From NCBI RefSeq assembly GCF_039533965.1, contig NZ_BAAAUN010000001.1, positions 2,764,950 to 2,828,949 on the forward strand: a stretch of 64,000 nucleotides of DNA. The letters run 5' to 3'. This DNA comes from Microbacterium luteolum. GTDB lineage: Bacteria > Actinomycetota > Actinomycetes > Actinomycetales > Microbacteriaceae. The notes under the pieces were generated by a model. That model made no database searches. It saw only the letters and a program-made list of their open reading frames with translations, and was not told where the DNA came from. Positions within the stretch are counted from its first letter, which is position 1. Every line of letters starts with the position of its first letter. Made by a program: the position numbers and the translations under genes. Of this stretch, positions 1 through 64,000 are shown one piece after another.

Positions 1-902
1 ACCGGGTTCTCGCGGCCGTCGCTCGTCGGCACCGGCATGAAGCCGACGTCGACGGTCTCAGCGTAGGACGGGATCGCCCAGGGCCCGGCGAGCTGCATGG
101 CGGTCGTTCCCGCCGACATCGCGTCATCGGTCGCGGCCTCGTTCGGCGCCAGCTTGTCCTTGTAGATCGTCGCCCAGAACTCGGCGACGGTGCGTCCGGC
201 ATCCGAATCGATCGTCGCCTTGCCGTCTTCGACGAGCATGGTGCCGTCGGTCTCGGCGAGGTAGAGCGGGTAGTAGTCGAACCACGGCTGGTAGAACTCG
301 CTGGTCGGAGCGGGCCAGATCGCGCTCTGCACGCCCGAGTCGACGATCTTCTGTGCGCCCTCGAGGAACGCGTCGTACGTGTTCATCTGCGGGTTCTCCG
401 CATCGATGCCCGCAGCCGTGAACAGCGCCTTGTTGTACATGACCATGACGGGGTTCGACTTCCACGGCAGCTGGTAGTAGCTGCCGTCGGTGGAGTACGA
501 CTCGACGTCGCCGCCCCGCTCGGTGATGTAGTCGCTGCCGCCGTCGATGGTGCTCAGGTCGACGAGGCCGCCCTGCTTGACCCACCCGGATACGGCCGCG
601 GGCGCCACGTTGTAGACGAGGCACGGCGCGGTGCCGGCGGTGATCGCGGCCGTGATGGCCTCTTCCGACGAAGAGCCGGCGGGAATCTCCTGCGCCGTGA
701 CCTTCTCATCCGGATGCTCGGCGTTCCAGGCCTCGACGACCGCCTTGCCCCACTCGACCTCCTGCTCGTTGTTCGAGAGCCAGACGTCGATGGGCCCGGT
801 GGCGTCAGCGCCGCCTTCGCCCCCGCCGCCGCCTCCGGCGGAGCATCCGGTGGCGATGAGTGCGGTGGCGCCGATGAGCGCGAGTGCGCGGATCTTCTTC
901 AT
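1..902 (-). CDS. Sugar ABC transporter substrate-binding lipoprotein, 3' end cut by window
   Basis: About 300 residues are visible; the C-terminus lies beyond the left edge. The start is the ATG at 902, preceded by GAGGAGG. The N-terminus reads MKKIRALALIGATALIATGC, a lipoprotein signal with lipobox Cys20, followed by a glycine-rich linker. The mature part has the layout of extracellular family 1 solute-binding proteins, including a YNKALF segment and an AGPWAIPSYAE segment typical of maltose-type binders. It probably captures an oligosaccharide for an importer whose permeases lie off the left edge. The LacI gene ends only 49 bases upstream on the same strand, so the two are probably one operon. 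Family is clear; the sugar is unknown. Confidence 0.9.
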   Translation of the reverse strand, partial: MKKIRALALIGATALIATGCSAGGGGGGEGGADATGPIDVWLSNNEQEVEWGKAVVEAWNAEHPDEKVTAQEIPAGSSSEEAITAAITAGTAPCLVYNVAPAAVSGWVKQGGLVDLSTIDGGSDYITERGGDVESYSTDGSYYQLPWKSNPVMVMYNKALFTAAGIDAENPQMNTYDAFLEGAQKIVDSGVQSAIWPAPTSEFYQPWFDYYPLYLAETDGTMLVEDGKATIDSDAGRTVAEFWATIYKDKLAPNEAATDDAMSAGTTAMQLAGPWAIPSYAETVDVGFMPVPTSDGRENP

Positions 903-951
903 GGTGTCCTCCTCGACACGAGTGGATCTGGTGCGGTGATGCGGATGCCGA

Positions 952-1941
952 CTAACTGGTGCTGTCGCGGAAGTGCACGACGTTGCAGTCGACGAACTCG
1001 GTGCGCGGCTGCGCGCCGAGGATGACCTCCCGCAGGATGCGGGCGGCGGCGCGACCACGCGCCGCGGGATCCGACGAGACGCTGGTCAGCGCCGGAGAGA
1101 GGTGAGCCGACAGGTGGTCGTCGTCGAATCCCGAGATCGCGAGGTCACGGGGGATCGAGAGACCCTGCGAGCGGGCGTACGAGAGCCCCGCTATCGCCAT
1201 GGTGTCGTTCGAGTACAGGATCGCCGTCGGACGCTCCGGCAGGGCGAGCAGCTCTTCGGTCAGGTCACGTCCGCTGGCTGCGGTGAAGTCGCCTTCGCGG
1301 AGCAGCTCGTCGCTGCCGATCTCGGCGAGATACGCGTCGGCGCGCGCACGGGAGTGCACGTAGTCGAGCGGACCGGAGACGTGGGCGATGCGCTCGTGTC
1401 CGCCGGCACGGAGGTGGGCGAGGATCTCGCGCACGGGAGCAGCGTCGTCGGTGCGGACGCAGGAGAAGTCGGTCGGCTGCTCGTAGGCGCCGACGAGCAC
1501 GGTGGGCAGGTTCAGCTCGTCGAGCAGCGGGACGCGCCAGTCGTCGGCGCGGAGGTCGAGCAGGAGCGCGCCGTCGGCGCGGCCGTGGCTGAGGGTGCGG
1601 TACGCGCGCTCCTCGGCGTCGCGGTCCGGCACGACCTGGAGCAGGAGTGCGGTCTCGGACTCGGCGAGCACGGATTCGACGCCGGCGATGAATGCCGGGA
1701 AGAAGGAGTCGTTCGCGATGACCTCGGGATCGCGGGCCAGCACCACGGCGATCGCGTTGGCGCGGCGGGTGGCGAGAGCCCTGGCGCTCTGGCTGGGCAC
1801 CCAGTCGAGCTTCGCGGCCGCGGCGAGGACCTTCGCCCTGGTCTCGTCGGAGATCGGGCGATTGCCGCTGAGGGCGTGGGAGACCGTCGCCTTGGTCACG
1901 CCGGCCTCGCGGGCCACGTCGGCGATCGTCGTGCGGCTCAT
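952..1941 (-). CDS. LacI-family transcriptional regulator
   Basis: 329 residues from the ATG at 1941, which has GAGGAGG five bases upstream; a GTG six bases earlier (1947) is a weaker choice. Residues 1-55 form the classic LacI helix-turn-helix (TTIADVAREAGVTKATVSHA) and the rest is a periplasmic-binding-protein-like sugar sensor (VALARDPEV, DGALLLDLR, STVLYSNDTMA-like segments). It most likely represses the binding-protein gene downstream and its own gene until sugar is present. Two AACCGGTT-centred palindromes sit just upstream of the start, as expected for autoregulation. Confidence 0.92.
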   Translation of the reverse strand: MSRTTIADVAREAGVTKATVSHALSGNRPISDETRAKVLAAAAKLDWVPSQSARALATRRANAIAVVLARDPEVIANDSFFPAFIAGVESVLAESETALLLQVVPDRDAEERAYRTLSHGRADGALLLDLRADDWRVPLLDELNLPTVLVGAYEQPTDFSCVRTDDAAPVREILAHLRAGGHERIAHVSGPLDYVHSRARADAYLAEIGSDELLREGDFTAASGRDLTEELLALPERPTAILYSNDTMAIAGLSYARSQGLSIPRDLAISGFDDDHLSAHLSPALTSVSSDPAARGRAAARILREVILGAQPRTEFVDCNVVHFRDSTS

Positions 1942-1989
1942 GCCCACCTCCTCGTGGATTCACGCCGGAGCACGCCGCTGCAGGCGTTG

Positions 1990-2017
1990 AACCGGTTTGA
2001 TGAGTGTAAACCGGTTT
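1990..2017. promoter_or_regulatory. Tandem LacI-type operators
   Basis: Two palindromes with the same core occur upstream of the LacI gene: AACCGGTT at 1990-1997 and AAACCGGTTT at 2008-2017. The centres are 19 bases apart, about two helical turns. The central CCGG and the position before a lacI start fit LacI/GalR operators. That this regulator binds them is inferred. Confidence 0.65.
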
Positions 2018-2065
2018 GATTGCGACTGTCAACGGACCTCTCCTGTTTCGATCCGAAACGCCGGG

Positions 2066-3034
2066 TCAGGCCGCGGCATCCCACCAATCGAGGACGCGCG
2101 TGCCGAACAGGGTGAGCCAGCGCGACGGCTCGCCCTCCGGGGCATCGACGGCGAACCAGGTGCGGCCGGCGAGTGGCGTTCCCTGCAGCCAGGTGCCGTC
2201 GGGCCGACGTGCGGCGCGGACCACCTCCACCGCATCGGCGAGCCGACGGTCGGGACGCGTGCCCTCCAGGAGCGCGGCATCGCGGAAGTGGTCGAGCGCG
2301 GTCAGTGCGCTGTACCGGTACCGGTGCGGGTACGTGAACTGCGACACGAAGCCGTCGACGACCTCTCCGGTCGACTCCCGGTAGAGGAGCCGGCGCCGAA
2401 GGAGATACTCCTCGCCCCCATGGCGGGCATCGCGGGCGGACGTGTCGCCCGTGCGGCGCTCGTAGGCCAGCAGTCCGACCACCGCGTTCAGCGTCGAGTG
2501 GAACGAGGAGCGCGTCGACCGTCCCTCCTCCGCCTCGCAGTTCCAGCCGCCGTCGGCGAGGCGGTGCGTCACGAACCAGCGCGCGAGCTCGCTCATGTCC
2601 ACCCCGAGCCAGGCGCCGCTGGCGAGGGTGAACGCGTTGATGCACACGTCGACCTCGCCGCCCCAGAACGGGAGATCCTCGTACTCCCAGCGGCAGTTCG
2701 CCGCGAGCTTCTCAACTGTCCCCTCGAGGGCTGCGGCATCCACGCCCCACTCGCGGAGGTCTTTGAGTGACCAGCTGGTCGCGACCCAGGGCTGTCCCGG
2801 CGTCTGCGCCTCGGCACTGTCGAAGAAGCCTCCAGGGAAGTGCGCGCCTCCAGCCCACTTCCCGTCGGCATCCTGTCGGGAGAGCAGCGCGGCGCCGAAC
2901 CCCTCGGTCGTCACCCGTGCCCTGGTCGCCTCCCAGAACTCGGGCGGAGCATCCGTCAGGTCGCGCTCGACCTGCCAGCGCAGGGAGGGGTCGGAATCGA
3001 GCAGCCAATCACGGAGTGCCGTCGAGATCGCCAT
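2066..3034 (-). CDS. Squalene-cyclase/prenyltransferase-fold protein, function unknown
   Basis: 322 residues. The sequence is rich in the Gly/Trp-containing repeats of the alpha-alpha toroid fold shared by squalene-hopene cyclases and protein prenyltransferase beta subunits: DGKWAGGAHFPGGFF near residue 55, ADGGWNCEAEEG near 160 and RPDGTWLQGTP near 275. It is half the length of a true squalene cyclase and I see no DXDD catalytic motif, so cyclisation of a triterpene is unlikely. No signal peptide is seen, so it is probably cytoplasmic. It appears monocistronic. Fold assignment is fairly sure; reaction unknown. Confidence 0.7.
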   Translation of the reverse strand: MAISTALRDWLLDSDPSLRWQVERDLTDAPPEFWEATRARVTTEGFGAALLSRQDADGKWAGGAHFPGGFFDSAEAQTPGQPWVATSWSLKDLREWGVDAAALEGTVEKLAANCRWEYEDLPFWGGEVDVCINAFTLASGAWLGVDMSELARWFVTHRLADGGWNCEAEEGRSTRSSFHSTLNAVVGLLAYERRTGDTSARDARHGGEEYLLRRRLLYRESTGEVVDGFVSQFTYPHRYRYSALTALDHFRDAALLEGTRPDRRLADAVEVVRAARRPDGTWLQGTPLAGRTWFAVDAPEGEPSRWLTLFGTRVLDWWDAAA

Positions 3035-3076
3035 GCGCGCACGCTACTCCTGACCCGCGACCGGCGAAACCCTCGC

Positions 3077-4006
3077 TCAGGCCAGGCGGGACCGCTGGAT
3101 CAGGCGGGTGCGGATGTCGAACAGCTCGTTGCCTCCGATGACCCGGGCGCCCGGCATCCCCTTCCGCAGCAGCAGCGGCAGGGCACTGCGGCGGACGACC
3201 ACCACCGGGAGTCCGCGGATGCTGCCGAGCGGCGTGACCGCCTGCGACAGGTCGTCGTCGGGCAGGGCGACGATCGCGCCGCTGAAGCGCACGCGCGCGG
3301 TGCGGGCGACAGTGTTGATCTGGGCGAGGAGCGTCGTGACCGGCGCCCGGTGACCCAGGCTCGGACCGGTGATCTCGCCGCGACGGAATCCGACCACGCC
3401 GCCGAAGTCGGCCGACATCACGCCGTACAGGCCGGAGGGGCCGAGCACGATGTGGTCGAGCCGGTCCGCGGCATCCGTCGTCTCCGCATCGGCGGATGCC
3501 GCAACGGCCACGCCGTGCCACAGGGTGAAGCCCATGCCCAGACCGGCGACGGTCTGGGCGGTGCCCTCCTCGGCCAGCGCGTCGGCGAGCAGGCGCTTGA
3601 GCTCGCGCGGTGCCGCGCGCACCAGCGCCGGGGCGTACGGGTCGGCGACCTCTTCGCCGGCCCACTCCTGCAGCAGGGCCACGTATCGGGCACGCCGCCA
3701 CGCACCGGGCTCGCCGTACGACTTCGGGCGCGGTCGCGTGTCCCTGCGAGTGTCGGGGGCCCGCCATCCGCCCCACTCCGTCTCGACGCCGATGCCGTGG
3801 CTGCGGTCGTAGGCCGCACGGCCCTCCGGGGTGCCGACCAGCTCCCAGGCACGCTGCACCCGGATGAACACGGCCGCGTCACCGCCGGTGTCGGGATGCG
3901 TCTGCCGCAGCCGCAGCCGATACGCGCGCCGCAGGTCGTCGTCGCCTGACGTCGACGCGACGCCGAGCACTTCGTAGGCCGAGGCCGAGAGCGGACTGTC
4001 GAACAT
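3077..4006 (-). CDS. J-domain protein with NERD-like C-terminal domain
   Basis: 309 residues; the ATG at 4006 has GGAGG seven bases upstream. Residues 8-70 form a DnaJ J-domain with the HPD triad at 37-39 (RQTHPDTGG) and the usual YEVLGV start, so it should stimulate an Hsp70 ATPase. There is no Gly/Phe or zinc-finger region. Residues about 175-300 (DHIVLGPSGLYGVMSADFGG and VVVVRRSALP) resemble the nuclease-related NERD domain, although the usual catalytic D-x-K is not obvious. Possible role: a chaperone adaptor targeted by its C-terminal domain. The partner is unknown. Confidence 0.72.
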   Translation of the reverse strand: MFDSPLSASAYEVLGVASTSGDDDLRRAYRLRLRQTHPDTGGDAAVFIRVQRAWELVGTPEGRAAYDRSHGIGVETEWGGWRAPDTRRDTRPRPKSYGEPGAWRRARYVALLQEWAGEEVADPYAPALVRAAPRELKRLLADALAEEGTAQTVAGLGMGFTLWHGVAVAASADAETTDAADRLDHIVLGPSGLYGVMSADFGGVVGFRRGEITGPSLGHRAPVTTLLAQINTVARTARVRFSGAIVALPDDDLSQAVTPLGSIRGLPVVVVRRSALPLLLRKGMPGARVIGGNELFDIRTRLIQRSRLA

Positions 4007-4058
4007 CGCGCTCCCTCCGTCGCCGCAGCATCCAGGTTATTGCGTTCGCGGCGCTGCT

Positions 4059-4113
4059 CCGGTCGCAGTTCGTGCCGCTTCGAGAACGCTCGGACGGCAG
4101 GAACTGCGACCGG
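4059..4113. repeat. Intergenic inverted repeat, possible terminator
   Basis: CCGGTCGCAGTTC at 4059-4071 is the exact reverse complement of GAACTGCGACCGG at 4101-4113. TGCCG (4073-4077) and CGGCA (4095-4099) extend the stem after one mismatch. A related arm, TTGCGACCGG, recurs at 4131-4140. It lies between the reductase stop (4170) and the J-domain start (4006), both on the minus strand. It could stop reductase transcription or be a dispersed palindromic element. Confidence 0.6.
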
Positions 4114-4169
4114 ACGCCCGGCGGCAGCAATTGCGACCGGAACCCGACGAACCGGACCGCCGACCCGGC

Positions 4170-6576
<2,407 letters not shown>

Positions 6577-6580
<4 letters not shown>

Positions 6581-7200
6581 CGGCCGTGCGGGTGCTGCTC
6601 GTCGACGATCACCCCATCGTCCGGGCCGGGGTGCGCTCCCTGTTCGACCACCGTGACGACGTCGAGGTGGTCGGCGAGGCGTCGTCCGGCGAGGAGGCTG
6701 TCCTGCTCGCCCGGCACCTGCACCCCGATGTCGTGCTCTGCGACCTGCGACTCGGGGAGGGGATGGACGGCGTGGCGACGACCGCCGCCCTGCGCGCACA
6801 GCATCCGGCTCCCGCCGTGATCATCCTGACGACGTTCGATCGTGACGCCGAGATCCTCGGTGCGATCGAAGCGGGCGCGGCGGGGTACCTCCTCAAGGAC
6901 GTCGCGCCCGACGACATCGTGCGCGCCATCCGTCAGGCGGCGTCCGGAGGGCTCGTGCTCGCCCCGGAGATCAGCGAGCGGGTCGTGCAGGTGATGCGCG
7001 CGCCCCGCGTGCGACTCACCGATCGCGAGCGCGAGGTCCTCGCCCTGCTCGACACCGGGGCATCCAACCGCGAGATCGCGAAGACCCTCTTCGTCACCGA
7101 GGCGACCGTGAAGACGCACCTGGTGCACGTGTTCGAGAAGCTCGGCGCCGACAGCCGCGCCCGCGCGATCGCCATCGCGCGGGACGCCGGTCTGCTCTGA
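6577..7200 (+). CDS. NarL/FixJ-family response regulator
   Basis: 207 residues. An N-terminal receiver domain carries the acidic pair Asp9-Asp10 (VDDHPIVRAG), the phospho-acceptor Asp56 in VVLCDLRLG and the conserved Lys in YLLKDVAPDD. The C-terminal LuxR helix-turn-helix is seen in LTDREREVLALL and NREIAKTLFVTEATVKTHL. It is the cognate partner of the kinase immediately upstream. It may control the downstream DUF2871 gene, which is on the same strand about 100 bases away, but its targets are not shown by the sequence. Confidence 0.95.
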
Positions 7201-7303
7201 CGTCGGTTCGGCTGCGACGCGGCAGCATCCGCATCTCAACCGTTCGATGGATCCCCGGAACGGATGCTGCGCCGAGGCTGGAAGAGACCCGAAAGGTACC
7301 CCC

Positions 7304-7753
7304 ATGCGCAGACTCTTCCACGCCGCGTTCGCCTACATGCTCGTAGGCGTCGCCTCCGGACTCTTCTACCGCGAGTTCACCAAGATCAACGGCTTCCCGG
7401 AGGGGGAGGCGACCCAGCTCGGCCTCGTGCACACGCACCTGCTCGTGCTGGGCTTCGTCGTGCTCCTCATCGTCCTCCTCCTGGAGAAGGCGTTCACGCT
7501 CTCCGAGAGCCGCCTCTTCGCGTGGTTCTTCTGGCTCTACAACGCCGGCCTCGTGCTGACGTCGGCGATGCTCGTATGGCACGGCTCCCTCACGGTGCTC
7601 GGTCAGGAGTCGTCGAAGATGATCGCCGGCATCGCGGGTGTCGGCCACATGCTGCTCACCGCCGGCATGGTGCTGCTCTTCCTCGCGCTGCGCAAGCGGA
7701 TCTTCGTCGCGAAGACCGCTGCTCCGGAGGATGCCGCCCTGGCGCGCGCCTAG
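7304..7753 (+). CDS. DUF2871 family membrane protein
   Basis: 149 residues from the ATG at 7304 (GAAAGG eight bases upstream), chosen over an upstream in-frame ATG because it begins directly in the first membrane segment. Four transmembrane helices are evident (about 5-25, 45-65, 75-95, 108-130), with the family's conserved LVHTHLLVLGF and HGSLTVLGQ segments. The conserved His residues inside the membrane suggest metal or haem contact, but no function is established for DUF2871. It lies after the two-component system and before a MATE exporter. Confidence 0.8.
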   Translation: MRRLFHAAFAYMLVGVASGLFYREFTKINGFPEGEATQLGLVHTHLLVLGFVVLLIVLLLEKAFTLSESRLFAWFFWLYNAGLVLTSAMLVWHGSLTVLGQESSKMIAGIAGVGHMLLTAGMVLLFLALRKRIFVAKTAAPEDAALARA

Positions 7754-7853
7754 TCCGCCTCGATCGAGTCGCCCCGCAGGTACCGGATGTGCGCCTCGTG
7801 GCAACGGGCTCTCGCCGGCGACGTACTTCCTGTGAGCTGCTCTTCCGTTGCGC

Positions 7854-7865
7854 CGAATCGATTCG
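7854..7865. promoter_or_regulatory. Palindromic operator before the MATE gene
   Basis: CGAATCGATTCG is a perfect 12-base palindrome, followed directly by ATAAACT, which could be part of a -10 element. It ends about 50 bases before the MATE start codon. The central ATCGAT pattern is common in LacI-type operators. The binding protein is not identified. Confidence 0.45.
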
Positions 7866-7916
7866 ATAAACTGGAGCCTCCCCCGATCACCCCCCAGTTC
7901 TGCGAGCCGCTTCTTC

Positions 7917-9416
7917 ATGGCCACTCCTCTCACCACGGGTCGCCCGTGGCGTGTCATCCTCGCCTTCTCGATCCCGCTGCTCATCGGCAATGTCGTGCAG
8001 CAGCTGTACCACTTCGCCGACGCCATCGTCGTGGGGCGGCACCTCGGCGTGAACTCCCTCGCCGCGGTGGGGGCGACCGGTCCGCTGCTGTTCCTCCTGC
8101 TCGGCTTCGCGTGGGGTCTCACCAGCGGTTTCGCGATCCCCATCGCCCAGGCCTTCGGCGCCCGCGACGACGCCGCGGTGCGTCGCTCGGTCGCGACCGG
8201 AGTGATCCTGTCCGGCATCACGAGTGTGCTGCTGACCGTGGTCGCCCCTCTCATCGCCGCGCCGCTCCTCGCGCTGCTGCAGACCCCACCCGAGCTGATG
8301 GCCGAGGCCACGGTCTTCACGCAGATCAGCTTCCTCGGCGCCGGCGCGACCATGTTCTTCAACTACCTCTCCGCGATCATCCGCGCGATCGGGGACTCGC
8401 GTACGCCGCTGGTCTTCCTCACCGTGTCGTGCGCCCTGAACGTGGGGCTCGTCGTGCTCATGGTCGGGCCGCTGGAATGGGGGGTCGCCGGTGCGGCTCT
8501 CGCCACGGTCGTCGCCCAGGCGGTCTCGGTCCTGCTGTGCCTCGAGTTCGTGCGCCGCCGTCTCCCGATGCTGCACCTGCGCCGCACGGACTGGCGCGTC
8601 ACCCGCGCCGACGTCGCGGAGCACCTGCGACTCGGACTCCCGATGGGCTTCCAGGCGTCGATCATCGCGATCGGCACGCTCACGGTGCAGGTCGCGCTGA
8701 ACACGCTCGGCTCCGACGCCGTCGCCGCGTACACCACCGCCTCGCGCGTCGACAGTCTGGCGGTGGCGCTGCTGTCCTCTCTCGGTCTGGCCGTCTCGAT
8801 GTACGCGGCGCAGAACCACGGCGGTCGTCGCCCCGACCGCATCCGCCGCGGAGTCGTCGAGGCCACCTGGATGTCGATCGTCTCGGGCATCGTGCTCGGC
8901 GGGCTGCTGATCGCCTTCGGCGCCCCCATGGTCCGCCTGTTCATCGGCGCCGGCTCCGACGACGTCGTGAACCTCGCCCACCAGATGCTCATCATCAACG
9001 GATGCGGCTACTGGGCCCTCGGCATGCTGTTCGTGCTCCGCGGCGCCCTTCAGGGGCTCGGCCACACGCTCGTGCCGACCGTCACGGGTGTGATCGAGCT
9101 CGTGATGCGCGTCGGCGCGGCGGTCCTGCTCGGCGCGCTGATCGGCTTCGCCGGTGTCGCCCTCAGCAACCCGCTCGCCTGGGTCGGCGCGATCGTGCTG
9201 CTGGTCCCCGCGTACGTCCGCGCGCACCGGGATCTCGCGCGGTTGCCGGTCGATCCGGCGGAAGCGACGGAGACCTCCGCGATCGCGATCGTCGGCCCCA
9301 CCGACGGCTCCATGGTCGTTGACGCGGTCGTGACGCAGCCCATCGCCACGGTCCGCGCCTCGCGTCTGCGGAAGCTCACGCTGCGCCGACGCCGCTCCGA
9401 GCGCGCCCGCCGCTGA
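7917..9416 (+). CDS. MATE-family efflux transporter
   Basis: 499 residues from the ATG at 7917. Twelve membrane helices arranged as two MatE halves are clear: the first half opens with RPWRVILAFSIPLLIGNVVQ and the second near residue 240 with LRLGLPMGFQASIIAIG. This family exports drugs or metabolites in exchange for Na+ or H+. The repeat-start sequences with FSIPLLIGN and a conserved QPxPE-like region TPPELMAEA fit the bacterial DinF/NorM type. The last 60 residues are a long cytoplasmic tail ending in an Arg-rich stretch. Substrate unknown. Confidence 0.93.
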   Translation: MATPLTTGRPWRVILAFSIPLLIGNVVQQLYHFADAIVVGRHLGVNSLAAVGATGPLLFLLLGFAWGLTSGFAIPIAQAFGARDDAAVRRSVATGVILSGITSVLLTVVAPLIAAPLLALLQTPPELMAEATVFTQISFLGAGATMFFNYLSAIIRAIGDSRTPLVFLTVSCALNVGLVVLMVGPLEWGVAGAALATVVAQAVSVLLCLEFVRRRLPMLHLRRTDWRVTRADVAEHLRLGLPMGFQASIIAIGTLTVQVALNTLGSDAVAAYTTASRVDSLAVALLSSLGLAVSMYAAQNHGGRRPDRIRRGVVEATWMSIVSGIVLGGLLIAFGAPMVRLFIGAGSDDVVNLAHQMLIINGCGYWALGMLFVLRGALQGLGHTLVPTVTGVIELVMRVGAAVLLGALIGFAGVALSNPLAWVGAIVLLVPAYVRAHRDLARLPVDPAEATETSAIAIVGPTDGSMVVDAVVTQPIATVRASRLRKLTLRRRRSERARR

Positions 9417-9548
9417 CCGAAAAGCACGGAACGCGCAGGAAAAAGATCGTTCTGGAGGATGATGCGGGGTCGCACTTGAGACGGATGGCTTCCCGCTGGC
9501 ACTCTCTTAGTGTCGAAGGAGCGGATATTCCGCTGACGGGGGGTCGTC

Positions 9549-9947
9549 ATGACGACATTCAGAATGGCCAGCGATCTGGCTGAGGTGATGGTTCCGATCG
9601 GGATCGCGGGGGCGGCATTCGCTGCGATCTGCGCCGTCGTGGCGGGGATCGCGATCATGCGCGGCGCCGGTGGGCTCACGGGAGGCGCCGTGGGGCTGTG
9701 GATCGTCGGCGCGCTGATGAGCTTCACGGCGTCGTTCGCGAACCAGTGGCTGCCGCTGCTCGCCGCGTGCGCCGCGCTGGTCGCCATGCTCACGATCGGC
9801 GGCGTCGTCCGTGGGATCGTCAGCGCCACCGATCTCGGCCGGACGATGCGTCAGCGTTCGCGCGAGCAAGAGGCCGTGCCGACCGTGGTGAAGCCGGCAT
9901 CCGCGCTGCAGAGCGCATCGACCGGATCGATCGCCGTCGTCTCCTGA
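9549..9947 (+). CDS. Small membrane protein of unknown function
   Basis: 132 residues. Three hydrophobic helices (about 13-37, 45-62 and 66-87) are followed by a charged cytoplasmic tail of some 45 residues. I do not recognise a family. Codon use is native. It stands alone between the MATE gene and a convergent Lrp-type regulator; the stop codons of this gene and the regulator are only four bases apart. Confidence 0.65.
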   Translation: MTTFRMASDLAEVMVPIGIAGAAFAAICAVVAGIAIMRGAGGLTGGAVGLWIVGALMSFTASFANQWLPLLAACAALVAMLTIGGVVRGIVSATDLGRTMRQRSREQEAVPTVVKPASALQSASTGSIAVVS

Positions 9948-9951
9948 CGCG

Positions 9952-10428
9952 TCACCGCGGGAGCATCCCGCTGCCGTCGCGCAGCTCGAACACGAGCTGC
10001 GTCTCGGTGCCGCGGACGACCGGATGGATCGTGATGTGCTCGAGCACGATGTCGCGGAGCGCCGTGGCGTCCTCGACCGCCACGTGCACGAGGAAGTCGT
10101 CCACCCCGGCGACGTGGAACACCTGCAGCACGCGAGGGATGCTCGCGAGCGCCTCGAACAGCGCGGTGACCTTCGGGCCGGTGTGATTGGCGAGGCGCAC
10201 CTTGATGATCGCCTGCAGGGGGTAGCCGAGTGCTGCCTCGTCGACGCGGATGCGGGTGTCGCGGATCACGCCGCGCTCGCGCAGCGCCCTGACCCGATGC
10301 GCGCAGGTCGACTCCGCCAGGCCGAGTCGGTGCGCGAGCGCCTTGTTCGTGATCTCCGCGTCGTCCAGGAGGGCGGCGAGCAGCGCGAGGTCGACCTCGT
10401 CGAGTGCTGCGCCTTGTGTTCTCGCCAA
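9952..10428 (-). CDS. Lrp/AsnC-family transcriptional regulator
   Basis: 158 residues, probably starting at the TTG at 10428 with GAGG upstream; no ATG or GTG fits better. The N-terminal winged helix (DEVDLALLAALL, NKALAHRLGLAESTCAHRVRAL) is followed by an AsnC/RAM ligand domain (VRLANHTGP, VFHVAGVDDFLVHVAV). Lrp-family proteins sense amino acids. Its start is about 110 bases from the divergent trans-sulfuration enzyme, the usual arrangement for an Lrp-type regulator controlling a neighbouring amino-acid enzyme. Confidence 0.93.
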   Translation of the reverse strand: MARTQGAALDEVDLALLAALLDDAEITNKALAHRLGLAESTCAHRVRALRERGVIRDTRIRVDEAALGYPLQAIIKVRLANHTGPKVTALFEALASIPRVLQVFHVAGVDDFLVHVAVEDATALRDIVLEHITIHPVVRGTETQLVFELRDGSGMLPR

Positions 10429-10540
10429 TGTCGCCTCGTCTCTGATGCTGCCGGTTGCTCAGAATAGCGAGAAAGGCGCAAAAAATGGCGGATGCTGTCG
10501 AATCTCAGCGCCTTCGTCGTGTTTCCGACAGCCTGGAAGC

Positions 10541-11788
10541 ATGACTGCACCGCTGCATCCCGACACCGTCGCCGTCCACAGCGGCCGCTCCGATCTCGAG
10601 GGTCTCGGGGTCCACGCGCTGCCCATCGATCTCTCGACGACGAATCCGCTCCCCGACATCGAGCGCGGCGGCGACTCGTACGAGGCGATGGCGACCGGCG
10701 GACGCCCGCCCGCGGACGGCAGCATGGTCTACGCCCGGCTCTGGAACCCGACGGTCGCGCGCTTCGAGGCCGCGCTCGCCGAGATGGAGCACGCCGAGGC
10801 ATCCGTCGCCTTCGGTTCAGGCATGGCGGCGATGACGGCCGTGATCCTCGCCCACACCAACGCCGTCGGCAAGAGGCACGTCGTCGCGGTGCGCCCGCTC
10901 TACGGCGGCACCGACCACCTGCTCGGCTCCGGGCTCCTGGGTGCCGAGGTGAGCTACTGCGACCCGCACGAGGTGGCCCGCAGCATCCGCCCCGACACCG
11001 GACTGGTCGTCCTCGAGACGCCGGCGAACCCGACGCTCGACATCGCGGACATCGCCGACATCGTGCGGCAGGCGGGGGAGGTGCCCGTCGTCGTCGACAA
11101 CACCTTCGCCACTCCGGTGCTGCAGAACCCGATCGACCTCGGCGCCGCGATGTCGCTGCACAGCGCCACCAAGTACCTGGGCGGGCACGGCGACGTCATC
11201 GCCGGCGTCGTGGCCTGCAGCGAGGCGACGGCTGAGGCGCTCCGGCGCGTGCGGGCCGTGACCGGCGGTCTGCTGCATCCGCTCGGCGCGTACCTGCTGC
11301 ATCGCGGGCTCACGACCCTGCCGGTGCGGATGCGCCAGCAGCAGGAGAACGCGCGTCGCATCGTGCAGTGGCTGATCGACCGGCCGGAGGTCGCCGAGGT
11401 TTTCTACCCGGGGCTCGACGGCGATCCGCACGGCATCCTGGACCGGCAGATGCGGGGCACCGGAGCGATGATCGCGATGCGGATGCGGGGAGGCTTCGCG
11501 GCCGCGTCGACGATCACGACGGCGACGGCACTGTTCACCCACGCCGTCTCGCTGGGCGGGGTGGACTCGCTGATCCAGCATCCTGCCGCGCTCACCCATC
11601 GCCCGGTGCCGCCCGAGGCGCGCCCCGCCGCCGACGTGCTCCGTCTGTCGATCGGCCTCGAGAACGCCGACGACCTGATCGCCGACCTCGCCCAGGCCTT
11701 CGCGGCGGCCCCCAGCATCGCCGAGCCGCCCCTCTCTGAGCGAGCCACCCCCTTGAGTGACGCCCATACGGGGGCCGTTCGGGCATAA
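10541..11788 (+). CDS. PLP-dependent trans-sulfuration enzyme (gamma-lyase/gamma-synthase family)
   Basis: 415 residues from the ATG at 10541. It belongs to the Cys/Met-metabolism PLP family: the PLP lysine is Lys211 in HSATKYLGGHGD, the phosphate-binding region is SVAFGSGMAA and the aspartate contacting PLP is in VVVDNTFATPV. Members are cystathionine gamma-synthase or -lyase, methionine gamma-lyase and O-acetylhomoserine sulfhydrylase; sequence alone does not separate them here. The divergent Lrp regulator favours a catabolic lyase induced by sulfur amino acids. The C-terminus has a 25-residue low-complexity extension. Confidence 0.92.
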   Translation: MTAPLHPDTVAVHSGRSDLEGLGVHALPIDLSTTNPLPDIERGGDSYEAMATGGRPPADGSMVYARLWNPTVARFEAALAEMEHAEASVAFGSGMAAMTAVILAHTNAVGKRHVVAVRPLYGGTDHLLGSGLLGAEVSYCDPHEVARSIRPDTGLVVLETPANPTLDIADIADIVRQAGEVPVVVDNTFATPVLQNPIDLGAAMSLHSATKYLGGHGDVIAGVVACSEATAEALRRVRAVTGGLLHPLGAYLLHRGLTTLPVRMRQQQENARRIVQWLIDRPEVAEVFYPGLDGDPHGILDRQMRGTGAMIAMRMRGGFAAASTITTATALFTHAVSLGGVDSLIQHPAALTHRPVPPEARPAADVLRLSIGLENADDLIADLAQAFAAAPSIAEPPLSERATPLSDAHTGAVRA

Positions 11789-11803
11789 GGGGGCGGTTCG
11801 GCG

Positions 11804-12274
11804 TCAGCTCGGCAGGCGGATGGTCCCCGTCGCGATGCGCTCGGTCGGCATGCGGTCGCGATCGTAGGTGATGTCGGTGTAACCGTGCGGGGTGGGAGCG
11901 CCGTCCTCATCGAGGCTCACGAACACGATCTTCTCGATCGTGAGAAGGCGCCTGCGCGTGATCATGTTGCGCGCCATCGCCTTCATGGTGAGCGAAGTGC
12001 GACCGAAGTGCGTCGCCGTCAGACCGATCTCGACCAGGTCGCCCTGCACCGCCGACGCCTCGAAGTTGATCTCGGAGATGTGCTTCGTGACGGCGCGGTA
12101 GTTGCCCAGCTGCACGATCGCGTAGATCGCCGCCTCCTCGTCGATCCACTTCAGCAGGCTCCCGCCGAACAGCGAGCCGTTCGCGTTGAGGTCCTCGGGG
12201 CGCACCCACTTGCGGGTGCGGAAGTTGATCCCGTCCTCGGACCACTGCCATGCCGGTGTCGTCTGCTTCGCCAT
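11804..12274 (-). CDS. Acyl-CoA thioesterase (hotdog fold)
   Basis: 156 residues starting at ATG 12274. The hotdog fold of the BACH/YciA group is seen in NANGSLFGGSLLKWIDEEAAI, where the Asn and Asp/Glu positions match the active site, and in GDLVEIGLTATHFGRTSLTM. Expected reaction: hydrolysis of acyl-CoA to free acid and CoA in the cytoplasm. It is convergent with the trans-sulfuration gene and divergent from the ClpP-like pair. Confidence 0.9.
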   Translation of the reverse strand: MAKQTTPAWQWSEDGINFRTRKWVRPEDLNANGSLFGGSLLKWIDEEAAIYAIVQLGNYRAVTKHISEINFEASAVQGDLVEIGLTATHFGRTSLTMKAMARNMITRRRLLTIEKIVFVSLDEDGAPTPHGYTDITYDRDRMPTERIATGTIRLPS

Positions 12275-12332
12275 GATCGTGAGCGTACGAGCGTCGTGAG
12301 TCGGCGGTGTTACGGGCGTCTTTCGTTCTGCT

Positions 12333-12347
12333 GCCGAGCGGCTCGGC
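12333..12347. promoter_or_regulatory. Palindrome GCCGAG-N3-CTCGGC upstream of the clpP-like pair
   Basis: Inverted repeat with 6-base arms and a 3-base centre, lying about 80 bases before the first clpP-like start. It has the same 6-3-6 geometry as the palindrome at 12371-12387. It may be an auxiliary site of the same regulator or chance in GC-rich DNA. Confidence 0.35.
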
Positions 12348-12370
12348 CTGACCGCCTCTGCTCACGGCGG

Positions 12371-12387
12371 ATCCGCCTGAGGCGGAT
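12371..12387. promoter_or_regulatory. PopR-type palindrome in the clpP-like promoter
   Basis: ATCCGCC-TGA-GGCGGAT is a perfect 7-3-7 inverted repeat ending 39 bases before the first clpP-like start. Its TCCGCC-N3-GGCGGA core differs at one symmetric position from TCTGCC-N3-GGCAGA, the site I recall for PopR of Streptomyces lividans upstream of clpP3-clpP4. Binding here is inferred. Confidence 0.6.
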
Positions 12388-12426
12388 ACCGCCCTGCGAC
12401 CGCGGGGACGAGCGGATGCTGGGGGC

Positions 12427-13041
12427 ATGAGCGAAGACAACCCCATCCCGCAGTTCGGACCCGAAGCCCGACGCGCCCTGTTCCACGAGCGCGTGCTCGT
12501 GCTCGACGGCGCCCTCGACGACGACAACGGCACGCTGCTCATGACGCAGCTGCTCGCGCTCTCGGCCGAGGACGCGACGACCGACATCGCCCTGTGGATC
12601 CACTCGCCCGGCGGCTCGGTGCCGTCGATGCTGGCGATCCGCGACCTGATGCAGCTCGTGCCCAACGACGTGTCCACGCTCGCGCTCGGCCTGGCGTGCA
12701 GTGCCGGGCAGTTCCTCCTCTCGGCCGGCGCGAAGGGCAAGCGCCGCGCCCTGCCGCATGCCCGCATCCTCATGCACCAGGGATCCGCGGGTATCGGCGG
12801 TTCGGCGGGTGAGCTCGAGACGCAGGCCGACGATCTGCGGCACATGCGCGACACGGTGCTCGGCCTCATCGCCGACGACACGGGCCAGCCGGTCACGCGG
12901 ATCTTCGAGGACTCGCTGCACGACCGCTGGTACACCGCCGCCGAGGCGTTGGACTACGGCTTCATCGACGACATCGTCGGTTCGCTCGCCGAGATCATGC
13001 CGCGTCGACGCGCGCGCGTCGGGCTGGGGGCGAGCGCATGA
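12427..13041 (+). CDS. ClpP-like serine protease subunit, catalytic residues intact
   Basis: 204 residues. ClpP-family tetradecameric protease subunit, working in the cytoplasm with a Clp ATPase. The catalytic triad aligns: Ser92 in LACSAGQFLL, His117 in ILMHQGS and Asp166 in LHDRWYT. The usual HQP after the histidine is HQG here and the typical GQAAS is GLACS, so it is divergent from the housekeeping ClpP1/ClpP2. Its stop overlaps the next gene by four bases. Together with the adjacent PopR-like regulator it corresponds to the conditional clpP3-clpP4 type operon of actinobacteria rather than the essential tig-clpP1P2-clpX cluster. Confidence 0.9.
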   Translation: MSEDNPIPQFGPEARRALFHERVLVLDGALDDDNGTLLMTQLLALSAEDATTDIALWIHSPGGSVPSMLAIRDLMQLVPNDVSTLALGLACSAGQFLLSAGAKGKRRALPHARILMHQGSAGIGGSAGELETQADDLRHMRDTVLGLIADDTGQPVTRIFEDSLHDRWYTAAEALDYGFIDDIVGSLAEIMPRRRARVGLGASA

Positions 13042-13637
13042 GCACCTACTCGATCCCGAACGTCATCGCGCAGCATCCTCGTGGTGAGCGCATCATGGAC
13101 GTGTACTCGCACCTGCTCGCGGAGCGTGTGATCTACCTCGGCACCGGCATCGATGCCGGCGTCGCGAACGCGCTGATCGCGCAGTTGCTGCATCTCGACG
13201 CCGACAGCCCGGAGAGCGGCATCCAGTTCTACATCAACAGCGAGGGCGGAGACCCGGGCGCCGCGCTGGCGATCTACGACACCATGCAGCACATCCGTCC
13301 GCGCATCGCCACGACCTGCGTGGGTCAGGCGATCGGGCCGGCCGCGCTGCTGGTCGCCGCCGGCGACACGGGGGAGCGGGCCGCCCTGGCGCACGCGCGC
13401 ATCGTGCTGCATCAACCCGCCGGGCAGTCCCGTGGCGCGATCCCGGACCTCATCCTCGCGGCCGACGAGGTGGTGCGCGTCCGCTCCGACATGGAGGCCA
13501 TCCTCGCCAGGCACAGCGGCCGCACGGTCGAGGAGCTCCGTGCCGACACCGACCGCGACCGCGTCTTCACGGCATCCGCCGCGCTCGAGTACGGACTGAT
13601 CGACACGGTGCTCGGCGCGCGGGTCGCGGCCGGCTGA
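13038..13637 (+). CDS. ClpP-like subunit lacking the catalytic serine
   Basis: 199 residues, ATG inside the ATGA overlap with the preceding subunit. The whole ClpP fold is present and His125 (IVLHQPAGQ) and Asp174 (DTDRDRVF) align with the catalytic histidine and aspartate. The nucleophile position, serine in the GQAASMGA motif of E. coli ClpP, is Gly100 here (CVGQAIGPAALL). The subunit should be proteolytically dead and act structurally, as ClpR subunits of cyanobacteria and plastids do. It probably assembles with the upstream active subunit into a mixed ring. Confidence 0.9.
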   Translation: MSTYSIPNVIAQHPRGERIMDVYSHLLAERVIYLGTGIDAGVANALIAQLLHLDADSPESGIQFYINSEGGDPGAALAIYDTMQHIRPRIATTCVGQAIGPAALLVAAGDTGERAALAHARIVLHQPAGQSRGAIPDLILAADEVVRVRSDMEAILARHSGRTVEELRADTDRDRVFTASAALEYGLIDTVLGARVAAG

Positions 13638-13651
13638 GCGGATGCCGCGGC

Positions 13652-14008
13652 TCAGGCGGCCAGCGCGAACACCGCGCGCCCGGCCGAGACCAGGGCGGAT
13701 GCCGGGGCCGTCTCGGTCCGCAGCTCGTCGGCGACCGCACTGGTGAGCTCGATGAGCGAGGTCTCGAGCGCGCCGCTGATCGCGGCGATCATCTCGCTGG
13801 AGGGCTCTTTCAGTCCGCGCTCGACCTCGGAGAGGTACTGCGGCGAGACGCCGGCCTTCTCGGCGGTCTCGGTGAGCGTCTCGTCGCGTTCGTGCCGGCG
13901 GCGGCGCAGCTGATCGCCGAGGAGCTGACGCCAGAGGGGCTCGGGGTCGTTCGGCCGGGGGCGGCGGGCGGGACGAGGGGCGCGGGAGAACGGGACGATG
14001 TCGGCCAT
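13652..14008 (-). CDS. PopR/ClgR-type XRE regulator of clp genes with Ala-Ala degron
   Basis: 118 residues. A Cro/C1-type helix-turn-helix occupies residues 30-90 (ETAEKAGVSPQYLSEVERGL), matching ClgR and PopR, the activators of clp genes in actinobacteria. The protein ends in VFALAA, an ssrA-like tail. In Streptomyces, PopR is degraded by ClpP1P2 through its terminal alanines, which switches on clpP3-clpP4 only when the main protease is limiting. The gene is convergent with the two clpP-like genes, 14 bases between stops, and an 11-3-11 palindrome lies upstream of its start. Confidence 0.85.
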   Translation of the reverse strand: MADIVPFSRAPRPARRPRPNDPEPLWRQLLGDQLRRRRHERDETLTETAEKAGVSPQYLSEVERGLKEPSSEMIAAISGALETSLIELTSAVADELRTETAPASALVSAGRAVFALAA

Positions 14009-14043
14009 GCCTCACGATATGCCGCGGCATCCGCCCTGTTCGA

Positions 14044-14068
14044 GGGGTTCTGCTCAGAGCAGAACCCC
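14044..14068. promoter_or_regulatory. Perfect 11-3-11 palindrome upstream of the PopR-like gene
   Basis: GGGGTTCTGCT (14044-14054), CAG, AGCAGAACCCC (14058-14068). The core TCTGCT-N3-AGCAGA matches the recalled PopR site TCTGCC-N3-GGCAGA except for one symmetric base. It ends 36 bases upstream of the regulator start codon at 14008, so it probably mediates autoregulation. No gene ends nearby that would need a terminator. Confidence 0.65.
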
Positions 14069-14262
14069 CGCGCCGTGTTTCCACATCTGGCCGACTTAGC
14101 GTGAACAGCCGGCTGATAGCTTTCTGCGCGCCGGGACGGCGACGAATCACGGTCGTCCCGGCGCCCTGTGGGGGACATGGGGGTAGGGCGGGGAGTGAGG
14201 CGGCCGGAGTCGCTCTCACTCCCCACGCCTCACGGCGACCGAAGCGAGAGCGGTACAGAGCA
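14069..14262. other. Intergenic stretch before the surface-protein gene
   Basis: With the palindrome it makes a gap of about 250 bases between the divergent PopR-like gene and the leader ORF of the surface protein. It should hold the promoter of the surface-protein gene. I see no clear RNA gene. In-frame codons before 14263 do not look like coding sequence. Confidence 0.4.
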
Positions 14263-14337
14263 ATGACCAACGGACTCAGGGAACTCATCCTTCTCGGCGA
14301 TGTCATCGACCTCCCGCAGTCGGGCAGGGCCGTCTGA
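14263..14337 (+). CDS. Possible 24-residue leader peptide coupled to the surface-protein gene
   Basis: Short ORF beginning MTNGLRELILLGD and ending with TGA whose last base is the first base of the next ATG (TGATG). The overlap suggests that ribosomes finishing it could restart on the 1681-residue gene. A GAGAG stretch lies upstream. It is too short to support by composition; it may instead be untranslated leader. Confidence 0.3.
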   Translation: MTNGLRELILLGDVIDLPQSGRAV

Positions 14338-17300
14338 TGGCTCGTCCCGTCGCATCCCGCCTCCTCGCCGTCGCAGCGGCCGGCGCCCTGCTCGCTGCGG
14401 GGTTCACCGCCGCCGGCGCACCCGCGCCCGCCGCCGCCGCGGAACCGCTGGCGTGCATCAACACCCTCTACTACGCCAACAACCAGGCCGGCACCGTGTG
14501 GCAGCTCGACCTGACCACCGGCACCGCATCGACGACCCCGACCTTCACCGTGCCCTCGACCGACGGTGCCTTCGCGAACCAGCTGGGTATCGGTGCAGGC
14601 GGCACCGCCGCGATCCTCGGGACATCGACGAGCGTCGTCGAGTACGAGCCGACGGCGAGCGCCGACGGCACCATCACCGCCTCGCCGAAGACTCCCGGTG
14701 TCGCCAACGGCACCATGGGCGCGATCAACCCCGCGAACGGGCTGTACTACTACGGCGCGTTCAATGCGACCTCGAGCGTGGACATCTACGTCTTCGATCC
14801 GGCGACGAACATCGCGCCGGCCGGACCGGTCCTGTCCGTCACGCCCGCCAACCCTCCCGGCTTCAACGGCGACCTCGCCTTCGACAAGACCGGTCGGCTG
14901 TACATCGTCGCCGGTGGCGCCTCCGAGGCGGCGCTGTATGTGGTCGATGGGACCGTGCCGACCTCGGGAACGGGCACCACCCTGCCCGCGCGCGAGCTCT
15001 CCCGGGGTGCGACCACCGTCCCGACCAACGGCATCGCGTTCGGGTCCGACGGTTTCCTCTACCTGGGCGGCAGCACCGTGCTGCAGAAGACGAACCCGAT
15101 CACGGGTGCGCCCACCGGCACCACGTTCACCCTGACGGGGGCCGCATCCTCCGACCTCGGTTCCTGCGCGAACCCCTCCTCGGCGCAGACGGTCGCGCAG
15201 TTCGACGGTCCTCGCGCGACCCCCACCGATCAGGTGCGCGTCGTGCTCGAGGGCGGTTCGTACGGTCCGGACGGCACGACACCGGACTTCCCACCGGGAT
15301 CGTCGGGTCCCGGCGGCGGAGGCGTTCCCAGCACACCGGGCCTCATCATTCCCGGCGAGACCTACACGATGCGGCAGGTGCCGGAAGGCACCACCGACCT
15401 GAACGACTACACGACCACGTGGTCGTGCACCGACGCCACCGGCGCCGTCGTCGCGAGCGGTACCGGCAACACGGCCACCTTCACAGCTCCCTCCGGCACG
15501 GACGGCGCGAACATCGTCTGCGCCTTCGTCAACGTGCTCCCGCCGCCCGTCGCCGTGCCGGATTCCGGCTCCGCTCCGTTCGGCGACCCGGTCACGCTGC
15601 CGGGCGCGAAGAACGACCAGCCGGGCACCGGCGCCATCCTGCCCGACCAGACCGTGTTCACCGACCCGGCCGCGACCGACGGCGGCAAACGACTCCAGAC
15701 CCCCGAGGGCGTCTGGACGATCGCCCCGGACGGAGGCATCACGTTCACCCCGGCCCCGGGCTTCAGCGGCGACGCCACCACCGAGTACCGCATCGTCGAC
15801 GACAACGGGCAGACCTCCACCACCACGGCGACCGCCACGGTGCGCCCCGGGCCGTCGGCAGTCGCCGACACCGCCGCGACGACGCAGGGGACGAGTGTGC
15901 AGATCCCCGTGCTCGGCAACGACGCACCCGGACAGAACGCCGACGGAACCCCGGGGACCATCCCGCCGGCATCCGTCCTCTTCGAGCCGACCGGGCAGCC
16001 GGCCGGTTCCGTCGTGAGCCCCGACGGCCGCCGCCTCGAGGTACCGGGCGAAGGCGTCTACACGATCGACCAGACGACCGGCGTCGTGACCTTCGCGCCG
16101 GATCCGACCTTCGACGGTCCGTCGACCACGCCCGTCGCGTACCGCTTCACCGACAGCCTGGGCAACCCGGCGTCGACGACCATCACGGTCACGGTCACGG
16201 CCGTGACTCCGACGGCCGTGAACGACTCGACCACCACCCCGCAGGCGACCCCGGTGACCGTCGACGTGGTCGACAACGACGTCCCCGGCCCCGGGGGTGC
16301 GATCGTGCCCACATCGACCGTCTTCACCGATCCGACCGCCACCGACGGCGGCAAGGCTCTCGTCACGCCCGAGGGCACCTGGCGCGTGACCCCGGCGGGG
16401 CAGGTCGAGTTCACGCCGGCCGCGGGCTTCTCCGGCACCGCGTCGACGCCCTACCGGGTCACCGACGAGAACGGCCAGCAGGCCACCGCCACCGTCTCGG
16501 TGACCGTGCGTCCGGGGCCGACCGCGAACCCCGACAACGCCTCGACACCGCAGAACGTCGACGTGTCGTTCCCGGTCCTCGGCAACGACGTGCCCGGCAC
16601 GGCCGCCGACGGCAGCGCCGGCACGTTCGATCCTGATTCGCTGCGCTTCAGCGTCACCCCCGGTCTGCCGGTCGGCAGTGCCGTGAGCGGCGGCGGTCGC
16701 GTGCTCACGGTTCCCGGCGAGGGCGTCTACACCTTCGACCCCGCGACCCGTGACGTCACCTTCGATCCCGAGCCGCAGTTCACCGGAACGGCGACCCCGG
16801 TCACGTACACGGTCGAGGACTCGTTCGGCAATGCCGCGTCGACGACGGTCACGGTGACCGTCGCGTCCGTCGCGCCGATCGCGACCAGCGATGTCGCCAA
16901 GACCCCCGGTGACACGCCGGTGGTCATCGACATCCTCGCGAACGACGCCCCGGGCTCCGCGTCCGTGCCGCTCGTTCCCGGCTCGGTCGTGCTCACCTCG
17001 CCCGACGCCACAGACGGGGGGAAGACCCTCGTGGTTCCCGGGGAGGGCACGTGGACCGTCCGCAGCGACGGCACGGTGCGCTTCGTTCCGCTGCCGGACT
17101 ACGCCGGGACGACCACTCCGGTCGGCTACACCGTCGCCGACACGAACGGCACCCTCGCGCCGGCGAACATCACGGTCACCGTGGGCAGCGGTGCGATCGC
17201 CGCACCGGATGCCGCGACCACGCCGCAGAACACCCCGGTCACCCTCAGCATCCTCGACAACGATCTCGCCAGCGACCTCGGCAACCCCTGCGATGCGGGC

Positions 17301-19382
17301 GAGACGAACGTCCCGGTCGGCTGCGACACGGGTGAGCTGGTGCCGGCGAGCGTCGTGTTCCCCGCGGACGGCCAGCCTGCGGGCGCGGTCGTGTCGAACG
17401 GCGGACGCACGATCACGGTCCCCGGCGAGGGCGTCTACACGGTGGCGCCCGCCACCGGAGCCGTCACGTTCACGCCGTTGCCGACCTTCACCGGTGCGGC
17501 GCAGACCATCGCCTACGCCGCGCTCGACACGCACGGTGCGGCGGTCGCCTCGACCGTCACGGTCACCGTCACCGGTGTGACCCCCGTGGCGCAGGACGAC
17601 AGCGCGAGCACCCCCTACGGCGTACCGGTCACCATCGACCTGCTCGACGACGACAGGCCCGGCAGTGCGACCGCGCCGCTGACGCCCTCCGCCACCGTCT
17701 TCCCCGCCACGGGGCAGCCGAGCGGGGTCACGGTCTCGCCCGACGGCAAGACGCTGACGATCGACGGCCAGGGAAGCTACGTGATCGGCAGCACGGGCGC
17801 GGCCGTCTTCACTCCGGCTTCCGGGTTCACCGGAACCACGATCCCCGTGACGTACCGGATCGCGGATGCGAACGGCACCACCGCCGATGCCGCCGTGCAG
17901 GTCACGGTCCGCCCGGGCCCGTCTGCGACTCCCGACTCCGACTCGACGCTGCAGGGGGTCCCGGTGACGCTGCAGCCCTTCGGCAACGACGTCCCCTCAC
18001 GCAACGCCGACGGCTCGGCCGGTGCCTGGGATCTCCCGACGCTGCGATTCCCGACGGCGGGCCAGCCGGCCGGCGCCCAGGTGCTCGACGGCGGCACCCG
18101 CCTCGTCGTGCCCGGGGAGGGCACGTACACCGCGGCCGCCGACGGCTCGGTCACGTTCACGCCTCTTCCCGCCTTCGCCGGCCTCGCCTCCGTCGTGTCG
18201 TACACCGGCACCGACGCGATCGGCAACGCCATCACCTCGACCATCACGATCGAGGTGACCCCGGTCGTTCCGACCGCGGCGGACGATGCGGCCGTGACGC
18301 CGTACGCGACCCCCGTGACGTTCGACTTCGTCGGGAACGACGATCCCGGTGACCCCGCGGTACCTCTCGATCTCGCCTCCGCGGTCTTCCAGGCATCCGG
18401 CGTCCCCGCGGGCCTGACCGCCGAGATCCGCGACGGCGGCAAGACGCTCGACGTCGCGGGCGAGGGCGTCTACACGCTGCGTGCCGACGGAACGGTGACG
18501 TTCACGCCCGCCGACGGGTTCAGCGGCACCACGACCCCGGTCCGCTACACGATCCTCGACGAGAACGGCTCAGCCGCGAACGCGGCGCTCACCGTGACCG
18601 TGCGACCCGGGCCCGACGCGAACGCCGATGTCGAGAGCACGCCGCAGAACGTGCCGGTGACCGTCGACATCCTCGGCAACGACAGTCCCGGCCAGCAGGC
18701 GGACGGGACGGACGGAGTCCTCGACCCCGCGTCCGTGGTCTTCCCCGCGACGGGTCAGCCGGCCGGTGCGACCGTCGGCGGAGGCGGCAAGACGCTCGAC
18801 GTCCCCGGTGAGGGCACGTACGAGATCGGAGCGGACGGCCGGGTGACCTTCACGCCTGTTCCCACCTTCCGCGGTGCGGCGACGGGAGTGACCTACGCGG
18901 TCACGGATTCGCTGGGCAACTCCGCCAGTTCGACGCTCACGATCACGGTGGCAGGCGTCGACCCGGTCGCACGGAACAACTCCGCGACCACGGCGCCGGG
19001 AGTCCCGGTGGTGATCGATGTGATCGGCGACGACACCCCGGGAGCCACCGGAGTCCCGCTCGACCGCTCGACCCTCCGCATCGTCGGCTCCGACGGCGCA
19101 CTCGTGACCGAGCTCACCGTGCCGGGTGAGGGCGTCTGGACCGTGGCGGACGGCAAGATCGTGTTCACCCCCGCCCCCGGCTTCGTCGGCACGACCCGAC
19201 CGATCACCTACTCGGTGGCGGATGCGAACGGCACGCGGGTCACCGCGACGGTGACGGTGACGGTGGCCGCGGGTGCCTCGCTCCCGACGACCGGTGGTGC
19301 CGTGCCGTGGATCGCTCTCGGCGCCGGGCTCCTGCTGCTGCTCGCCGGGATCGTGATCCTGATCCGTCGACGTTCGGCCTGA
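14337..19382 (+). CDS. LPTTG-anchored surface protein with 11 CshA-type/Ig-like repeats
   Basis: 1681 residues. Residues 1-38 are a Sec signal peptide (MARPVASRLLAVAAAGALLA). Residues about 40-285 look like a beta-propeller-type head (INPANGLYYYGAF, GFNGDLAFDKTGRLYIVAGG), and 300-400 an Ig-like domain. Eleven repeats of about 105-125 residues fill 402-1646, each with a PGEGVYT turn, a VTFTP strand and a final TVTV strand, like the CshA fibril repeat. The C-terminus has the sortase signal LPTTG (1649-1653), a membrane helix and RRRSA. It should be covalently linked to the cell wall and reach outward as a stalk, probably for adhesion. No sortase gene lies in the window. Confidence 0.9.
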   Translation: MARPVASRLLAVAAAGALLAAGFTAAGAPAPAAAAEPLACINTLYYANNQAGTVWQLDLTTGTASTTPTFTVPSTDGAFANQLGIGAGGTAAILGTSTSVVEYEPTASADGTITASPKTPGVANGTMGAINPANGLYYYGAFNATSSVDIYVFDPATNIAPAGPVLSVTPANPPGFNGDLAFDKTGRLYIVAGGASEAALYVVDGTVPTSGTGTTLPARELSRGATTVPTNGIAFGSDGFLYLGGSTVLQKTNPITGAPTGTTFTLTGAASSDLGSCANPSSAQTVAQFDGPRATPTDQVRVVLEGGSYGPDGTTPDFPPGSSGPGGGGVPSTPGLIIPGETYTMRQVPEGTTDLNDYTTTWSCTDATGAVVASGTGNTATFTAPSGTDGANIVCAFVNVLPPPVAVPDSGSAPFGDPVTLPGAKNDQPGTGAILPDQTVFTDPAATDGGKRLQTPEGVWTIAPDGGITFTPAPGFSGDATTEYRIVDDNGQTSTTTATATVRPGPSAVADTAATTQGTSVQIPVLGNDAPGQNADGTPGTIPPASVLFEPTGQPAGSVVSPDGRRLEVPGEGVYTIDQTTGVVTFAPDPTFDGPSTTPVAYRFTDSLGNPASTTITVTVTAVTPTAVNDSTTTPQATPVTVDVVDNDVPGPGGAIVPTSTVFTDPTATDGGKALVTPEGTWRVTPAGQVEFTPAAGFSGTASTPYRVTDENGQQATATVSVTVRPGPTANPDNASTPQNVDVSFPVLGNDVPGTAADGSAGTFDPDSLRFSVTPGLPVGSAVSGGGRVLTVPGEGVYTFDPATRDVTFDPEPQFTGTATPVTYTVEDSFGNAASTTVTVTVASVAPIATSDVAKTPGDTPVVIDILANDAPGSASVPLVPGSVVLTSPDATDGGKTLVVPGEGTWTVRSDGTVRFVPLPDYAGTTTPVGYTVADTNGTLAPANITVTVGSGAIAAPDAATTPQNTPVTLSILDNDLASDLGNPCDAGETNVPVGCDTGELVPASVVFPADGQPAGAVVSNGGRTITVPGEGVYTVAPATGAVTFTPLPTFTGAAQTIAYAALDTHGAAVASTVTVTVTGVTPVAQDDSASTPYGVPVTIDLLDDDRPGSATAPLTPSATVFPATGQPSGVTVSPDGKTLTIDGQGSYVIGSTGAAVFTPASGFTGTTIPVTYRIADANGTTADAAVQVTVRPGPSATPDSDSTLQGVPVTLQPFGNDVPSRNADGSAGAWDLPTLRFPTAGQPAGAQVLDGGTRLVVPGEGTYTAAADGSVTFTPLPAFAGLASVVSYTGTDAIGNAITSTITIEVTPVVPTAADDAAVTPYATPVTFDFVGNDDPGDPAVPLDLASAVFQASGVPAGLTAEIRDGGKTLDVAGEGVYTLRADGTVTFTPADGFSGTTTPVRYTILDENGSAANAALTVTVRPGPDANADVESTPQNVPVTVDILGNDSPGQQADGTDGVLDPASVVFPATGQPAGATVGGGGKTLDVPGEGTYEIGADGRVTFTPVPTFRGAATGVTYAVTDSLGNSASSTLTITVAGVDPVARNNSATTAPGVPVVIDVIGDDTPGATGVPLDRSTLRIVGSDGALVTELTVPGEGVWTVADGKIVFTPAPGFVGTTRPITYSVADANGTRVTATVTVTVAAGASLPTTGGAVPWIALGAGLLLLLAGIVILIRRRSA

Positions 19383-19384
19383 GG

Positions 19385-19759
19385 TTGAGGACCACCGTCC
19401 TGACCGTCGTCGCGGCGCTCGCCGCGGCGGCGGTCCTCGCCGGATGCAGCCCGTCCGCTCCGCCGGCGCCCTCGGTCACCGGCGGAACGAACGCCGTGGA
19501 CGACCTGACGATCGATGAGTGCCCGCCAGGGAGCGGGCGCCTGACGTCGGCCGGTTCGCTGCGCAACAGCCAGGGCGACGCGGGCGACTACCTCGTGCAC
19601 GTGAGCTGGCTCGACGCCGACGGATCCGTGATCGCGTCGGCGTGGGAGGAGATCGAGGGGGTGGATGCCGGAGCATCCGTCGACTGGTCGGCATCCGCCG
19701 ATCTCGGCGAGGCCTCCGCGAGCAGCTGCACCGTCGCCCTGACGCGCGGCATGCTATGA
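19385..19759 (+). CDS. Small lipoprotein of unknown function
   Basis: 124 residues from the TTG at 19385, only two bases after the surface-protein stop. The N-terminus (LRTTVLTVVAALAAAAVLAG then Cys) is a textbook lipoprotein signal; the longer in-frame ATG at 19307 lies inside the surface gene and would bury the signal. The mature domain (about 100 residues) has YLVHVSWLDADGSVI and SCTVALTRG, a beta-rich pattern, with two further cysteines. Position suggests co-transcription with the adhesin. No family recognised. Confidence 0.7.
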   Translation: MRTTVLTVVAALAAAAVLAGCSPSAPPAPSVTGGTNAVDDLTIDECPPGSGRLTSAGSLRNSQGDAGDYLVHVSWLDADGSVIASAWEEIEGVDAGASVDWSASADLGEASASSCTVALTRGML

Positions 19760-19769
19760 AGCACGGGCG

Positions 19770-20228
19770 CTACAGCGCGGCGGTCACCCCGGGGATCAGC
19801 TTCGTGAGGATCGCGCCGAGCTGAGCACGCTCCTCGTCGGTGAGCGGACCCAGCACCAGGTCGCGGATCTGCGCGACATGCACGGGAGCCGCCGACCGCA
19901 GCAGCTCGCGCCCCGCGGGGGTGAGCGTCGCCGAGAGCGTGCGCTTGTCGCTGCCGCAGGACGACCGCACCACCCAGCCGCGCTCCTCGAGAGAATCCAG
20001 AGCGTGGCTGAGGCGTGACCTGCTGAGGCCGGCGATCTGCGCGAGCTCGGTCATCGTGACGGTGCTCTCGCCCCGGCCGGCGAGCGTGATCAGGATCGCG
20101 TAGTGGGCGTGGTTGAGCCCGGTCTCCGCCTTGAGGGTGCGGTCCAGCACCTGCGGAAGCAGCTGCACGAAGCGGATCGTCGGCAGCCAGGTCGCCATCT
20201 CGGAATCGTCGAGCCGGCGCTCGTCCAT
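19770..20228 (-). CDS. MarR-family transcriptional regulator
   Basis: 152 residues. The winged helix is clear: TMTELAQIAGLSRSRLSHAL as recognition region and DKRTLSATLTPAGRELL as the wing, with helices at both ends for dimerisation. The ATG overlaps the ribA stop by one base (TGATG), so it is made from the same message. MarR proteins usually sense small aromatic or oxidising ligands. It is likely to bind the TTGAA-N2-TTCAA palindrome at the ribA start. Confidence 0.93.
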   Translation of the reverse strand: MDERRLDDSEMATWLPTIRFVQLLPQVLDRTLKAETGLNHAHYAILITLAGRGESTVTMTELAQIAGLSRSRLSHALDSLEERGWVVRSSCGSDKRTLSATLTPAGRELLRSAAPVHVAQIRDLVLGPLTDEERAQLGAILTKLIPGVTAAL

Positions 20229-20887
20229 CAGGCTGCGGACAGATCGAGGGTGTGCGCGGTGTGATCGCGCTTGGCCTGCAGGTAGCGGGAGTTGGCGTCC
20301 GAGAGGTGCACCCCGGTGGGCACGCGGTCCGTGACCCGGATGCCGAGGCCCTCGAGCTGCACCGCCTTGTCGGGGTTGTTGCTGAGAAGGCGGATGCCGT
20401 CCACCCCTGCGGCCTTCAGCATCTGCGCGGCGACGGTGTAGTCGCGCTCGTCCTCACCGTGACCGAGGGCGACGTTCGCCTCGTAGGTGTCGAGGCCGGA
20501 GTCCTGCAGGGCGTACGCGTCGAGCTTGGCGTAGAGGCCGATGCCGCGGCCCTCCTGGCGCAGGTACAGCAGGAAGCCGCCCTCGTCGGAGATCCGCTCG
20601 ACCGCCTCGCGCAACTGCGGTCCGCAGTCGCAGCGCTCCGAGCCGAAGACGTCGCCGGTCAGGCATTCGCTGTGCGGGCGCACCAGCGGCGCGTCGCCAC
20701 CGGCATCCGCTCGTTCCATCGCCGCGCGCCAGTCTCCGAGTCCCAGCAGGAGGTGCTCGCGGCCGTCGACGAGTCCGTCGAACGTGACCACATCGGCGGT
20801 CGTGGCGAAACCGTCGGCGAAACGCATCGGCACGCGTACCCGCGTGCGCTCGGTGGCGACCGGAACGACGGTTGAAGTTTCAATCAT
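20228..20887 (-). CDS. ribA: GTP cyclohydrolase II
   Basis: 219 residues. Converts GTP to 2,5-diamino-6-ribosylamino-pyrimidinone phosphate, the first step of riboflavin synthesis. The zinc ligands are Cys75, Cys86 and Cys88 (ECLTGDVFGSERCDCGP) and the active-site stretch LRQEGRGIGLYAKLDAYALQ is intact. It is a single-domain enzyme, not fused to RibB. It stands alone from other rib genes, between an EamA transporter and a MarR gene, which suggests a conditional flavin or flavin-derived role rather than the housekeeping pathway. Confidence 0.94.
   Translation of the reverse strand: MIETSTVVPVATERTRVRVPMRFADGFATTADVVTFDGLVDGREHLLLGLGDWRAAMERADAGGDAPLVRPHSECLTGDVFGSERCDCGPQLREAVERISDEGGFLLYLRQEGRGIGLYAKLDAYALQDSGLDTYEANVALGHGEDERDYTVAAQMLKAAGVDGIRLLSNNPDKAVQLEGLGIRVTDRVPTGVHLSDANSRYLQAKRDHTAHTLDLSAA
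20872..20883. promoter_or_regulatory. MarR-type palindrome at the ribA start
   Basis: TTGAA-GT-TTCAA is a perfect 5-2-5 inverted repeat overlapping codons 2-6 of ribA. Such TTGAA half-sites are typical of MarR-family operators. A bound regulator would block ribA-marR expression, giving autoregulation. Binding by the local MarR protein is inferred. Confidence 0.5.
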
Positions 20888-20914
20888 GCGAGATGCAACG
20901 CGACAGCGGGTGGT

Positions 20915-21802
20915 CTATTCCCGGCGTCGACGGATCAGCTTCAGCTCGCTGACGAGGATGCCGAGCACGACGAGCGCCCCGCCGACGAGCGCGGTGACCG
21001 GCAGACGCTCGCCGGCGATGCGCCCGATGACTCCGGCCCAGACCGGTTCTCCGGCGTAGATGATCGTCGCCCGGGTGGGCGACACCGACTTCTGCGCCCA
21101 GTTCATGGTGAGCTGGATCAGGCAGCTGGCCGCACCCAGGCCGACCGCGCAGCCGACCCAGATCCAGGAGAACTCGGGGATCCCCTCGCCGACCACCGGC
21201 ATCGTCAGCAGCCCGAGCGCGCCCGCGGTCAGCAGCTGCACCACGGTGATGCGTCCGAGATCGATCTTCCCGGCGAACACGCTGATGAGGATGATCTCGG
21301 CCGCGATGGGGAGGGTACTGATCATGGTCGCGATCTCGCCCGTGCCGAGGCTGAACGTGAACGCGTCGGGGCCGGCGATGAGCAGCAACCCGAGGAAGGC
21401 GAGGCCCGCACCGATGAACGCCATCGCCGGAGGGCGCTTGCGGAACACCGCCCACTGTGCGAGGGGGACGAGAGGCACGTACATCGCGGTGATGAAGGCG
21501 GAGGTGCTGCTGTCGATCGTCTGCAGTCCGACGGTCTGGAGGCCGTAGCCGAGGTAGATCATCACGCCGATCGCGACGCCAGCGCCCACGTCCCGCCACC
21601 GGATGCCGCGCAGGACGCGACGGAAGATCACGACGCTGATGAGTCCGGCGATGAGGAACCGCACGCCGACGAAGAACCACGGGCCGGAATGCTGCATCGC
21701 CCAGTGCACGAGCAGGAACGTGCTGCCCCACACCGCGGTGATCGCGATGAGCGCGGCCTCCTGCGGACGGAAGCGCATCCAGCGAAGACGGGAAGAGGGC
21801 AT
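20915..21802 (-). CDS. EamA/DMT-superfamily transporter
   Basis: 295 residues from the ATG at 21802, preceded by GAAAGGG; a longer frame to 21850 lacks support. Ten membrane helices arranged as two EamA repeats are visible, e.g. AALIAITAVWGSTFLLVHWA at the start and YAGEPVWAGVIGRIAGERLP in the last third. These carry metabolites or amino acids across the cytoplasmic membrane. It lies 27 bases upstream of ribA on the same strand, so an operon EamA-ribA-marR is possible, though a promoter may exist at the palindrome before ribA. Confidence 0.9.
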   Translation of the reverse strand: MPSSRLRWMRFRPQEAALIAITAVWGSTFLLVHWAMQHSGPWFFVGVRFLIAGLISVVIFRRVLRGIRWRDVGAGVAIGVMIYLGYGLQTVGLQTIDSSTSAFITAMYVPLVPLAQWAVFRKRPPAMAFIGAGLAFLGLLLIAGPDAFTFSLGTGEIATMISTLPIAAEIILISVFAGKIDLGRITVVQLLTAGALGLLTMPVVGEGIPEFSWIWVGCAVGLGAASCLIQLTMNWAQKSVSPTRATIIYAGEPVWAGVIGRIAGERLPVTALVGGALVVLGILVSELKLIRRRRE

Positions 21803-21905
21803 CGCGGCCCTTTCTCGACGTTGCCGGATCGAGCCTATCCGGCAATCCATGACGCGCGAAGACGCGGCGGAGCCCGAGGCCGGATCGAGTCGATAGCCTC
21901 GGAGG

Positions 21906-22745
21906 ATGAGCAGCTTCGTGAGCGTGACCGCGTTGAAGGACCTCCTCTCTCAGGGTGCCCCGGTGCGCCTGATCGACGTGCGGTGGCGGCTCGACCGTCC
22001 GGAGGCCGGGCACGACGACTATCTGACCGGGCACATCCCCGGCGCGGTGTTCGCTCCGCTCGACACCGAGCTCTCCACGCACGGCGCTCCCTCGGAGGGA
22101 AGGCATCCGCTCCCGTCCACCGCGACGCTTCAGGCGGCCGCCCGCCGCTGGGGTGTGAACGACGGCGACATCGTGGTCGCTTACGACGACGCGAAGAGCA
22201 CGGCTGCTTCGCGGGCATGGTGGCTCCTCCGCCAGGCCGGCATCGACGTGCGGGTGCTCGACGGGGGCCTCCGCGCGTGGAAGGCCGCCGGGTTCGACGT
22301 CGCCACGGACGACGTGACCCCCGAAGCCGGCGACGTCGTGCTCGAGGAGATCGGCGGCGATGCGCTCTCGATCGACGAAGCAGCCGCGTTCCCGGCATCC
22401 GGTGTCCTGCTCGACGTGCGCGCTCCCGAGCGCTATCGCGGAGAGACCGAGCCGCTCGACCCGCAGGCCGGACACATCCCCGGCGCGCGCAACCTCCCCA
22501 CGATGCTGCATCTCGACGCCGAGGGGCGCCTGCTCGACCCGGAGACCGTCCGTGCGACGTTCGCGGGTGTCGGCGTCACACCCGGGACGCCCGTCGCCGC
22601 CTACTGCGGCTCCGGCGTCACCGCTGCGCACACGGCGCTGATCCTCAGCGAGGTGGGCATCGATGCGAAGGTGTTCCCCGGATCGTGGAGCCAGTGGTCG
22701 AACACGCCAGGTCGGCCGGTCGCGACAGGTGATCAGCCCGGCTGA
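21906..22745 (+). CDS. Sulfurtransferase, two rhodanese domains
   Basis: 279 residues. Two rhodanese domains: the N-terminal one (LIDVRWRLDR, HIPGAVFAPLD) lacks a catalytic cysteine, and the C-terminal one carries Cys234 in the loop YCGSGVTAAHTA. The CGSGVTA loop is the form seen in 3-mercaptopyruvate sulfurtransferases, as opposed to CRKGVT of thiosulfate sulfurtransferase. Expected activity: transfer of sulfur from mercaptopyruvate to a thiol or cyanide. Its end overlaps the end of the convergent regulator by 13 bases. Confidence 0.92.
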   Translation: MSSFVSVTALKDLLSQGAPVRLIDVRWRLDRPEAGHDDYLTGHIPGAVFAPLDTELSTHGAPSEGRHPLPSTATLQAAARRWGVNDGDIVVAYDDAKSTAASRAWWLLRQAGIDVRVLDGGLRAWKAAGFDVATDDVTPEAGDVVLEEIGGDALSIDEAAAFPASGVLLDVRAPERYRGETEPLDPQAGHIPGARNLPTMLHLDAEGRLLDPETVRATFAGVGVTPGTPVAAYCGSGVTAAHTALILSEVGIDAKVFPGSWSQWSNTPGRPVATGDQPG

Positions 22746-23665
22746 TCGGCCGCGTCACGGCGAGGGCCGTACCCCCACAGCAGCTCCACGACGCCCGGTC
22801 CGAACGCCCGGTGGATCAGGTGCACCGAGCCCTGGCCGTTGAGTGACACCGGCGTGGTCGTGATTCCGGATGCCGTCTCCACGCGCTCCTCGCACCAGTC
22901 CGGCCGCGCATCCGGGTGGAACCGCACCCAGACCAGCAGCTCGCGGCACTGCCGCGCCACCGCGTGGCCGGTCTCGCGGGTCGGCGGGTAGTCCGGCGGG
23001 TACTCGACCGACCATTCCACCATCGTCGTGTCGGGCGCGGACAGTGGAGCGTCGAGCTCGAACAGCACGCCGTGGACCTCGCCGGCGGCGTGCGAATACG
23101 CTTCCGCGATGCGTCCTCCTGACACGGCCCGGAAGGTCGGTGCGGGAGTGCGGGTGCCGGGAGTCAGCTCGAGGAACGGGGTCCCCGTCATCGTGCCCGA
23201 CGTCGCCTGGAGCACGCTCCGCGTGATGCAGTAGGACACGTTTCCGTCGGCGTCGACGTCTGTCACGGAGTGGGTCGTGACCTCGCGCGAGTGGTCGGGA
23301 TACGGGGCTCCGAGCGCCGCGTACGCGTCCTTCACGGCCTGCTCGATGTCCTCCTGGTCGATCGGGAACTGGCTCGGTCCGAGGGGGCCTGTCCTCTTGG
23401 TGGAGGGGAGCAGGCGGGCGAGGGTGTCGTCCTCGAGGCCGAGCAGCTGCTCGATGTCGGCCAGCGCCGCCAGCGACTGCACGCCCTCGGGGCGGCGCGC
23501 GCCGGAGCGCCAGTAGCTCAACGTGGCCATCGAGACCCGGTTCCCACGACGCTTGAGCTGCCGCTGCAGCCAGGACAGCGTGACGTCCTTCGCATTGATG
23601 GCATCGCGAAGCGCCCCGGCGAACGCCTCCGAAGAGGACTCGCGATCGTCATATTCCAAACTCAT
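22733..23665 (-). CDS. Putative HTH regulator with unknown C-terminal domain
   Basis: 310 residues from the ATG at 23665, which has GGGGGAGG seven bases upstream. Residues 10-75 form an XRE-like helix-turn-helix (ALRDAINAKDVTLSWLQRQL, SMATLSYWRSGARRPEG). The remaining 230 residues (EAYSHAAGEVHGVLFELDAP, HLIHRAFGPGVVELLWGYGP) are predicted beta-rich, do not match a family I know, and may bind a ligand or a signal protein. No membrane segments. Its 3' end overlaps the sulfurtransferase gene by 13 bases. Confidence 0.65.
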   Translation of the reverse strand: MSLEYDDRESSSEAFAGALRDAINAKDVTLSWLQRQLKRRGNRVSMATLSYWRSGARRPEGVQSLAALADIEQLLGLEDDTLARLLPSTKRTGPLGPSQFPIDQEDIEQAVKDAYAALGAPYPDHSREVTTHSVTDVDADGNVSYCITRSVLQATSGTMTGTPFLELTPGTRTPAPTFRAVSGGRIAEAYSHAAGEVHGVLFELDAPLSAPDTTMVEWSVEYPPDYPPTRETGHAVARQCRELLVWVRFHPDARPDWCEERVETASGITTTPVSLNGQGSVHLIHRAFGPGVVELLWGYGPRRDAADQPG

Positions 23666-23978
23666 CACAGACCTCCCCCGGTATGTGAAGGACACAACCT
23701 TAGAGTGAGCATACGACCGCACACGCTTACCTCAGGGGACCGGGTGGGCGAGTGGGGTCGCTCGGCTGTGTCGTCGAAGGGCAGGGTGCCCGACCTTGCG
23801 CACGACCAGTCTCACGCAGTGACGCCCCCTTACTGCGTTCGTCGTGAAGCCCGGTGATCGATCTGGGGAGATCCACCGGGCTTCACGAACACCTCTCCGG
23901 CGCCCTCCGGCACGCGGCTCCGCGGCCCGGCGGCCCCGCGTAGACTGGGAGGAACACCCCGGAGGACTCTGGATCGTC

Positions 23979-24671
23979 ATGTCTGCCCCTGCTCGCGCAT
24001 TCACCATGCGAAACGTGCAACTGCTGCGCGCGCTCTTCGCCGCCGTCGCCGCACTGATGATCACGTTCTCCTCCGACCACTCCGCTCCGGTGGGGCTCTC
24101 CGTTTTCAGCGGCTTCGTCCTGGTCACGGCGCTCATCCAGGTGCTGGCCGCGTGGCTGGTGCTGCCCGCGGGGTCGCGCTGGCCGCAGGTCCTGCTGGCC
24201 GCGTTCGGCATCATCGCCGGCATGGCGAGCGGCGTTCCCGCCTGGCGCTCGGATGATCTGTTCTTCGTCGTCGTCTCGGCCTGGGCGATCGTCACCGGTG
24301 GGGTCGAGCTCCTCGCCGGCATCCGCGCGCGCCGCACGGCCGACCCGCTCGCTCGGGACGCGATCACGATCGGTGCGCTCGGCATCCTCCTCGGTGTCGT
24401 CCTCCTGCTGATCCCCGCCGGATTCGTCCAGGAGTACACGATCGACAAGGCTGGCACGTTCCTGCTCTCCGGCATCATCCTCGGCGTGGGCATGTTCGGC
24501 GGCTACGCCGCGATCGTCGCCGTCTTCCTCGGCATCGCCGGCCTCACCCCGAAGCGGGCGGATGCCGTCGCCGCTGCCGCCGCGCCGCACGCCGCCGTCG
24601 GTGCTCACACGGCCACGGCGACAGATACCGATCAGAGCGCAGCCTCGGCCGAGCGCGGAGGAGAGCGATGA
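23979..24671 (+). CDS. Membrane protein, HdeD/DUF308-like
   Basis: 230 residues; ATG at 23979, with CGGAGG some 13 bases upstream, and an alternative at 24006. Six membrane helices arranged as three pairs resemble DUF308/HdeD proteins (VTGGVELLAGIRARR, DAITIGALGILLGVVLLLIP). The tail is Ala/Thr-rich and cytoplasmic. The stop overlaps the next ATG by four bases. Family assignment is tentative; function unknown. Confidence 0.65.
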   Translation: MSAPARAFTMRNVQLLRALFAAVAALMITFSSDHSAPVGLSVFSGFVLVTALIQVLAAWLVLPAGSRWPQVLLAAFGIIAGMASGVPAWRSDDLFFVVVSAWAIVTGGVELLAGIRARRTADPLARDAITIGALGILLGVVLLLIPAGFVQEYTIDKAGTFLLSGIILGVGMFGGYAAIVAVFLGIAGLTPKRADAVAAAAAPHAAVGAHTATATDTDQSAASAERGGER

Positions 24672-25021
24672 GCGACGAGAAGCCGACCCGCCGGGACATC
24701 CTGCGCCCGCTGCACCTGCTCGGCATCGCGCTCGGCTGCGGCGTCTTCGCGATGATCGTCACCCTGGTCTCGACCGGAGCCTTCACCGCGCGCGTGAACG
24801 CCGCGATCGCCGAGGGAAGCTACGACGGCCTGACGCCGGTGGCACTGGGCCTCGTGGTCGGCGGCGGTGCCTTCATCGTGACGCTGCTGATCCTCGCGAT
24901 GTTGATCCTCGCCGTCGATCCGGCCGATGTCACCAAGACGATCGACCGTCCGGTGCTGTACGACGCGGAGCCCGACGAGGACTCCGGCGCCGAGAAGCCC
25001 GGACCGTCGCGCTCCTCCTGA
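24668..25021 (+). CDS. Small two-TM membrane protein
   Basis: 117 residues starting in the ATGA overlap with the previous gene. Two helices, about 16-38 and 56-80, with an acidic C-terminal tail. I do not recognise a family, though similar short proteins often follow HdeD-like genes in Microbacteriaceae. The overlap implies a joint role with the upstream membrane protein. Confidence 0.65.
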   Translation: MSDEKPTRRDILRPLHLLGIALGCGVFAMIVTLVSTGAFTARVNAAIAEGSYDGLTPVALGLVVGGGAFIVTLLILAMLILAVDPADVTKTIDRPVLYDAEPDEDSGAEKPGPSRSS

Positions 25022-25118
25022 CGTCCGGATTCCTCACCGCGCCGGAAGGTTCATCCGGGCGAGGCGTGCCGGGTCGAGGATCGACACGACGTCGATCTTC
25101 CCGTCGTCGACGATCGTG
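25022..25118 (-). pseudogene. Remnant of an ECF-sigma/SnoaL-type C-terminus
   Basis: On the minus strand one frame reads TIVDDGKIDVVSILDPARLA then RMNLPAR and stop. The DGKI-x5-DPARL ending is typical of SnoaL-like tails of ECF41-type sigma factors. Upstream the frame is closed by a stop within four codons, and no intact ORF joins it. It is best read as a decayed gene end; the match is short. Confidence 0.35.
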
Positions 25119-25385
25119 CACCGACATCAGCGCGCTCTCCCGAGCGCTCGGGACTCGGCCAGGACATGGTCGGCGACTGCATGAGCGGAGAGGGTGATGT
25201 GCTCCTAACATCCGATCAAAGATGCCCCGAGCCTCCGTGTTCGACCGACTTTCGTCGAAAGAGGTACCCATTCGTCTATAGACATCCGAGGTCTGGTATC
25301 ACACACTGACTTGTGGCGGACACGACGCACCGTTGCGCGAGCTGCCGATGCCCCAGATGACGATGATGCTCCGGAGGTTGCAGCG
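25119..25385. other. Intergenic region before the GH95 gene
   Basis: About 265 bases without a supported gene. It holds small inverted repeats, e.g. AGAC-N7-GGTCT near 25282, and the ribosome site CCGGAGG just before 25386. The GH95 promoter and any operator should be here, but I cannot place them. Confidence 0.35.
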
Positions 25386-28300
25386 ATGATGGTCCCCCTT
25401 TCCCGTCGACAGGTTCTGCAGGTGGGCGGTCTCGCCCTTCTCGCCCCGTTCGCCCCCCAGTTCCTCGCAGCTCGGCCCGCCGCGGCGGGCGTGCACGGCG
25501 CAGGAGTCTCCCTGCGCGCCGTGGCCGCCGGAGCGATTCCCCGACCGGAGCTGTCGCCACATGCGCTCTGGTACGGCACGCCCGCGGCGAACTGGGAGAC
25601 TCAGGCGCTTCCGATCGGCAATGCCCGCCTCGGCGCGAAGCTGTTCGGAAACCCGGACGCCGAGATCATCCAGTTCAGCGAACAGAGCTTCTGGGGCGGC
25701 GTCAACGACTACGATAACGCGCTCGCCGGGCAGCCCGACGGGGCGTATGACACCAGCGTCACCGGGTTCGGATCCTTCCGCGACTTCGGCGAGGTGTCGG
25801 TCGCGTTCGGGGCGCGCAACACCGTGACCTCCCCCGGTGGACCCTATGAGGTGTCCGGGGGCGAGAGCGTCGAGAAGACGTATGACGGGGATTCCGGCAC
25901 GAAGTGGTGCCTGATCGCCCCGCCCGCCGAGGTGATCTGGCAGGCGGACCTGGCCGAGCCGATCGCCGTGTCCTCGTACTCGCTCACGAGCGCGAACGAC
26001 GTGCCGGACCGCGACCCCCAGGACTGGCGGCTCGAGGGTTCCGCCGACGGAGCGACGTGGGTCGCGCTCGACTCGAGGGCCGAAGCCCCGTTCGCGCAGC
26101 GATTCTTCACGAAGAGCTTCGCCTTCGCGAACACGGAGGTCTACGGCCACTACCGGATCGTGTTCGCGCCGAAGGCCGGCATCAGCCACTTCCAGGTCGC
26201 CGAGATCTCCCTGGGCGGCGTCGACCTGGCGCAGGGAAGTGCCGTGTACGTCTCTTCGCCGAGCGGTCACGCGGACGCGCTGGTCGGCAGCGTCGACGCC
26301 GATCCCACGACCGTGTGGGATGTCCCGGACTCCGGGTCCGGAGTGATCTGGCAGGTCGAGCTGAGCGCGAAGCGCGCGCTGAGCGGCTACGTTCTCGCGA
26401 GCGCTCCCGATGAGCCGGAGAAGGACCCGCAGAACTGGACGGTGTCCGGGTCCGACGACGGACGGGACTGGACCGCGCTCGACACCCGATCCGGTGAGAC
26501 GTTCCCCGATCGCGGCACCGGACGCGCGTTCGCGTTCGCCAACTCCACCGCCTACTCGATGTACCGGATCGTCTTCTCCGCACCCGCGTCGTTCCGTCTG
26601 GGGGGCATCGCGTTCACGGGCGACGGCTTCAGCACCGCGGGAGCACGCGCCGTCGTCGACTACCGCCGCGCGCTCGACATCGCCGACGGCACCCACACCA
26701 CGCACTTCGCGACGGCACAGGGGACGGTGCTGCGGGAAGCGTTCGCGAGCCGTGAGGCCGATGTCATCGCCGTCCGCTTCACCGCAGATCGGCCCGCTGC
26801 GCTCGACGCCCTCATCACGATGGTCTCGAAGCAGGAGGGCGTGCCCACCACGGCCGACGCCGCCGGGCGCCGACTGAGCTTCTCCGGAACCATGGCGAAT
26901 CAGCTCGCGCACGCGGCCGTCGTGAGCATCTCCGACACGGATGGAGAGGTCACCGCCGAATCCGGTGGACTGCGCGTCGCCGGGGCGTCCTCGATCACTC
27001 TGCTGCTCGACGCGCGCACGGACTACCGGCTCAGCGCCGCGCACGGATGGCGCGGTGCGCCTCCCGGGCCTGTCATCGAGAACGCCCTCTCGGCCGCGGC
27101 ATCGCTGTCCTGGGACGACCTGCGCGCCGCTCACACGGAGCAGGTCGCGAGCCTGATGCAGCGGGCGAAAGTCCAGTGGGGCCAGTCCGATGACGAGGTG
27201 ATGGCCATGCCGACGGACCGCCGGCTCGCGCGCTACGGAGCGGGGGAGTCCGATCCGACGCTCGAGCAGACCCTGTACGCCTACGGGCGCTACCTGCTCC
27301 TCAGCTCCTCCCAGCCGGGCGGTCTTCCCGCGAACCTGCAGGGTCTGTGGAACAACAGCAACCAGCCGGCCTGGGCGAGCGACTATCACACGAACATCAA
27401 CATCCAGATGAACTACTGGGGAGCCGAGTCCGCCGACCTCCCCGAGTCCCACGAGGCTCTGGCCGCGTTCATCCGCGAGGTGGCCGTGCCGAGCCGGGTC
27501 GCGACGCGCAACGCGTTCGGCGCCGACGTGCGCGGGTGGACCGCTCGTACTTCGCAGAGCATCTTCGGCGGCAACGCGTGGGAGTGGAACACGATCGCCA
27601 GCGCCTGGTACGCCCAGCACCTCTATGAGCACTGGGCATTCACGCAGGACAAGAAGTATCTGCGCGACCTCGCCTACCCGCTCATCAAGGAGATCTGCCA
27701 GTTCTGGGAGGACCAGCTCAAAGAGCTCCCGGACGGAACGCTCGTGGCGCCGATGGGCTGGTCGCCGGAGCACGGGCCGCGCGAAGACGGTGTCATGCAC
27801 GACCAGCAGATCATCTGGGACCTCTTCCAGAACTATCTCGAGTGCGCGGAGGCGCTCGACGTCGACAAGAAGTACCGGAAGGCCGTCGCCGACATGCAGG
27901 AGCGGCTCGCGCCGAACAAGATCGGCCACTGGGGGCAGCTGCAGGAATGGCAGACGGACCGCGACGACCCCGAGGACATCCACCGGCACACGTCGCATCT
28001 GTTCGCGGTGTATCCCGGGCGCCAGATCACCCCGGACACCCCCGAGCTCTCGGCTGCGGCGCTGGTGTCCCTGAAGGCGCGGTGCGGCGAGAAGGAGGGT
28101 GTGCCCTTCACCGCCGCGACCGTGTCGGGAGACAGCCGCCGCTCCTGGACCTGGCCGTGGCGAGCAGGCCTCTTCGCCCGCCTCGGCGACGCCGAACGTG
28201 CCGGCATCATGGTGCGCGGCCTGCTCACCTACAACATCCTGCAGAACCTGTGGGCGAACCATCCGCCGTTCCAGCTCGACGGGAACTACGGCATCGTCGG

Positions 28301-28589
28301 CACGATGGTCGAGATGCTCCTGCAGAGCCACGGCGGGGTCATCCGTCTCCTTCCCGCCCTTCCCGCGGACTGGTCGGCGACCGGGTCGTTCGAAGGGCTG
28401 CGGGCGCGGGGCGGGTATCGCGTCGACTGCGAGTGGAGTGACGGGCAGGTCGTGTCCTACGACATCGTCGCGGATCGGGCGCCGAACATGCGCAACGTGA
28501 TCGTGGTCGTCAACGGACAGCGTCGCAAGGTCAAGCCGGGCAACCCCAAGAACGGCAAGCCGATGCGCGATCTCGGGCCGGCCGACTGA
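25386..28589 (+). CDS. Tat-exported GH95 alpha-L-fucosidase with two inserted discoidin-like domains
   Basis: 1067 residues from ATG 25386 (CCGGAGG upstream). A Tat signal (LSRRQVLQVGGLALL) directs export. The GH95 scaffold begins at LWYGTPAANWETQALPIGNA. Catalytic positions known for GH95 align: Asn670 and Asn672 in HTNINIQMNYW, Glu795 in GWSPEHGP and Asp965 in FQLDGNYG. Expected reaction: inverting hydrolysis of terminal L-fucose (or L-galactose) from plant or animal glycans outside the membrane. Two tandem F5/8-type-C-like domains, about residues 155-290 and 295-420, split the N-terminal domain. It is followed by a 13-bp terminator stem. Confidence 0.9.
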   Translation: MMVPLSRRQVLQVGGLALLAPFAPQFLAARPAAAGVHGAGVSLRAVAAGAIPRPELSPHALWYGTPAANWETQALPIGNARLGAKLFGNPDAEIIQFSEQSFWGGVNDYDNALAGQPDGAYDTSVTGFGSFRDFGEVSVAFGARNTVTSPGGPYEVSGGESVEKTYDGDSGTKWCLIAPPAEVIWQADLAEPIAVSSYSLTSANDVPDRDPQDWRLEGSADGATWVALDSRAEAPFAQRFFTKSFAFANTEVYGHYRIVFAPKAGISHFQVAEISLGGVDLAQGSAVYVSSPSGHADALVGSVDADPTTVWDVPDSGSGVIWQVELSAKRALSGYVLASAPDEPEKDPQNWTVSGSDDGRDWTALDTRSGETFPDRGTGRAFAFANSTAYSMYRIVFSAPASFRLGGIAFTGDGFSTAGARAVVDYRRALDIADGTHTTHFATAQGTVLREAFASREADVIAVRFTADRPAALDALITMVSKQEGVPTTADAAGRRLSFSGTMANQLAHAAVVSISDTDGEVTAESGGLRVAGASSITLLLDARTDYRLSAAHGWRGAPPGPVIENALSAAASLSWDDLRAAHTEQVASLMQRAKVQWGQSDDEVMAMPTDRRLARYGAGESDPTLEQTLYAYGRYLLLSSSQPGGLPANLQGLWNNSNQPAWASDYHTNINIQMNYWGAESADLPESHEALAAFIREVAVPSRVATRNAFGADVRGWTARTSQSIFGGNAWEWNTIASAWYAQHLYEHWAFTQDKKYLRDLAYPLIKEICQFWEDQLKELPDGTLVAPMGWSPEHGPREDGVMHDQQIIWDLFQNYLECAEALDVDKKYRKAVADMQERLAPNKIGHWGQLQEWQTDRDDPEDIHRHTSHLFAVYPGRQITPDTPELSAAALVSLKARCGEKEGVPFTAATVSGDSRRSWTWPWRAGLFARLGDAERAGIMVRGLLTYNILQNLWANHPPFQLDGNYGIVGTMVEMLLQSHGGVIRLLPALPADWSATGSFEGLRARGGYRVDCEWSDGQVVSYDIVADRAPNMRNVIVVVNGQRRKVKPGNPKNGKPMRDLGPAD

Positions 28590-28591
28590 AC

Positions 28592-28636
28592 CGCAGGGTG
28601 CCGGCGGCCGGGCTCTCCCTGCCCCGGCACCCTGCG
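28592..28636 (+). terminator. Stem-loop after the GH95 gene
   Basis: CGCAGGGTGCCGG (28592-28604) is the exact reverse complement of CCGGCACCCTGCG (28624-28636); loop 19 bases. It starts three bases after the GH95 stop. There is no T-run, as is common for actinobacterial terminators. It separates GH95 from the MFS gene. Confidence 0.75.
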
Positions 28637-28680
28637 TGTCCGCCACGCCGATCAGGAATACTCCCGGAGACTCGGGGCTT

Positions 28681-30123
28681 GTGCCTAGAGTGACTGCCTC
28701 CGTCGACCGCGCCTCCATCGGACTGCGGTCGGAGCGAGGCCCCATCCTCGGCGCGCTGATGCTCTCCACCGGACTCATCGCGATCGACGCCACGATCCTG
28801 GCGACCGCCGTGCCCAGCATCGTCCGGGAGCTCGGCAGCTACCAGCAGTTCCCATGGCTGTTCTCCGTCTACCTGCTGGCGCAGGCGGTGAGCGTGCCGA
28901 TCTACTCGCGCTTCGCCGACACGGTGGGGCGCAAGCCGATCATCCTGCTCGGCATCGCCCTGTTCCTGCTCGGCTCGATCCTCTGCGGGTTCGCGTGGAG
29001 CATGCCCGCCCTCATCGTGTTCCGCGTCATCCAGGGCCTCGGCGCCGGTGCCGTCGCGCCGATGTCGATGACGATCGTCGGCGACATCTACACGGTCGCC
29101 GAACGCGCCAAGGTGCAGGGCTACGTCGCGAGCGTCTGGGCGGTCTCGTCGGTCGTCGGGCCGGCACTCGGCGGCATCTTCGCGCAGCTCGACGCGTGGC
29201 GGTGGATCTTCTGGGTCAACATCCCGCTCTGTCTGATCGCCGGGTGGATGCTGCTGCGCACGTATCACGAGAAGAAGCAGACGCAGCGGCACCGCATCGA
29301 CTACGCCGGAGCCGTGCTTCTCACGATCGGGCTCACCGGCATCATCCTCGGCATGCTCGAGGGCGGCAACGCCTGGGCGTGGCTGTCGGTGCAGAGCGCC
29401 CTCTGCTTCGGCGTCGGCATCCTCGCGCTCGCGGCGTTCGTCTTCGTCGAACGACGGGTCGCGGAGCCGATCGTCGATCTGCGCCTGGCGCGGCGGCGGC
29501 TGATCCTCACGACCACCATCGTCTCGCTCGGCGTCGGCGCGCTGATGATCGGCGTGACGAGCTTCGCCCCGGCGTATCTCGAGGGATCCATCGGCATCGC
29601 TCCGCTGCTCTCCGGGCTCGCGGTCGCCGCGCTGACCCTCGGATGGCCGCTCTCGGCGGCGAACGCCGGGCGCCTGTACCTGAGGATCGGCTTCCGCCGC
29701 ACCACCCTCATCGGGATGAGCATCGCGACGATCGCCGCCATCGCCCTCGCCGCCGTCTCGCCGTGGCCGAACCCGTTCGTCATCGCGGGGGTCGCGTTCC
29801 TGTTCGGCTTCGGTCTGGGATGGAGCGCCGCTCCGACGCTGATCGCGGCGCAGGCCTCGGTCGGCTGGGGGGAGCGCGGCGCCGTGACCGGCATGAACGC
29901 GTTCGCCCGATCAGCGGGCAGCGCCGTCGGCGTCGCCGTCTTCGGGGCGATCTCGAACTCGGTGATCGCGCAGGGCGCGGGGCCGGGCGACCCCGACACG
30001 ATCATCGCGGCATCCTTCTGGGTCTTCGTCGCGGTCGCCGTGACCGCCGTGCTCACCCTGCTCGCCGCCGCCTTCATGCCGAAGGATGCGGTGGTCGAGC
30101 GGTCGGGCGAGGTCGACGGCTAG
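28681..30123 (+). CDS. MFS efflux transporter, DHA2 (EmrB/QacA) type
   Basis: 480 residues from the GTG at 28681; GTG 28690 is equally possible. Fourteen membrane helices and the DHA2 signatures are visible: motif D1-like LIAIDATILATAVPSIV in helix 1, motif A RFADTVGRKP after helix 2 and motif C GPALGGIFAQLDAWRWIFW in helix 5. It exports drugs or metabolites using the proton gradient. No regulator is adjacent. It converges on purB with a 152-base gap containing a palindromic element. Confidence 0.92.
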   Translation: MPRVTASVDRASIGLRSERGPILGALMLSTGLIAIDATILATAVPSIVRELGSYQQFPWLFSVYLLAQAVSVPIYSRFADTVGRKPIILLGIALFLLGSILCGFAWSMPALIVFRVIQGLGAGAVAPMSMTIVGDIYTVAERAKVQGYVASVWAVSSVVGPALGGIFAQLDAWRWIFWVNIPLCLIAGWMLLRTYHEKKQTQRHRIDYAGAVLLTIGLTGIILGMLEGGNAWAWLSVQSALCFGVGILALAAFVFVERRVAEPIVDLRLARRRLILTTTIVSLGVGALMIGVTSFAPAYLEGSIGIAPLLSGLAVAALTLGWPLSAANAGRLYLRIGFRRTTLIGMSIATIAAIALAAVSPWPNPFVIAGVAFLFGFGLGWSAAPTLIAAQASVGWGERGAVTGMNAFARSAGSAVGVAVFGAISNSVIAQGAGPGDPDTIIAASFWVFVAVAVTAVLTLLAAAFMPKDAVVERSGEVDG

Positions 30124-30140
30124 CTCGCGGCGAGGCTCTG

Positions 30141-30240
30141 CGTGCACAATTCAGCAAGAATGCACGCCGCGCGAGAGTGGCGGCCCGGAAAGACGCGGAA
30201 GCAGGCTCCCGCCGCCGAAGGATCTGCTGAGTTATGCACG
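30141..30240. repeat. MITE-like 100-bp element with imperfect terminal inverted repeats
   Basis: CGTGCACAATTCAGCA (30141-30156) and TGCTGAGTTATGCACG (30225-30240) are inverted 16-base arms with two mismatches. They enclose 68 bases including GGCGG and CCGCC inner arms. The element lies between convergent genes and carries no ORF. It may be a non-autonomous palindromic element or a bidirectional terminator. Confidence 0.5.
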
Positions 30241-30275
30241 CGCGACCGGGCGTAATCCCGCGTCGGCGCGAGGCG

Positions 30276-31658
30276 TCAGCGCGCCAACTGCTCCGCGATC
30301 CCCGTGTAGGTCGCCGGGGTGAGGGCGAGCAGGCGCTGCTTCGCGGCGTCGCCGATCTCGAGCCCCTCGACGAAGGTCGCCAGGTCGGCTCCGCCGACGC
30401 GGTGACCGCGGGTGAGCTCCTTGAGCAGGGCGTAGGGGTCGGTGATCGTCGAGCGGCCGGCGACGACCTCGGCGCGGATGACGGTCTGGATCGCCTCGGC
30501 GAGAACCTCCCAGTTCACGTCGAGGTCGGCCAGCAGGACGTCGCGCGACAGCGAGATCGCGTTCAGTCCTCGGCGCAGGTTGTCGAGGGCGAGCTGCGAG
30601 TGCCCGAAGGCCACGCCGATGTTGCGCTGCGTCGTCGAGTCGGTGAGGTCGCGCTGCAGGCGGCTGGTGACCAGCGTCTGGCCGAGCGACGCGAACAGGG
30701 CGCCCGAGATCTCGAGGTTCGCCTCGGCGTTCTCGAAGCGGATCGGGTTGATCTTGTGGGGCATCGTCGACGACCCGGTGGCGCCGGCCACCGGGATCTG
30801 CGCGAAGTACCCGAGCGAGATGTACGTCCAGATGTCGGTGGCGAGGTTGTGCAGGATGCCGCCGGCATGACGCACGCGGTCGTAGAGCTCGACCTGCCAG
30901 TCGTGCGACTCGATCTGCGTCGTGAGCACGTTGAAGCCGAGCCCCAGCCCCTCGATGTACTCGCGGGCGATCGTCGGCCAGTCGGCGTCGGGATCGGCGG
31001 CGAGATGCGCCGACCAGGTGCCGGTCGCACCCGAGAACTTCGCCAGGTAGTCGGAGGCGGCGATCTGCCCGCGCACGCGCTCGAGACGCCACGCGAAGAC
31101 GGCGATCTCCTTGCCCATGGTCGAGGGCGTCGCGGGCTGTCCGTGCGTGCGGGACAGCATCGGGGCGTCCGCGTGCTCGACGGCGAGCTCGCGGAGCTTG
31201 GCGATCACGGTGTCGAGGGCGGGCAGCCACACCTGCTCGACGGCGCGCTTCACCGTGAGAGCGTAGGAGGCCGAGTTGATGTCCTCACTCGTGCAGGCGA
31301 AGTGCGTGAGCTCGGCGATCGCATCGAGTCCGAGGGTCGAGAGCCGGTCGCGCACGAGGTACTCGATCGCCTTGACGTCGTGCTGCGTGACGGCTTCCTT
31401 CTCGGCGAGCCAGTCGATCTCGGCCTGACCGAAGTCGCGGTACAGCGCGCGCAGACGCTCCTTGTCGGCATCCGACAGCGGCGAGGTCTCGAACAGGGAA
31501 CGGTCGGTGAGGGCGATCAGCCACTCGACCTCGACCTCGACCCGTGCGCGGTTCAGCCCGGCCTCGGAGAGGAAGTCGGCGAGGCCGGTGACGGCACCGC
31601 GGTAGCGGCCGTCGAGAGGGCTCAGCGGCTGGGGCGGGAGCGAAGGCTGGAAAGTCAG
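30276..31658 (-). CDS. purB: Adenylosuccinate lyase, apparent CTG start
   Basis: 460 residues. Cleaves SAICAR and adenylosuccinate to release fumarate in purine synthesis. The signature SSTMPHKINPIRFENAEANL and active-site stretches TSEDINSASYA and SRTHGQPATPSTMGKEIAVF are intact. The bacterial PurB N-terminus PLSPLDGRY lies upstream of any ATG, GTG or TTG in frame. The only fitting start is CTG at 31658, six bases after a perfect AGGAGG, giving LTFQPSLPPQ; its last two bases begin the TGA of the upstream phosphatase gene (CTGA overlap). The first conventional start (GTG, 31355) would remove about 100 conserved residues. Confidence 0.93.
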   Translation of the reverse strand: MTFQPSLPPQPLSPLDGRYRGAVTGLADFLSEAGLNRARVEVEVEWLIALTDRSLFETSPLSDADKERLRALYRDFGQAEIDWLAEKEAVTQHDVKAIEYLVRDRLSTLGLDAIAELTHFACTSEDINSASYALTVKRAVEQVWLPALDTVIAKLRELAVEHADAPMLSRTHGQPATPSTMGKEIAVFAWRLERVRGQIAASDYLAKFSGATGTWSAHLAADPDADWPTIAREYIEGLGLGFNVLTTQIESHDWQVELYDRVRHAGGILHNLATDIWTYISLGYFAQIPVAGATGSSTMPHKINPIRFENAEANLEISGALFASLGQTLVTSRLQRDLTDSTTQRNIGVAFGHSQLALDNLRRGLNAISLSRDVLLADLDVNWEVLAEAIQTVIRAEVVAGRSTITDPYALLKELTRGHRVGGADLATFVEGLEIGDAAKQRLLALTPATYTGIAEQLAR

Positions 31659-32194
31659 GGGAGTCCTCCTGATGAGGCCCCGAAGGCTCGGGGCGTGCGG
31701 GGGAGGCGAAGAGCGGGTTCGAGCTGCTGGAACAGGCCCCGCGTCGCCGCCTCAATCATACCGAGCACCGAATCGAACATCTCCGCGCCGGCGTAGTACG
31801 GATCCGGGACGTCGTGCGTCGACGCATTCGGGTCGAAGGCGAGCAGGAGAGTGACCTTGCCCTCCTCGTCCTCGTCCCTGGCCCACTCGCGGAGGATGCG
31901 CTCGTGCGTGCGGTCGAGGGCGACGACGAGGTCGTTGTCCGCGAAGGATGCCGCGGTGAACTGCCGGGCACGATGCTGCGATCCGTCGTAGCCCCGCCGC
32001 GCGAGTGAGTCGATCGTGCGGTGATCCGCGCGCTCGCCGAGGTGCCAGTCGCCGGTGCCGGCGCTGCGCGAGACGACGCGCGGCCCGAATCCCTGCCGAT
32101 CGGCGAGGTCGCGGAACACGACCTCGGCCATGGGCGAGCGGCAGATGTTCCCCGTGCAGACGAAGATCACGCGAAAGGGATCCGGGGAAGTCAC
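31655..32194 (-). CDS. Low-molecular-weight protein-tyrosine phosphatase
   Basis: 179 residues from the GTG at 32194. The P-loop CX5R is at Cys13-Arg19 (VCTGNICRSP) and the general-acid Asp is in DVPDPYYAGA. It removes phosphate from tyrosine (or arginine) residues in the cytoplasm; actinobacterial members often regulate capsule or stress proteins. The usual length is about 155; the C-terminal 20 residues are an Arg/Pro-rich extension. Its stop overlaps the CTG start of purB. Confidence 0.9.
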   Translation of the reverse strand: MTSPDPFRVIFVCTGNICRSPMAEVVFRDLADRQGFGPRVVSRSAGTGDWHLGERADHRTIDSLARRGYDGSQHRARQFTAASFADNDLVVALDRTHERILREWARDEDEEGKVTLLLAFDPNASTHDVPDPYYAGAEMFDSVLGMIEAATRGLFQQLEPALRLPRTPRAFGASSGGLP

Positions 32195-32308
32195 CCGTCC
32201 ATTCTGCCTGGCGTCGGCTGTCCTGCACAGCGGTGGCCGCATCCCGGCTCTCCACCGCTGCGGCGAAAGCGGCTCCGGCGACAGGGGTGGATCACGGATG
32301 CTGGGCGC

Positions 32309-32572
32309 ATGCACTCCTTCACACACGCCGAGGCCGGCGTCTCCGAAGCCCTCTGGGCGCAGGTCTCCGCCCTCCAGGATGTCCGCTCCGCCATGACCGC
32401 CCTCGACACCGCAGGAGCGGCTCTGGTCGGTCTCGTCGACGACTCGGACTGGCGATCCGACGGCGTCAGGGCGCTGAACGAGCTCCTCCGACTTCTCACG
32501 GAGCGCACGGGGGAACAGCGGGGTGCGCTCGCCGTTCGGGAGTGGGAGCTCGAAAGGGCGGTGGCGCAGTGA
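32309..32572 (+). CDS. Small helical protein, possible WXG/LXG-type secretion partner
   Basis: 87 residues from the ATG at 32309. Predicted as two helices around a turn with a WRSDG segment (LVDDSDWRSDGVRALNELL), the pattern of WXG100-like ESX substrates or their helper proteins. It overlaps the next gene by four bases (GTGA). Small helical partners in front of larger N-helical hydrolases are common in actinobacteria. Assignment is by architecture only. Confidence 0.55.
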   Translation: MHSFTHAEAGVSEALWAQVSALQDVRSAMTALDTAGAALVGLVDDSDWRSDGVRALNELLRLLTERTGEQRGALAVREWELERAVAQ

Positions 32573-33867
32573 GCGGCGAACTGGAGATCGATCACGGTGG
32601 TGCGATCGCGGTCGACACGGAGCAGATGCGCGACGTCGGTGCGCGCGTGATGGCGCTGACCGAGCACTTCGATGACGCTCGCGCGGCGATCGAGCGCGCG
32701 TGTCACATCGCCGGTTCCTCCTCCCTCGCCGGCCAGGTCGACACCGCGGCCCTCTCGTCATGCGCCACGCGGATCGTCGAGCTGCGCACCGAGACGGAGG
32801 ACGCGGCGACCGGCACGCTGCTGATGGCCGACGCCTTCGAGGTGGTCGAACTGAGCGCAGAGGCGGAGGCGCTGGCTCACTCGGACGCCGCAGCCGCCGG
32901 CGCCCTCCTCGCGCGGAGAGATCGGCTGCTGGCCACCGACGATCGCATCGGCGTCCTGGCCGGCCGGCTGGAGCGGAGCGGCTGGAAGGAGGAGCGGTTC
33001 GAAGGGTTGGACACGCAGTGGGACATGGGCGGGCTGCTGCCGCCGCTGTGGCTCATCGGGGCGTTCGTCGGCACGACCGCCCGCCTCGGAACCGTCCTCC
33101 CCGGCATGACGCTGAAGGGCAGCGTCGAACCGGTGACCGTGACCCCCGTGCGGGCATCGACCCCGGCGGCTCCTCCGTCGACCCTGCGCGGTGCCTTCGA
33201 GAGGATGCCGAAGGATGCGAGCGCGCAGGTCGCCGTCGAGAAGCTCACGTTCGCAGACGGGTCGACGAAGTACATGGTCTACCTCAAGGGCACGCAGAAC
33301 TTCGTTCCGTGGGAAGCGGGCGGCGCCGAGCCCTGGGACATGAAGTCGAACGGTGAGCTCTACACCGGCGAGAAGTCGGCGTCGTACCAGGCGACGCTCG
33401 ATGCGCTGGAGGCGGCGGGGGCGCGTCCCGGTGACACGGTGGGCGTCGTCGCCCACTCCCAGTCGGGCATGATCGCGGTCCATCTCGGGATGGAGAGCGA
33501 GTACGACGTCGACTTCATCGCGACGGCGGGAAGCCCCACCGGCGGCACGTTCCGCGACGACCAGCTCGTGGTCCAGATCGCGCACACCGACGACGTCGTG
33601 TCGAGCCTGGCGGGCGAGGGTTCTCCCGGTGGCACCGGCTCGCCGGACAGCTTCACCGCGACGCGTCTCGCCGACCCGAACCCGGGGATCCAGGACCTCC
33701 TGCTCGCGCCGCACAGGTTCGAGCCGTATCTGGAGACCGCCAAGATGATCGACGAGTCGAACGATCCCCGTGCCGAGGCCCTCGACGAGTACTGGGTCGG
33801 TCTCGGCGAGGCCGTCTCCGTCGAGCGCACCGAGTACCACGGCGAACGCGAGGAGCCCCTTCGATGA
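32569..33867 (+). CDS. Alpha/beta-hydrolase with helical N-terminal ESX-like region
   Basis: 432 residues from the GTG at 32569. Residues 1-150 are predicted long helices (ARVMALTEHFDDARAAIERA, LMADAFEVVELSAEAEALAH), similar to WXG/LXG leader regions. A short hydrophobic stretch near 160 (LPPLWLIGAFVGT) follows. Residues 220-400 form a lipase-like alpha/beta-hydrolase with the nucleophile elbow VVAHSQSGMIAVHLG. No Sec or Tat signal is seen. It may be an enzyme exported by a type VII system or kept near the membrane. Substrate unknown. Confidence 0.65.
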   Translation: MSGELEIDHGGAIAVDTEQMRDVGARVMALTEHFDDARAAIERACHIAGSSSLAGQVDTAALSSCATRIVELRTETEDAATGTLLMADAFEVVELSAEAEALAHSDAAAAGALLARRDRLLATDDRIGVLAGRLERSGWKEERFEGLDTQWDMGGLLPPLWLIGAFVGTTARLGTVLPGMTLKGSVEPVTVTPVRASTPAAPPSTLRGAFERMPKDASAQVAVEKLTFADGSTKYMVYLKGTQNFVPWEAGGAEPWDMKSNGELYTGEKSASYQATLDALEAAGARPGDTVGVVAHSQSGMIAVHLGMESEYDVDFIATAGSPTGGTFRDDQLVVQIAHTDDVVSSLAGEGSPGGTGSPDSFTATRLADPNPGIQDLLLAPHRFEPYLETAKMIDESNDPRAEALDEYWVGLGEAVSVERTEYHGEREEPLR

Positions 33868-33888
33868 GCGCCCTCGGCGACAGGAGTC

Positions 33889-34296
33889 TCAGTCGCGGCG
33901 GCGCTGCTTCTTCGTCTGCGGGCGGAGGATGAAGCCGAAGATGCCGTTGATCACCGAGATGATGAGCGCGGCGAGCACGCCCCACCAGAAGTCGCCGACC
34001 GTCAGGCCCCAGCCGAACCCGCTCGTGATCCAGGCGGTGAGCCAGAGCAGGAAGCCGTTGATGATGAGCCCGATGAGGCCGAGCGTGAGGATGTAGAGCG
34101 GGAACGCGACGATCTTCACGACGGTGCCGATGATGGTGTTCACGATCGCGAAGATCGCGGCGACCGCGAGCAGCGTCAGCACGAGCTGGAGCGTCTCGCC
34201 GGGCGGGAACGCGGTGATCACGACCTGCAGGGCAGGGATCAGCGTGACGACCCAGAGGGCGAAGGCGTTGACGACGACGCGGATGATGAAGCGCAT
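33889..34296 (-). CDS. Four-TM 'phage holin family' (PF04020-type) membrane protein
   Basis: 135 residues with four membrane helices (about 5-25, 36-56, 62-85, 100-122) and the conserved ALWVVTLIPALQV and GLTVGDFWWGVLAALIISVI stretches. The family name comes from similarity to a 4-TM holin, but these are ordinary chromosomal genes in actinobacteria and there are no phage genes around it. Function unknown. Confidence 0.85.
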   Translation of the reverse strand: MRFIIRVVVNAFALWVVTLIPALQVVITAFPPGETLQLVLTLLAVAAIFAIVNTIIGTVVKIVAFPLYILTLGLIGLIINGFLLWLTAWITSGFGWGLTVGDFWWGVLAALIISVINGIFGFILRPQTKKQRRRD

Positions 34297-34343
34297 AGTG
34301 CGTCCAGTGTCGCACGCCCGCCCGCGCTTGTCAGGAAGTGGCG

Positions 34344-34709
34344 TCAGCGGATGTGCGCCGCGATGACCTCAGCGATCTCCTTCAACTCGAGCCTGCTCTG
34401 GGCGACGTCGAGGACGAAGTCGAAGGCTTCGTCGTTCGTGAACGTCACCTCATATCCGTTGAGCTCGATGAAGATGAAGGTGAGAAACAACGAGATTCTC
34501 TTGATCCCGTCGAAGAGGGCGTGATTCTGCGCCACGGAACTGATGAGCGCCGCAGCCTTCTCCTCGAATGTCGGGTACGCGTCGACGCCGAACATGCCAG
34601 CCGACGGCCGGGCAAGCGCAGAGAACAGAAGGCCCTCGTCCCGCACATGCAGGCCGAGCCTCTCGATCAGAGCGAGCGCCTGCTCCGGCTCGATGTACTC
34701 CGTCGCCAC
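34344..34709 (-). CDS. Doc/Fic-family toxin with altered active-site motif
   Basis: 121 residues. Matches the death-on-curing (Doc) group: TFEEKAAALISSVAQNHALF DGIKR layout, with the Fic-type core HALFDGIKR. In Doc the core is HxFx(D/N)(A/G)NKR; the Asn is Ile here and the Phe is shifted, so nucleotide or phosphate handling may be changed. Doc proteins phosphorylate EF-Tu. The gene follows its antitoxin by three bases. Confidence 0.8.
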   Translation of the reverse strand: MATEYIEPEQALALIERLGLHVRDEGLLFSALARPSAGMFGVDAYPTFEEKAAALISSVAQNHALFDGIKRISLFLTFIFIELNGYEVTFTNDEAFDFVLDVAQSRLELKEIAEVIAAHIR

Positions 34710-34712
34710 GGG

Positions 34713-34919
34713 TCAGGCGTCTTCGAGTCGCTTGAGCGTGTCCGCATACCGTTCCGCCACGCTCTTGGCGATCGAGAGCACGCGATCGGTCTTCGTCTCG
34801 CTGTTCGCGAATCGCGTCGCCGCTTCGATGATCACCGCGTGCTTTGACGTGTGCCGGGCGCGGGCGATCGCCTCGAGCTGGGCATCGAGTTCTTCCGGGA
34901 GCCGCACGGTCATAGCCAT
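34713..34919 (-). CDS. Ribbon-helix-helix antitoxin
   Basis: 68 residues. MAMTVRLPEELDAQLEAIAR is a typical Arc/MetJ-type ribbon-helix-helix N-terminus; the C-terminal helix (SIAKSVAERYADTLKRLE) probably covers the toxin. It precedes the Doc-like toxin by three bases. A TACCA-N3-TGGTA palindrome overlaps the start, suggesting autoregulation, and no ribosome site is evident. Confidence 0.85.
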   Translation of the reverse strand: MAMTVRLPEELDAQLEAIARARHTSKHAVIIEAATRFANSETKTDRVLSIAKSVAERYADTLKRLEDA

Positions 34920-34932
34920 ACCAGAATGGTAC
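34919..34932 (-). promoter_or_regulatory. Leaderless promoter/operator of the Doc module
   Basis: TACCA-GAA-TGGTA (34919-34931 on the plus strand) is a perfect 5-3-5 palindrome. Read on the minus strand, TACCAT (34932-34927) fits an actinobacterial -10 (TAnnnT), and the ATG follows after seven bases, which would make the message leaderless. Confidence 0.5.
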
Positions 34933-34981
34933 CACTCACTTCTCCCGTAGCCCGGGGACCCGAGACTTCTAGACTGGCGAT

Positions 34982-36049
34982 GTGACCGAGCCGATCCTGC
35001 CCCGCATCCGCCCCGCCATCGCCGCGCTCGCGCCGTATCGGCAGGGCAGGCAGGCGGGTCCCGACGCGTTCAAGCTGTCCAGCAACGAGAACCCCTTCGA
35101 TCCGCTGCCGTCGGTGCTCGAGGCACTGCAGCGCACGACGCCGATCAACCGCTACCCGGATGCGACCGCGGGTCGCCTGCGTGCGCGGCTCGGAGAGCGC
35201 TACGGCGTCGAGCCCGGCCAGGTGCATGTGGCCTCGGGCAGCGTCTCGATCCTGCACCAGGTGATCCTCGCGACGGCGTCGACGGGTGACGAGGTGATCT
35301 ACGCGTGGCGCTCCTTCGAGGCGTACCCGAGCCTCCCGCTCGTCGCCGGCGCGACCGGCGTGCAGGTGCCCCTGACGGCCGACTCCCGGCACGACCTCGA
35401 TGCGATGGCGGATGCCGTCACCGATCGCACGCGCGCCATCATCGTCTGCACGCCCAACAACCCGACCGGGCCGATCGTCACGAGCGCCGAGTTCGCCGCG
35501 TTCGTCGCACGGGTTCCGGCCGACATCCTCATCATCCTCGACGAGGCGTACGCCGAGTTCGTGACGGCGCCCGACGCGGTCGACGGTCTCGCCGAGCGCG
35601 TGTTCGAGCAGCATCCGAACGTCGTGGTGCTGCGCACCTTCTCGAAGGCGTACGGTCTGGCGGGACTCCGGGTCGGCTATGCGATCGGGCACGAGAAGGT
35701 GCTGGATGCCGCGCGCACCACCGGCATCCCGCTCTCGGTCACGTCCGCCGCGGAGAACGCCGCGATCGCGAGCCTCGACGCCGAGCCCGAGCTCCTCGAG
35801 CGGGTCGCCGTGATCGTCGAGCGCCGCACGCGCCTCGTGGAGGGCCTCCGTGCCCAGGGCTGGGATGTCCCGGATTCCCAGGCGAACTTCGTCTGGCTGC
35901 CGACGGGAGAGCGCACCGAGGAGGTGGCCGCGGCGTTCATCGAGAACGACCTCGTGGTCCGTCCGTTCCCCGGCGACGGCATCCGCATCTCCGCCGGCGA
36001 GGAGGACTCCATCGCCCGCGTCCTCGAGGTCGCGGCCGCCGCTCGCTGA
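34982..36049 (+). CDS. Aromatic/histidinol-phosphate aminotransferase (HisC-like)
   Basis: 355 residues from the GTG at 34982. A class I/II PLP aminotransferase: the PLP lysine is Lys222 in [16 protein letters not shown], with the NPTG loop ([10 protein letters not shown]), the DEAYAEF segment and the C-terminal GDGIRISAG carrying the substrate-carboxylate Arg. Actinobacteria often have a HisC paralog that works as phenylalanine aminotransferase; the isolated position, away from his genes, favours that. It converts 2-oxoacids and glutamate to amino acids. Confidence 0.88.
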
Positions 36050-36154
36050 GCCCGCGTCGCCCGCCGTTCCGCCCGATTCTCCGGTTTCCCGGGAGATACG
36101 AGGGGGCCCTAGGTATGCGTGACCGGGCATGCGGGCGCGGGTACCGTGAGGGAT

Positions 36155-37282
36155 GTGACCTCGTCAGAGACTGAACTCGTCCGCGTCCTGGATCAGGACG
36201 GCCGCTTCGCGCCCAGCCCTGCTGCCGAGCAGTATCTGCCGCTGATCGAGGCGATCAGCGATGCAGAGCTCGAGCAGTTCTACCGCGACATGGTGGTCAT
36301 CCGGGCCATCGACACCCAGGCGACCAACCTGCAACGGCAGGGGCAGCTCGCGCTGTGGCCGCCGAGCCGCGGTCAGGAGGCGGCGCAGGTCGGCTCTGGC
36401 CGGGCGGCGCGCGCTCAGGACACGATCTTCCCGTCCTACCGCGAGCACGCCGTCACCCGCATCCGCGGCGTCGACCCGGTCGACATCATCAAGCTGATGC
36501 GCGGCGTCTCGCACGGCGGCTGGGACCCGACGGATCCGAAGAACGGCAACACCCGCCTCTACACGCTGGTGCTCGGTTCGCAGGTGCTGCACGCGGCCGG
36601 ATACGCGATGGGGCTCTCGTTCGACGGCCGCAGCGGCATCGGCGACCCCGACCGCGACGAGGCGGTCGTCGTCTACTACGGCGACGGCGCCTCCAGTCAG
36701 GGCGACGTGCACGAGGCCATGGTCTTCGCTGCGAGCTACCAGGCCCCCGTGGTCTTCTTCCTGCAGAACAACCACTGGGCGATCTCGGTGCCCGTCACGA
36801 CGCAGTCGCGCGTGCCGCTCGTGCAGCGCAGCGCTGGTTACGGCATCCCGAGCATCCGGGTCGACGGCAACGACGTGCTCGCCAGCTACGCGGTCTCCCG
36901 TGTCGCGCTCGACGAGGCCCGCAGCGGCCAGGGTCCGCGGGCGATCGAGGCCGTCACGTATCGCCTCGGTGCCCACACCACGAGCGACGACCCGACGAAG
37001 TACCGGCACACCGACGAGGAGGACATCTGGGCGCTGCGCGACCCGATCGTCCGGATGCGCACGTTCCTCGAGGGGCGGGGTGCCGCGGCATCCTTCTTCG
37101 ACGACGTCGACGCGGAGGGGGCGGATGCCGCGGAGGACCTGCGTGCCCGCACCGTCGAGCTCGGACCGCCGCCGGTGAGCCGGATGTTCGACCACGTCTA
37201 CAGCGACCCGCATCCGCTGATCGAGGAGCAGAAGGCCTGGCAGGCGAAGTACGAGGCGTCGTTCGAGGGAGGACAGGCATGA
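36155..37282 (+). CDS. 2-oxoacid dehydrogenase E1 component, alpha subunit
   Basis: 375 residues from the GTG at 36155 (GTGAGGG upstream). The thiamine-diphosphate motif GDG...NN is present (YYGDGASSQGDVHEAMVFAA then LQNN), as is the phospho-loop segment YRLGAHTTSDDPTKYR. With the beta subunit it decarboxylates a 2-oxoacid, pyruvate or a branched-chain oxoacid, and transfers the acyl group to lipoyl-E2. It starts an operon with E1-beta and E2; the stop overlaps the next start by four bases. Confidence 0.93.
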   Translation: MTSSETELVRVLDQDGRFAPSPAAEQYLPLIEAISDAELEQFYRDMVVIRAIDTQATNLQRQGQLALWPPSRGQEAAQVGSGRAARAQDTIFPSYREHAVTRIRGVDPVDIIKLMRGVSHGGWDPTDPKNGNTRLYTLVLGSQVLHAAGYAMGLSFDGRSGIGDPDRDEAVVVYYGDGASSQGDVHEAMVFAASYQAPVVFFLQNNHWAISVPVTTQSRVPLVQRSAGYGIPSIRVDGNDVLASYAVSRVALDEARSGQGPRAIEAVTYRLGAHTTSDDPTKYRHTDEEDIWALRDPIVRMRTFLEGRGAAASFFDDVDAEGADAAEDLRARTVELGPPPVSRMFDHVYSDPHPLIEEQKAWQAKYEASFEGGQA

Positions 37283-38259
37283 CTCTCGAGACGATGCCCC
37301 TGAGCAAGGCGATGAACGCCGGCCTCCGCAAGGCCATGGAGAACGATCCGAAGGTCATCCTCATGGGGGAGGACATCGGCAAGCTCGGCGGCGTCTTCCG
37401 CGTGACCGAGCACCTGCAGCGCGACTTCGGCGAGAAGCGGGTGCTCGACACCCCGCTGGCCGAGTCGGGGATCGTGGGCACCGCGATCGGACTCGCGATG
37501 ACCGGGTTCCGCCCCGTCATCGAGATCCAGTTCGACGGGTTCGTGTTCCCGGCGTTCGACCAGATCACCACGCAGCTCGCGAAGCTCACCAACCGGCACG
37601 AGGGCAGGATCTCGCTGCCGATCGTGATCCGCATCCCCTACGGCGGGCACATCGGCGCGGTCGAGCATCACCAGGAGAGCCCGGAGGCGTACTTCACGCA
37701 CACTCCGGGTCTGCGCGTGGTCTCGCCCTCGACGCCGAACGACGCGTACTGGATGATCCAGGAGGCGATCGCGTCGAACGACCCGGTGATCTTCATGGAA
37801 CCGAAGAGCCGCTACTGGCCCAAGGGCGAGGTCGAGCTCGAGGCGTCCTCCGCTCCGCTGCACGCCTCGCGGGTCGTGCGCACCGGAACCGACGTGACCC
37901 TGGTCGGACACGGCGCCATGGTCACGACGCTCCTGCAGGCCGCGGCGCTCGCCGAAGCCGAAGGCGCCAGCTGCGAGGTCGTCGACGTGCGGTCCCTGTC
38001 GCCGGTCGACTACGAGCCGATCCTCGACTCGGTGCGCAAGACCGGACACATGGTCTACGCGCAGGAGGCGCAGGGCTTCACGAGCCTCGGCAGCGAGATC
38101 GCCGCGACCGTCATGGAGCGCGCCTTCTACGCGCTCGAAGCGCCGGTGCTGCGCGTCTCCGGGTACGACACCCCGTTCCCGCCCGCGAAGCTCGAGGGCC
38201 TGTACCTCCCGGATGCCGACCGCATCCTCGAAGCCGTCGACCGCTCCCTGGCCTACTGA
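37279..38259 (+). CDS. 2-oxoacid dehydrogenase E1 component, beta subunit
   Basis: 326 residues, ATG in an ATGA overlap. Typical transketolase-like beta subunit: [40 protein letters not shown] with the Glu that activates thiamine, and the C-terminal [17 protein letters not shown]. It forms the alpha2-beta2 E1 with the preceding protein. The [15 protein letters not shown] pattern is common to branched-chain and acetoin-type E1-beta, so the substrate stays open. Confidence 0.94.
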
Positions 38260-38281
38260 CACTGTTCCGAAAGGCATCCTC

Positions 38282-39628
38282 ATGAGCACGCAGAACTTCA
38301 ACCTCCCCGACGTCGGTGAGGGCCTGACCGAGGCCGAGATCGTGTCGTGGAAGGTGGCCCCGGGCGACACGGTCGCGATCAACGACGTGATCTGCGAGAT
38401 CGAGACGGCCAAGTCGCTCGTCGAGCTGCCGTCGCCGCACGCCGGCGTCGTGGGCGAGCTGCTCGCGGCCGAGGGGGCGACGGTCGAGGTCGGCTCGCCG
38501 ATCATCACCTTCACCACGGCGGATGCCGCTGCAGCGCCCGCGGTCGCGGTGGCCCCGGCACCCGAGGAGGGCGGCGGTTCCGTGCTGGTCGGCTACGGCA
38601 CCGGCGGAGGTGCGACCTCGCGTCGCAAGCGTCCGGCCGAGCGAGCCGTGCGCTCGTCGGTCGGCGTGATCGCGAAGCCTCCGATCCGCAAGCTCGCCCG
38701 CGACCTCGGTGTCGACCTCACCGCCGTGGCCGCCACCGGCGCCGACGGCGAGGTCACGCGCGACGACGTCGTGAAGCACGCCTCCCAGGCGAGCGTCTTC
38801 CGCAACATCGAGACGCCCGAATGGGGAGAGGTGCGCGAGGAGACGGTTCCCGCTCCGCAGAGCGCCCCGGCCGGACTCGCCCGTGGACTCGCCCCCGCTC
38901 CGGCTCCCGCCGGCGCGAGCGATGACGGACGCACGGAGTCGATCCCGGTCAAGGGCGTCCGCAAGGCCACGTCATCGGCGATGGTGCAGAGCGCGTACTC
39001 GGCGCCGCACGTGACGGTGTGGAAGGAGATCGACGCGAGCCGCACGATGGAGCTCGTCAAGCGCCTGAAGGCGTCTCCGGACTACGCCGACATCCGCGTC
39101 TCGCCGCTGCTCATCATGGCGCGCGCCGTGATCTGGGCGGCCCGCCGCACCCCGATGGTCAACGCGGCGTGGATCGAGACGGATGCCGGAGCCGAGATCT
39201 CGGTGCGCCACTACGTGAACCTCGGCATCGCAGCGGCGACCCCGCGCGGCCTGCTCGTGCCGAACATCAAGGATGCGCAGGACCTGGGCATGAAGGACCT
39301 CGCCCGGGCGCTCAACCGCCTGACGCTCACGGCTCGCGAGGGCAAGACCTCGCCGGCCGACCAGCAGGGCGGCACGATCACGATCACCAACATCGGCGTG
39401 TTCGGGATGGATGCCGGCACCCCGATCATCAACCCCGGCGAGGCCGGAATCGTCGCCATGGGCACGATCAGCCAGAAGCCCTGGGTCGTCGACGGCGAGG
39501 TGCGTCCCCGCTGGGTGACGACGGTCGCGGGTTCCTTCGACCACCGCGTGATCGACGGCGACGGTATGAGCCGGTTCATCGCCGACGTGGCGTCCGTGTT
39601 GGAGGAGCCGGCACTGCTCGTCGACTGA
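38282..39628 (+). CDS. Dihydrolipoamide acyltransferase (E2)
   Basis: 448 residues from the ATG at 38282 (GAAAGG upstream). One lipoyl domain at 1-80 with Lys44 in [10 protein letters not shown], an E1/E3-binding domain at about 135-175 ([20 protein letters not shown]), and a catalytic domain whose final [10 protein letters not shown] holds His421. Pro/Ala linkers join them. It takes the acyl group from E1 to CoA. The E3 subunit (lipoamide dehydrogenase) is not encoded nearby and must come from elsewhere. Confidence 0.95.
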
Positions 39629-39667
39629 CACCGGAATCCCGCGCTCCTCGATGCGAAGGGCTCGCGA

Positions 39668-40192
39668 CTACCCGTTGACGAGACGCGATGCCACGCGATC
39701 CCTCTGCCGGATGGCCGCGAGGTACTCCTTCCGCGCTTCCAGGATCGCGCTGCGGTCGTACGGCGCGGGACACGGGACTTCAGAGTCATGCCGGAGTCGG
39801 CGTGAATTCCATGCTTCTGTCATCGCGGGACCTGCGGTGCTCTTGGCCATTGCGACGAGGTTGTCGTACGCCTCCGCGATGTGAGTGTTCGCCGAGATCG
39901 TCAGGAGCGCTGCGCTCAACGCGAGCCTGGACTGAATCTCGCTTATCTGCGTACTCACCGTGGCCCGAGCATCCTTTCCCTGCCGTCGGCGAACAAGGAA
40001 CGGCGCTTCCGCGTAGTCTTCCACGGCGCGCAGGGCCTCGCTGTACATGACTGCCCGCTTGTCCGCGCGAGACTGCCGTTGCTGCCACATGTAGCCGCCG
40101 ACCGCGATACCTGCGGCGAGGACCGCAGCGACGATGGTGGCACCGGCTTCGGACAACCAGAAACAGGCGCTGAAGATGTTCGCCCACTCCAT
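39668..40192 (-). CDS. One-TM protein of the CBASS operon, candidate effector
   Basis: 174 residues; its ATG overlaps the E2-like stop by one base (TGATG). One membrane helix at about 15-36 (ATIVAAVLAAGIAVGGYMW) is followed by a basic stretch and a 130-residue helical cytoplasmic domain (RAVMYSEALRAVEDYAEAPF, ISEIQSRLALSAALLTISAN). CBASS operons pair the nucleotide cyclase with an effector that kills or stalls the infected cell, often by damaging the membrane. This is the only candidate effector here. I do not recognise its domain among the usual Cap effectors, and a single helix is unusual. Confidence 0.65.
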   Translation of the reverse strand: MEWANIFSACFWLSEAGATIVAAVLAAGIAVGGYMWQQRQSRADKRAVMYSEALRAVEDYAEAPFLVRRRQGKDARATVSTQISEIQSRLALSAALLTISANTHIAEAYDNLVAMAKSTAGPAMTEAWNSRRLRHDSEVPCPAPYDRSAILEARKEYLAAIRQRDRVASRLVNG

Positions 40193-40698
40193 CAGGCAGC
40201 TTCCTCCAACCCGTGCGGTGCCTCATCGAAGGGCCAGTGGTAGTTGCTGTTCCGCCAGTAGTCCTCAGCAAAAAGGTGCCGCGCAGCGAGGTTCAGCAGT
40301 TCGTTGAGGCCCTTGTCCGGCGTCCACCTCCGCTCGACAGGGTCGTGCGGGTGGAACAGGCACAGGCTGTCATCCGGCATGCGGTGCGGCGACGCTGCCC
40401 CCAGGTCAGCGAACACCCGAGGATAGTTGGATGGCGCCAGATCGTAGGTCAAGTAGGTCGGGTAGCGATGGAACTCCACACGCACACGGACCGGCGCCGG
40501 GCGTGCTGTAACCGGGACATCCGCGACGTAGATGAGCAGGCTCGGTCGCTCTATGCGGCGAAGGCGCGAACTGTACTGCTGGCGCGCCTCCCGTTCGAGC
40601 GGGTAGAGCCATCCAGCCTCACTGCCCCACCACGGCTCAAACCGACGGACACCCAGAGGTTCGGACAGCGCCACCTGAGGCAGCCCCGGACAACTCAC
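40192..40698 (-). CDS. E2-like conjugation protein of type II-short CBASS
   Basis: 168 residues from the GTG at 40698, inside a GTGA overlap with the cyclase; the longer frame runs into the cyclase gene. The fold resembles ubiquitin-conjugating enzymes: strands YLTYDLAPSNYPRVF, a conserved HRMPDDSLCLFHP with the likely catalytic Cys113, and the family ending RWTPDKGLNELLNLAARHLF. Bacterial E2-like proteins act on the C-terminus of the CD-NTase and prime it. No E1 or deubiquitinase gene is present, which defines the short type II layout. Confidence 0.82.
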   Translation of the reverse strand: MSCPGLPQVALSEPLGVRRFEPWWGSEAGWLYPLEREARQQYSSRLRRIERPSLLIYVADVPVTARPAPVRVRVEFHRYPTYLTYDLAPSNYPRVFADLGAASPHRMPDDSLCLFHPHDPVERRWTPDKGLNELLNLAARHLFAEDYWRNSNYHWPFDEAPHGLEEAA

Positions 40699-41732
40699 CG
40701 GACACCCCACGAGCGCACGGGTGTCGCTGCCGGGGTCGGTGTGGACGTGATCAACGCCGGTGCTCCGAACGTCGAGGAGGGCTTCGCGTGGAAGCGCACC
40801 CCCTCGCGGAGCAGGTTCGCGTGCGCCGGTGCGGGCAGCATGTTCGGATCGTTGAACATGTCGGCAAGCTCCTTGCACGCCAGAACCGGGAAGCCAGCCT
40901 GGTCGAGTTCGACGGCCTTCTCGAGACGGGCCGAGGCGTCACGGAGCCGTCCCAGGACCTCGGTCCGCGTGGCTTTGAGTTTGATGGGCTTGTCGCTGAC
41001 GCCAGCAGGATCCTGCGTCTCACCCTGCTTCAACGATTCGATGGCGTAGTCGAACCAGGTGCGCATCGCGGTGATCAGCGAGCCGCTGGCGATACCGGCG
41101 CTGAGCGCGAGCGCCTTGATGTTCCAGGTGCACAGGGTGTCGCCGTTCATCCGATTCCAGTGCTTGAGGAGGCGGATCGTGCGCGCAAAGATGGCCTCGG
41201 TGCGCTTGTTTGCCTCTGCGATCATGCGAGTGTGCGCCTCGGGGTCGGAGCGATCCCAGCCGGTGAAGCGCGGGATGTAGAGCCCCTCGCCTGACGCGTT
41301 GTCGATGGCGACGATGACGTCCGCGGTGAAGTCGGGGAGACCTGGGCGAATCGGGTCCCGGAACCGGATGAGGATCGAACGCTTGCGGCCGCGGAACTCG
41401 ATGCGCAGATCTTCGTACGTGTCAGCGAGCTCGCGGCGGATTGCAGCGGCGGCGCGCTCCTGCAGCTGGGTCGGACCCTTCTTGCCGGGTCCGTACTCCC
41501 GGCGCGGGTCGGCGATGACGATGCCGAGGTCGACGTCGGTCAGCGGCGTAAGTGCATCGCCGTGCGCAACGCTACCGTTGTAGTAGACGCGAGAACCAGA
41601 GAACTCTTTGCGAAGAGCGTTGGCGATGGCGGTGCGACGCTTCCGCGCCTCCGCGAGCTCCTCCTCGGTCACCTGGATCTTGGTGCGGGCGGTGTTTACC
41701 ACCTGCTCGATGGTGGGGTACGGCTGGACCAC
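40695..41732 (-). CDS. CD-NTase (cyclic-oligonucleotide synthase) of CBASS
   Basis: 345 residues from the GTG at 41732, which has AAGGAGG six bases upstream. The nucleotidyltransferase core is clear: GS motif Gly53-Ser54 (YNGSVAHGDA), metal ligands Asp66 and Asp68 (LTPLTDVDLGIVI) and the third acidic residue Asp138 in FTADVIVAID. A helical OAS1-C-like region follows (RTIRLLKHWNRMNGD). On phage infection such enzymes make a cyclic nucleotide that triggers the effector. The C-terminus, which E2 proteins modify in related systems, is a flexible Thr/Pro/Ala tail ending SWGVR. Message leader is strongly structured. Confidence 0.85.
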   Translation of the reverse strand: MVQPYPTIEQVVNTARTKIQVTEEELAEARKRRTAIANALRKEFSGSRVYYNGSVAHGDALTPLTDVDLGIVIADPRREYGPGKKGPTQLQERAAAAIRRELADTYEDLRIEFRGRKRSILIRFRDPIRPGLPDFTADVIVAIDNASGEGLYIPRFTGWDRSDPEAHTRMIAEANKRTEAIFARTIRLLKHWNRMNGDTLCTWNIKALALSAGIASGSLITAMRTWFDYAIESLKQGETQDPAGVSDKPIKLKATRTEVLGRLRDASARLEKAVELDQAGFPVLACKELADMFNDPNMLPAPAHANLLREGVRFHAKPSSTFGAPALITSTPTPAATPVRSWGVR

Positions 41733-41754
41733 GATAGGCCTCCTTCTGTGTCGT

Positions 41755-41919
41755 TGCCCCGGAGGATCCGGGTGCACGGAAGGCAGGCTTGACCAACCCA
41801 CGGGAGTGGGCTTGATCACGCAACGAATTGCGCTTAGGGTCGAACTGTCCGACCAAAGACATCCGACCCCGACCTGCCTGAGCCCCGGCTCTGGCGAGTC
41901 GGGGTCTTCCTATTCCTTT
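41755..41919 (-). ncRNA. Structured leader RNA upstream of the CBASS cyclase
   Basis: Four consecutive stem-loops on the minus strand. H1: GACCCCGAC/GTCGGGGTC (41906-41898 with 41873-41865), with inner paired arms. H2: CGCAA-TTCG-TTGCG (41832-41819), a UUCG tetraloop. H3: a 12-pair stem with one bulged G (41818-41806 with 41801-41790), loop UCCC. H4: nine pairs with one bulged A around CCCGGA-TCC-TCCGGG (41776-41755). The AAGGAGG ribosome site follows 10 bases later. The layout suggests a regulatory leader or processed RNA; no known class recognised. Confidence 0.6.
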
Positions 41920-41931
41920 CACTTACAAGTG
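41911..41931. promoter_or_regulatory. Palindrome CACTTACAAGTG before the CBASS leader
   Basis: CACTT-AC-AAGTG at 41920-41931. Read toward the cyclase (minus strand) it is followed by GTGAAAGGAATA (41922-41911). The same arrangement, TTCACCTACAGGTGAA followed by AGAATA, occurs at 43325-43346. A shared regulator is inferred. Confidence 0.55.
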
Positions 41932-41935
41932 TACC

Positions 41936-42216
41936 CCCTACCTCCGACATCGGGAGAGGTGGGATTCCCCCAGATGGCTTACAGCGGCCCAGAAGGCAAG
42001 CGCTCGACAACTTTGATCCACCTTCTCCGGCTTCACTCGCCAGACGTTCGTAGGCGGCTTCTGAGGGGTGAATATGAAGCAGGGACACGCCCTAGGAACT
42101 ACACCGCTGTTATTCGGTGTTCATTGAATCGTCCGTCAAGTCGGTGTGAGCGCTCGGGGGTGACGCGCATCCTAGGCGTATCGCCTCCTGCAACCTGTTG
42201 TCCGGGACGGGTGAGT
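41936..42216. other. Non-coding stretch between the PIN gene and the CBASS leader
   Basis: About 280 bases with no supported gene and lower GC3-like bias than the core genome. One small hairpin, ACACCG-N8-CGGTGT (42101-42120), lies about 100 bases after the PIN stop and could end that message. Nothing else is clear. Confidence 0.35.
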
Positions 42217-42804
42217 TCAGGACCTCGCGGCGCCGAGTAGCAGCGCGTCGGCGATCCCCTGCGTGGACTCGCCCTTGAACATGCTCTGCATGTGCTTGAG
42301 AACGCACTTCGCAAACTCCGGACATCCAGCATCTTCGAGAGCGAGGTCGGGGCGCTTCGAGCCCTCGATACCGCGGAAGAGATCGAACTGTTCCAGAATG
42401 ACGTCGTCCACCGCCCTGGCCGCGTTGGCCGCAACGAGCATGAAGAACGAGTCGGCAGTGTGTACTTCATAGGCGAGATTGTCTGTGTCTACCTCGGCGT
42501 ACCGACCATCCTCAACGATCACGTAGATGGCGTTGCTCGCGAGGGCTGCGGCATGAATGCCGGAATCGCGCTCGTCAGCGCCAGGCAAGTCAGGACCGGC
42601 GGGGTAGTCCGCCACGATGTCGTCCATGCTCACCCTGAGTAGCTCCCGCAGATCCACCGCGAGTCGCTCCTCGGCAAACACGTTCTCGGACGAGAACAGC
42701 ACGAACAGCCCGCCGTTGGTGTGTGCGCGCAACAGAAACAGCCACTCGCGCAGCGTCTTGGAAAGTAAGACGTTCGCATCGACGAAGGCCACGGGGGTGC
42801 GCAC
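42217..42804 (-). CDS. PIN-domain ribonuclease-like toxin
   Basis: 195 residues from the GTG at 42804. The PIN start VAFVDANVLLSKTLREWLFL supplies Asp9-type metal ligands, and DERDSGIHAAALASNAIYVI is the central acidic/His motif common in PIN toxins that cut RNA. The C-terminal half is helical. It lies 27 bases after an HTH protein that would be its antitoxin. Located in the same island and strand as the CBASS operon, about 480 bases upstream of the cyclase. Confidence 0.75.
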   Translation of the reverse strand: MRTPVAFVDANVLLSKTLREWLFLLRAHTNGGLFVLFSSENVFAEERLAVDLRELLRVSMDDIVADYPAGPDLPGADERDSGIHAAALASNAIYVIVEDGRYAEVDTDNLAYEVHTADSFFMLVAANAARAVDDVILEQFDLFRGIEGSKRPDLALEDAGCPEFAKCVLKHMQSMFKGESTQGIADALLLGAARS

Positions 42805-42831
42805 ACGCTCAGACTACCGCGCGCTCTCTGA

Positions 42832-43272
42832 CTACACCCGGTCGTCGCCCAGCTTGATGAGAGTCTCGATTGCTTCCTGGCGAGCTTGTTCCCGATGCGC
42901 CCGAACGGCAGCCACTTCTCGTAGATGAAGCCGGTGATGAGAGCCAGCCATAACCGGCGTCAGCACCCCATCGCGGATCAACTTCATGACTGTGGGACGC
43001 GACACGCCAAGCAGCTCCGCCGCCGCGGATGTCGTCAGCAAGTCGGGCATCGTTTGGACGCTCATCGCGCCGCCGAGCGCGACCCGGTTGAGTACGTTGG
43101 AGAGCAACTCCACCACTCGGGGAGGCAGCGGTACTACGACTCCGGTTTCGGTGGTGAAAGTGAGCTGCGCGATCTTGTCGTCGCCCGCGGCCTTGACTGC
43201 TTCATTCGCAAGCGCCTGGGTCTCTTCGTCGACAAGTACCGTCCCGCGCGTGAGTAGCGTCGAGGATGCCAT
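42832..43272 (-). CDS. Excisionase-type HTH protein, likely antitoxin/regulator of the PIN gene
   Basis: 146 residues, ATG 43272 with GAAGGA upstream. Residues 80-135 contain an excisionase/MerR-like winged helix (LLTTSAAAELLGVSRPTVMK, LIRDGVLTPVMAGSHHRLHL). The N-terminal half has a PLPPRVVELLSNVLNRVA segment. Such HTH proteins precede PIN toxins in a known toxin-antitoxin arrangement, with the HTH protein as antitoxin and repressor. It could bind the palindrome at 43325-43340, 52 bases upstream. Confidence 0.75.
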   Translation of the reverse strand: MASSTLLTRGTVLVDEETQALANEAVKAAGDDKIAQLTFTTETGVVVPLPPRVVELLSNVLNRVALGGAMSVQTMPDLLTTSAAAELLGVSRPTVMKLIRDGVLTPVMAGSHHRLHLREVAAVRAHREQARQEAIETLIKLGDDRV

Positions 43273-43324
43273 CAGTTCCTTCTTTCAGGTATGCGAAAAC
43301 TGCGGCTAGCTGGGGACTAGGAGC

Positions 43325-43346
43325 TTCACCTACAGGTGAAAGAATA
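43325..43346. promoter_or_regulatory. Palindrome TTCACC-TACA-GGTGAA upstream of the HTH-PIN genes
   Basis: Perfect 6-4-6 inverted repeat at 43325-43340. On the plus strand it runs into GTGAAAGAATA, almost the flank found next to the CBASS palindrome (GTGAAAGGAATA). It sits between the divergent HTH gene and the rightward 84-residue gene and could control both. Confidence 0.55.
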
Positions 43347-43633
43347 GACCAGCAGAGTCGTTTCTGGAAATGCCAACGCAGAATCGGAGCTGATTGCTTG
43401 TGCAAGCCTCGGGCCGAGGGCGTCGCGCACCTGCGACTCGAAGATGGGCCTCAGGGCGGTCCATCGGCAGATCAGGCCAAGTGGATGCCGGCTATGACGT
43501 GAACGTCTACGAAGTCGGACAACTCTATGTTCCGGGGTGAAGGCACGTCTCCGACTCCATCTCGTGGCGTTCGAATCGCGACGCGGCCGATAGTAGTAGG
43601 TGACGTCCGCACGGGCGAGAGACGAGAACAATC
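43347..43633. other. Hairpin-rich non-coding region in the island
   Basis: No supported gene. Three adjacent small hairpins on either strand: GCTTG-TG-CAAGC (43396-43407), CCTCG-N3-CGAGG (43407-43419) and GTCGC-N6-GCGAC (43422-43437). They could be part of a leader for the gene at 43634. A minus-strand frame here has atypical composition and is not convincing. Confidence 0.35.
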
Positions 43634-43888
43634 ATGAACCTGCATGCAGTGCTTAAGAGGAACGCCAGCGCGATGGGCGCCAATCGAAACGGCTGGACGC
43701 TCACCGTCTTCGACGGCGAGCGGGAGGTCCGGTCCAACCTCACCTACGACCGAGCCCTTCCCCGGGAAATCTCGTTCACTGATCAGATTCGGGGGCGTCT
43801 GATCGATCTGGGGTATATCGCAGACGACTTTGAACTTGTTCCCGACGGGGACGCGTACCGGATCGACAACGTCCGTCCACTGCCCTGA
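43634..43888 (+). CDS. Small protein of unknown function in the defence island
   Basis: 84 residues, ATG 43634 with GAGAAC-type weak ribosome site. Reads as a compact alpha/beta domain: WTLTVFDGEREVRSNLTYDR and LIDLGYIADDFELVPDGDAY. GC3 is moderately high in this frame, better than the overlapping minus-strand frame. No family recognised. Confidence 0.5.
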   Translation: MNLHAVLKRNASAMGANRNGWTLTVFDGEREVRSNLTYDRALPREISFTDQIRGRLIDLGYIADDFELVPDGDAYRIDNVRPLP

Positions 43889-43891
43889 CAA

Positions 43892-44321
43892 TCAAAGAGT
43901 CGGCGCTCTGGAATCTACTGGTGCATCTGCCTGAGTTTTCGGCATGCCGCCGCGAGTGTTGTCAAGGCAATGCACGCGATTTGATCTGCGACGTCAAGTC
44001 CGCAGCCTCTTCGACTGAGCGCGGTGGCGCCGTACGCATCGCCAGCCCGGCTCCGATCGGCGAAGCCCGCCCGAATCGCTCGTCGCTGGCGACGGGAGTG
44101 TTCGACTCACTTGAAGTGGGTCGCAACTGATACTTCGCAGCGCCATCGCGCTCCCGAACCGGAGGGCCACATGCGCTCTGGAGGAGGGAATCCTGCGGAT
44201 CCTCCCCCCCCATCAGATCGCCTTCGCTCCGTGCGCGGCCAGATAGCAGACTCAGAGACGAAGTGTGCGCGAAATGGCAACCCTTCTTGTTGGCTGTTTG
44301 GCGACAGTTAGCGCCAGAGAC
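43892..44321. other. Non-coding stretch, no feature seen
   Basis: About 430 bases between the 84-residue gene and the lipoprotein gene. Frames are short and lack the codon bias of neighbours. It may hold decayed sequence from the island's right end. No repeats or RNA gene recognised. Confidence 0.35.
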
Positions 44322-44735
44322 TCAGCCGACGCCGTGCGTAAGAGGCGTGACGGTTACCTCGGCATCTGCGGCAGTGCAGGCGCGAGAGACGGCGTCGATT
44401 GCGTCGTTGTAGACCTCACGGTTGTCTCCGAACACCACCATGTGAGGGGGGTCGGGGATGGCCTCCTCGACTGCCATCATCCGCGTCTTCACGTCGCCGT
44501 CGGCGGAGAGGGCGATCGTGTCGAACTCGGCGTTCAGGTCCGCGAGCGGTTCCAGGAGAACGTCATTCTCTGCGACTCGATTGTCCAGGTCCAGGGTGAG
44601 GGCGGCGAAGTCTTTGCATGCTGCAACGTTGGGCAACTTCTCCGCAGCGGCATCGGATCCTGATGTGCCGCTGCACCCGACGAGGATGGTTGCCAATGCG
44701 CCAACGAGGAGGATTCCAGTGGCGATATGCTTCAT
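44322..44735 (-). CDS. Small lipoprotein of unknown function
   Basis: 137 residues. MKHIATGILLVGALATILVG followed by Cys is a clear lipoprotein signal. The mature part is helical and acidic (LTLDLDNRVAENDVLLEPLA, VYNDAIDAVSRACTAADAEV), with two further cysteines that may pair. No family recognised. GC3 is lower than in core genes, so it may belong to the accessory island. Alone, followed by a non-coding stretch. Confidence 0.75.
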   Translation of the reverse strand: MKHIATGILLVGALATILVGCSGTSGSDAAAEKLPNVAACKDFAALTLDLDNRVAENDVLLEPLADLNAEFDTIALSADGDVKTRMMAVEEAIPDPPHMVVFGDNREVYNDAIDAVSRACTAADAEVTVTPLTHGVG

Positions 44736-44911
44736 GCCGCCCAGCGTAGTGGTCAGCAGCGCCTCAGGAGTCGTAGGATTCCGCGGATTTCGCGGTCCTG
44801 TGCGCGCTGGCGTATTTGAAGCTCGAGAGTTTGCAGGGACCGGCTGCGGCAGGTCCGGATCACGTCAGTCGACGACCCATGATTGATCCGTCGAGTCAGC
44901 CGCGCCAGCCT

Positions 44912-45658
44912 TCAGCGCAGCGAATACCCGCCGTCGACGTAGAGCGTCGAGCCGGTCGTGTAGCCGTTGACGAACAGGTGGATGACGGCATCCGCCACTT
45001 CGCCTTCGGTGCCGGGGCGACCGAGCAGGGTATCGGCGCTGAACTGCGCGAAGGCGGTCTCGCGGGCCGCCTCGTCGCGGTTCGCCCAGAGGTTGCCGTC
45101 GATCGTCCCGGGCGACACCGCGTTGACGCGGACCGGTGCGAGTTCGACGGCCAGGCCGCGCGCGAGGCCTTCGATCGCCGCGTTGGCAGCGACGTACGCG
45201 GGCGCGGCGGCGGGCGGGCGCACGCTCGCCGCTCCGGACATCAGGACGATCGAGGCCTCGGGGGAGAGCAGGTCCAGGGCGGCGTGCACGACCCGATACT
45301 GCCCCCAGAACTTGGACTCGAAGGGGGAAGTGGCCGCCTGCGGATCCAGGTCTCGCATCGACCCGACGACATAGTCGGCCGCGGTGGTGAAGATGCCGTC
45401 GACGGTCGGGACGTCGGCGAAGAAGCGGGTGATCGACTCCTCGTCGGAGGTGTCGACCGTGCTCCAGCGGGCTCGCGGCCCGAGTTCGGCGACCGCGGCC
45501 TCGAGCCGGCTCGGCGTGCGCCCGCCCAGCACGACCTCGGCTCCGAGGGTGAGGGATCGTCGCGCGACCTCGAGGCCGATCCCGGAGCCGCCCCCGATGA
45601 GGACGATCGTCCGATCGTGGAGGCGGGCGTCGAACGATTCCGTGGTGTGCGCTGACAT
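44912..45658 (-). CDS. SDR-family oxidoreductase-like protein with altered active site
   Basis: 248 residues from the ATG at 45658 (GGAGG upstream). Rossmann start TIVLIGGGSGIGLEVARRSL binds NAD(P). The catalytic Ser is in VLMSGAAS and the Tyr in PAYVAANAAIEG, but the YxxxK lysine is Asn (YVAAN) and the NNAG motif is TTAA. Catalysis may be weak, or the protein may bind nucleotide for another purpose. It is divergent from the permease-HyuA-DUF917 operon, sharing a palindromic intergenic region, so it may serve the same pathway. Confidence 0.85.
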   Translation of the reverse strand: MSAHTTESFDARLHDRTIVLIGGGSGIGLEVARRSLTLGAEVVLGGRTPSRLEAAVAELGPRARWSTVDTSDEESITRFFADVPTVDGIFTTAADYVVGSMRDLDPQAATSPFESKFWGQYRVVHAALDLLSPEASIVLMSGAASVRPPAAAPAYVAANAAIEGLARGLAVELAPVRVNAVSPGTIDGNLWANRDEAARETAFAQFSADTLLGRPGTEGEVADAVIHLFVNGYTTGSTLYVDGGYSLR

Positions 45659-45701
45659 GCCTCCATTCTGTGACGCCCCCGCAGAGTGACGCTTATGCGG
45701 T

Positions 45702-45730
45702 GTGCACATCTCTCATGAGAATCAGTGCAC
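45702..45730. promoter_or_regulatory. Composite palindrome between SDR and permease operon
   Basis: Centre TCTCATGAGA (45711-45720) is a perfect 10-base palindrome. It is flanked almost symmetrically by GTGCAC at 45702-45707 and 45725-45730. The spot, between divergent starts at 45658 and 45803, fits an operator; the PucR-type protein of the operon is one candidate binder. Confidence 0.5.
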
Positions 45731-45802
45731 TCTGCATGTTCCTGTGTGCTGGCTGCGCGGATACCGTGGCCGGAACCCGTCCACATGACTCTGGAGAACA
45801 CC

Positions 45803-47167
45803 ATGGCCACCACGGCACACGCCGACGATTTCGCCCTCAGTCGCGTCCGTCCGGAAGCGCAGAAGCCCTGGTTCGGGATCGCGGTTCAGCGATTCGGTCA
45901 GGTCTCCGCTCTCTCGCAGTTCCTGCTGGGCGCCACGCTCGGCTACAGCATGACGTTCGGCGAGGCCTTCCTCGCACTCCTCCTCGGCTCGATCATCCTC
46001 GAAGTGATCATGTGCATCGTCGGCATCATCGGTCAGAAGGAAGGGCTCAACACGGCCCTCCTGGCCCGATGGACCGGATTCGGAGAGGTCGGCGCCTCCC
46101 TCGTCGGGCTCGCGATCGGCATCAGCCTGATCGGGTGGTTCGGCATCCAGAGCGCGATCTCCGCCGAGTCGCTCGATGCCCTCATGCCCGGCGCCCTGCC
46201 GATCTGGGCGTGGAGCCTGCTCTTCGGCCTCGCGGTCACCGCGATCGTCGCCTTCGGATTCAAGGGCATGCAGTGGCTGGCGAACATCACCGTGCCGCTG
46301 TTCCTGGTCCTCGTCGGGTGGTCGGTGATCAGCGAACTCGTCGATCACGACCTGGGCGAGCTGCTCACCGGACCCGCTCCCGGCCCGACCATGAGCGTGT
46401 GGGCGGGGACCGGCATCGTCGCCGGCGGTCTCATCGTCGGCGCGATCATCACCGCCGACATGACGCGCTTCAACCGGTCCCGTGCCGACGTGATCAAGCA
46501 GACCGTCGTCGGCGTCTCTCTGGGCGAGTTCGTGATCGGCCTCGCCGGCGTACTCCTGGCGCACGCCGCTGCTTCGGGCAACATCGTCGCGATCGTCACT
46601 TCGTCGATCGGCTTCGTGGGCCTGATCATCGTGATCACAGGAACCCTGAAGATCAACGACTGGAACCTCTACTCGTCGACGCTCGGACTCGTCAACTTCA
46701 TCTCCACCGCGTTCAACAAGAACCTCCACCGCGTCACCACGACGATCGTCCTCGGTGTCGTCGGCTCGGTGCTCGCCGCCGTCGGCATCCTCGGTCAGTT
46801 CGCGGGCTTCCTCATCATCCTCGGAGTGGCGTTCCCCCCGATCGCGGGCATCATGGTCGCCGAGTACTTCATCGTGCGCCGCTGGCGTCCCGAGCTCGAT
46901 GCGAGCAGGGAGACCGGCCGCCTTCCCGAGACGGCACCGCGCATCGTCCCGGCCACACTCGTGATCTGGCTCGTGTCGGCGGTCGCCGGCTACGTCATCA
47001 CGTGGGGCATCCCTCCCGTGCTGTCGCTGATCCTCTCGATGGTCCTGTACGTCATCGCGGGCAAGCTCGGCTGGGTGCGCGGCGTCGGCACGGCTCGCAC
47101 GGCGCAGCCCGAACTCGAGACGGATGCCGCCCCCGACGCGGTACCCGGTCTCGGCGCCACCAACTGA
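45803..47167 (+). CDS. NCS1-family permease (cytosine/purine/allantoin type)
   Basis: 454 residues from the ATG at 45803 (GGAGA upstream); ATG 45785 is an alternative. Twelve membrane helices with NCS1 features: an N-terminal QRFGQVSALSQFLLGATLGY, WTGFGEVGASLVGLAIGISL and ADMTRFNRSRAD in the middle, and a charged tail. Such symporters import cytosine, hydantoins, allantoin or related heterocycles. It leads an operon with a HyuA-like protein and three DUF917 proteins, so it probably brings in the substrate they process. Confidence 0.92.
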   Translation: MATTAHADDFALSRVRPEAQKPWFGIAVQRFGQVSALSQFLLGATLGYSMTFGEAFLALLLGSIILEVIMCIVGIIGQKEGLNTALLARWTGFGEVGASLVGLAIGISLIGWFGIQSAISAESLDALMPGALPIWAWSLLFGLAVTAIVAFGFKGMQWLANITVPLFLVLVGWSVISELVDHDLGELLTGPAPGPTMSVWAGTGIVAGGLIVGAIITADMTRFNRSRADVIKQTVVGVSLGEFVIGLAGVLLAHAAASGNIVAIVTSSIGFVGLIIVITGTLKINDWNLYSSTLGLVNFISTAFNKNLHRVTTTIVLGVVGSVLAAVGILGQFAGFLIILGVAFPPIAGIMVAEYFIVRRWRPELDASRETGRLPETAPRIVPATLVIWLVSAVAGYVITWGIPPVLSLILSMVLYVIAGKLGWVRGVGTARTAQPELETDAAPDAVPGLGATN

Positions 47168-47223
47168 CTCCCCGCTACAGACGTAACAGAAGCAAAAGCA
47201 GCGACAGAAAGAGAACCACCCAC

Positions 47224-48777
47224 ATGCACATCGGAATCGATGTCGGCGGAACCAACACCGATGCCGTCCTCATGGACGGCACGCACACGCTGGCGGCGGT
47301 GAAGCACGCGACGACCGAGGACGTGACGACCGGCATCGTCCAGGCGATCGACGCCCTGCGCTCCGGCCACCACTTCGACGGCGAGAACATCTCCGCCGTG
47401 ATGATCGGCACGACCCACTTCATCAACGCCCTCGTCGAGGCCAAGCGTCTCGCACCAACCGCGGCGCTGCGTCTCGGGCTGCCCGCCACGAAGGCCCTCC
47501 CGCCGCTCGTCGACTGGCCCGCCGGTCTCGTCGAGGCGATCCAGGGCCGGAGCTACCTCGCACACGGCGGCTACGAGTTCGACGGGCGGCCGATCTCTCC
47601 GCTCGATCCGGACGAACTCCGCGAGCACGCCGCCGACATGCGTGCCAACGGCATCCGCTCCGTCGCGATCTCGTCCGTCTTCAGCCCCGTCAACCACGAC
47701 CTCGAAGTCGAGGCGGCGCGGATCATCGCCGAAGAGCTCGGCGACGATGTGGCGATCTCCCTCTCGCACGAGATCGGCCGGATCGGACTGCTCGAGCGGG
47801 AGAACGCCACGATCATCAACGCCGCGCTCCGCGAGCTCGCATCCGAGATCGTCGACGGCCTGACGGCTGCGGTGCGCAGGCAGGGCATCCAGGCGCCGAT
47901 CTTCCTCAGCCAGAACGACGGAACGCTCATGGACGAGGACTACGTGCGCCTGTACCCGGTCGCGACCTTCGCGTCCGGCCCGACGAACTCGATGCGCGGC
48001 GCGGCACTGACCAGCGGTCTCGCGACGTGCGCCGTCGTCGACATCGGCGGCACGACCACCGACATCGGCCTGCTCATCAACGGCTTCCCCCGCGAGACGG
48101 CGAACGAGGTGAAGGTGGCCGGCATCCGCACCAACTTCCGGATGCCGGACGTGCTGTCGATCGGAATCGGCGGCGGGTCCATCGTGAACGAGGAGACCGG
48201 CGAGGTCGGGCCCGAATCCGTGGGCTACCGGCTCACGACCGAGGCGCTCGTGTTCGGCGGGTCGACGCTCACCGCGACCGACATCGCCGTCGCGGCCGGT
48301 CGCGCCGACATCGGCGACGCCTCGAAGGTCGCCCACCTCGATGACGCGTTCGTCGAACGGGTCCTGAACCGGATCGGCGAGCGGGTCGCGGAGGCGGTGG
48401 ACCGCATGCGCACCTCGCCCGAACCGATCCCGGTGGTGGCCGTCGGCGGCGGCTCGATCCTCGTCTCGGGGGAGCTCCCGATCTTCGGCGCCGCGCAGCG
48501 CCCCGAGAACTACGCGGTCGCGAACGCGATCGGCGCCTCCATCGCGCAGGTCGGCGGCGAGATCGACAAGGTCTACGCGATCGAGCCCGGTCGCCGGGAG
48601 GAGGCGATCGCCGCGGTGCGGGCGGAGGCCGTCGACAAGGCCATCGCCGCCGGTGCCTTCCCCGCCTCGGTCGAGATCGTCGACTTCGACGAGGTCCCGA
48701 TCCCGTATCTCCCCGGCAACGCCACCCGCATTCGGGTCAAGGCCGTCGGCGACCTCGACATGGGCGGTGTGCGATGA
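47224..48777 (+). CDS. Hydantoinase/oxoprolinase A-subunit-like protein (HyuA family)
   Basis: 517 residues. Two actin-like ATPase domains: an N-terminal Hydant_A_N (MHIGIDVGGTNTDAVLMDGT) and a C-terminal hydantoinase A region (VVDIGGTTTDIGLLINGFPR, GGGSIVNEETGEVGPESVGY). The usual family protein is 650-700 residues; this shorter form, paired with DUF917 rather than with a HyuB subunit, is a distinct known layout. It should couple ATP hydrolysis to opening or activating a cyclic amide. The stop overlaps the first DUF917 start by four bases. Confidence 0.88.
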   Translation: MHIGIDVGGTNTDAVLMDGTHTLAAVKHATTEDVTTGIVQAIDALRSGHHFDGENISAVMIGTTHFINALVEAKRLAPTAALRLGLPATKALPPLVDWPAGLVEAIQGRSYLAHGGYEFDGRPISPLDPDELREHAADMRANGIRSVAISSVFSPVNHDLEVEAARIIAEELGDDVAISLSHEIGRIGLLERENATIINAALRELASEIVDGLTAAVRRQGIQAPIFLSQNDGTLMDEDYVRLYPVATFASGPTNSMRGAALTSGLATCAVVDIGGTTTDIGLLINGFPRETANEVKVAGIRTNFRMPDVLSIGIGGGSIVNEETGEVGPESVGYRLTTEALVFGGSTLTATDIAVAAGRADIGDASKVAHLDDAFVERVLNRIGERVAEAVDRMRTSPEPIPVVAVGGGSILVSGELPIFGAAQRPENYAVANAIGASIAQVGGEIDKVYAIEPGRREEAIAAVRAEAVDKAIAAGAFPASVEIVDFDEVPIPYLPGNATRIRVKAVGDLDMGGVR

Positions 48778-49868
48778 GCTGGACGATCACCCGCGACGTC
48801 ATCCCGGGACTCGCCCGCGGAGCAGCCGTGCTCGGCACCGGCGGCGGCGGCGATCCGTACATCGGAGCCCTGCTCGCCTCGCAGGCGCTGCGCCTCCACG
48901 GCGACGTCACGGTCGTCTCGCTCGACGAGGTGCCGGATGACGCGCTGGTCCTGACAGTAGCGATGATGGGTGCACCCACGGTGATGGTCGAGAAGCTCCC
49001 GAGTCTCGACGAGGTCACAGCCCCCGTGCGGGCGCTGGGAGCGGCCCTCGGCCGCGCCGTCACGCACATCGCGTGCGCGGAGGTCGGCGGCGTCAACTCG
49101 ACGATCCCGATCGCCGCGGCCGCCGCGCTCGGTCTGCCGCTCATCGACGGCGACGGCATGGGCCGCGCGTTCCCCGAGCTCCAGATGGTGCTGCCGACCC
49201 TGTACGGCATCGATGCGTCGCCTCTCGCGTTCAGCGACGAGAAGGGCAACGTGGGCGTGCTGAACACCGTCGACAACAGCTGGACCGAGCGCATCGCGCG
49301 GGTCGCCTGCGTGGAGATGGGGTGTTCCGTGATGATCTCCGGTTTCCGGATGTCGGGGGCACAGGCGCGCGAGGCCCTGGTCGCGGACTCCCTGTCGCTG
49401 TGCCGCGAGATCGGTGAGGGCATCGACTCGGCTCGGGAGGCCAAGACGGATCCGGTCGCGCAGGTGGTCGCCCTTCTCGGCGGACGCGAGCTCTTCGACG
49501 GCAAGGTCGTCGACGTCGAGCGCGCGACCACGACGGGCTTCGCCCGCGGGAGGGCGAGGATCGAGGGTGTCGACTCGGCGCTCGAACTGTCGTTCCAGAA
49601 CGAACACCTCATCGCGACGCTCGACGGACAGACCCTCGTGACGACACCGGACCTCATCATCGTGCTCGATCACGACTCGGGGGAGCCGATCACGACGGAG
49701 GGGCTGCGGTACGGCCAGCGGGTGCGCGTCATCGCCGCGCCGAGCGACGAGCGCTGGCACGGGGCTGCCGCGCTGGCCATGGTCGGGCCCGGCTACTTCG
49801 GGTACGACCTCCCTTCCCACCGCTTCGACGGTCGGGTCGAGACCATCGCCGAAGAGGATGCCGCGTGA
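48774..49868 (+). CDS. DUF917 protein, copy 1
   Basis: 364 residues, ATG within ATGA overlap. Full DUF917 architecture: GGGGDPYIGALLASQ near the start, AEVGGVNSTIPI, IDGDGMGRAFPELQM, then a C-terminal beta domain with HDSGEPITTEGLRYGQRVRV. DUF917 (now often linked to S-methyl-thiohydantoin desulfurase-like domains) usually accompanies HyuA-type proteins, consistent with processing of a hydantoin-like ring. Its stop overlaps copy 2 by four bases. Confidence 0.9.
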   Translation: MSWTITRDVIPGLARGAAVLGTGGGGDPYIGALLASQALRLHGDVTVVSLDEVPDDALVLTVAMMGAPTVMVEKLPSLDEVTAPVRALGAALGRAVTHIACAEVGGVNSTIPIAAAAALGLPLIDGDGMGRAFPELQMVLPTLYGIDASPLAFSDEKGNVGVLNTVDNSWTERIARVACVEMGCSVMISGFRMSGAQAREALVADSLSLCREIGEGIDSAREAKTDPVAQVVALLGGRELFDGKVVDVERATTTGFARGRARIEGVDSALELSFQNEHLIATLDGQTLVTTPDLIIVLDHDSGEPITTEGLRYGQRVRVIAAPSDERWHGAAALAMVGPGYFGYDLPSHRFDGRVETIAEEDAA

Positions 49869-50974
49869 GCTGGCAGCTGACCAGCGCGGACCTGCCCGAT
49901 CTCGCCCGTGGGGCCACGCTCCTCGGAACCGGCGGCGGCGGCGATCCGTATATCGGCAAGATGCTCGTCGAACAGGTCCTCGGCGATCGGTCCATCACGA
50001 TCCTCGACCCGGAGGATCTGACCGACGACATGTTCGTGATCCCAACGGCGCAGATGGGGGCGCCGACCGTGATGATCGAGAAGATCCCGGCGGGCTTCGA
50101 GGCCACGCTCGCCCTGCGCACGCTCGAGGAGCACCTCGGGCGGACGGCCGATGCGACGATGCCGATCGAATGCGGGGGCATCAACTCGATGATCCCGCTC
50201 ATGGTGGCCGCCGAGACGGGCCTTCCGGTCGTCGACGCCGACGGGATGGGGCGCGCGTTCCCCGAGCTCTCGATGGAGACCTTCGCCGTCTACGGCGTGC
50301 ACGGCTCCCCTCTCGCCCTCGCCGGCGAGCGGGGCGAGCGCGTGATCATCGACACCGGTGACGACGACCGGCAGATGGAATGGCTGGCGCGGGGGATCAC
50401 CATCAGGCTCGGGGGCGTCGGGCACATCGCGGAGTACGCGATGTCGGGCGCGGATGTGAAGCGCACGGCGGTCCCGCGCACGATCTCGATGGCGCTCGCG
50501 CTGGGGCGGACGATCCGCCTGGCCAGAGAGGCACATCGATCGCCTTTCGAAGCCATCGCGGAGACGCTCTCTACGACCCTCTACCCGCATGTGCGCGAGC
50601 TGTTCGTCGGGAAGGTCACCGACGTGGAGCGCCGCACGACCGAGGGGTTCGCCAGAGGGACTGCCATCGTCTCGGCATCCGATCCCACGAGCGATGATCG
50701 ACTCGAGATCTCGTTCCAGAACGAGAACCTCATCGCGCGCCGCAACGGCGAGGTCGTCGCCATCGTGCCCGACCTCATCTGCGTGGTCGACCACGAGTCC
50801 GCCGAACCCATCACGACCGAGGGTCTGCGCTACGGGCAGAGGGTGCGTGTGCTCGGTATTTCGACACCCGAGATGATGCGCACGCCCGAGGCCCTGCAGG
50901 CGTTCGGGCCGACGGCATTCGGGCTGACCGAGCCCTTCTCCCCGGTGGAGACAGCGGGGGAGCGGCGAGCCTAG
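49865..50974 (+). CDS. DUF917 protein, copy 2
   Basis: 369 residues, ATG in an overlap with copy 1. It keeps the same motifs: GGGGDPYIGKMLVEQ, MGAPTVMIEKIPAGF, IECGGINSMIPL, DADGMGRAFPELSME and SAEPITTEGLRYGQRVRV. Copies 1 and 2 are similar over their whole length, so they are a tandem duplication and may form a heteromer. Followed nine bases later by copy 3. Confidence 0.9.
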   Translation: MSWQLTSADLPDLARGATLLGTGGGGDPYIGKMLVEQVLGDRSITILDPEDLTDDMFVIPTAQMGAPTVMIEKIPAGFEATLALRTLEEHLGRTADATMPIECGGINSMIPLMVAAETGLPVVDADGMGRAFPELSMETFAVYGVHGSPLALAGERGERVIIDTGDDDRQMEWLARGITIRLGGVGHIAEYAMSGADVKRTAVPRTISMALALGRTIRLAREAHRSPFEAIAETLSTTLYPHVRELFVGKVTDVERRTTEGFARGTAIVSASDPTSDDRLEISFQNENLIARRNGEVVAIVPDLICVVDHESAEPITTEGLRYGQRVRVLGISTPEMMRTPEALQAFGPTAFGLTEPFSPVETAGERRA

Positions 50975-50983
50975 GCTGAGGCC

Positions 50984-52021
50984 ATGCCGGTCACCCTCGA
51001 GCTCGACAGCCTCCCCCCGCTGGCAGCCGGGTTCGCGCTGCTCGGCTCCGGTGGCGGCGGGGGCACGACGATGCTCGAGCTCGTGCTGAGGGACTCCCCG
51101 GACTGGCCGATCACGCTGCACGACGTCGATGACCTGGATCCTGACCTCCCGGTCCTCGGGGCAGCCTTCGTCGGCTCGACCATCCTCCTCGGCGAACGGC
51201 TCCCGGGAGCCGATCCCTTCGCACGGCTGATCGCCGCGGCGGAGCGCTGGCTGGGCCATCACGTGCCGGTCGTCTGCTCGCTCGAGGGCGGAGGCCTCAA
51301 CGGCCTCGCGCCTTTCACACTGGCCGGCGAACGGATGATCGTCGACGCCGATCTGACCGGCCGCGCGGTCCCGGCACTCGATCAGATGTCGCTCCTGGTC
51401 GACGGCGTGCCGAACATCATCGTCACCTGCGACACGGGCGCCGGCGGCGTGGCCCTCGTCGAGACCGACCGGGCGATCGACATCGAACGCATCGTGCGAG
51501 CGGCGACGGTCCAGGCGGGCGGCGCCGGAGGCATGGTCTTCGCGGGCTTCACCGTCGAAGACCTGCGCGAACACTCGGTCGTCGGCAATGCCGCGCACGC
51601 GCTGAAACTGGGGCAGGCCTTCCTCTCCGCAGCGACCGGACCGCTCGGCGATCTCGCGGGGGCGCTGGGTGGACGCCTGCTCGCGGAGGGGCGCATCACC
51701 GCGATCGAGATCGACGAGCGGGACCCGCATGTGACCGTCTTCGGCATCGAAGGGAGCGCGGGAGAGGTGCACCGGCTCGTCGCCCGGTCCGAGAGCCTCG
51801 CGCTGATGACCGACGGCAGGCTCGAAGCCGCGGCCCCCGATCTGGTCGTCGTGCTCGACGCGATCTCGCGCGACATCCTGGAGGTTCCGCACCTGTCGAT
51901 GGGGCGATACGTCGCCGTGGCCCACCTGGACGGACCGGAGTGGTGGTCGCAATCCGCCGAGCGCCTCCGCCATGTGGTCCCCTCCGCGTACGGGCTGGCT
52001 GAACTGGACGGACCGAGATGA
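50984..52021 (+). CDS. DUF917 protein, copy 3, divergent
   Basis: 345 residues, ATG 50984. The glycine-rich start (LLGSGGGGGTTMLELVL), the MVFAGFTVED region and the C-terminal domain (DLVVVLDAISRDILEVPHLS) follow DUF917, but key motifs have drifted: GGINS is GGLNG and DGMGRAFPE is DLTGRAVPA. The loss of the acidic and Met/Phe positions suggests a regulatory or structural partner of the other two copies. Its stop overlaps the regulator start by four bases. Confidence 0.82.
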   Translation: MPVTLELDSLPPLAAGFALLGSGGGGGTTMLELVLRDSPDWPITLHDVDDLDPDLPVLGAAFVGSTILLGERLPGADPFARLIAAAERWLGHHVPVVCSLEGGGLNGLAPFTLAGERMIVDADLTGRAVPALDQMSLLVDGVPNIIVTCDTGAGGVALVETDRAIDIERIVRAATVQAGGAGGMVFAGFTVEDLREHSVVGNAAHALKLGQAFLSAATGPLGDLAGALGGRLLAEGRITAIEIDERDPHVTVFGIEGSAGEVHRLVARSESLALMTDGRLEAAAPDLVVVLDAISRDILEVPHLSMGRYVAVAHLDGPEWWSQSAERLRHVVPSAYGLAELDGPR

Positions 52022-53526
52022 CCGACGCGCTCCTGCTGAGTGCTCTGCTCGCGCACCCAGAGAACGGCGGCGTGCGTGCGATCGCCGGGCCGGAGGATGT
52101 CGAGTGGACGGGCGTCGTCGTGGAGTCGGACGAGACGCGGCTCCCCTCCGACGGGACCGGACGCCTCGTGGTCCTCACGGAATCGCCGCCCGATCGTTCC
52201 TGGCAGCAGGACGCGCTCATCCGCCGCACGCGTGATCGTGGATTCCGAGCGCTCGCCGTGCCGCGGGCGGATGCCTTCGGTGCCGGTACCCGTGCGCTCG
52301 CCGAGCGGCTCGGGTTCACGGTGCTGCACGTCGATCGCCCCATCCAGCTCGCGAAGGCCTGCTGGCAGCTCGTCGAGGCGCGGGACGCTCTGGCTCTGCA
52401 CTACGTGCGGAAGGTGGCGCAGTCGATCGAGTACCACGCCGACAGCCTCACCGATCTGCTGCGGCATCTCTCCTCGAGCGTGCGGCACGGAGTCGCCCTG
52501 CTCGATGCCGAGGGCGTGCTCCTCGAATCCGGGGGTGCGCTGGCTCCCGATGTGCACGCCTCCATCGACTTCACTCCGTGGCTCGACATCGTGCGCGTGC
52601 CCGCCGGCTCCGCAGCATCCGTGCGTGTCGACAGCCCCAGCAGAGAAGGGCTGCGGCTCGCGTTCTTCGGCGAGGGGCTCGACGAGCGGCAGGTCGGGGC
52701 GCTCGCGGTCGCCGCCGAGGTGGCGATGCCCGCCGTCGCCGCCCGCATCCTGATCGATGAGGTCAACGAGGTCAACGACGCGTCGGTGTCGTCGGGAGTC
52801 CTCCGCGATTTCGTCGATCTGCGCGGCACCCCGGATCTCGATGTGGAGCGCCGCATGCTCGAGCGCGGATGGCGCACGAGCGGGTACCACCTCGGGTTCC
52901 GCATCATCGGGCGCACCCGCGTCGACACCCTGCAGCTCCTCCGGTTCGTCATCGGCGAGCTCGGCCGCATCTCCGTCGACTCGCACGCGACCACGAGTGG
53001 TCGAGGCGTGACGGGATGGTTGACCTTCACGGATCCGCCGGCACCGCCCCAGATCGAGCAGCACGTCGCGTCGTTGCGAGAGTTGCATGTCGCCGCCCGT
53101 CGCTCGTTCAACGTCGCGACCGGCGTCGGCTCGGTGGCGAACGGCTCCGCGGGACTCACGACGTCGTTGAGCGAGGCGTCAGACGCGTCGAAGATCGCGG
53201 TGAACCGCTCGACCACGAGCTGGTTCGTCCGTGTCGACGGACTCGGGCTCGAGCGGCTCCTGCTCGCGTGGACCGGCAACGACACGTTCGTCCCGGCGGC
53301 GCAGTCGCTCCTCGCGCCGTTGCAGGAGGGTCGCGGCGAGCTGCTCACCACCCTGTCGGCGTACCTGGATCATGAGTCGGCTCTCGCCCCGACCGCGGCC
53401 GCTCTCGGCCTCCACCGCAACACCGTCGCGAGTCGCGTGCATCGCGCGCAGGAGCTGCTCGGCGTGGACATGGGCGATCCCGAGGTCCGGCTGGCGCTGC
53501 ATCTCGCCTGCCGCGCGGTGCGCTGA
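52018..53526 (+). CDS. PucR-family transcriptional regulator
   Basis: 502 residues, ATG in ATGA overlap. A PucR-type N-terminal sensor (about 1-130), a GGDEF-like middle region, and a C-terminal PucR HTH (ALGLHRNTVASRVHRAQELL) at about 455-485. PucR-family proteins activate purine or related catabolism when the substrate is present. As the last gene of the operon it very likely controls the permease-HyuA-DUF917 genes and perhaps the divergent SDR. Confidence 0.9.
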   Translation: MTDALLLSALLAHPENGGVRAIAGPEDVEWTGVVVESDETRLPSDGTGRLVVLTESPPDRSWQQDALIRRTRDRGFRALAVPRADAFGAGTRALAERLGFTVLHVDRPIQLAKACWQLVEARDALALHYVRKVAQSIEYHADSLTDLLRHLSSSVRHGVALLDAEGVLLESGGALAPDVHASIDFTPWLDIVRVPAGSAASVRVDSPSREGLRLAFFGEGLDERQVGALAVAAEVAMPAVAARILIDEVNEVNDASVSSGVLRDFVDLRGTPDLDVERRMLERGWRTSGYHLGFRIIGRTRVDTLQLLRFVIGELGRISVDSHATTSGRGVTGWLTFTDPPAPPQIEQHVASLRELHVAARRSFNVATGVGSVANGSAGLTTSLSEASDASKIAVNRSTTSWFVRVDGLGLERLLLAWTGNDTFVPAAQSLLAPLQEGRGELLTTLSAYLDHESALAPTAAALGLHRNTVASRVHRAQELLGVDMGDPEVRLALHLACRAVR

Positions 53527-53546
53527 CGGCAAGGCCGGATGCCGCG

Positions 53547-54767
53547 CTACGCGCGCACGCGGAGACGCTGCTCCGCGAGCCTCGGCACCGCCTGCTCGCG
53601 CGCGGCACGGCGGGCGGTGGCGACGGCGCCGATCGACACGACCTCGGCGCCGAGCTCCGAAGCCAGGAGTTCCGGCGCCGGCAGGTGCAGCTCTCCGGGG
53701 AGCATCCGACGCGCTGCCGCGAGCACGGGCTCGACGCTCTCGGCGACCGCCCCGCACACGATCACGCGCGCCGGGTCGTACATGCTGCCGAGCACCCCCA
53801 CTACGCGGGCGACCGTGGCGCCGACGCGATCCGTGACGAGCATCGCGTCCTCGTCGCCTGACGCGGCGAGGGTCAGCACGAGCCGGGGGTCGATGCGCTC
53901 CGCCGCGACGATGCGCCCGACGGCGCTGTCGCTGGCGATCTCGCCTGCGTCGACTGCGGCCTGCGCGTGGTTTCGCACCGAGTAGGAGAGCCCGAACGCC
54001 GAACCGACGCCGATGATGTGATCGAACACGACGCCCTCGCCGACGCCGCCGTGTGCACCGTGCAGGACGTGGCCGTCCACGACCACCCCGCCGCCGAAGC
54101 GCTCGCTCGCGAGCAGGGCGACGTAGTCGCGGCATCCGCTCGCCGCTCCGACGGCACCCTCGGCGATGGCCGCCAGCTGCGCGTCGTTCTTGATCTCGAC
54201 GACCGGCGCCCAGTCGCGCAGGGCTTCGGCCAGCCCCGGGTTGGTCCGCTCCCAGAAGCCGTCGGGATGCGGCGGCGAGATGCCGTTGCGATCCACCGGG
54301 GCGGCGACTCCCACGCACAGGGCCAGAACATGCTCGCGGGGCACGCGGGCTTCCGCTAGCGCCGCGCCCAGGGCGGAGATGATCGTCGCACGCCGCTCCT
54401 CGGCAGAGTGGGTCGGGTCGACCTCGACGCGGTGGTGCACGAGCGTCGTCTCGAGCGGATCGGCGACCGTCACCGCGAGGTGGGTGTCGCCCGCATCGAT
54501 GCCGACGACGACGCCGAGATCGGGGGAGAGGGCGAAGCGGCGTGCCGGACGGCCGGACCGGTAGCTGCCGACGGCGCGGGCGTTCGGCAGCTCGCGCAGC
54601 AGCGCGGCGTCGAGCAGCGTGTCCATGGCGTCGATTGCCGTGGAGCGTGTGAGCGAGGTGCCGGCCATGACCTCGGTCGCCGTGAACTCGCCCGCCGCCC
54701 AGGCGAAGTCGAGCACCGCCCCGACGCTTGCGCGCCCGGTGCCGAGATCCGCCGAGACTTCTGTCAC
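53547..54767 (-). CDS. ROK-family transcriptional repressor
   Basis: 406 residues from the GTG at 54767 (AAGGGG upstream). Residues 1-75 are a winged helix (FTATEVMAGTSLTRSTAIDA); the rest is a ROK domain (VVGIDAGDTHLAVTVADP, VEIKNDAQLAAIAEGAVG). The cysteine-rich zinc motif of ROK sugar kinases is absent (GGVGEGVVFDHIIG stands in its place), so it is a regulator rather than a kinase. It is divergent from the ABC importer and probably represses it and itself until sugar is bound. Confidence 0.92.
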   Translation of the reverse strand: MTEVSADLGTGRASVGAVLDFAWAAGEFTATEVMAGTSLTRSTAIDAMDTLLDAALLRELPNARAVGSYRSGRPARRFALSPDLGVVVGIDAGDTHLAVTVADPLETTLVHHRVEVDPTHSAEERRATIISALGAALAEARVPREHVLALCVGVAAPVDRNGISPPHPDGFWERTNPGLAEALRDWAPVVEIKNDAQLAAIAEGAVGAASGCRDYVALLASERFGGGVVVDGHVLHGAHGGVGEGVVFDHIIGVGSAFGLSYSVRNHAQAAVDAGEIASDSAVGRIVAAERIDPRLVLTLAASGDEDAMLVTDRVGATVARVVGVLGSMYDPARVIVCGAVAESVEPVLAAARRMLPGELHLPAPELLASELGAEVVSIGAVATARRAAREQAVPRLAEQRLRVRA

Positions 54768-54807
54768 GCCCCTTGACCTTTCTGTCGCGCCAATGAGAGA
54801 GTACCTC

Positions 54808-54842
54808 TCGACAGAGTAAATTCGCTCACTAGATTTAGTAAG
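54808..54842 (+). promoter_or_regulatory. Promoter and ROK-type operator of the alpha-glucoside importer
   Basis: TCGACA (54808-54813) and TAGATT (54830-54835), 16 bases apart, fit -35 and -10 elements. CTCACTA (54825-54831) and TAGTAAG (54836-54842) form an imperfect inverted repeat over the -10; a second one, GAGAG-TAC-CTCTC, lies at 54796-54808. A protein on these would block polymerase. Confidence 0.5.
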
Positions 54843-54868
54843 CGTATCTACGGATCGAAAGGACGACG

Positions 54869-56194
54869 GTGTCTGAGAAACGAACACGCGCGTTGCGGAT
54901 GATCGCGGGGGCCCTCGGGCTCACGCTGGTCGGAGCCGCACTCACGAGCTGTGCGGCCGGCTCGGGGGCGGAGACCATCCGCTTCACCTTCAGCAAGCGC
55001 GAGGCCATCGAGTTCATGACCGAACTCGTCGCGGAGTACAACTCCTCGCAGGACGAGGTGAAGGTCGAGATCGACACCTCGGGTGTCGACGTCGTCTCCG
55101 CCAGCTTCGTGCGGGGCAACCCGCCCGACATCATGCTCGCCAACTACAACTACGAGATCGCGCGATTCGTGCAGCGCTGCGCACTCACCGATCTCTCCGA
55201 GACGGATGCCGCTGCCGGCATCCGCGACGACCTCCAGCCGCTCATGGACCAGTACGGCTCCTGCGAGGGCCGCACCAGTGCGCTCCCGTACTCCGTGATG
55301 GCGGCATCCGTCATCTACAACAAGGAGATCTTCGACGCGCAGGGTCTCGAGGTCCCGCAGACCTGGGACGAGTTGCTCGCCGTCTGCGACCAGCTGAAGA
55401 ATGCGGGCATCGACCCGTTCTACGCGACATTCAAGGACGACTGGACCGTCGCCCAGGGCTGGTACGACTACACGGCCGGCGGCTCGGTCGACGTCATCGA
55501 CTTCTTCGATGCGATGGCGGAGGAGGGCACGGAGGTCGGCCCCGACGCCCCGGTGTCGTTCCAGCAGGACTTCGCCGAGCCGATGGACCGCATGATGCAG
55601 CTGGCGAGCGAGTACACCAACTCGGATGCCGCGAGCCGCGGCTACGGCGACGGCAATCTCGCTTTCGGCAAGGGCGAGGCCGCCATGTATCTCCAAGGTC
55701 CCTGGGCGTTCAGCGAGATCGAGAAGACCGCGCCCGACCTCGAACTCGGAACCTTCCCGCTGCCGATGACCGACGACCCGGCCGATCTCGGCGTGCGGGT
55801 CAACATGGACCTCGCCGCGATGATCCCGGTCGAATCGAATCACCAGGATGCCGCGCGCGACTTCTTGGAGTATCTGTATCTGCCCGAGAACATCGAGGCC
55901 TACAACGCCTCGCAACTCGGGTTCACCCCGACGACGGATGCTCCGGCGCCGGACGACCCGCGGGTCGAGGGAATGATCGAGTACTACGACAACGGCCAGA
56001 TCTATCAGGGCCCGTCGGTTCTCGTGCCGAAGACGCTCCCGATGTTCAACTACGCGCAGGCCATGGTGCTCGGCGCATCGCCCGAGTCCACCCTCCGCAC
56101 GATGGACGCCGACTGGGCGCGGATCGCGTTCCGCGCGCCAATACCCACCACTCAGGATTCCGCATCCGGCACGACAGAGGAGTCGACGCCATGA
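54869..56194 (+). CDS. Sugar ABC transporter substrate-binding lipoprotein
   Basis: 441 residues from the GTG at 54869 (AAAGGA upstream). A lipoprotein signal with lipobox LTSC (Cys28) anchors it outside. The mature domain is an extracellular family 1 binder with VIYNKEIFDAQGLEVPQTWD and GEAAMYLQGPWAFSEIEK, typical for di- and oligosaccharide (maltose, trehalose, alpha-glucoside) uptake. Its stop overlaps the first permease by four bases. The following GH13 glucosidase gives a likely alpha-glucoside substrate. Confidence 0.93.
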   Translation: MSEKRTRALRMIAGALGLTLVGAALTSCAAGSGAETIRFTFSKREAIEFMTELVAEYNSSQDEVKVEIDTSGVDVVSASFVRGNPPDIMLANYNYEIARFVQRCALTDLSETDAAAGIRDDLQPLMDQYGSCEGRTSALPYSVMAASVIYNKEIFDAQGLEVPQTWDELLAVCDQLKNAGIDPFYATFKDDWTVAQGWYDYTAGGSVDVIDFFDAMAEEGTEVGPDAPVSFQQDFAEPMDRMMQLASEYTNSDAASRGYGDGNLAFGKGEAAMYLQGPWAFSEIEKTAPDLELGTFPLPMTDDPADLGVRVNMDLAAMIPVESNHQDAARDFLEYLYLPENIEAYNASQLGFTPTTDAPAPDDPRVEGMIEYYDNGQIYQGPSVLVPKTLPMFNYAQAMVLGASPESTLRTMDADWARIAFRAPIPTTQDSASGTTEESTP

Positions 56195-57162
56195 CGAACA
56201 CCGCGCTGCCGAACCCGGCAGTCCCCAGCATCACGAAACCGCCCGCCACTTCGACGGACACCACGTCGGTCATCACGGGAGGCACTCGCGGCCTGCGCCG
56301 TCGCACCGCGCGCGTGGAGCCGATCTACTACCTGTTCCTGCTCCCGACGCTCGTGATCTTCACGCTCGCGATCACGGTACCGGCCGTGATGGGCATCTTC
56401 TTCAGCTTCACCGACTCGATCGGCATCGGCGAGTGGAGCTTCAACGGGCTCACCAACTACGTCGCGATGTTCAGCGACCCGTCCATCCTGCAGAGCTACC
56501 TGTTCACGTTCGGCTTCTCGATCGCCACGGTGATCGTGGTCAACGTGGTCGCCTTCCTGCTCGCAGTCGGACTGACCTCGCGCATCCGCTTCAAGACCGG
56601 GCTGCGCACGATCTTCGTGATCCCGATGGTGATCTCGGGCATCATCATCGCCTACGTCTTCAACTTCCTGTTCTCGAACTCCCTCCCGGCCGCGGGTGCT
56701 GCCACCGGCATCCCCTTCCTCGAGACGAGCCTGCTGGCCAATCCCGACCTGGCCTGGGTCGCGATCGTCATCGTGACGGCGTGGCAGGCCGTGCCGGGGA
56801 CGCTCCTCATCTACATCGCAGGACTCCTGTCGGTGCCCGGCGAGGTGTACGAGGCGGCGAGCATCGACGGCGCCAACAAGCGGCAGCAGCTTCTGCGCAT
56901 CACGCTCCCGCTGGTCGCCGGCTACGTCGTGATCAACGTGATCCTCGGCTTCAAGGGCTTCCTCAACGCCTACGACATCATCGTCGGCCTCACCAACGGC
57001 GGCCCCGGCACCTCGACCCGCAGCGTCGCGATGACGATCATCGCGGGCTTCAACGGCGGCGACTACGCCTACCAGATGGCCAACGCGACCATCTTCTTCA
57101 TCGTCGCCGTCCTCATCTCGCTCCTCCAGCTCTCGCTGACGCGCGGAAGGAACGCACTCTGA
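56191..57162 (+). CDS. Sugar ABC transporter permease 1 (MalF-type)
   Basis: 323 residues, ATGA overlap with the binding protein. Six membrane helices and the EAA loop (EAASIDGANKRQQLLRITLP) that contacts the ATPase are clear. The long N-terminus is cytoplasmic. No ATP-binding subunit is in this operon, which is usual in actinobacteria where a shared MsiK-type ATPase serves several importers. Confidence 0.93.
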   Translation: MTNTALPNPAVPSITKPPATSTDTTSVITGGTRGLRRRTARVEPIYYLFLLPTLVIFTLAITVPAVMGIFFSFTDSIGIGEWSFNGLTNYVAMFSDPSILQSYLFTFGFSIATVIVVNVVAFLLAVGLTSRIRFKTGLRTIFVIPMVISGIIIAYVFNFLFSNSLPAAGAATGIPFLETSLLANPDLAWVAIVIVTAWQAVPGTLLIYIAGLLSVPGEVYEAASIDGANKRQQLLRITLPLVAGYVVINVILGFKGFLNAYDIIVGLTNGGPGTSTRSVAMTIIAGFNGGDYAYQMANATIFFIVAVLISLLQLSLTRGRNAL

Positions 57163-58037
57163 TGTCGACGCAGACCATCACCACCCAGACCGCGGGCAAG
57201 AAGCCCCGCATCAGGATGGAGCGACCCAACTGGTCGGGCACGATCATCCTGATCCTGTGCGCGGTCACCGTGCTCCTCCCGCTGTACGTCACCATCTCGA
57301 TGGCGTTCAAGACGACGGGGCAGGCGGTCGACGGCAACGCCTTCTCCCTGCCTGCGCCGTTCAGCATCGACGGGTTCGTCGAAGCCTGGAACCTCACCAA
57401 GTTCCCGATCGGAGCAGGCATCTCACTGCTCGTCACCGCCGGGACGGTCGCGGCAACGATCATCCTCGCGGCGTTCGCCTCGTATGCGATCGTGCGCAAC
57501 TGGGACCGCAAGCTGTTCCGCTGGTCGTTCTTCTACCTGCTGGCCGCGATGTTCATCCCGTTCCCGGTGGTCGCGCTGCCGCAGATCCAGCTCACCGGCC
57601 GGGTCGGGCTCGACAACCCGTTCGGCGTGATCATCCTGGCCACGATGTTCCAGCTGAGCTTCAGCGTGCTGCTGTTCACGGCGTTCCTCCGCTCGATCCC
57701 CATCGAGCTGGAGGAGAGCGCGCGCATCGACGGTGCCACCACCTGGCAGACGTTCTGGCAGCTGATCTTCCCGCTGCTCGCCCCGATGAGCGCGACGGTC
57801 GGCATCTTCGCCTTCCTCTACGCCTGGAACGACTTCATGATGCCATCGTTGATCATCTCCGATCCGGCCATGCAGACTCTGCCGGTGCGGCAGAACCTGT
57901 TCCAGACCCAGTTCAGCAACAACTACAACGTCTCGTTCGCCTCGTACCTGATGGCGATGGCCCCCGCGATCCTGGCGTACCTGTTCACGCAGCGCTTCGT
58001 CATGGAGGGCGTGACGCAGGGCGCCGTCAAGGGCTGA
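57162..58037 (+). CDS. Sugar ABC transporter permease 2 (MalG-type)
   Basis: 291 residues; ATG overlaps the stop of permease 1 by one base (TGATG). Six helices, with the EAA loop ESARIDGATTWQTFWQLIFP and the MalG-like end QRFVMEGVTQGAVKG. It pairs with permease 1 to form the membrane channel. A 15-bp palindromic element lies between its stop and the glucosidase gene. Confidence 0.93.
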   Translation: MSTQTITTQTAGKKPRIRMERPNWSGTIILILCAVTVLLPLYVTISMAFKTTGQAVDGNAFSLPAPFSIDGFVEAWNLTKFPIGAGISLLVTAGTVAATIILAAFASYAIVRNWDRKLFRWSFFYLLAAMFIPFPVVALPQIQLTGRVGLDNPFGVIILATMFQLSFSVLLFTAFLRSIPIELEESARIDGATTWQTFWQLIFPLLAPMSATVGIFAFLYAWNDFMMPSLIISDPAMQTLPVRQNLFQTQFSNNYNVSFASYLMAMAPAILAYLFTQRFVMEGVTQGAVKG

Positions 58038-58052
58038 CTGCGTTTCGTCTCG

Positions 58053-58096
58053 CTTCGACAGGCTCAGCGACCGGTGGGTCCCTGAGCCTGTCGAAG
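58053..58096. repeat. Palindromic REP-like element
   Basis: CTTCGACAGGCTCAG (58053-58067) and CTGAGCCTGTCGAAG (58082-58096) are exact inverted arms around a 14-base loop that itself has GACC/GGTC. This sequence type is a common dispersed intergenic palindrome in Microbacteriaceae. Here it splits the permease gene from the glucosidase gene inside one operon. Confidence 0.8.
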
Positions 58097-58135
58097 GGCA
58101 ACCAGACCGCAACAAGAAAGAAGGAGTCCCACTTC

Positions 58136-59824
58136 ATGACCGACGTGCTTCCCGTCGAGACCCGCACGACCGACGCCGACACCGCCGCCTGGTGGCGGCA
58201 GGCCGCCGTGTACCAGATCTATCCGCGGAGCTTCGCCGACGCGAACGGCGACGGGCTGGGCGACATCCCCGGCATCGTCTCCCGCGCCGACTACCTCGCA
58301 CAGCTCGGCATCGACGCGGTCTGGCTCAGCCCGTTCTACCCCTCGGCGCTTGCCGACGGCGGCTATGACGTGGCCGACTACCGCAACGTCGATCCCCGAC
58401 TCGGCACGCTCGACGACTTCGACGCGATGGTCGAGGCGCTGCATGCCCGCGGCATCCGGGTCGTCGTCGACATCGTCCCGAACCACAGCTCCGACCTGCA
58501 TGAGTGGTTCCAGGAGGCGCTCGCCGCGGGTCGCGGTTCGGCCGCCCGTGAGCGCTACATCTTCCGCGAGGGCGCAGGGCCCGACGGCTCCGAGCCCCCG
58601 ACGGACTGGGGCGCGGCGTTCGGCGGCAGCGCGTGGGAGCGCGTCGCAGACGGCCAGTGGTACCTGCACAGCTTCGCGGTGGAACAGCCCGACCTGAACT
58701 GGGACCACCCCGAGGTGCGCGCTGACTTCCTGAAGACGCTGCGGTTCTGGTCGGACCGCGGAGTCGACGGGTTCCGCATCGACGTCGCCCACATGCTGAC
58801 GAAGGACCTGACGGAGCCGCTGCCGAGTCAGGCCGAGCTCGACGCGATGGACCGCACGTCGGGACGGCATCCGCTGCTCGATCGCGACGAGGTGCACGAG
58901 ATCTACGCCGAGTGGCGTGCGGTGTTCAACGAGTACGACCCGCCGCGCACGGCGGTCGCCGAGGCCTGGGTGGAGACTCCCGAGCGCCGCGCGCGGTATG
59001 CGTCGGCCGAGGGCCTGGGGCAGGCGTTCAACTTCGACCTGCTCGTCGCGGAGTTCTCTGCAGGGGACTTCCGCGAGGTCATCACCGAGAACCTTCAGCA
59101 GGCGCAGGCGAGCGGTTCGTCGACGACCTGGGTGCTGTCGAACCACGACGTGACCCGGCACGCCACGCGCTACGGGCTGCCGTCGCTGCGCGGGCGCGCG
59201 GTGAAGCAGGGCACCGAGTGGGTAGCTGCGGGCGGTCCGGCCGACCAGCTCGATCGCGAGGGCGGGCTGCGCCGTGCGCACGCCGCGACCCTGCTGCTGC
59301 TCGGGCTCCCCGGCAGCACGTACCTGTACCAGGGCGAGGAGCTCGGTCTGCACGAGGTTGCCCAGATCACTCCGGAGCAGCGCCAGGATCCGGCGTTCCT
59401 GCGGGAGGAGGCCTTCGACGGGCTCGGGCGGGACGGATGCCGCGTGCCGCTGCCGTGGACGGCATCCGGCTCCTCCTTCGGTTTCGGCGCTGGCGACGCG
59501 CACCTGCCGCAGCCGTCATGGTTCGCGGAGTACGCGGTCGACGTCGAGGCGGCGGACCCGTCGTCGACGCTCTCGCTCTACCGGGAGGCTCTGCGGCTGC
59601 GGCACCTGCTGCAGGCCGACGAGCGGCTGGAGTGGGTCGAGACCGGACGCGATGATGTGCTGCGCTTCGCCCGCCCCAACGGCTGGCAGGTCGTGACGAA
59701 CTTCGGAACCGAGCCCTTCGACCTCGGGACGGATGCCGCGGACGTCGTGCTCGGTGCCGTCGTCGACGGCGCCGTGCCGGGGGAGCACACGGTCTGGATC
59801 GCACCGGCGGGGCTCGTCGGCTGA
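58136..59824 (+). CDS. GH13 alpha-glucosidase (oligo-1,6-glucosidase group)
   Basis: 562 residues from the ATG at 58136 (AAGGAG upstream). The four GH13 regions are present: I DIVPNHSS, II GVDGFRIDVAHML with the nucleophile Asp216, III AVAEAWVE with acid/base Glu276, IV VLSNHDVTRH with Asp338. The N-terminus WWRQAAVYQIYPRSFADANG is that of the intracellular alpha-glucosidase/oligo-1,6-glucosidase group. No signal peptide. It probably splits imported alpha-glucosides in the cytoplasm. Confidence 0.93.
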   Translation: MTDVLPVETRTTDADTAAWWRQAAVYQIYPRSFADANGDGLGDIPGIVSRADYLAQLGIDAVWLSPFYPSALADGGYDVADYRNVDPRLGTLDDFDAMVEALHARGIRVVVDIVPNHSSDLHEWFQEALAAGRGSAARERYIFREGAGPDGSEPPTDWGAAFGGSAWERVADGQWYLHSFAVEQPDLNWDHPEVRADFLKTLRFWSDRGVDGFRIDVAHMLTKDLTEPLPSQAELDAMDRTSGRHPLLDRDEVHEIYAEWRAVFNEYDPPRTAVAEAWVETPERRARYASAEGLGQAFNFDLLVAEFSAGDFREVITENLQQAQASGSSTTWVLSNHDVTRHATRYGLPSLRGRAVKQGTEWVAAGGPADQLDREGGLRRAHAATLLLLGLPGSTYLYQGEELGLHEVAQITPEQRQDPAFLREEAFDGLGRDGCRVPLPWTASGSSFGFGAGDAHLPQPSWFAEYAVDVEAADPSSTLSLYREALRLRHLLQADERLEWVETGRDDVLRFARPNGWQVVTNFGTEPFDLGTDAADVVLGAVVDGAVPGEHTVWIAPAGLVG

Positions 59825-59841
59825 CCGCCGCTCGCGCCATC

Positions 59842-59910
59842 TGCAGGTCGTCTTCACGGATGCAGGTCGAAATCTGTTCTTTCGACCTGCATCCGTGAAA
59901 CGGACCTGCA
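59842..59910. terminator. Very long stem-loop after the glucosidase gene
   Basis: Arms TTCACGGATGCAGGTCGAAA (59853-59872) and its exact complement at 59880-59899 leave a 7-base loop. Outer arms TGCAGGTC (59842-59849) and GACCTGCA (59903-59910) extend the stem after a 3-base mismatch. It starts 18 bases after the stop codon and should end the sugar operon; the repeated GCAGGTC units also suggest a dispersed element. Confidence 0.75.
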
Positions 59911-59941
59911 AACCGCAGCTCGCGACGACCGGATACCGATT

Positions 59942-59960
59942 TGATAATGGTTCTCATTAG
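59942..59960. promoter_or_regulatory. Zur-like box before the zinc ABC operon
   Basis: TAATG-GTTCT-CATTA (59945-59959) inside TGATAATGGTTCTCATTA. An AT-rich inverted repeat with this TGATAATG/CATTA pattern directly upstream of a zinc-uptake operon fits Zur repressor sites. The start codon follows 17 bases later, so bound Zur would block transcription in zinc-rich cells. Confidence 0.65.
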
Positions 59961-59976
59961 CGTTTAGAGTGAGATC

Positions 59977-60960
59977 ATGAAGAAGCCCGTGCTCGCTCTC
60001 GCCCTCGCATCCGTCGCCGCCCTCGGGCTCGCCGGCTGCTCCACTCCTGCTGCGGGAGAGGGCGACGACGGCAAGGTCCAGGTCGTCGCGAGCACCAACG
60101 TCTACGGTTCCCTCGCGGCGCAGATCGGCGGCGACCGCGTCGAGGTCTCCTCGATCATCAACTCCGTGACCCAGGATCCGCATTCCTACGAGGCCACCGC
60201 GCGCGATCGACTGACCGTGCAGAAGGCCGACCTCGTGATCGAGAACGGCGGCGGCTACGACGCCTTCATCGACGATCTGCTCGACGGCTCGGATGCCGAG
60301 GTGCTCACCGCCGTCGAGTTCTCGCACGACTTCCCCGGCAATGAGGGCCATGAAGAGGGCGAGGCCGACGCGGAGGAGCACGACCACGACCACGCCGAGG
60401 GCGAAGAGGGTCACGAGGGCCACAACCACATCGAGGGCTTCAACGAGCACGTGTGGTTCGACCCGCACACGATGATCCATGTCGTGGAGGACATCGCTGC
60501 CGACCTTGCGGAGCTCGACCCCGAGGGCAAGGCCGACTTCACCGCCGCGGCGGACGAGATCGTCGCCGACCTGGAGGGGTTCGAGACCGACCTCGAGACG
60601 ATCAAGACGGATGCCGCCGGTGCGAACGTCTTCATCACCGAGCCGCTTCCCGGCTACCTCGCGGCGGCCGCCGGCCTGACTGACGTCACGCCCGAAGGGT
60701 TCGCCGAGTCCGTCGAGGAGGGTACGGATGTCGCCCCGGCCGTCCTGCTCGATGCGCTGAACGTCATCGACAGCGGCGAGGTGACCGCGCTGCTCACCAA
60801 CGCGCAGACCGGGGGCGCCGAGACGGATCGCGTGGAGACGGCCGCGAAGGATGCCGGCATCCCGGTTGTCGCCTTCACCGAGCTCCTGGAGGACGGATCG
60901 TCGTACTCTGAGTGGATGCGTGACGCGATCAAGAGCCTCGCCGCCGCCGTCCAGCCGTGA
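59977..60960 (+). CDS. Zinc/metal ABC transporter substrate-binding lipoprotein (ZnuA/TroA type)
   Basis: 327 residues. Lipoprotein signal with LAGC (Cys21). TroA-type fold with metal-binding His residues in SVTQDPHSYEATARDRLTV and NEHVWFDPHTM, plus a His/Asp/Glu-rich loop (EEHDHDHAEGEEGHEGHNHI) typical of zinc rather than manganese binders. It captures zinc outside the membrane. The stop overlaps the ATPase start by four bases (GTGA). Confidence 0.93.
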   Translation: MKKPVLALALASVAALGLAGCSTPAAGEGDDGKVQVVASTNVYGSLAAQIGGDRVEVSSIINSVTQDPHSYEATARDRLTVQKADLVIENGGGYDAFIDDLLDGSDAEVLTAVEFSHDFPGNEGHEEGEADAEEHDHDHAEGEEGHEGHNHIEGFNEHVWFDPHTMIHVVEDIAADLAELDPEGKADFTAAADEIVADLEGFETDLETIKTDAAGANVFITEPLPGYLAAAAGLTDVTPEGFAESVEEGTDVAPAVLLDALNVIDSGEVTALLTNAQTGGAETDRVETAAKDAGIPVVAFTELLEDGSSYSEWMRDAIKSLAAAVQP

Positions 60961-61808
60961 CGGCGCCCCGTCGACAGGGAACCGACGCCTCGGGCGACCG
61001 CCCGGTGCTGGAGATCTCCGGCGCCGCCCTCCACCGCGGAGACCGTGAGCTGTGGTCCGGGCTCGACCTGACCGTGGAGCCCGGGGAGTTCATCGCCGTG
61101 CTCGGCCCCTCCGGTTCGGGCAAGACCACACTGCTGCGCAGCATCCTGGGTCTGCAGCCTCTGTCGTCGGGAACGATCGCCGTCGCGGGGGAGCCCGTGC
61201 ACCGCGGCAACGCGCGCATCGGGTACATCCCGCAGCAGCGTTCCCTCGCGCCCGACACGAGCATGCGGGCGCGAGACCTGGTGGCGCTCGGCGTGCAGGG
61301 GAGTCGCTTCGGATTCCCCGTCCCGCATCGCGGCGACCGGGCCAAGGTCGATCGCCTGCTCGAGGCCGTGGGCGCCGCGCACTTCGCCGACCGTCGCGTC
61401 GGTCTGCTCTCCGGCGGCGAGCAGCAGCGGCTGCGCGTCGGCCAGGCGCTCGCCGATGAGCCGTCGCTGCTCCTGTGCGACGAGCCGCTGTCGAACCTCG
61501 ACCTCGCGAACCAGGTCGGCGTGACCGACATCATCGACCGGCAGCGGCGCGAGCGAAAAGCTGCGGTGCTGTTCGTCACGCACGACATCAACCCGATCCT
61601 CAACCGCGTCGACCGGATCCTGTACATCGCAGGAGGACGGTTCCTGCTCGGCACCCCGGAAGAGGTGCTGCAGACGCGCGTGCTCACCGACCTCTACGGC
61701 ACCCCGGTGTTCGTCCTGCGCGCCGGCGACCGCCTGGTGGTCGTGGGCGTTCCGGATGCCGAGCCGCACCACGACCACGGCGACCACGAGCACGGAGGAG
61801 ACGCATGA
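60957..61808 (+). CDS. Zinc ABC transporter ATP-binding protein
   Basis: 283 residues from the GTG in the GTGA overlap. Walker A GPSGSGKTT, signature LSGGEQQRLRVGQAL, Walker B LLLCDEPLSNLD and the switch His in LFVTHDINPIL are all present. The C-terminus is His-rich (EPHHDHGDHEHGGDA), which may sense or buffer zinc. It energises the permease encoded next, overlapping it by four bases. Confidence 0.95.
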   Translation: MTAPRRQGTDASGDRPVLEISGAALHRGDRELWSGLDLTVEPGEFIAVLGPSGSGKTTLLRSILGLQPLSSGTIAVAGEPVHRGNARIGYIPQQRSLAPDTSMRARDLVALGVQGSRFGFPVPHRGDRAKVDRLLEAVGAAHFADRRVGLLSGGEQQRLRVGQALADEPSLLLCDEPLSNLDLANQVGVTDIIDRQRRERKAAVLFVTHDINPILNRVDRILYIAGGRFLLGTPEEVLQTRVLTDLYGTPVFVLRAGDRLVVVGVPDAEPHHDHGDHEHGGDA

Positions 61809-62680
61809 TCGCATCGGCGGGCCTCGTGCCGATGGTCGACTGGAGCGACGTCTTCTCCTTCCAGGACTACGGCGAGCTCGTGGCCCTGCTCGCGAACTCG
61901 ATCATCGCCGGCGCCGTGCTCGGCATCGTCGGAGGGTTGATCGGCGTCTTCGTGATGCAGCGGGATCTCGCGTTCGCCGTGCACGGCGTGAGCGAACTGT
62001 CGTTCGCCGGAGCGGCCGCCGCCCTGCTCTTCGGCGGCAGCGTCGTCGCAGGGTCGCTCGGCGGGGCGCTCGTGGCGGCGATCCTCATCGGCGTCCTCGG
62101 CGCGAAGGCCAGGGACCGCAACTCGATCGTGGGCGTGCTCATGCCGTTCGGCCTCGGCCTCGGCATCCTGTTCCTCTCCCTGTACGACGGGCGGAGCGCC
62201 AACCGTTTCAGCCTGTTGACCGGGCAGATCGTGTCGGTCTCGAGCCCCGACCTCGGCTGGCTGATCGGCATCAGCATCGTCGTGCTGCTTGGGCTGCTCG
62301 TGATGTGGAACCCGCTGCGCTTCGACTCGCTCGACCCCGAGTCGGCCGCCGCGCGCGGAGTGCCCACCCGCGCCGTGAGCCTGATCTTCATGGTGCTGCT
62401 CGGACTCATCGTCGCGGTGAGCGTGCACATCATCGGCGCCCTGCTCGTCATGGCGCTGCTCGTGACGCCCGCCGCCGCGGCGATGCGGATCACCGCCGGG
62501 CCCGTGGCCGTTCCGTTCCTCGCCGCACTGTTCGGCTTCGTGTCGGCGGTCGGCGGCATCCTGCTCGCGCTCGCCGGCACCCTCCCGGTGAGTCCGTACA
62601 TCACGACCCTGTCGTTCACGATCTACGTCGTGTGCTGGATCGTGCAGCGGGCCAGGGCCCGCGTGCGGCGCGTGGCCTGA
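61805..62680 (+). CDS. Zinc ABC transporter permease (ZnuB type)
   Basis: 291 residues, ATGA overlap with the ATPase gene. Seven to nine membrane helices of the ABC-3 family, with VMQRDLAFAVHGVSELSFAG and GALLVMALLVTPAAAAMRIT, the segments normally conserved in ZnuB/MntB permeases. Together with the two preceding proteins it forms a complete zinc importer. No zur gene lies nearby. Confidence 0.95.
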   Translation: MIASAGLVPMVDWSDVFSFQDYGELVALLANSIIAGAVLGIVGGLIGVFVMQRDLAFAVHGVSELSFAGAAAALLFGGSVVAGSLGGALVAAILIGVLGAKARDRNSIVGVLMPFGLGLGILFLSLYDGRSANRFSLLTGQIVSVSSPDLGWLIGISIVVLLGLLVMWNPLRFDSLDPESAAARGVPTRAVSLIFMVLLGLIVAVSVHIIGALLVMALLVTPAAAAMRITAGPVAVPFLAALFGFVSAVGGILLALAGTLPVSPYITTLSFTIYVVCWIVQRARARVRRVA

Positions 62681-62731
62681 CCGCTGCGGGCCTGCGCGCG
62701 GCGAGAATATCGCTATGCGTGCGGCGAGTTG

Positions 62732-62745
62732 CTACACTGTAGTGC
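62732..62745 (+). promoter_or_regulatory. Leaderless promoter/operator of the DUF5615 module
   Basis: CTACA-C-TGTAG (62732-62742) is a perfect 5-1-5 palindrome that contains the -10-like TACACT (62733-62738). The ATG follows seven bases after the -10, with no room for a ribosome site, so the message is probably leaderless and self-repressed by the RHH antitoxin. Confidence 0.55.
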
Positions 62746-63168
62746 ATGGTAGCTCCCACGAACGTTCGCTTCAGTGAGCCTGTCCACGATGCCCTGACCC
62801 GATACGTGCACCTCACCGGTCAGACGAAGTCCGGGGTCATCAACAGCGCCGTCGAAGAGTGGTTGAGGATGCAGGTGCACACCGGCATCCGGTTCGTCAC
62901 GATCGAGACCGGTGAGCGGCGCGCGCGACTCGTCGACGGACCCGAGGTGTGGACCATCGCGGAAGCATGGCTGGCGCACGAACCGGAGAGGCGCAGGGTT
63001 CCGGAGTTGGCGGAGGTTCTCGGGTTGCCGGAGCGGTCGATCGAGGCTGCTCTGAGCTACTGGGCGGACTTTCGGGCTGAGATCGACGGCGTGATCGAGC
63101 GGCATCGCACTGCCCAGGACGAGGCGCTCGCGGCCTGGGAGAGGCGCCGCGCGATTGATGCCGCCTGA
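62746..63168 (+). CDS. RHH/DUF433-like antitoxin
   Basis: 140 residues. The N-terminal 45 residues look like a ribbon-helix-helix (NVRFSEPVHDALTRYVHLTG, SGVINSAVEEWLRM); the rest (WTIAEAWLAHEPERRRVPEL, AEVLGLPERSIEAALSYWAD) is a DUF433-type helix-turn-helix antitoxin module. It overlaps the downstream toxin by 11 bases. DUF433 antitoxins accompany DUF5615 toxins. Confidence 0.82.
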   Translation: MVAPTNVRFSEPVHDALTRYVHLTGQTKSGVINSAVEEWLRMQVHTGIRFVTIETGERRARLVDGPEVWTIAEAWLAHEPERRRVPELAEVLGLPERSIEAALSYWADFRAEIDGVIERHRTAQDEALAAWERRRAIDAA

Positions 63169-63517
63169 CGTCCGATTCCTCCTCGACGAGCACTACCCGG
63201 CCTGGTTGGCCGACGCGCTTCGCGACGGGGGCATCGACGCCGTAGCGGTCGTCGAGCGGGAGGATCTTCGCGGTGTCCCCGACGCGACCGTCCTCCAGGT
63301 CGCCACCGATGAGCATCGGCTCGTGATCACCGAGGATGTGAATACCTTTGCGCTCGCCATGCATCGCACCCCTGAGCACAGCGGAGTCGTCTTCTGCCAC
63401 CACAGGCGCTTCCCTCGGAACCGGCATGGGCTCGAAGGTCTGAGGCTGGCCCTGATCGCCTTTGCGGCGACGCCGCCTTCGTCGAGCAGTGAGCCATCCT
63501 TCGTGTGGTGGTTGTGA
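63158..63517 (+). CDS. DUF5615 PIN-like toxin
   Basis: 119 residues from the ATG at 63158; a TTG at 63155 is also in frame. DUF5615 hallmarks: VRFLLDEHYPAWLADALRDG at the start with Asp/Glu metal ligands, and LVITEDVNTFALAM in the middle. Members are PIN-like RNases paired with DUF433 antitoxins. The overlap with the preceding gene confirms a toxin-antitoxin unit. Confidence 0.85.
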   Translation: MPPDVRFLLDEHYPAWLADALRDGGIDAVAVVEREDLRGVPDATVLQVATDEHRLVITEDVNTFALAMHRTPEHSGVVFCHHRRFPRNRHGLEGLRLALIAFAATPPSSSSEPSFVWWL

Positions 63518-63552
63518 AAACGAATCGTCGGGTCACCGGCGGATGCCGCCGC

Positions 63553-64000
63553 TCACACCCGCGCGAGCGCCTCGATGTCCTCGAGGAACTGGGCTGCCGT
63601 CTCCGCGGAGACCGTCGTGCGCGTGCCGGCGATGGCTTCGAGGTAGTCCTCGGTGCTCGGGCCGGCGGCATCCGCTGCCGTGCCCTCGGCCCCCGGCAGC
63701 CGCGAGCCGACGGCGGCTTCGAACGCACGCTGGGAGGCGCTGCGCGCGGCGAACTCGATGTCGGCCGGCGAGAATCCCTCGGTGCGCTGCACGAGAGCCT
63801 CGACATCGACGGCGTCCCGGGTGACGTCCGGGATGTAGCGCCGCCAGATCGAGGCTCGGGCGGCACGGTCGGGCAGGCCGATCGGGATCACGTAGTCGAA
63901 GCGTCCGTGACGCAGGAATGCGCTGTCGAGGGCGCGGATGAAGTTCGTCGCGCACACGAGAAGGCGGCCGGGCTGCTCGCGGAACGCGGGGATGATCTTC
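63553..64000 (-). CDS. AAA ATPase, C-terminal part (5' end beyond window)
   Basis: About 148 residues visible; the N-terminal ATP-binding core is outside. The segment LLVCATNFIRALDSAFLRHG RFDYVIPIGLPDRAAR contains sensor 1 (CATN) and the arginine-finger region of AAA proteins such as FtsH, CDC48 and spastin-like ATPases, followed by the helical lid (RTEGFSPADIEFAARSASQR). The C-terminal extension is Ala/Glu-rich. It should act as a hexameric unfoldase; partner unknown. Confidence 0.85.
   Translation of the reverse strand, partial: KIIPAFREQPGRLLVCATNFIRALDSAFLRHGRFDYVIPIGLPDRAARASIWRRYIPDVTRDAVDVEALVQRTEGFSPADIEFAARSASQRAFEAAVGSRLPGAEGTAADAAGPSTEDYLEAIAGTRTTVSAETAAQFLEDIEALARV

What the first reader, a model, noticed from the sequence alone, without database searches (positions are those of the whole stretch)
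41733..41932. A four-stem structured leader RNA upstream of the CBASS cyclase
Seen: within about 165 bases, four consecutive hairpins on the transcribed strand: a 9-bp outer stem with paired inner arms, a UUCG-capped stem, a 12-pair stem with one bulged G directly adjacent to it, and a 9-pair stem with one bulged A. They are followed by a strong ribosome site. Such dense pairing is not expected for a plain leader. Inference: a regulatory or processed RNA controlling a defence enzyme; leader-controlled CBASS is, as far as I know, not a standard feature.
Basis: partly seen in the sequence, partly recalled or inferred. Interest (0 to 1): 0.82.

Follow-up and report, generated by a model that had tools for sequence, protein, structure and literature searches.

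The report
Conserved folded RNA before a CBASS operon
Just ahead of a bacterial anti-phage (CBASS) operon, apparently behind a DNA-damage-type promoter, lies a folded RNA whose shape is kept in related bacteria while its letters change, which suggests that an RNA, not only a protein, controls this suicide-type defence.

Summary
The 200 bases upstream of the CD-NTase gene fold far better than shuffles (z -4.47). But the conserved fold is not four hairpins in a row. I read it at 10 of 14 loci (window included) that carry this cyclase: 3 trained the main model, 5 held-out ones were ranked above background by it, 2 are weaker calls. In those 8, 17 of 32 pairs change on both sides and stay paired. 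No Rfam family matches. Model searches gave one copy in this genome and, in 396 family genomes, three strong hits, all at this cyclase. A promoter element close to the published LexA-independent (PafBC) pattern lies at a fixed distance upstream in 8 of the 10; the genome encodes PafC and a PafB-like gene. Two RNA-less relatives carry CapP-type regulators instead. Best reading: a damage-inducible structured leader controlling a type II-short CBASS operon in cis. How the RNA acts is not shown; a ribosome-site switch is predicted only for the window. An RNA bound by the cyclase remains possible.

The parts
41928..41949 (-). Promoter-like element TGTCGG-N10-TACACT, close to tTGTCRgtg-8 nt-TannnT (LexA-independent, PafBC-type)
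   Evidence: Only match of TGTCRGN10TANNNT in 64 kb; 0.13 expected, 13 of 100 shuffles had one. Looser GTCRN11TANNNT at a like place in 8 of 10 RNA-bearing loci. Consensus read in a passage of PMC5656591
41865..41906 (-). P0: upstream hairpin. Short form (41904-41883) compatible with P1; long form (41906-41865) competes with P1 and P2
   Evidence: Folds; the long competing form is predicted in the window and L013
41781..41879 (-). Conserved RNA domain: P1 closing a junction with P2, P3a, P3b
   Evidence: z -5.96 alone; pair counts; R3 match of 98 bits (a training row, so matched by construction)
41872..41879 (-). P1 5' strand AGGCAGGU
   Evidence: Pairs with 41788-41781; helix 1: 96.9% of cells paired, 4 of 8 pairs with double changes
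41781..41788 (-). P1 3' strand GCCUGCCU
   Evidence: as for the 5' strand
41836..41870 (-). P2: P2a GGGG/CCCU, P2b UCGGA/UUCGA, bulged G, P2c UGUC/GACA, loop UUUGGUCG; an invariant UA ends at 41835
   Evidence: Helix 2: 7 of 13 pairs with double changes, 76.9% of cells paired; UA invariant in 10 rows; strand-swap test
41818..41833 (-). P3a: UUCG-capped stem, clear only in the window and L013
41791..41817 (-). P3b stem
   Evidence: helix 4, 80.4% of cells paired
41751..41780 (-). P4 hairpin region between P1 and the ribosome site
   Evidence: a hairpin here in the other loci is seen by eye, not tested
41739..41746 (-). Ribosome-binding site GAAGGAGG
   Evidence: sequence; predicted mean unpaired 0.12 free, 0.61 with P1 forced
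40695..41732 (-). CBASS oligonucleotide cyclase (CD-NTase), GTG start
   Evidence: PADLOC PDLC00779 E 2e-145; Pfam SMODS below its cut-off
40192..40878 (-). E2-like protein (true start uncertain)
   Evidence: PADLOC PDLC00869 E 4e-50
39668..40192 (-). Single-TM effector
   Evidence: PADLOC PDLC00666 E 9.1e-48

Best explanation
A structured 5' leader RNA of about 190 nt, transcribed from a PafBC-type (LexA-independent, ssDNA-sensing) promoter, controls in cis the expression of a type II-short CBASS operon (cyclase, E2-like protein, 1TM effector). DNA damage or phage replication activates host PafBC, which starts transcription just upstream of the P0 hairpin (inferred). The leader then folds into P0 plus a junction domain closed by P1, directly before the cyclase's ribosome site (the fold is shown by comparison, the transcript is inferred). 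Binding of something to that domain, possibly the cyclase itself as feedback or a small ligand, sets how much cyclase is made (inferred). Promoter plus RNA takes the place that CapP-type regulators take at two related loci.
For: Fold energy. Compensatory pairing in 8 sequences: 17 of 32 pairs, 0 of 500 shuffles as high, 83.8% of cells paired against 34-42% when partners are slid. Model R3, built from the window, L013 and L016, ranks all five held-out sites it could reach, L014, L015, L005, L006, L004 (22.3-17.1 bits), above the best background hit (15.7) in 16 loci. One copy in the own genome; in 396 family genomes the three strong R1 hits lie directly before this cyclase in G367, G315, G018. 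Promoter element: strict TGTCRGN10TANNNT at the expected place in 4 of 10 (L003, L013, L018, L005) and looser GTCRN11TANNNT in 8 of 10. PafC (HTH_PafC E 2.3e-31) with a WYL/WCX gene fitting PafB in the own genome. L017 has an HTH gene and a capP match (E 5.1e-11), L033 a capH match (E 2.1e-12) and a capP match (E 1.3e-29), both without the RNA. Nine ORFs upstream at the window and 7 other RNA-bearing loci gave no capH, capP or capW match and differ from locus to locus (CopC, ribonucleotide reductase, Hma-type helicase), so promoter and RNA seem to travel with the operon.
Against: No expression data: start site, transcript and response to damage are inferred. The full consensus TTGTCRGTG-N8-TANNNT matches none of the 16 upstream regions scanned, and the strict core also occurs in RNA-less L019 (-555) and L007 (-63). 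The element is not at the expected place in L004 and L016. Ribosome-site accessibility depends on P1 only in the window; in the other nine it hardly changes, so a conserved translational switch is not supported. P1 probability in the free fold is 0.01 in the window and L013 and 0.00 in L018. L018 and L020 are not found by R3 at E 5; in short stretches they get 2.2 and 5.9 bits, and for L018 the opposite strand gets 2.6. R3's held-out E-values are 0.044-0.41, and four of the five are near-copies of each other and close to training row L016.
Confidence: 0.6

Rival explanations
1. The RNA is a trans-acting partner of the cyclase: processed from, or transcribed with, the operon and bound by the CD-NTase, which it holds inactive or primes until phage RNA or another signal displaces it.
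For: The domain dominates the predicted fold in six of ten (P1 probability 0.73-0.97) and was found only beside this cyclase. A clade E CD-NTase is activated by a structured phage RNA bound on a positive surface (PMC10686824, passages read). The translational-switch reading lacks conservation.
Against: Relatives with the same kind of cyclase lack the RNA (L017, L019, L002, L033). No terminator between RNA and gene was seen by eye; the domain abuts the ribosome site.
Confidence: 0.22
2. The stems mainly protect the transcript, set its half-life or slow ribosome loading; there is no ligand and no switch.
For: GC-rich stems with no conserved effect on the ribosome site; P0 differs in sequence between lineages.
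Against: Parts of the P2 loop and the UA after P2a are invariant over ten rows while stems covary, more than stability alone asks.
Confidence: 0.13
3. The pairing is a by-product of GC-rich DNA or of DNA-level inverted repeats (operators), not an RNA function.
For: P0 of the L014 group is a near-perfect inverted repeat that could be an operator.
Against: z-scores against dinucleotide shuffles; P1 covaries across about 90 bases with other helices inside, unlike an operator.
Confidence: 0.05

Closest known systems
Type II-short CBASS (cyclase, E2-like, transmembrane effector)
   Same: Same gene content
   Different: Upstream control seems to be a structured RNA plus a PafBC-type promoter instead of an adjacent regulator gene
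CapH+CapP and CapW control of CBASS and other immune operons
   Same: Would also couple expression to DNA damage/ssDNA (passages of PMC13373217)
   Different: No CapH, CapP or CapW match in the two genes upstream here; host-encoded PafBC is the inferred regulator and an RNA domain is added
PafBC (RecA-NDp) regulon of mycobacteria
   Same: Promoter pattern close to tTGTCRgtg-8 nt-TannnT (PMC5656591, passage); PafC and a PafB-like gene present
   Different: A CBASS operon as target was not mentioned in the passages I read of PMC11804915 and PMC9122588; induction untested
cabRNA and CdnE03 (PMC10686824, passages)
   Same: Structured RNA linked to a CD-NTase
   Different: cabRNA is made by the phage and varies in sequence; this RNA is encoded at the CBASS locus and kept in structure
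Riboswitches and protein-binding mRNA leaders
   Same: Junction domain closed by a P1 stem just upstream of a ribosome site, with competing pairings in the window and L013
   Different: No ligand known, no Rfam match, no conserved effect on the ribosome site
RNA-regulated AbiF defence system (PMC12373285, title and start of abstract only)
   Same: RNA-based regulation of a defence gene
   Different: Different system; any relation of the RNAs is untested

Membership tests
Type II-short CBASS | CD-NTase gene | tested here: met
   PDLC00779 E 2e-145
Type II-short CBASS | E2-like gene without E1 | tested here: met
   PDLC00869 E 4e-50; no E1 among the five genes scanned; genes further off not scanned
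Type II-short CBASS | Cell-killing effector | tested here: met
   1TM effector model PDLC00666 E 9.1e-48; activity itself not testable
CapH/CapP-controlled CBASS | HTH repressor plus M78 peptidase next to the operon | tested here: not met
   The two genes upstream are an HTH_17 protein and a weak PIN-like protein; no capH or capP match
PafBC-type promoter | tTGTCRgtg-8 nt-TannnT | tested here: inconclusive
   aTGTCGGAG-GTAGGGGG-TACACT: upper-case core, spacing and TannnT match; first t and the t of gtg do not
PafBC-type promoter | PafBC in the same genome | tested here: met
   HTH_PafC/WYL/WCX gene and a WYL/WCX gene next to it on L058
PafBC-type promoter | Damage induction lost without pafBC | not testable with these tools
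   needs RNA measurement
Any Rfam family | Score above gathering cut-off | tested here: not met
   0 matches in the window; best sub-threshold isrB 22.9 of 35 bits
Riboswitch | Conserved folded domain in a 5' leader | tested here: met
   that it is transcribed is inferred
Riboswitch | Translational expression platform whose state follows the domain | tested here: not met
   Ribosome-site accessibility changes clearly with P1 in 1 of 10; transcriptional platforms not tested
Riboswitch | Binds a small ligand | not testable with these tools
   needs in-line probing
cabRNA | Phage-encoded RNA | tested here: not met
   Lies at the bacterial CBASS locus (window) or on a plasmid (L018); no cyclase relative in phage records

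The most novel reading that the evidence does not exclude
CBASS with a built-in RNA subunit: the operon encodes, in its own leader, a conserved folded RNA that the CD-NTase binds, keeping the cyclase silent or poised until phage RNA competes it away, with a DNA-damage promoter supplying both together.
Probability: 0.18. Interest if true: 0.92.

Novelty: new variant of a known kind. Interest (0 to 1): 0.7.

Why it matters
How abortive-infection systems are kept quiet until needed is an open question, and the answers I found in print are protein regulators beside the operon (CapW, CapH/CapP, CapK/CapS; passages of PMC13373217). A conserved RNA at the same spot, behind a promoter resembling those of the host's own LexA-independent damage response, would be a different solution, and it allows direct tests. 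It also supplies a defined candidate RNA for asking whether CD-NTases use host-encoded RNA.

Tried and rejected
Rfam at gathering and at E 5 gave nothing usable. The genome-contig scan gave one relative. Viral contigs gave no cyclase relative; eight contigs hold the 16-base P2 sequence of the L014 group, but R1 scores them at most 13.7 bits, within its background, so no phage-borne copy is claimed. phages: no cyclase. Plain MAFFT plus RNAalifold on ten sequences found no consensus pair; structure-guided alignment through R2 was needed, which leans pair counts towards the structure. R1 does not find the window's RNA. R2 puts L016 fourth, below one background hit in L017. Besides the three strong R1 hits in 396 genomes there are five weak ones (31.0 to 24.7 bits); I looked at one, G205, which lies in a reading frame I recognise as rho and is taken as chance; the other four were not examined. 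A conserved translational riboswitch was my first model and was dropped. A P2-loop/P3-loop kissing contact was considered by eye and left, since it does not fit L016 or L004. The descriptor scan, written after seeing the sequences, finds 8 of the 10 (not L004, L020), 0 of 6 RNA-less upstream regions, and 0-7 of 100 shuffles per sequence. The strand-swap test on hand-picked strands separates P1 (41/42 own, 137/252 swapped) and P2c (28/28, 50/136) well, P2a less (26/28, 103/152). The cyclase tree leaves most RNA-bearing loci unresolved; the label needs 2 changes. Paper search was uninformative: its 12 listed of 1,049 papers do not mention CBASS.

Dropped or not examined: weak cyclase loci L009-L012 were not looked at for the RNA; 8 of 11 plasmid hits (H4-H11) were not fetched; repeat fetches L001, L021, L030, L031, L032, L044-L047 of loci in hand were not counted. 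L007 and L008 were given to the model searches but are too distant (28% and 24%) to count among the 14. Upstream genes of L005 and L015 were not scanned. In one search start sites are predictions; for L004 and L016 an arbitrary start 60 bases before P1 was used.

Full report
What is there. On the minus strand three genes, a CD-NTase (40695-41732), an E2-like protein (40192-40878) and a single-TM effector (39668-40192), match PADLOC models for a type II-short CBASS (the type name is recalled). The 200 bases before the cyclase fold at -93.7 kcal/mol, z -4.47 against 200 dinucleotide shuffles. No Rfam family reaches its cut-off in the window; the best sub-threshold match in this stretch is isrB at 22.9 of 35 bits.

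Relatives. I gathered cyclase relatives by one genome-contig scan, genome searches at family, genus, order and class level and in three genera, and plasmid records; a protein search gave sequences for the alignment used. That left 14 distinct loci, the window included, with a cyclase at least 41% identical and upstream DNA: L003 (the window), L013, L004, L005, L006, L014, L015, L016, L018, L020, L017, L019, L002, L033. Reading their upstream DNA by eye I found a common pattern in ten; in L017, L019, L002 and L033 I did not.

The domain. Cut from the 5' to the 3' strand of P1, seven representatives were folded alone: z -5.96 (window), -4.22 (L020), -3.99 (L014), -3.67 (L016), -3.65 (L004), -3.13 (L013) and -1.08 (L018; that piece did not reach the P1 found later). 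The shared plan is P1; then P2, an interrupted hairpin whose base pairs a purine-rich strand with a CYYU-like strand followed by UA; then P3, preceded in the window and L013 by an extra hairpin P3a; then the 3' strand of P1. The P2 base reads GGGG/CCCU, AGAG/CUCU, GGUG/CACC, AGG/CCU and GGA/UCU in different lineages.

Covariation. A plain sequence alignment does not show it. Model R2, from the window and L013 only, placed L016 at the right spot, fourth of all hits in 16 loci with E 0.58, one background hit above it; the three-sequence alignment has 14 of 32 pairs changed on both sides. Model R3, from those three, ranked the sites of L014, L015, L005, L006 and L004 next below its training rows and above every background hit in 75,767 bases, both strands (22.3-17.1 bits against 15.7; E 0.044-0.41). 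In the resulting 8-sequence alignment 83.8% of cells are paired and 17 of 32 pairs have changes on both sides (33 cells against a shuffled mean of 9.8; 0 of 500 as high); sliding the partner by one to three columns leaves 34-42% paired. RNAalifold on that alignment predicts 25 pairs, 15 with double changes. Caveats: the alignment was fitted to the structure; four of the eight sequences are near-copies; L018 and L020 are not in it. R3 gives them 2.2 and 5.9 bits in short stretches, and for L018 the opposite strand scores 2.6. L018 is also matched by my descriptor; L020 rests on hand reading.

Specificity. R3 finds one copy in the own genome at E 5. R1 finds three strong copies in 396 family genomes, in G367, G315 and G018, directly before the cyclases; five weaker hits follow, of which only G205 was examined (inside a frame that looks like rho). 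R1 misses the window's own copy, so diverged copies elsewhere could be missed too.

Promoter. TGTCGG-N10-TACACT lies at 41949-41928; TGTCRGN10TANNNT occurs once in the window, 0.13 expected. At the ten RNA-bearing loci the strict form is at the expected place in four (L003, L013, L018, L005); the looser GTCRN11TANNNT is there in eight (also L020 and the near-identical L014, L006, L015), its GTC 59-72 bases before the word used to mark the start of the domain. L016 has TGTCGGTG-N8-TAGAAT at -372 and L004 has none. The full TTGTCRGTG-N8-TANNNT matches none of the 16 regions, and the strict core also occurs in RNA-less L019 at -555 and L007 at -63. The looser form alone is not rare (3 in the window, 3.21 expected); its fixed place is the evidence. 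The published LexA-independent damage promoter is tTGTCRgtg-8 nt-TannnT (PMC5656591, passage), later tied to PafBC (PMC8223512, passages). The own genome has a PafC (HTH_PafC E 2.3e-31) with a WYL/WCX gene fitting PafB before it, and frames I recognise by eye as TatA and TatC after it. DNA-damage control by PafBC is thus likely but untested.

Swap of regulators. In the Sinomonas plasmid L017 the place is taken by an annotated HTH gene and an M78 peptidase gene matching capP; in L033 by divergent genes matching capH (E 2.1e-12) and capP (E 1.3e-29). CapH+CapP is a known ssDNA-responsive control of immune operons (PMC13373217 passages). At the window and seven other RNA-bearing loci (L013, L020, L018, L004, L016, L014, L006) nine upstream ORFs gave no capH, capP or capW match; neighbours were CopC, ribonucleotide reductase small chain, Hma-type helicases, or nothing known. 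One upstream ORF each of L019 and L002 also gave none; what controls those is unknown. The tree does not resolve gain or loss of the RNA.

How it may act. I folded the predicted transcripts of all ten. P1 forms with probability 0.73-0.97 in six, 0.47 in L004, 0.01 in the window and L013, 0.00 in L018. In the window forcing P1 costs 3.1 kcal/mol and frees the ribosome site (mean unpaired 0.12 to 0.61); in the other nine it changes by at most 0.08. So the window's leader looks bistable, but a translational switch is not common to the family. What is common is the folded junction right before the gene. I therefore favour a cis-acting leader recognised by a partner, and give an RNA partner of the cyclase as the main rival.

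Literature. Searches for CBASS with noncoding RNA, riboswitch, structured RNA or PafBC listed 2, 12 of 13, 5 and 7 papers; from titles and abstract starts none reports RNA-leader control of CBASS or a PafBC-driven CBASS. Passages were read of PMC10686824, PMC13373217, PMC10693628, PMC6789036, PMC8223512, PMC5656591, PMC9122588 and PMC11804915, no paper in full. The library lacks most subscription papers and all bioRxiv preprints.

Noticed in passing
window 42217-43272 (-): Two genes directly upstream of the leader: a 146-aa HTH_17 (excisionase-like) protein and a 195-aa protein with a weak PIN-like match (PF13470, E 0.017, below cut-off); looks like a toxin-antitoxin pair.
   Followed up: partly
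L016, 372 bases upstream of the cyclase match: TGTCGGTG-N8-TAGAAT, a near-complete PafBC-type pattern, far upstream of the RNA domain instead of at the usual place.
   Followed up: no
G000:C1:290094-290116 and 1722774-1722796 (L053, L054): The two matches of TTGTCRG-N10-TANNNT in the own genome lie near frames that look by eye like sufB and an AAA-type ATPase; the backward control pattern has 0.
   Followed up: partly
window 41906-41781 and L013: A P0 strand copies the partner of P1/P2a, so the window and L013 have two nearly equal folds; the other eight do not show this in the predicted fold, apart from L018 where P1 is also disfavoured.
   Followed up: partly
L014, L016, L006 upstream: The gene before the RNA matches the helicase HmaA (E 6.2e-50, 1.4e-46, 8.9e-64), so these CBASS operons sit behind another defence system.
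   Followed up: partly
L020 upstream: The gene before this CBASS leader is a ribonucleotide reductase small chain (PF00268 E 6.5e-95).
   Followed up: no
window 17127-17215 (-): tRNA-Gly (gcc), the only tRNA found in the window.
   Followed up: no
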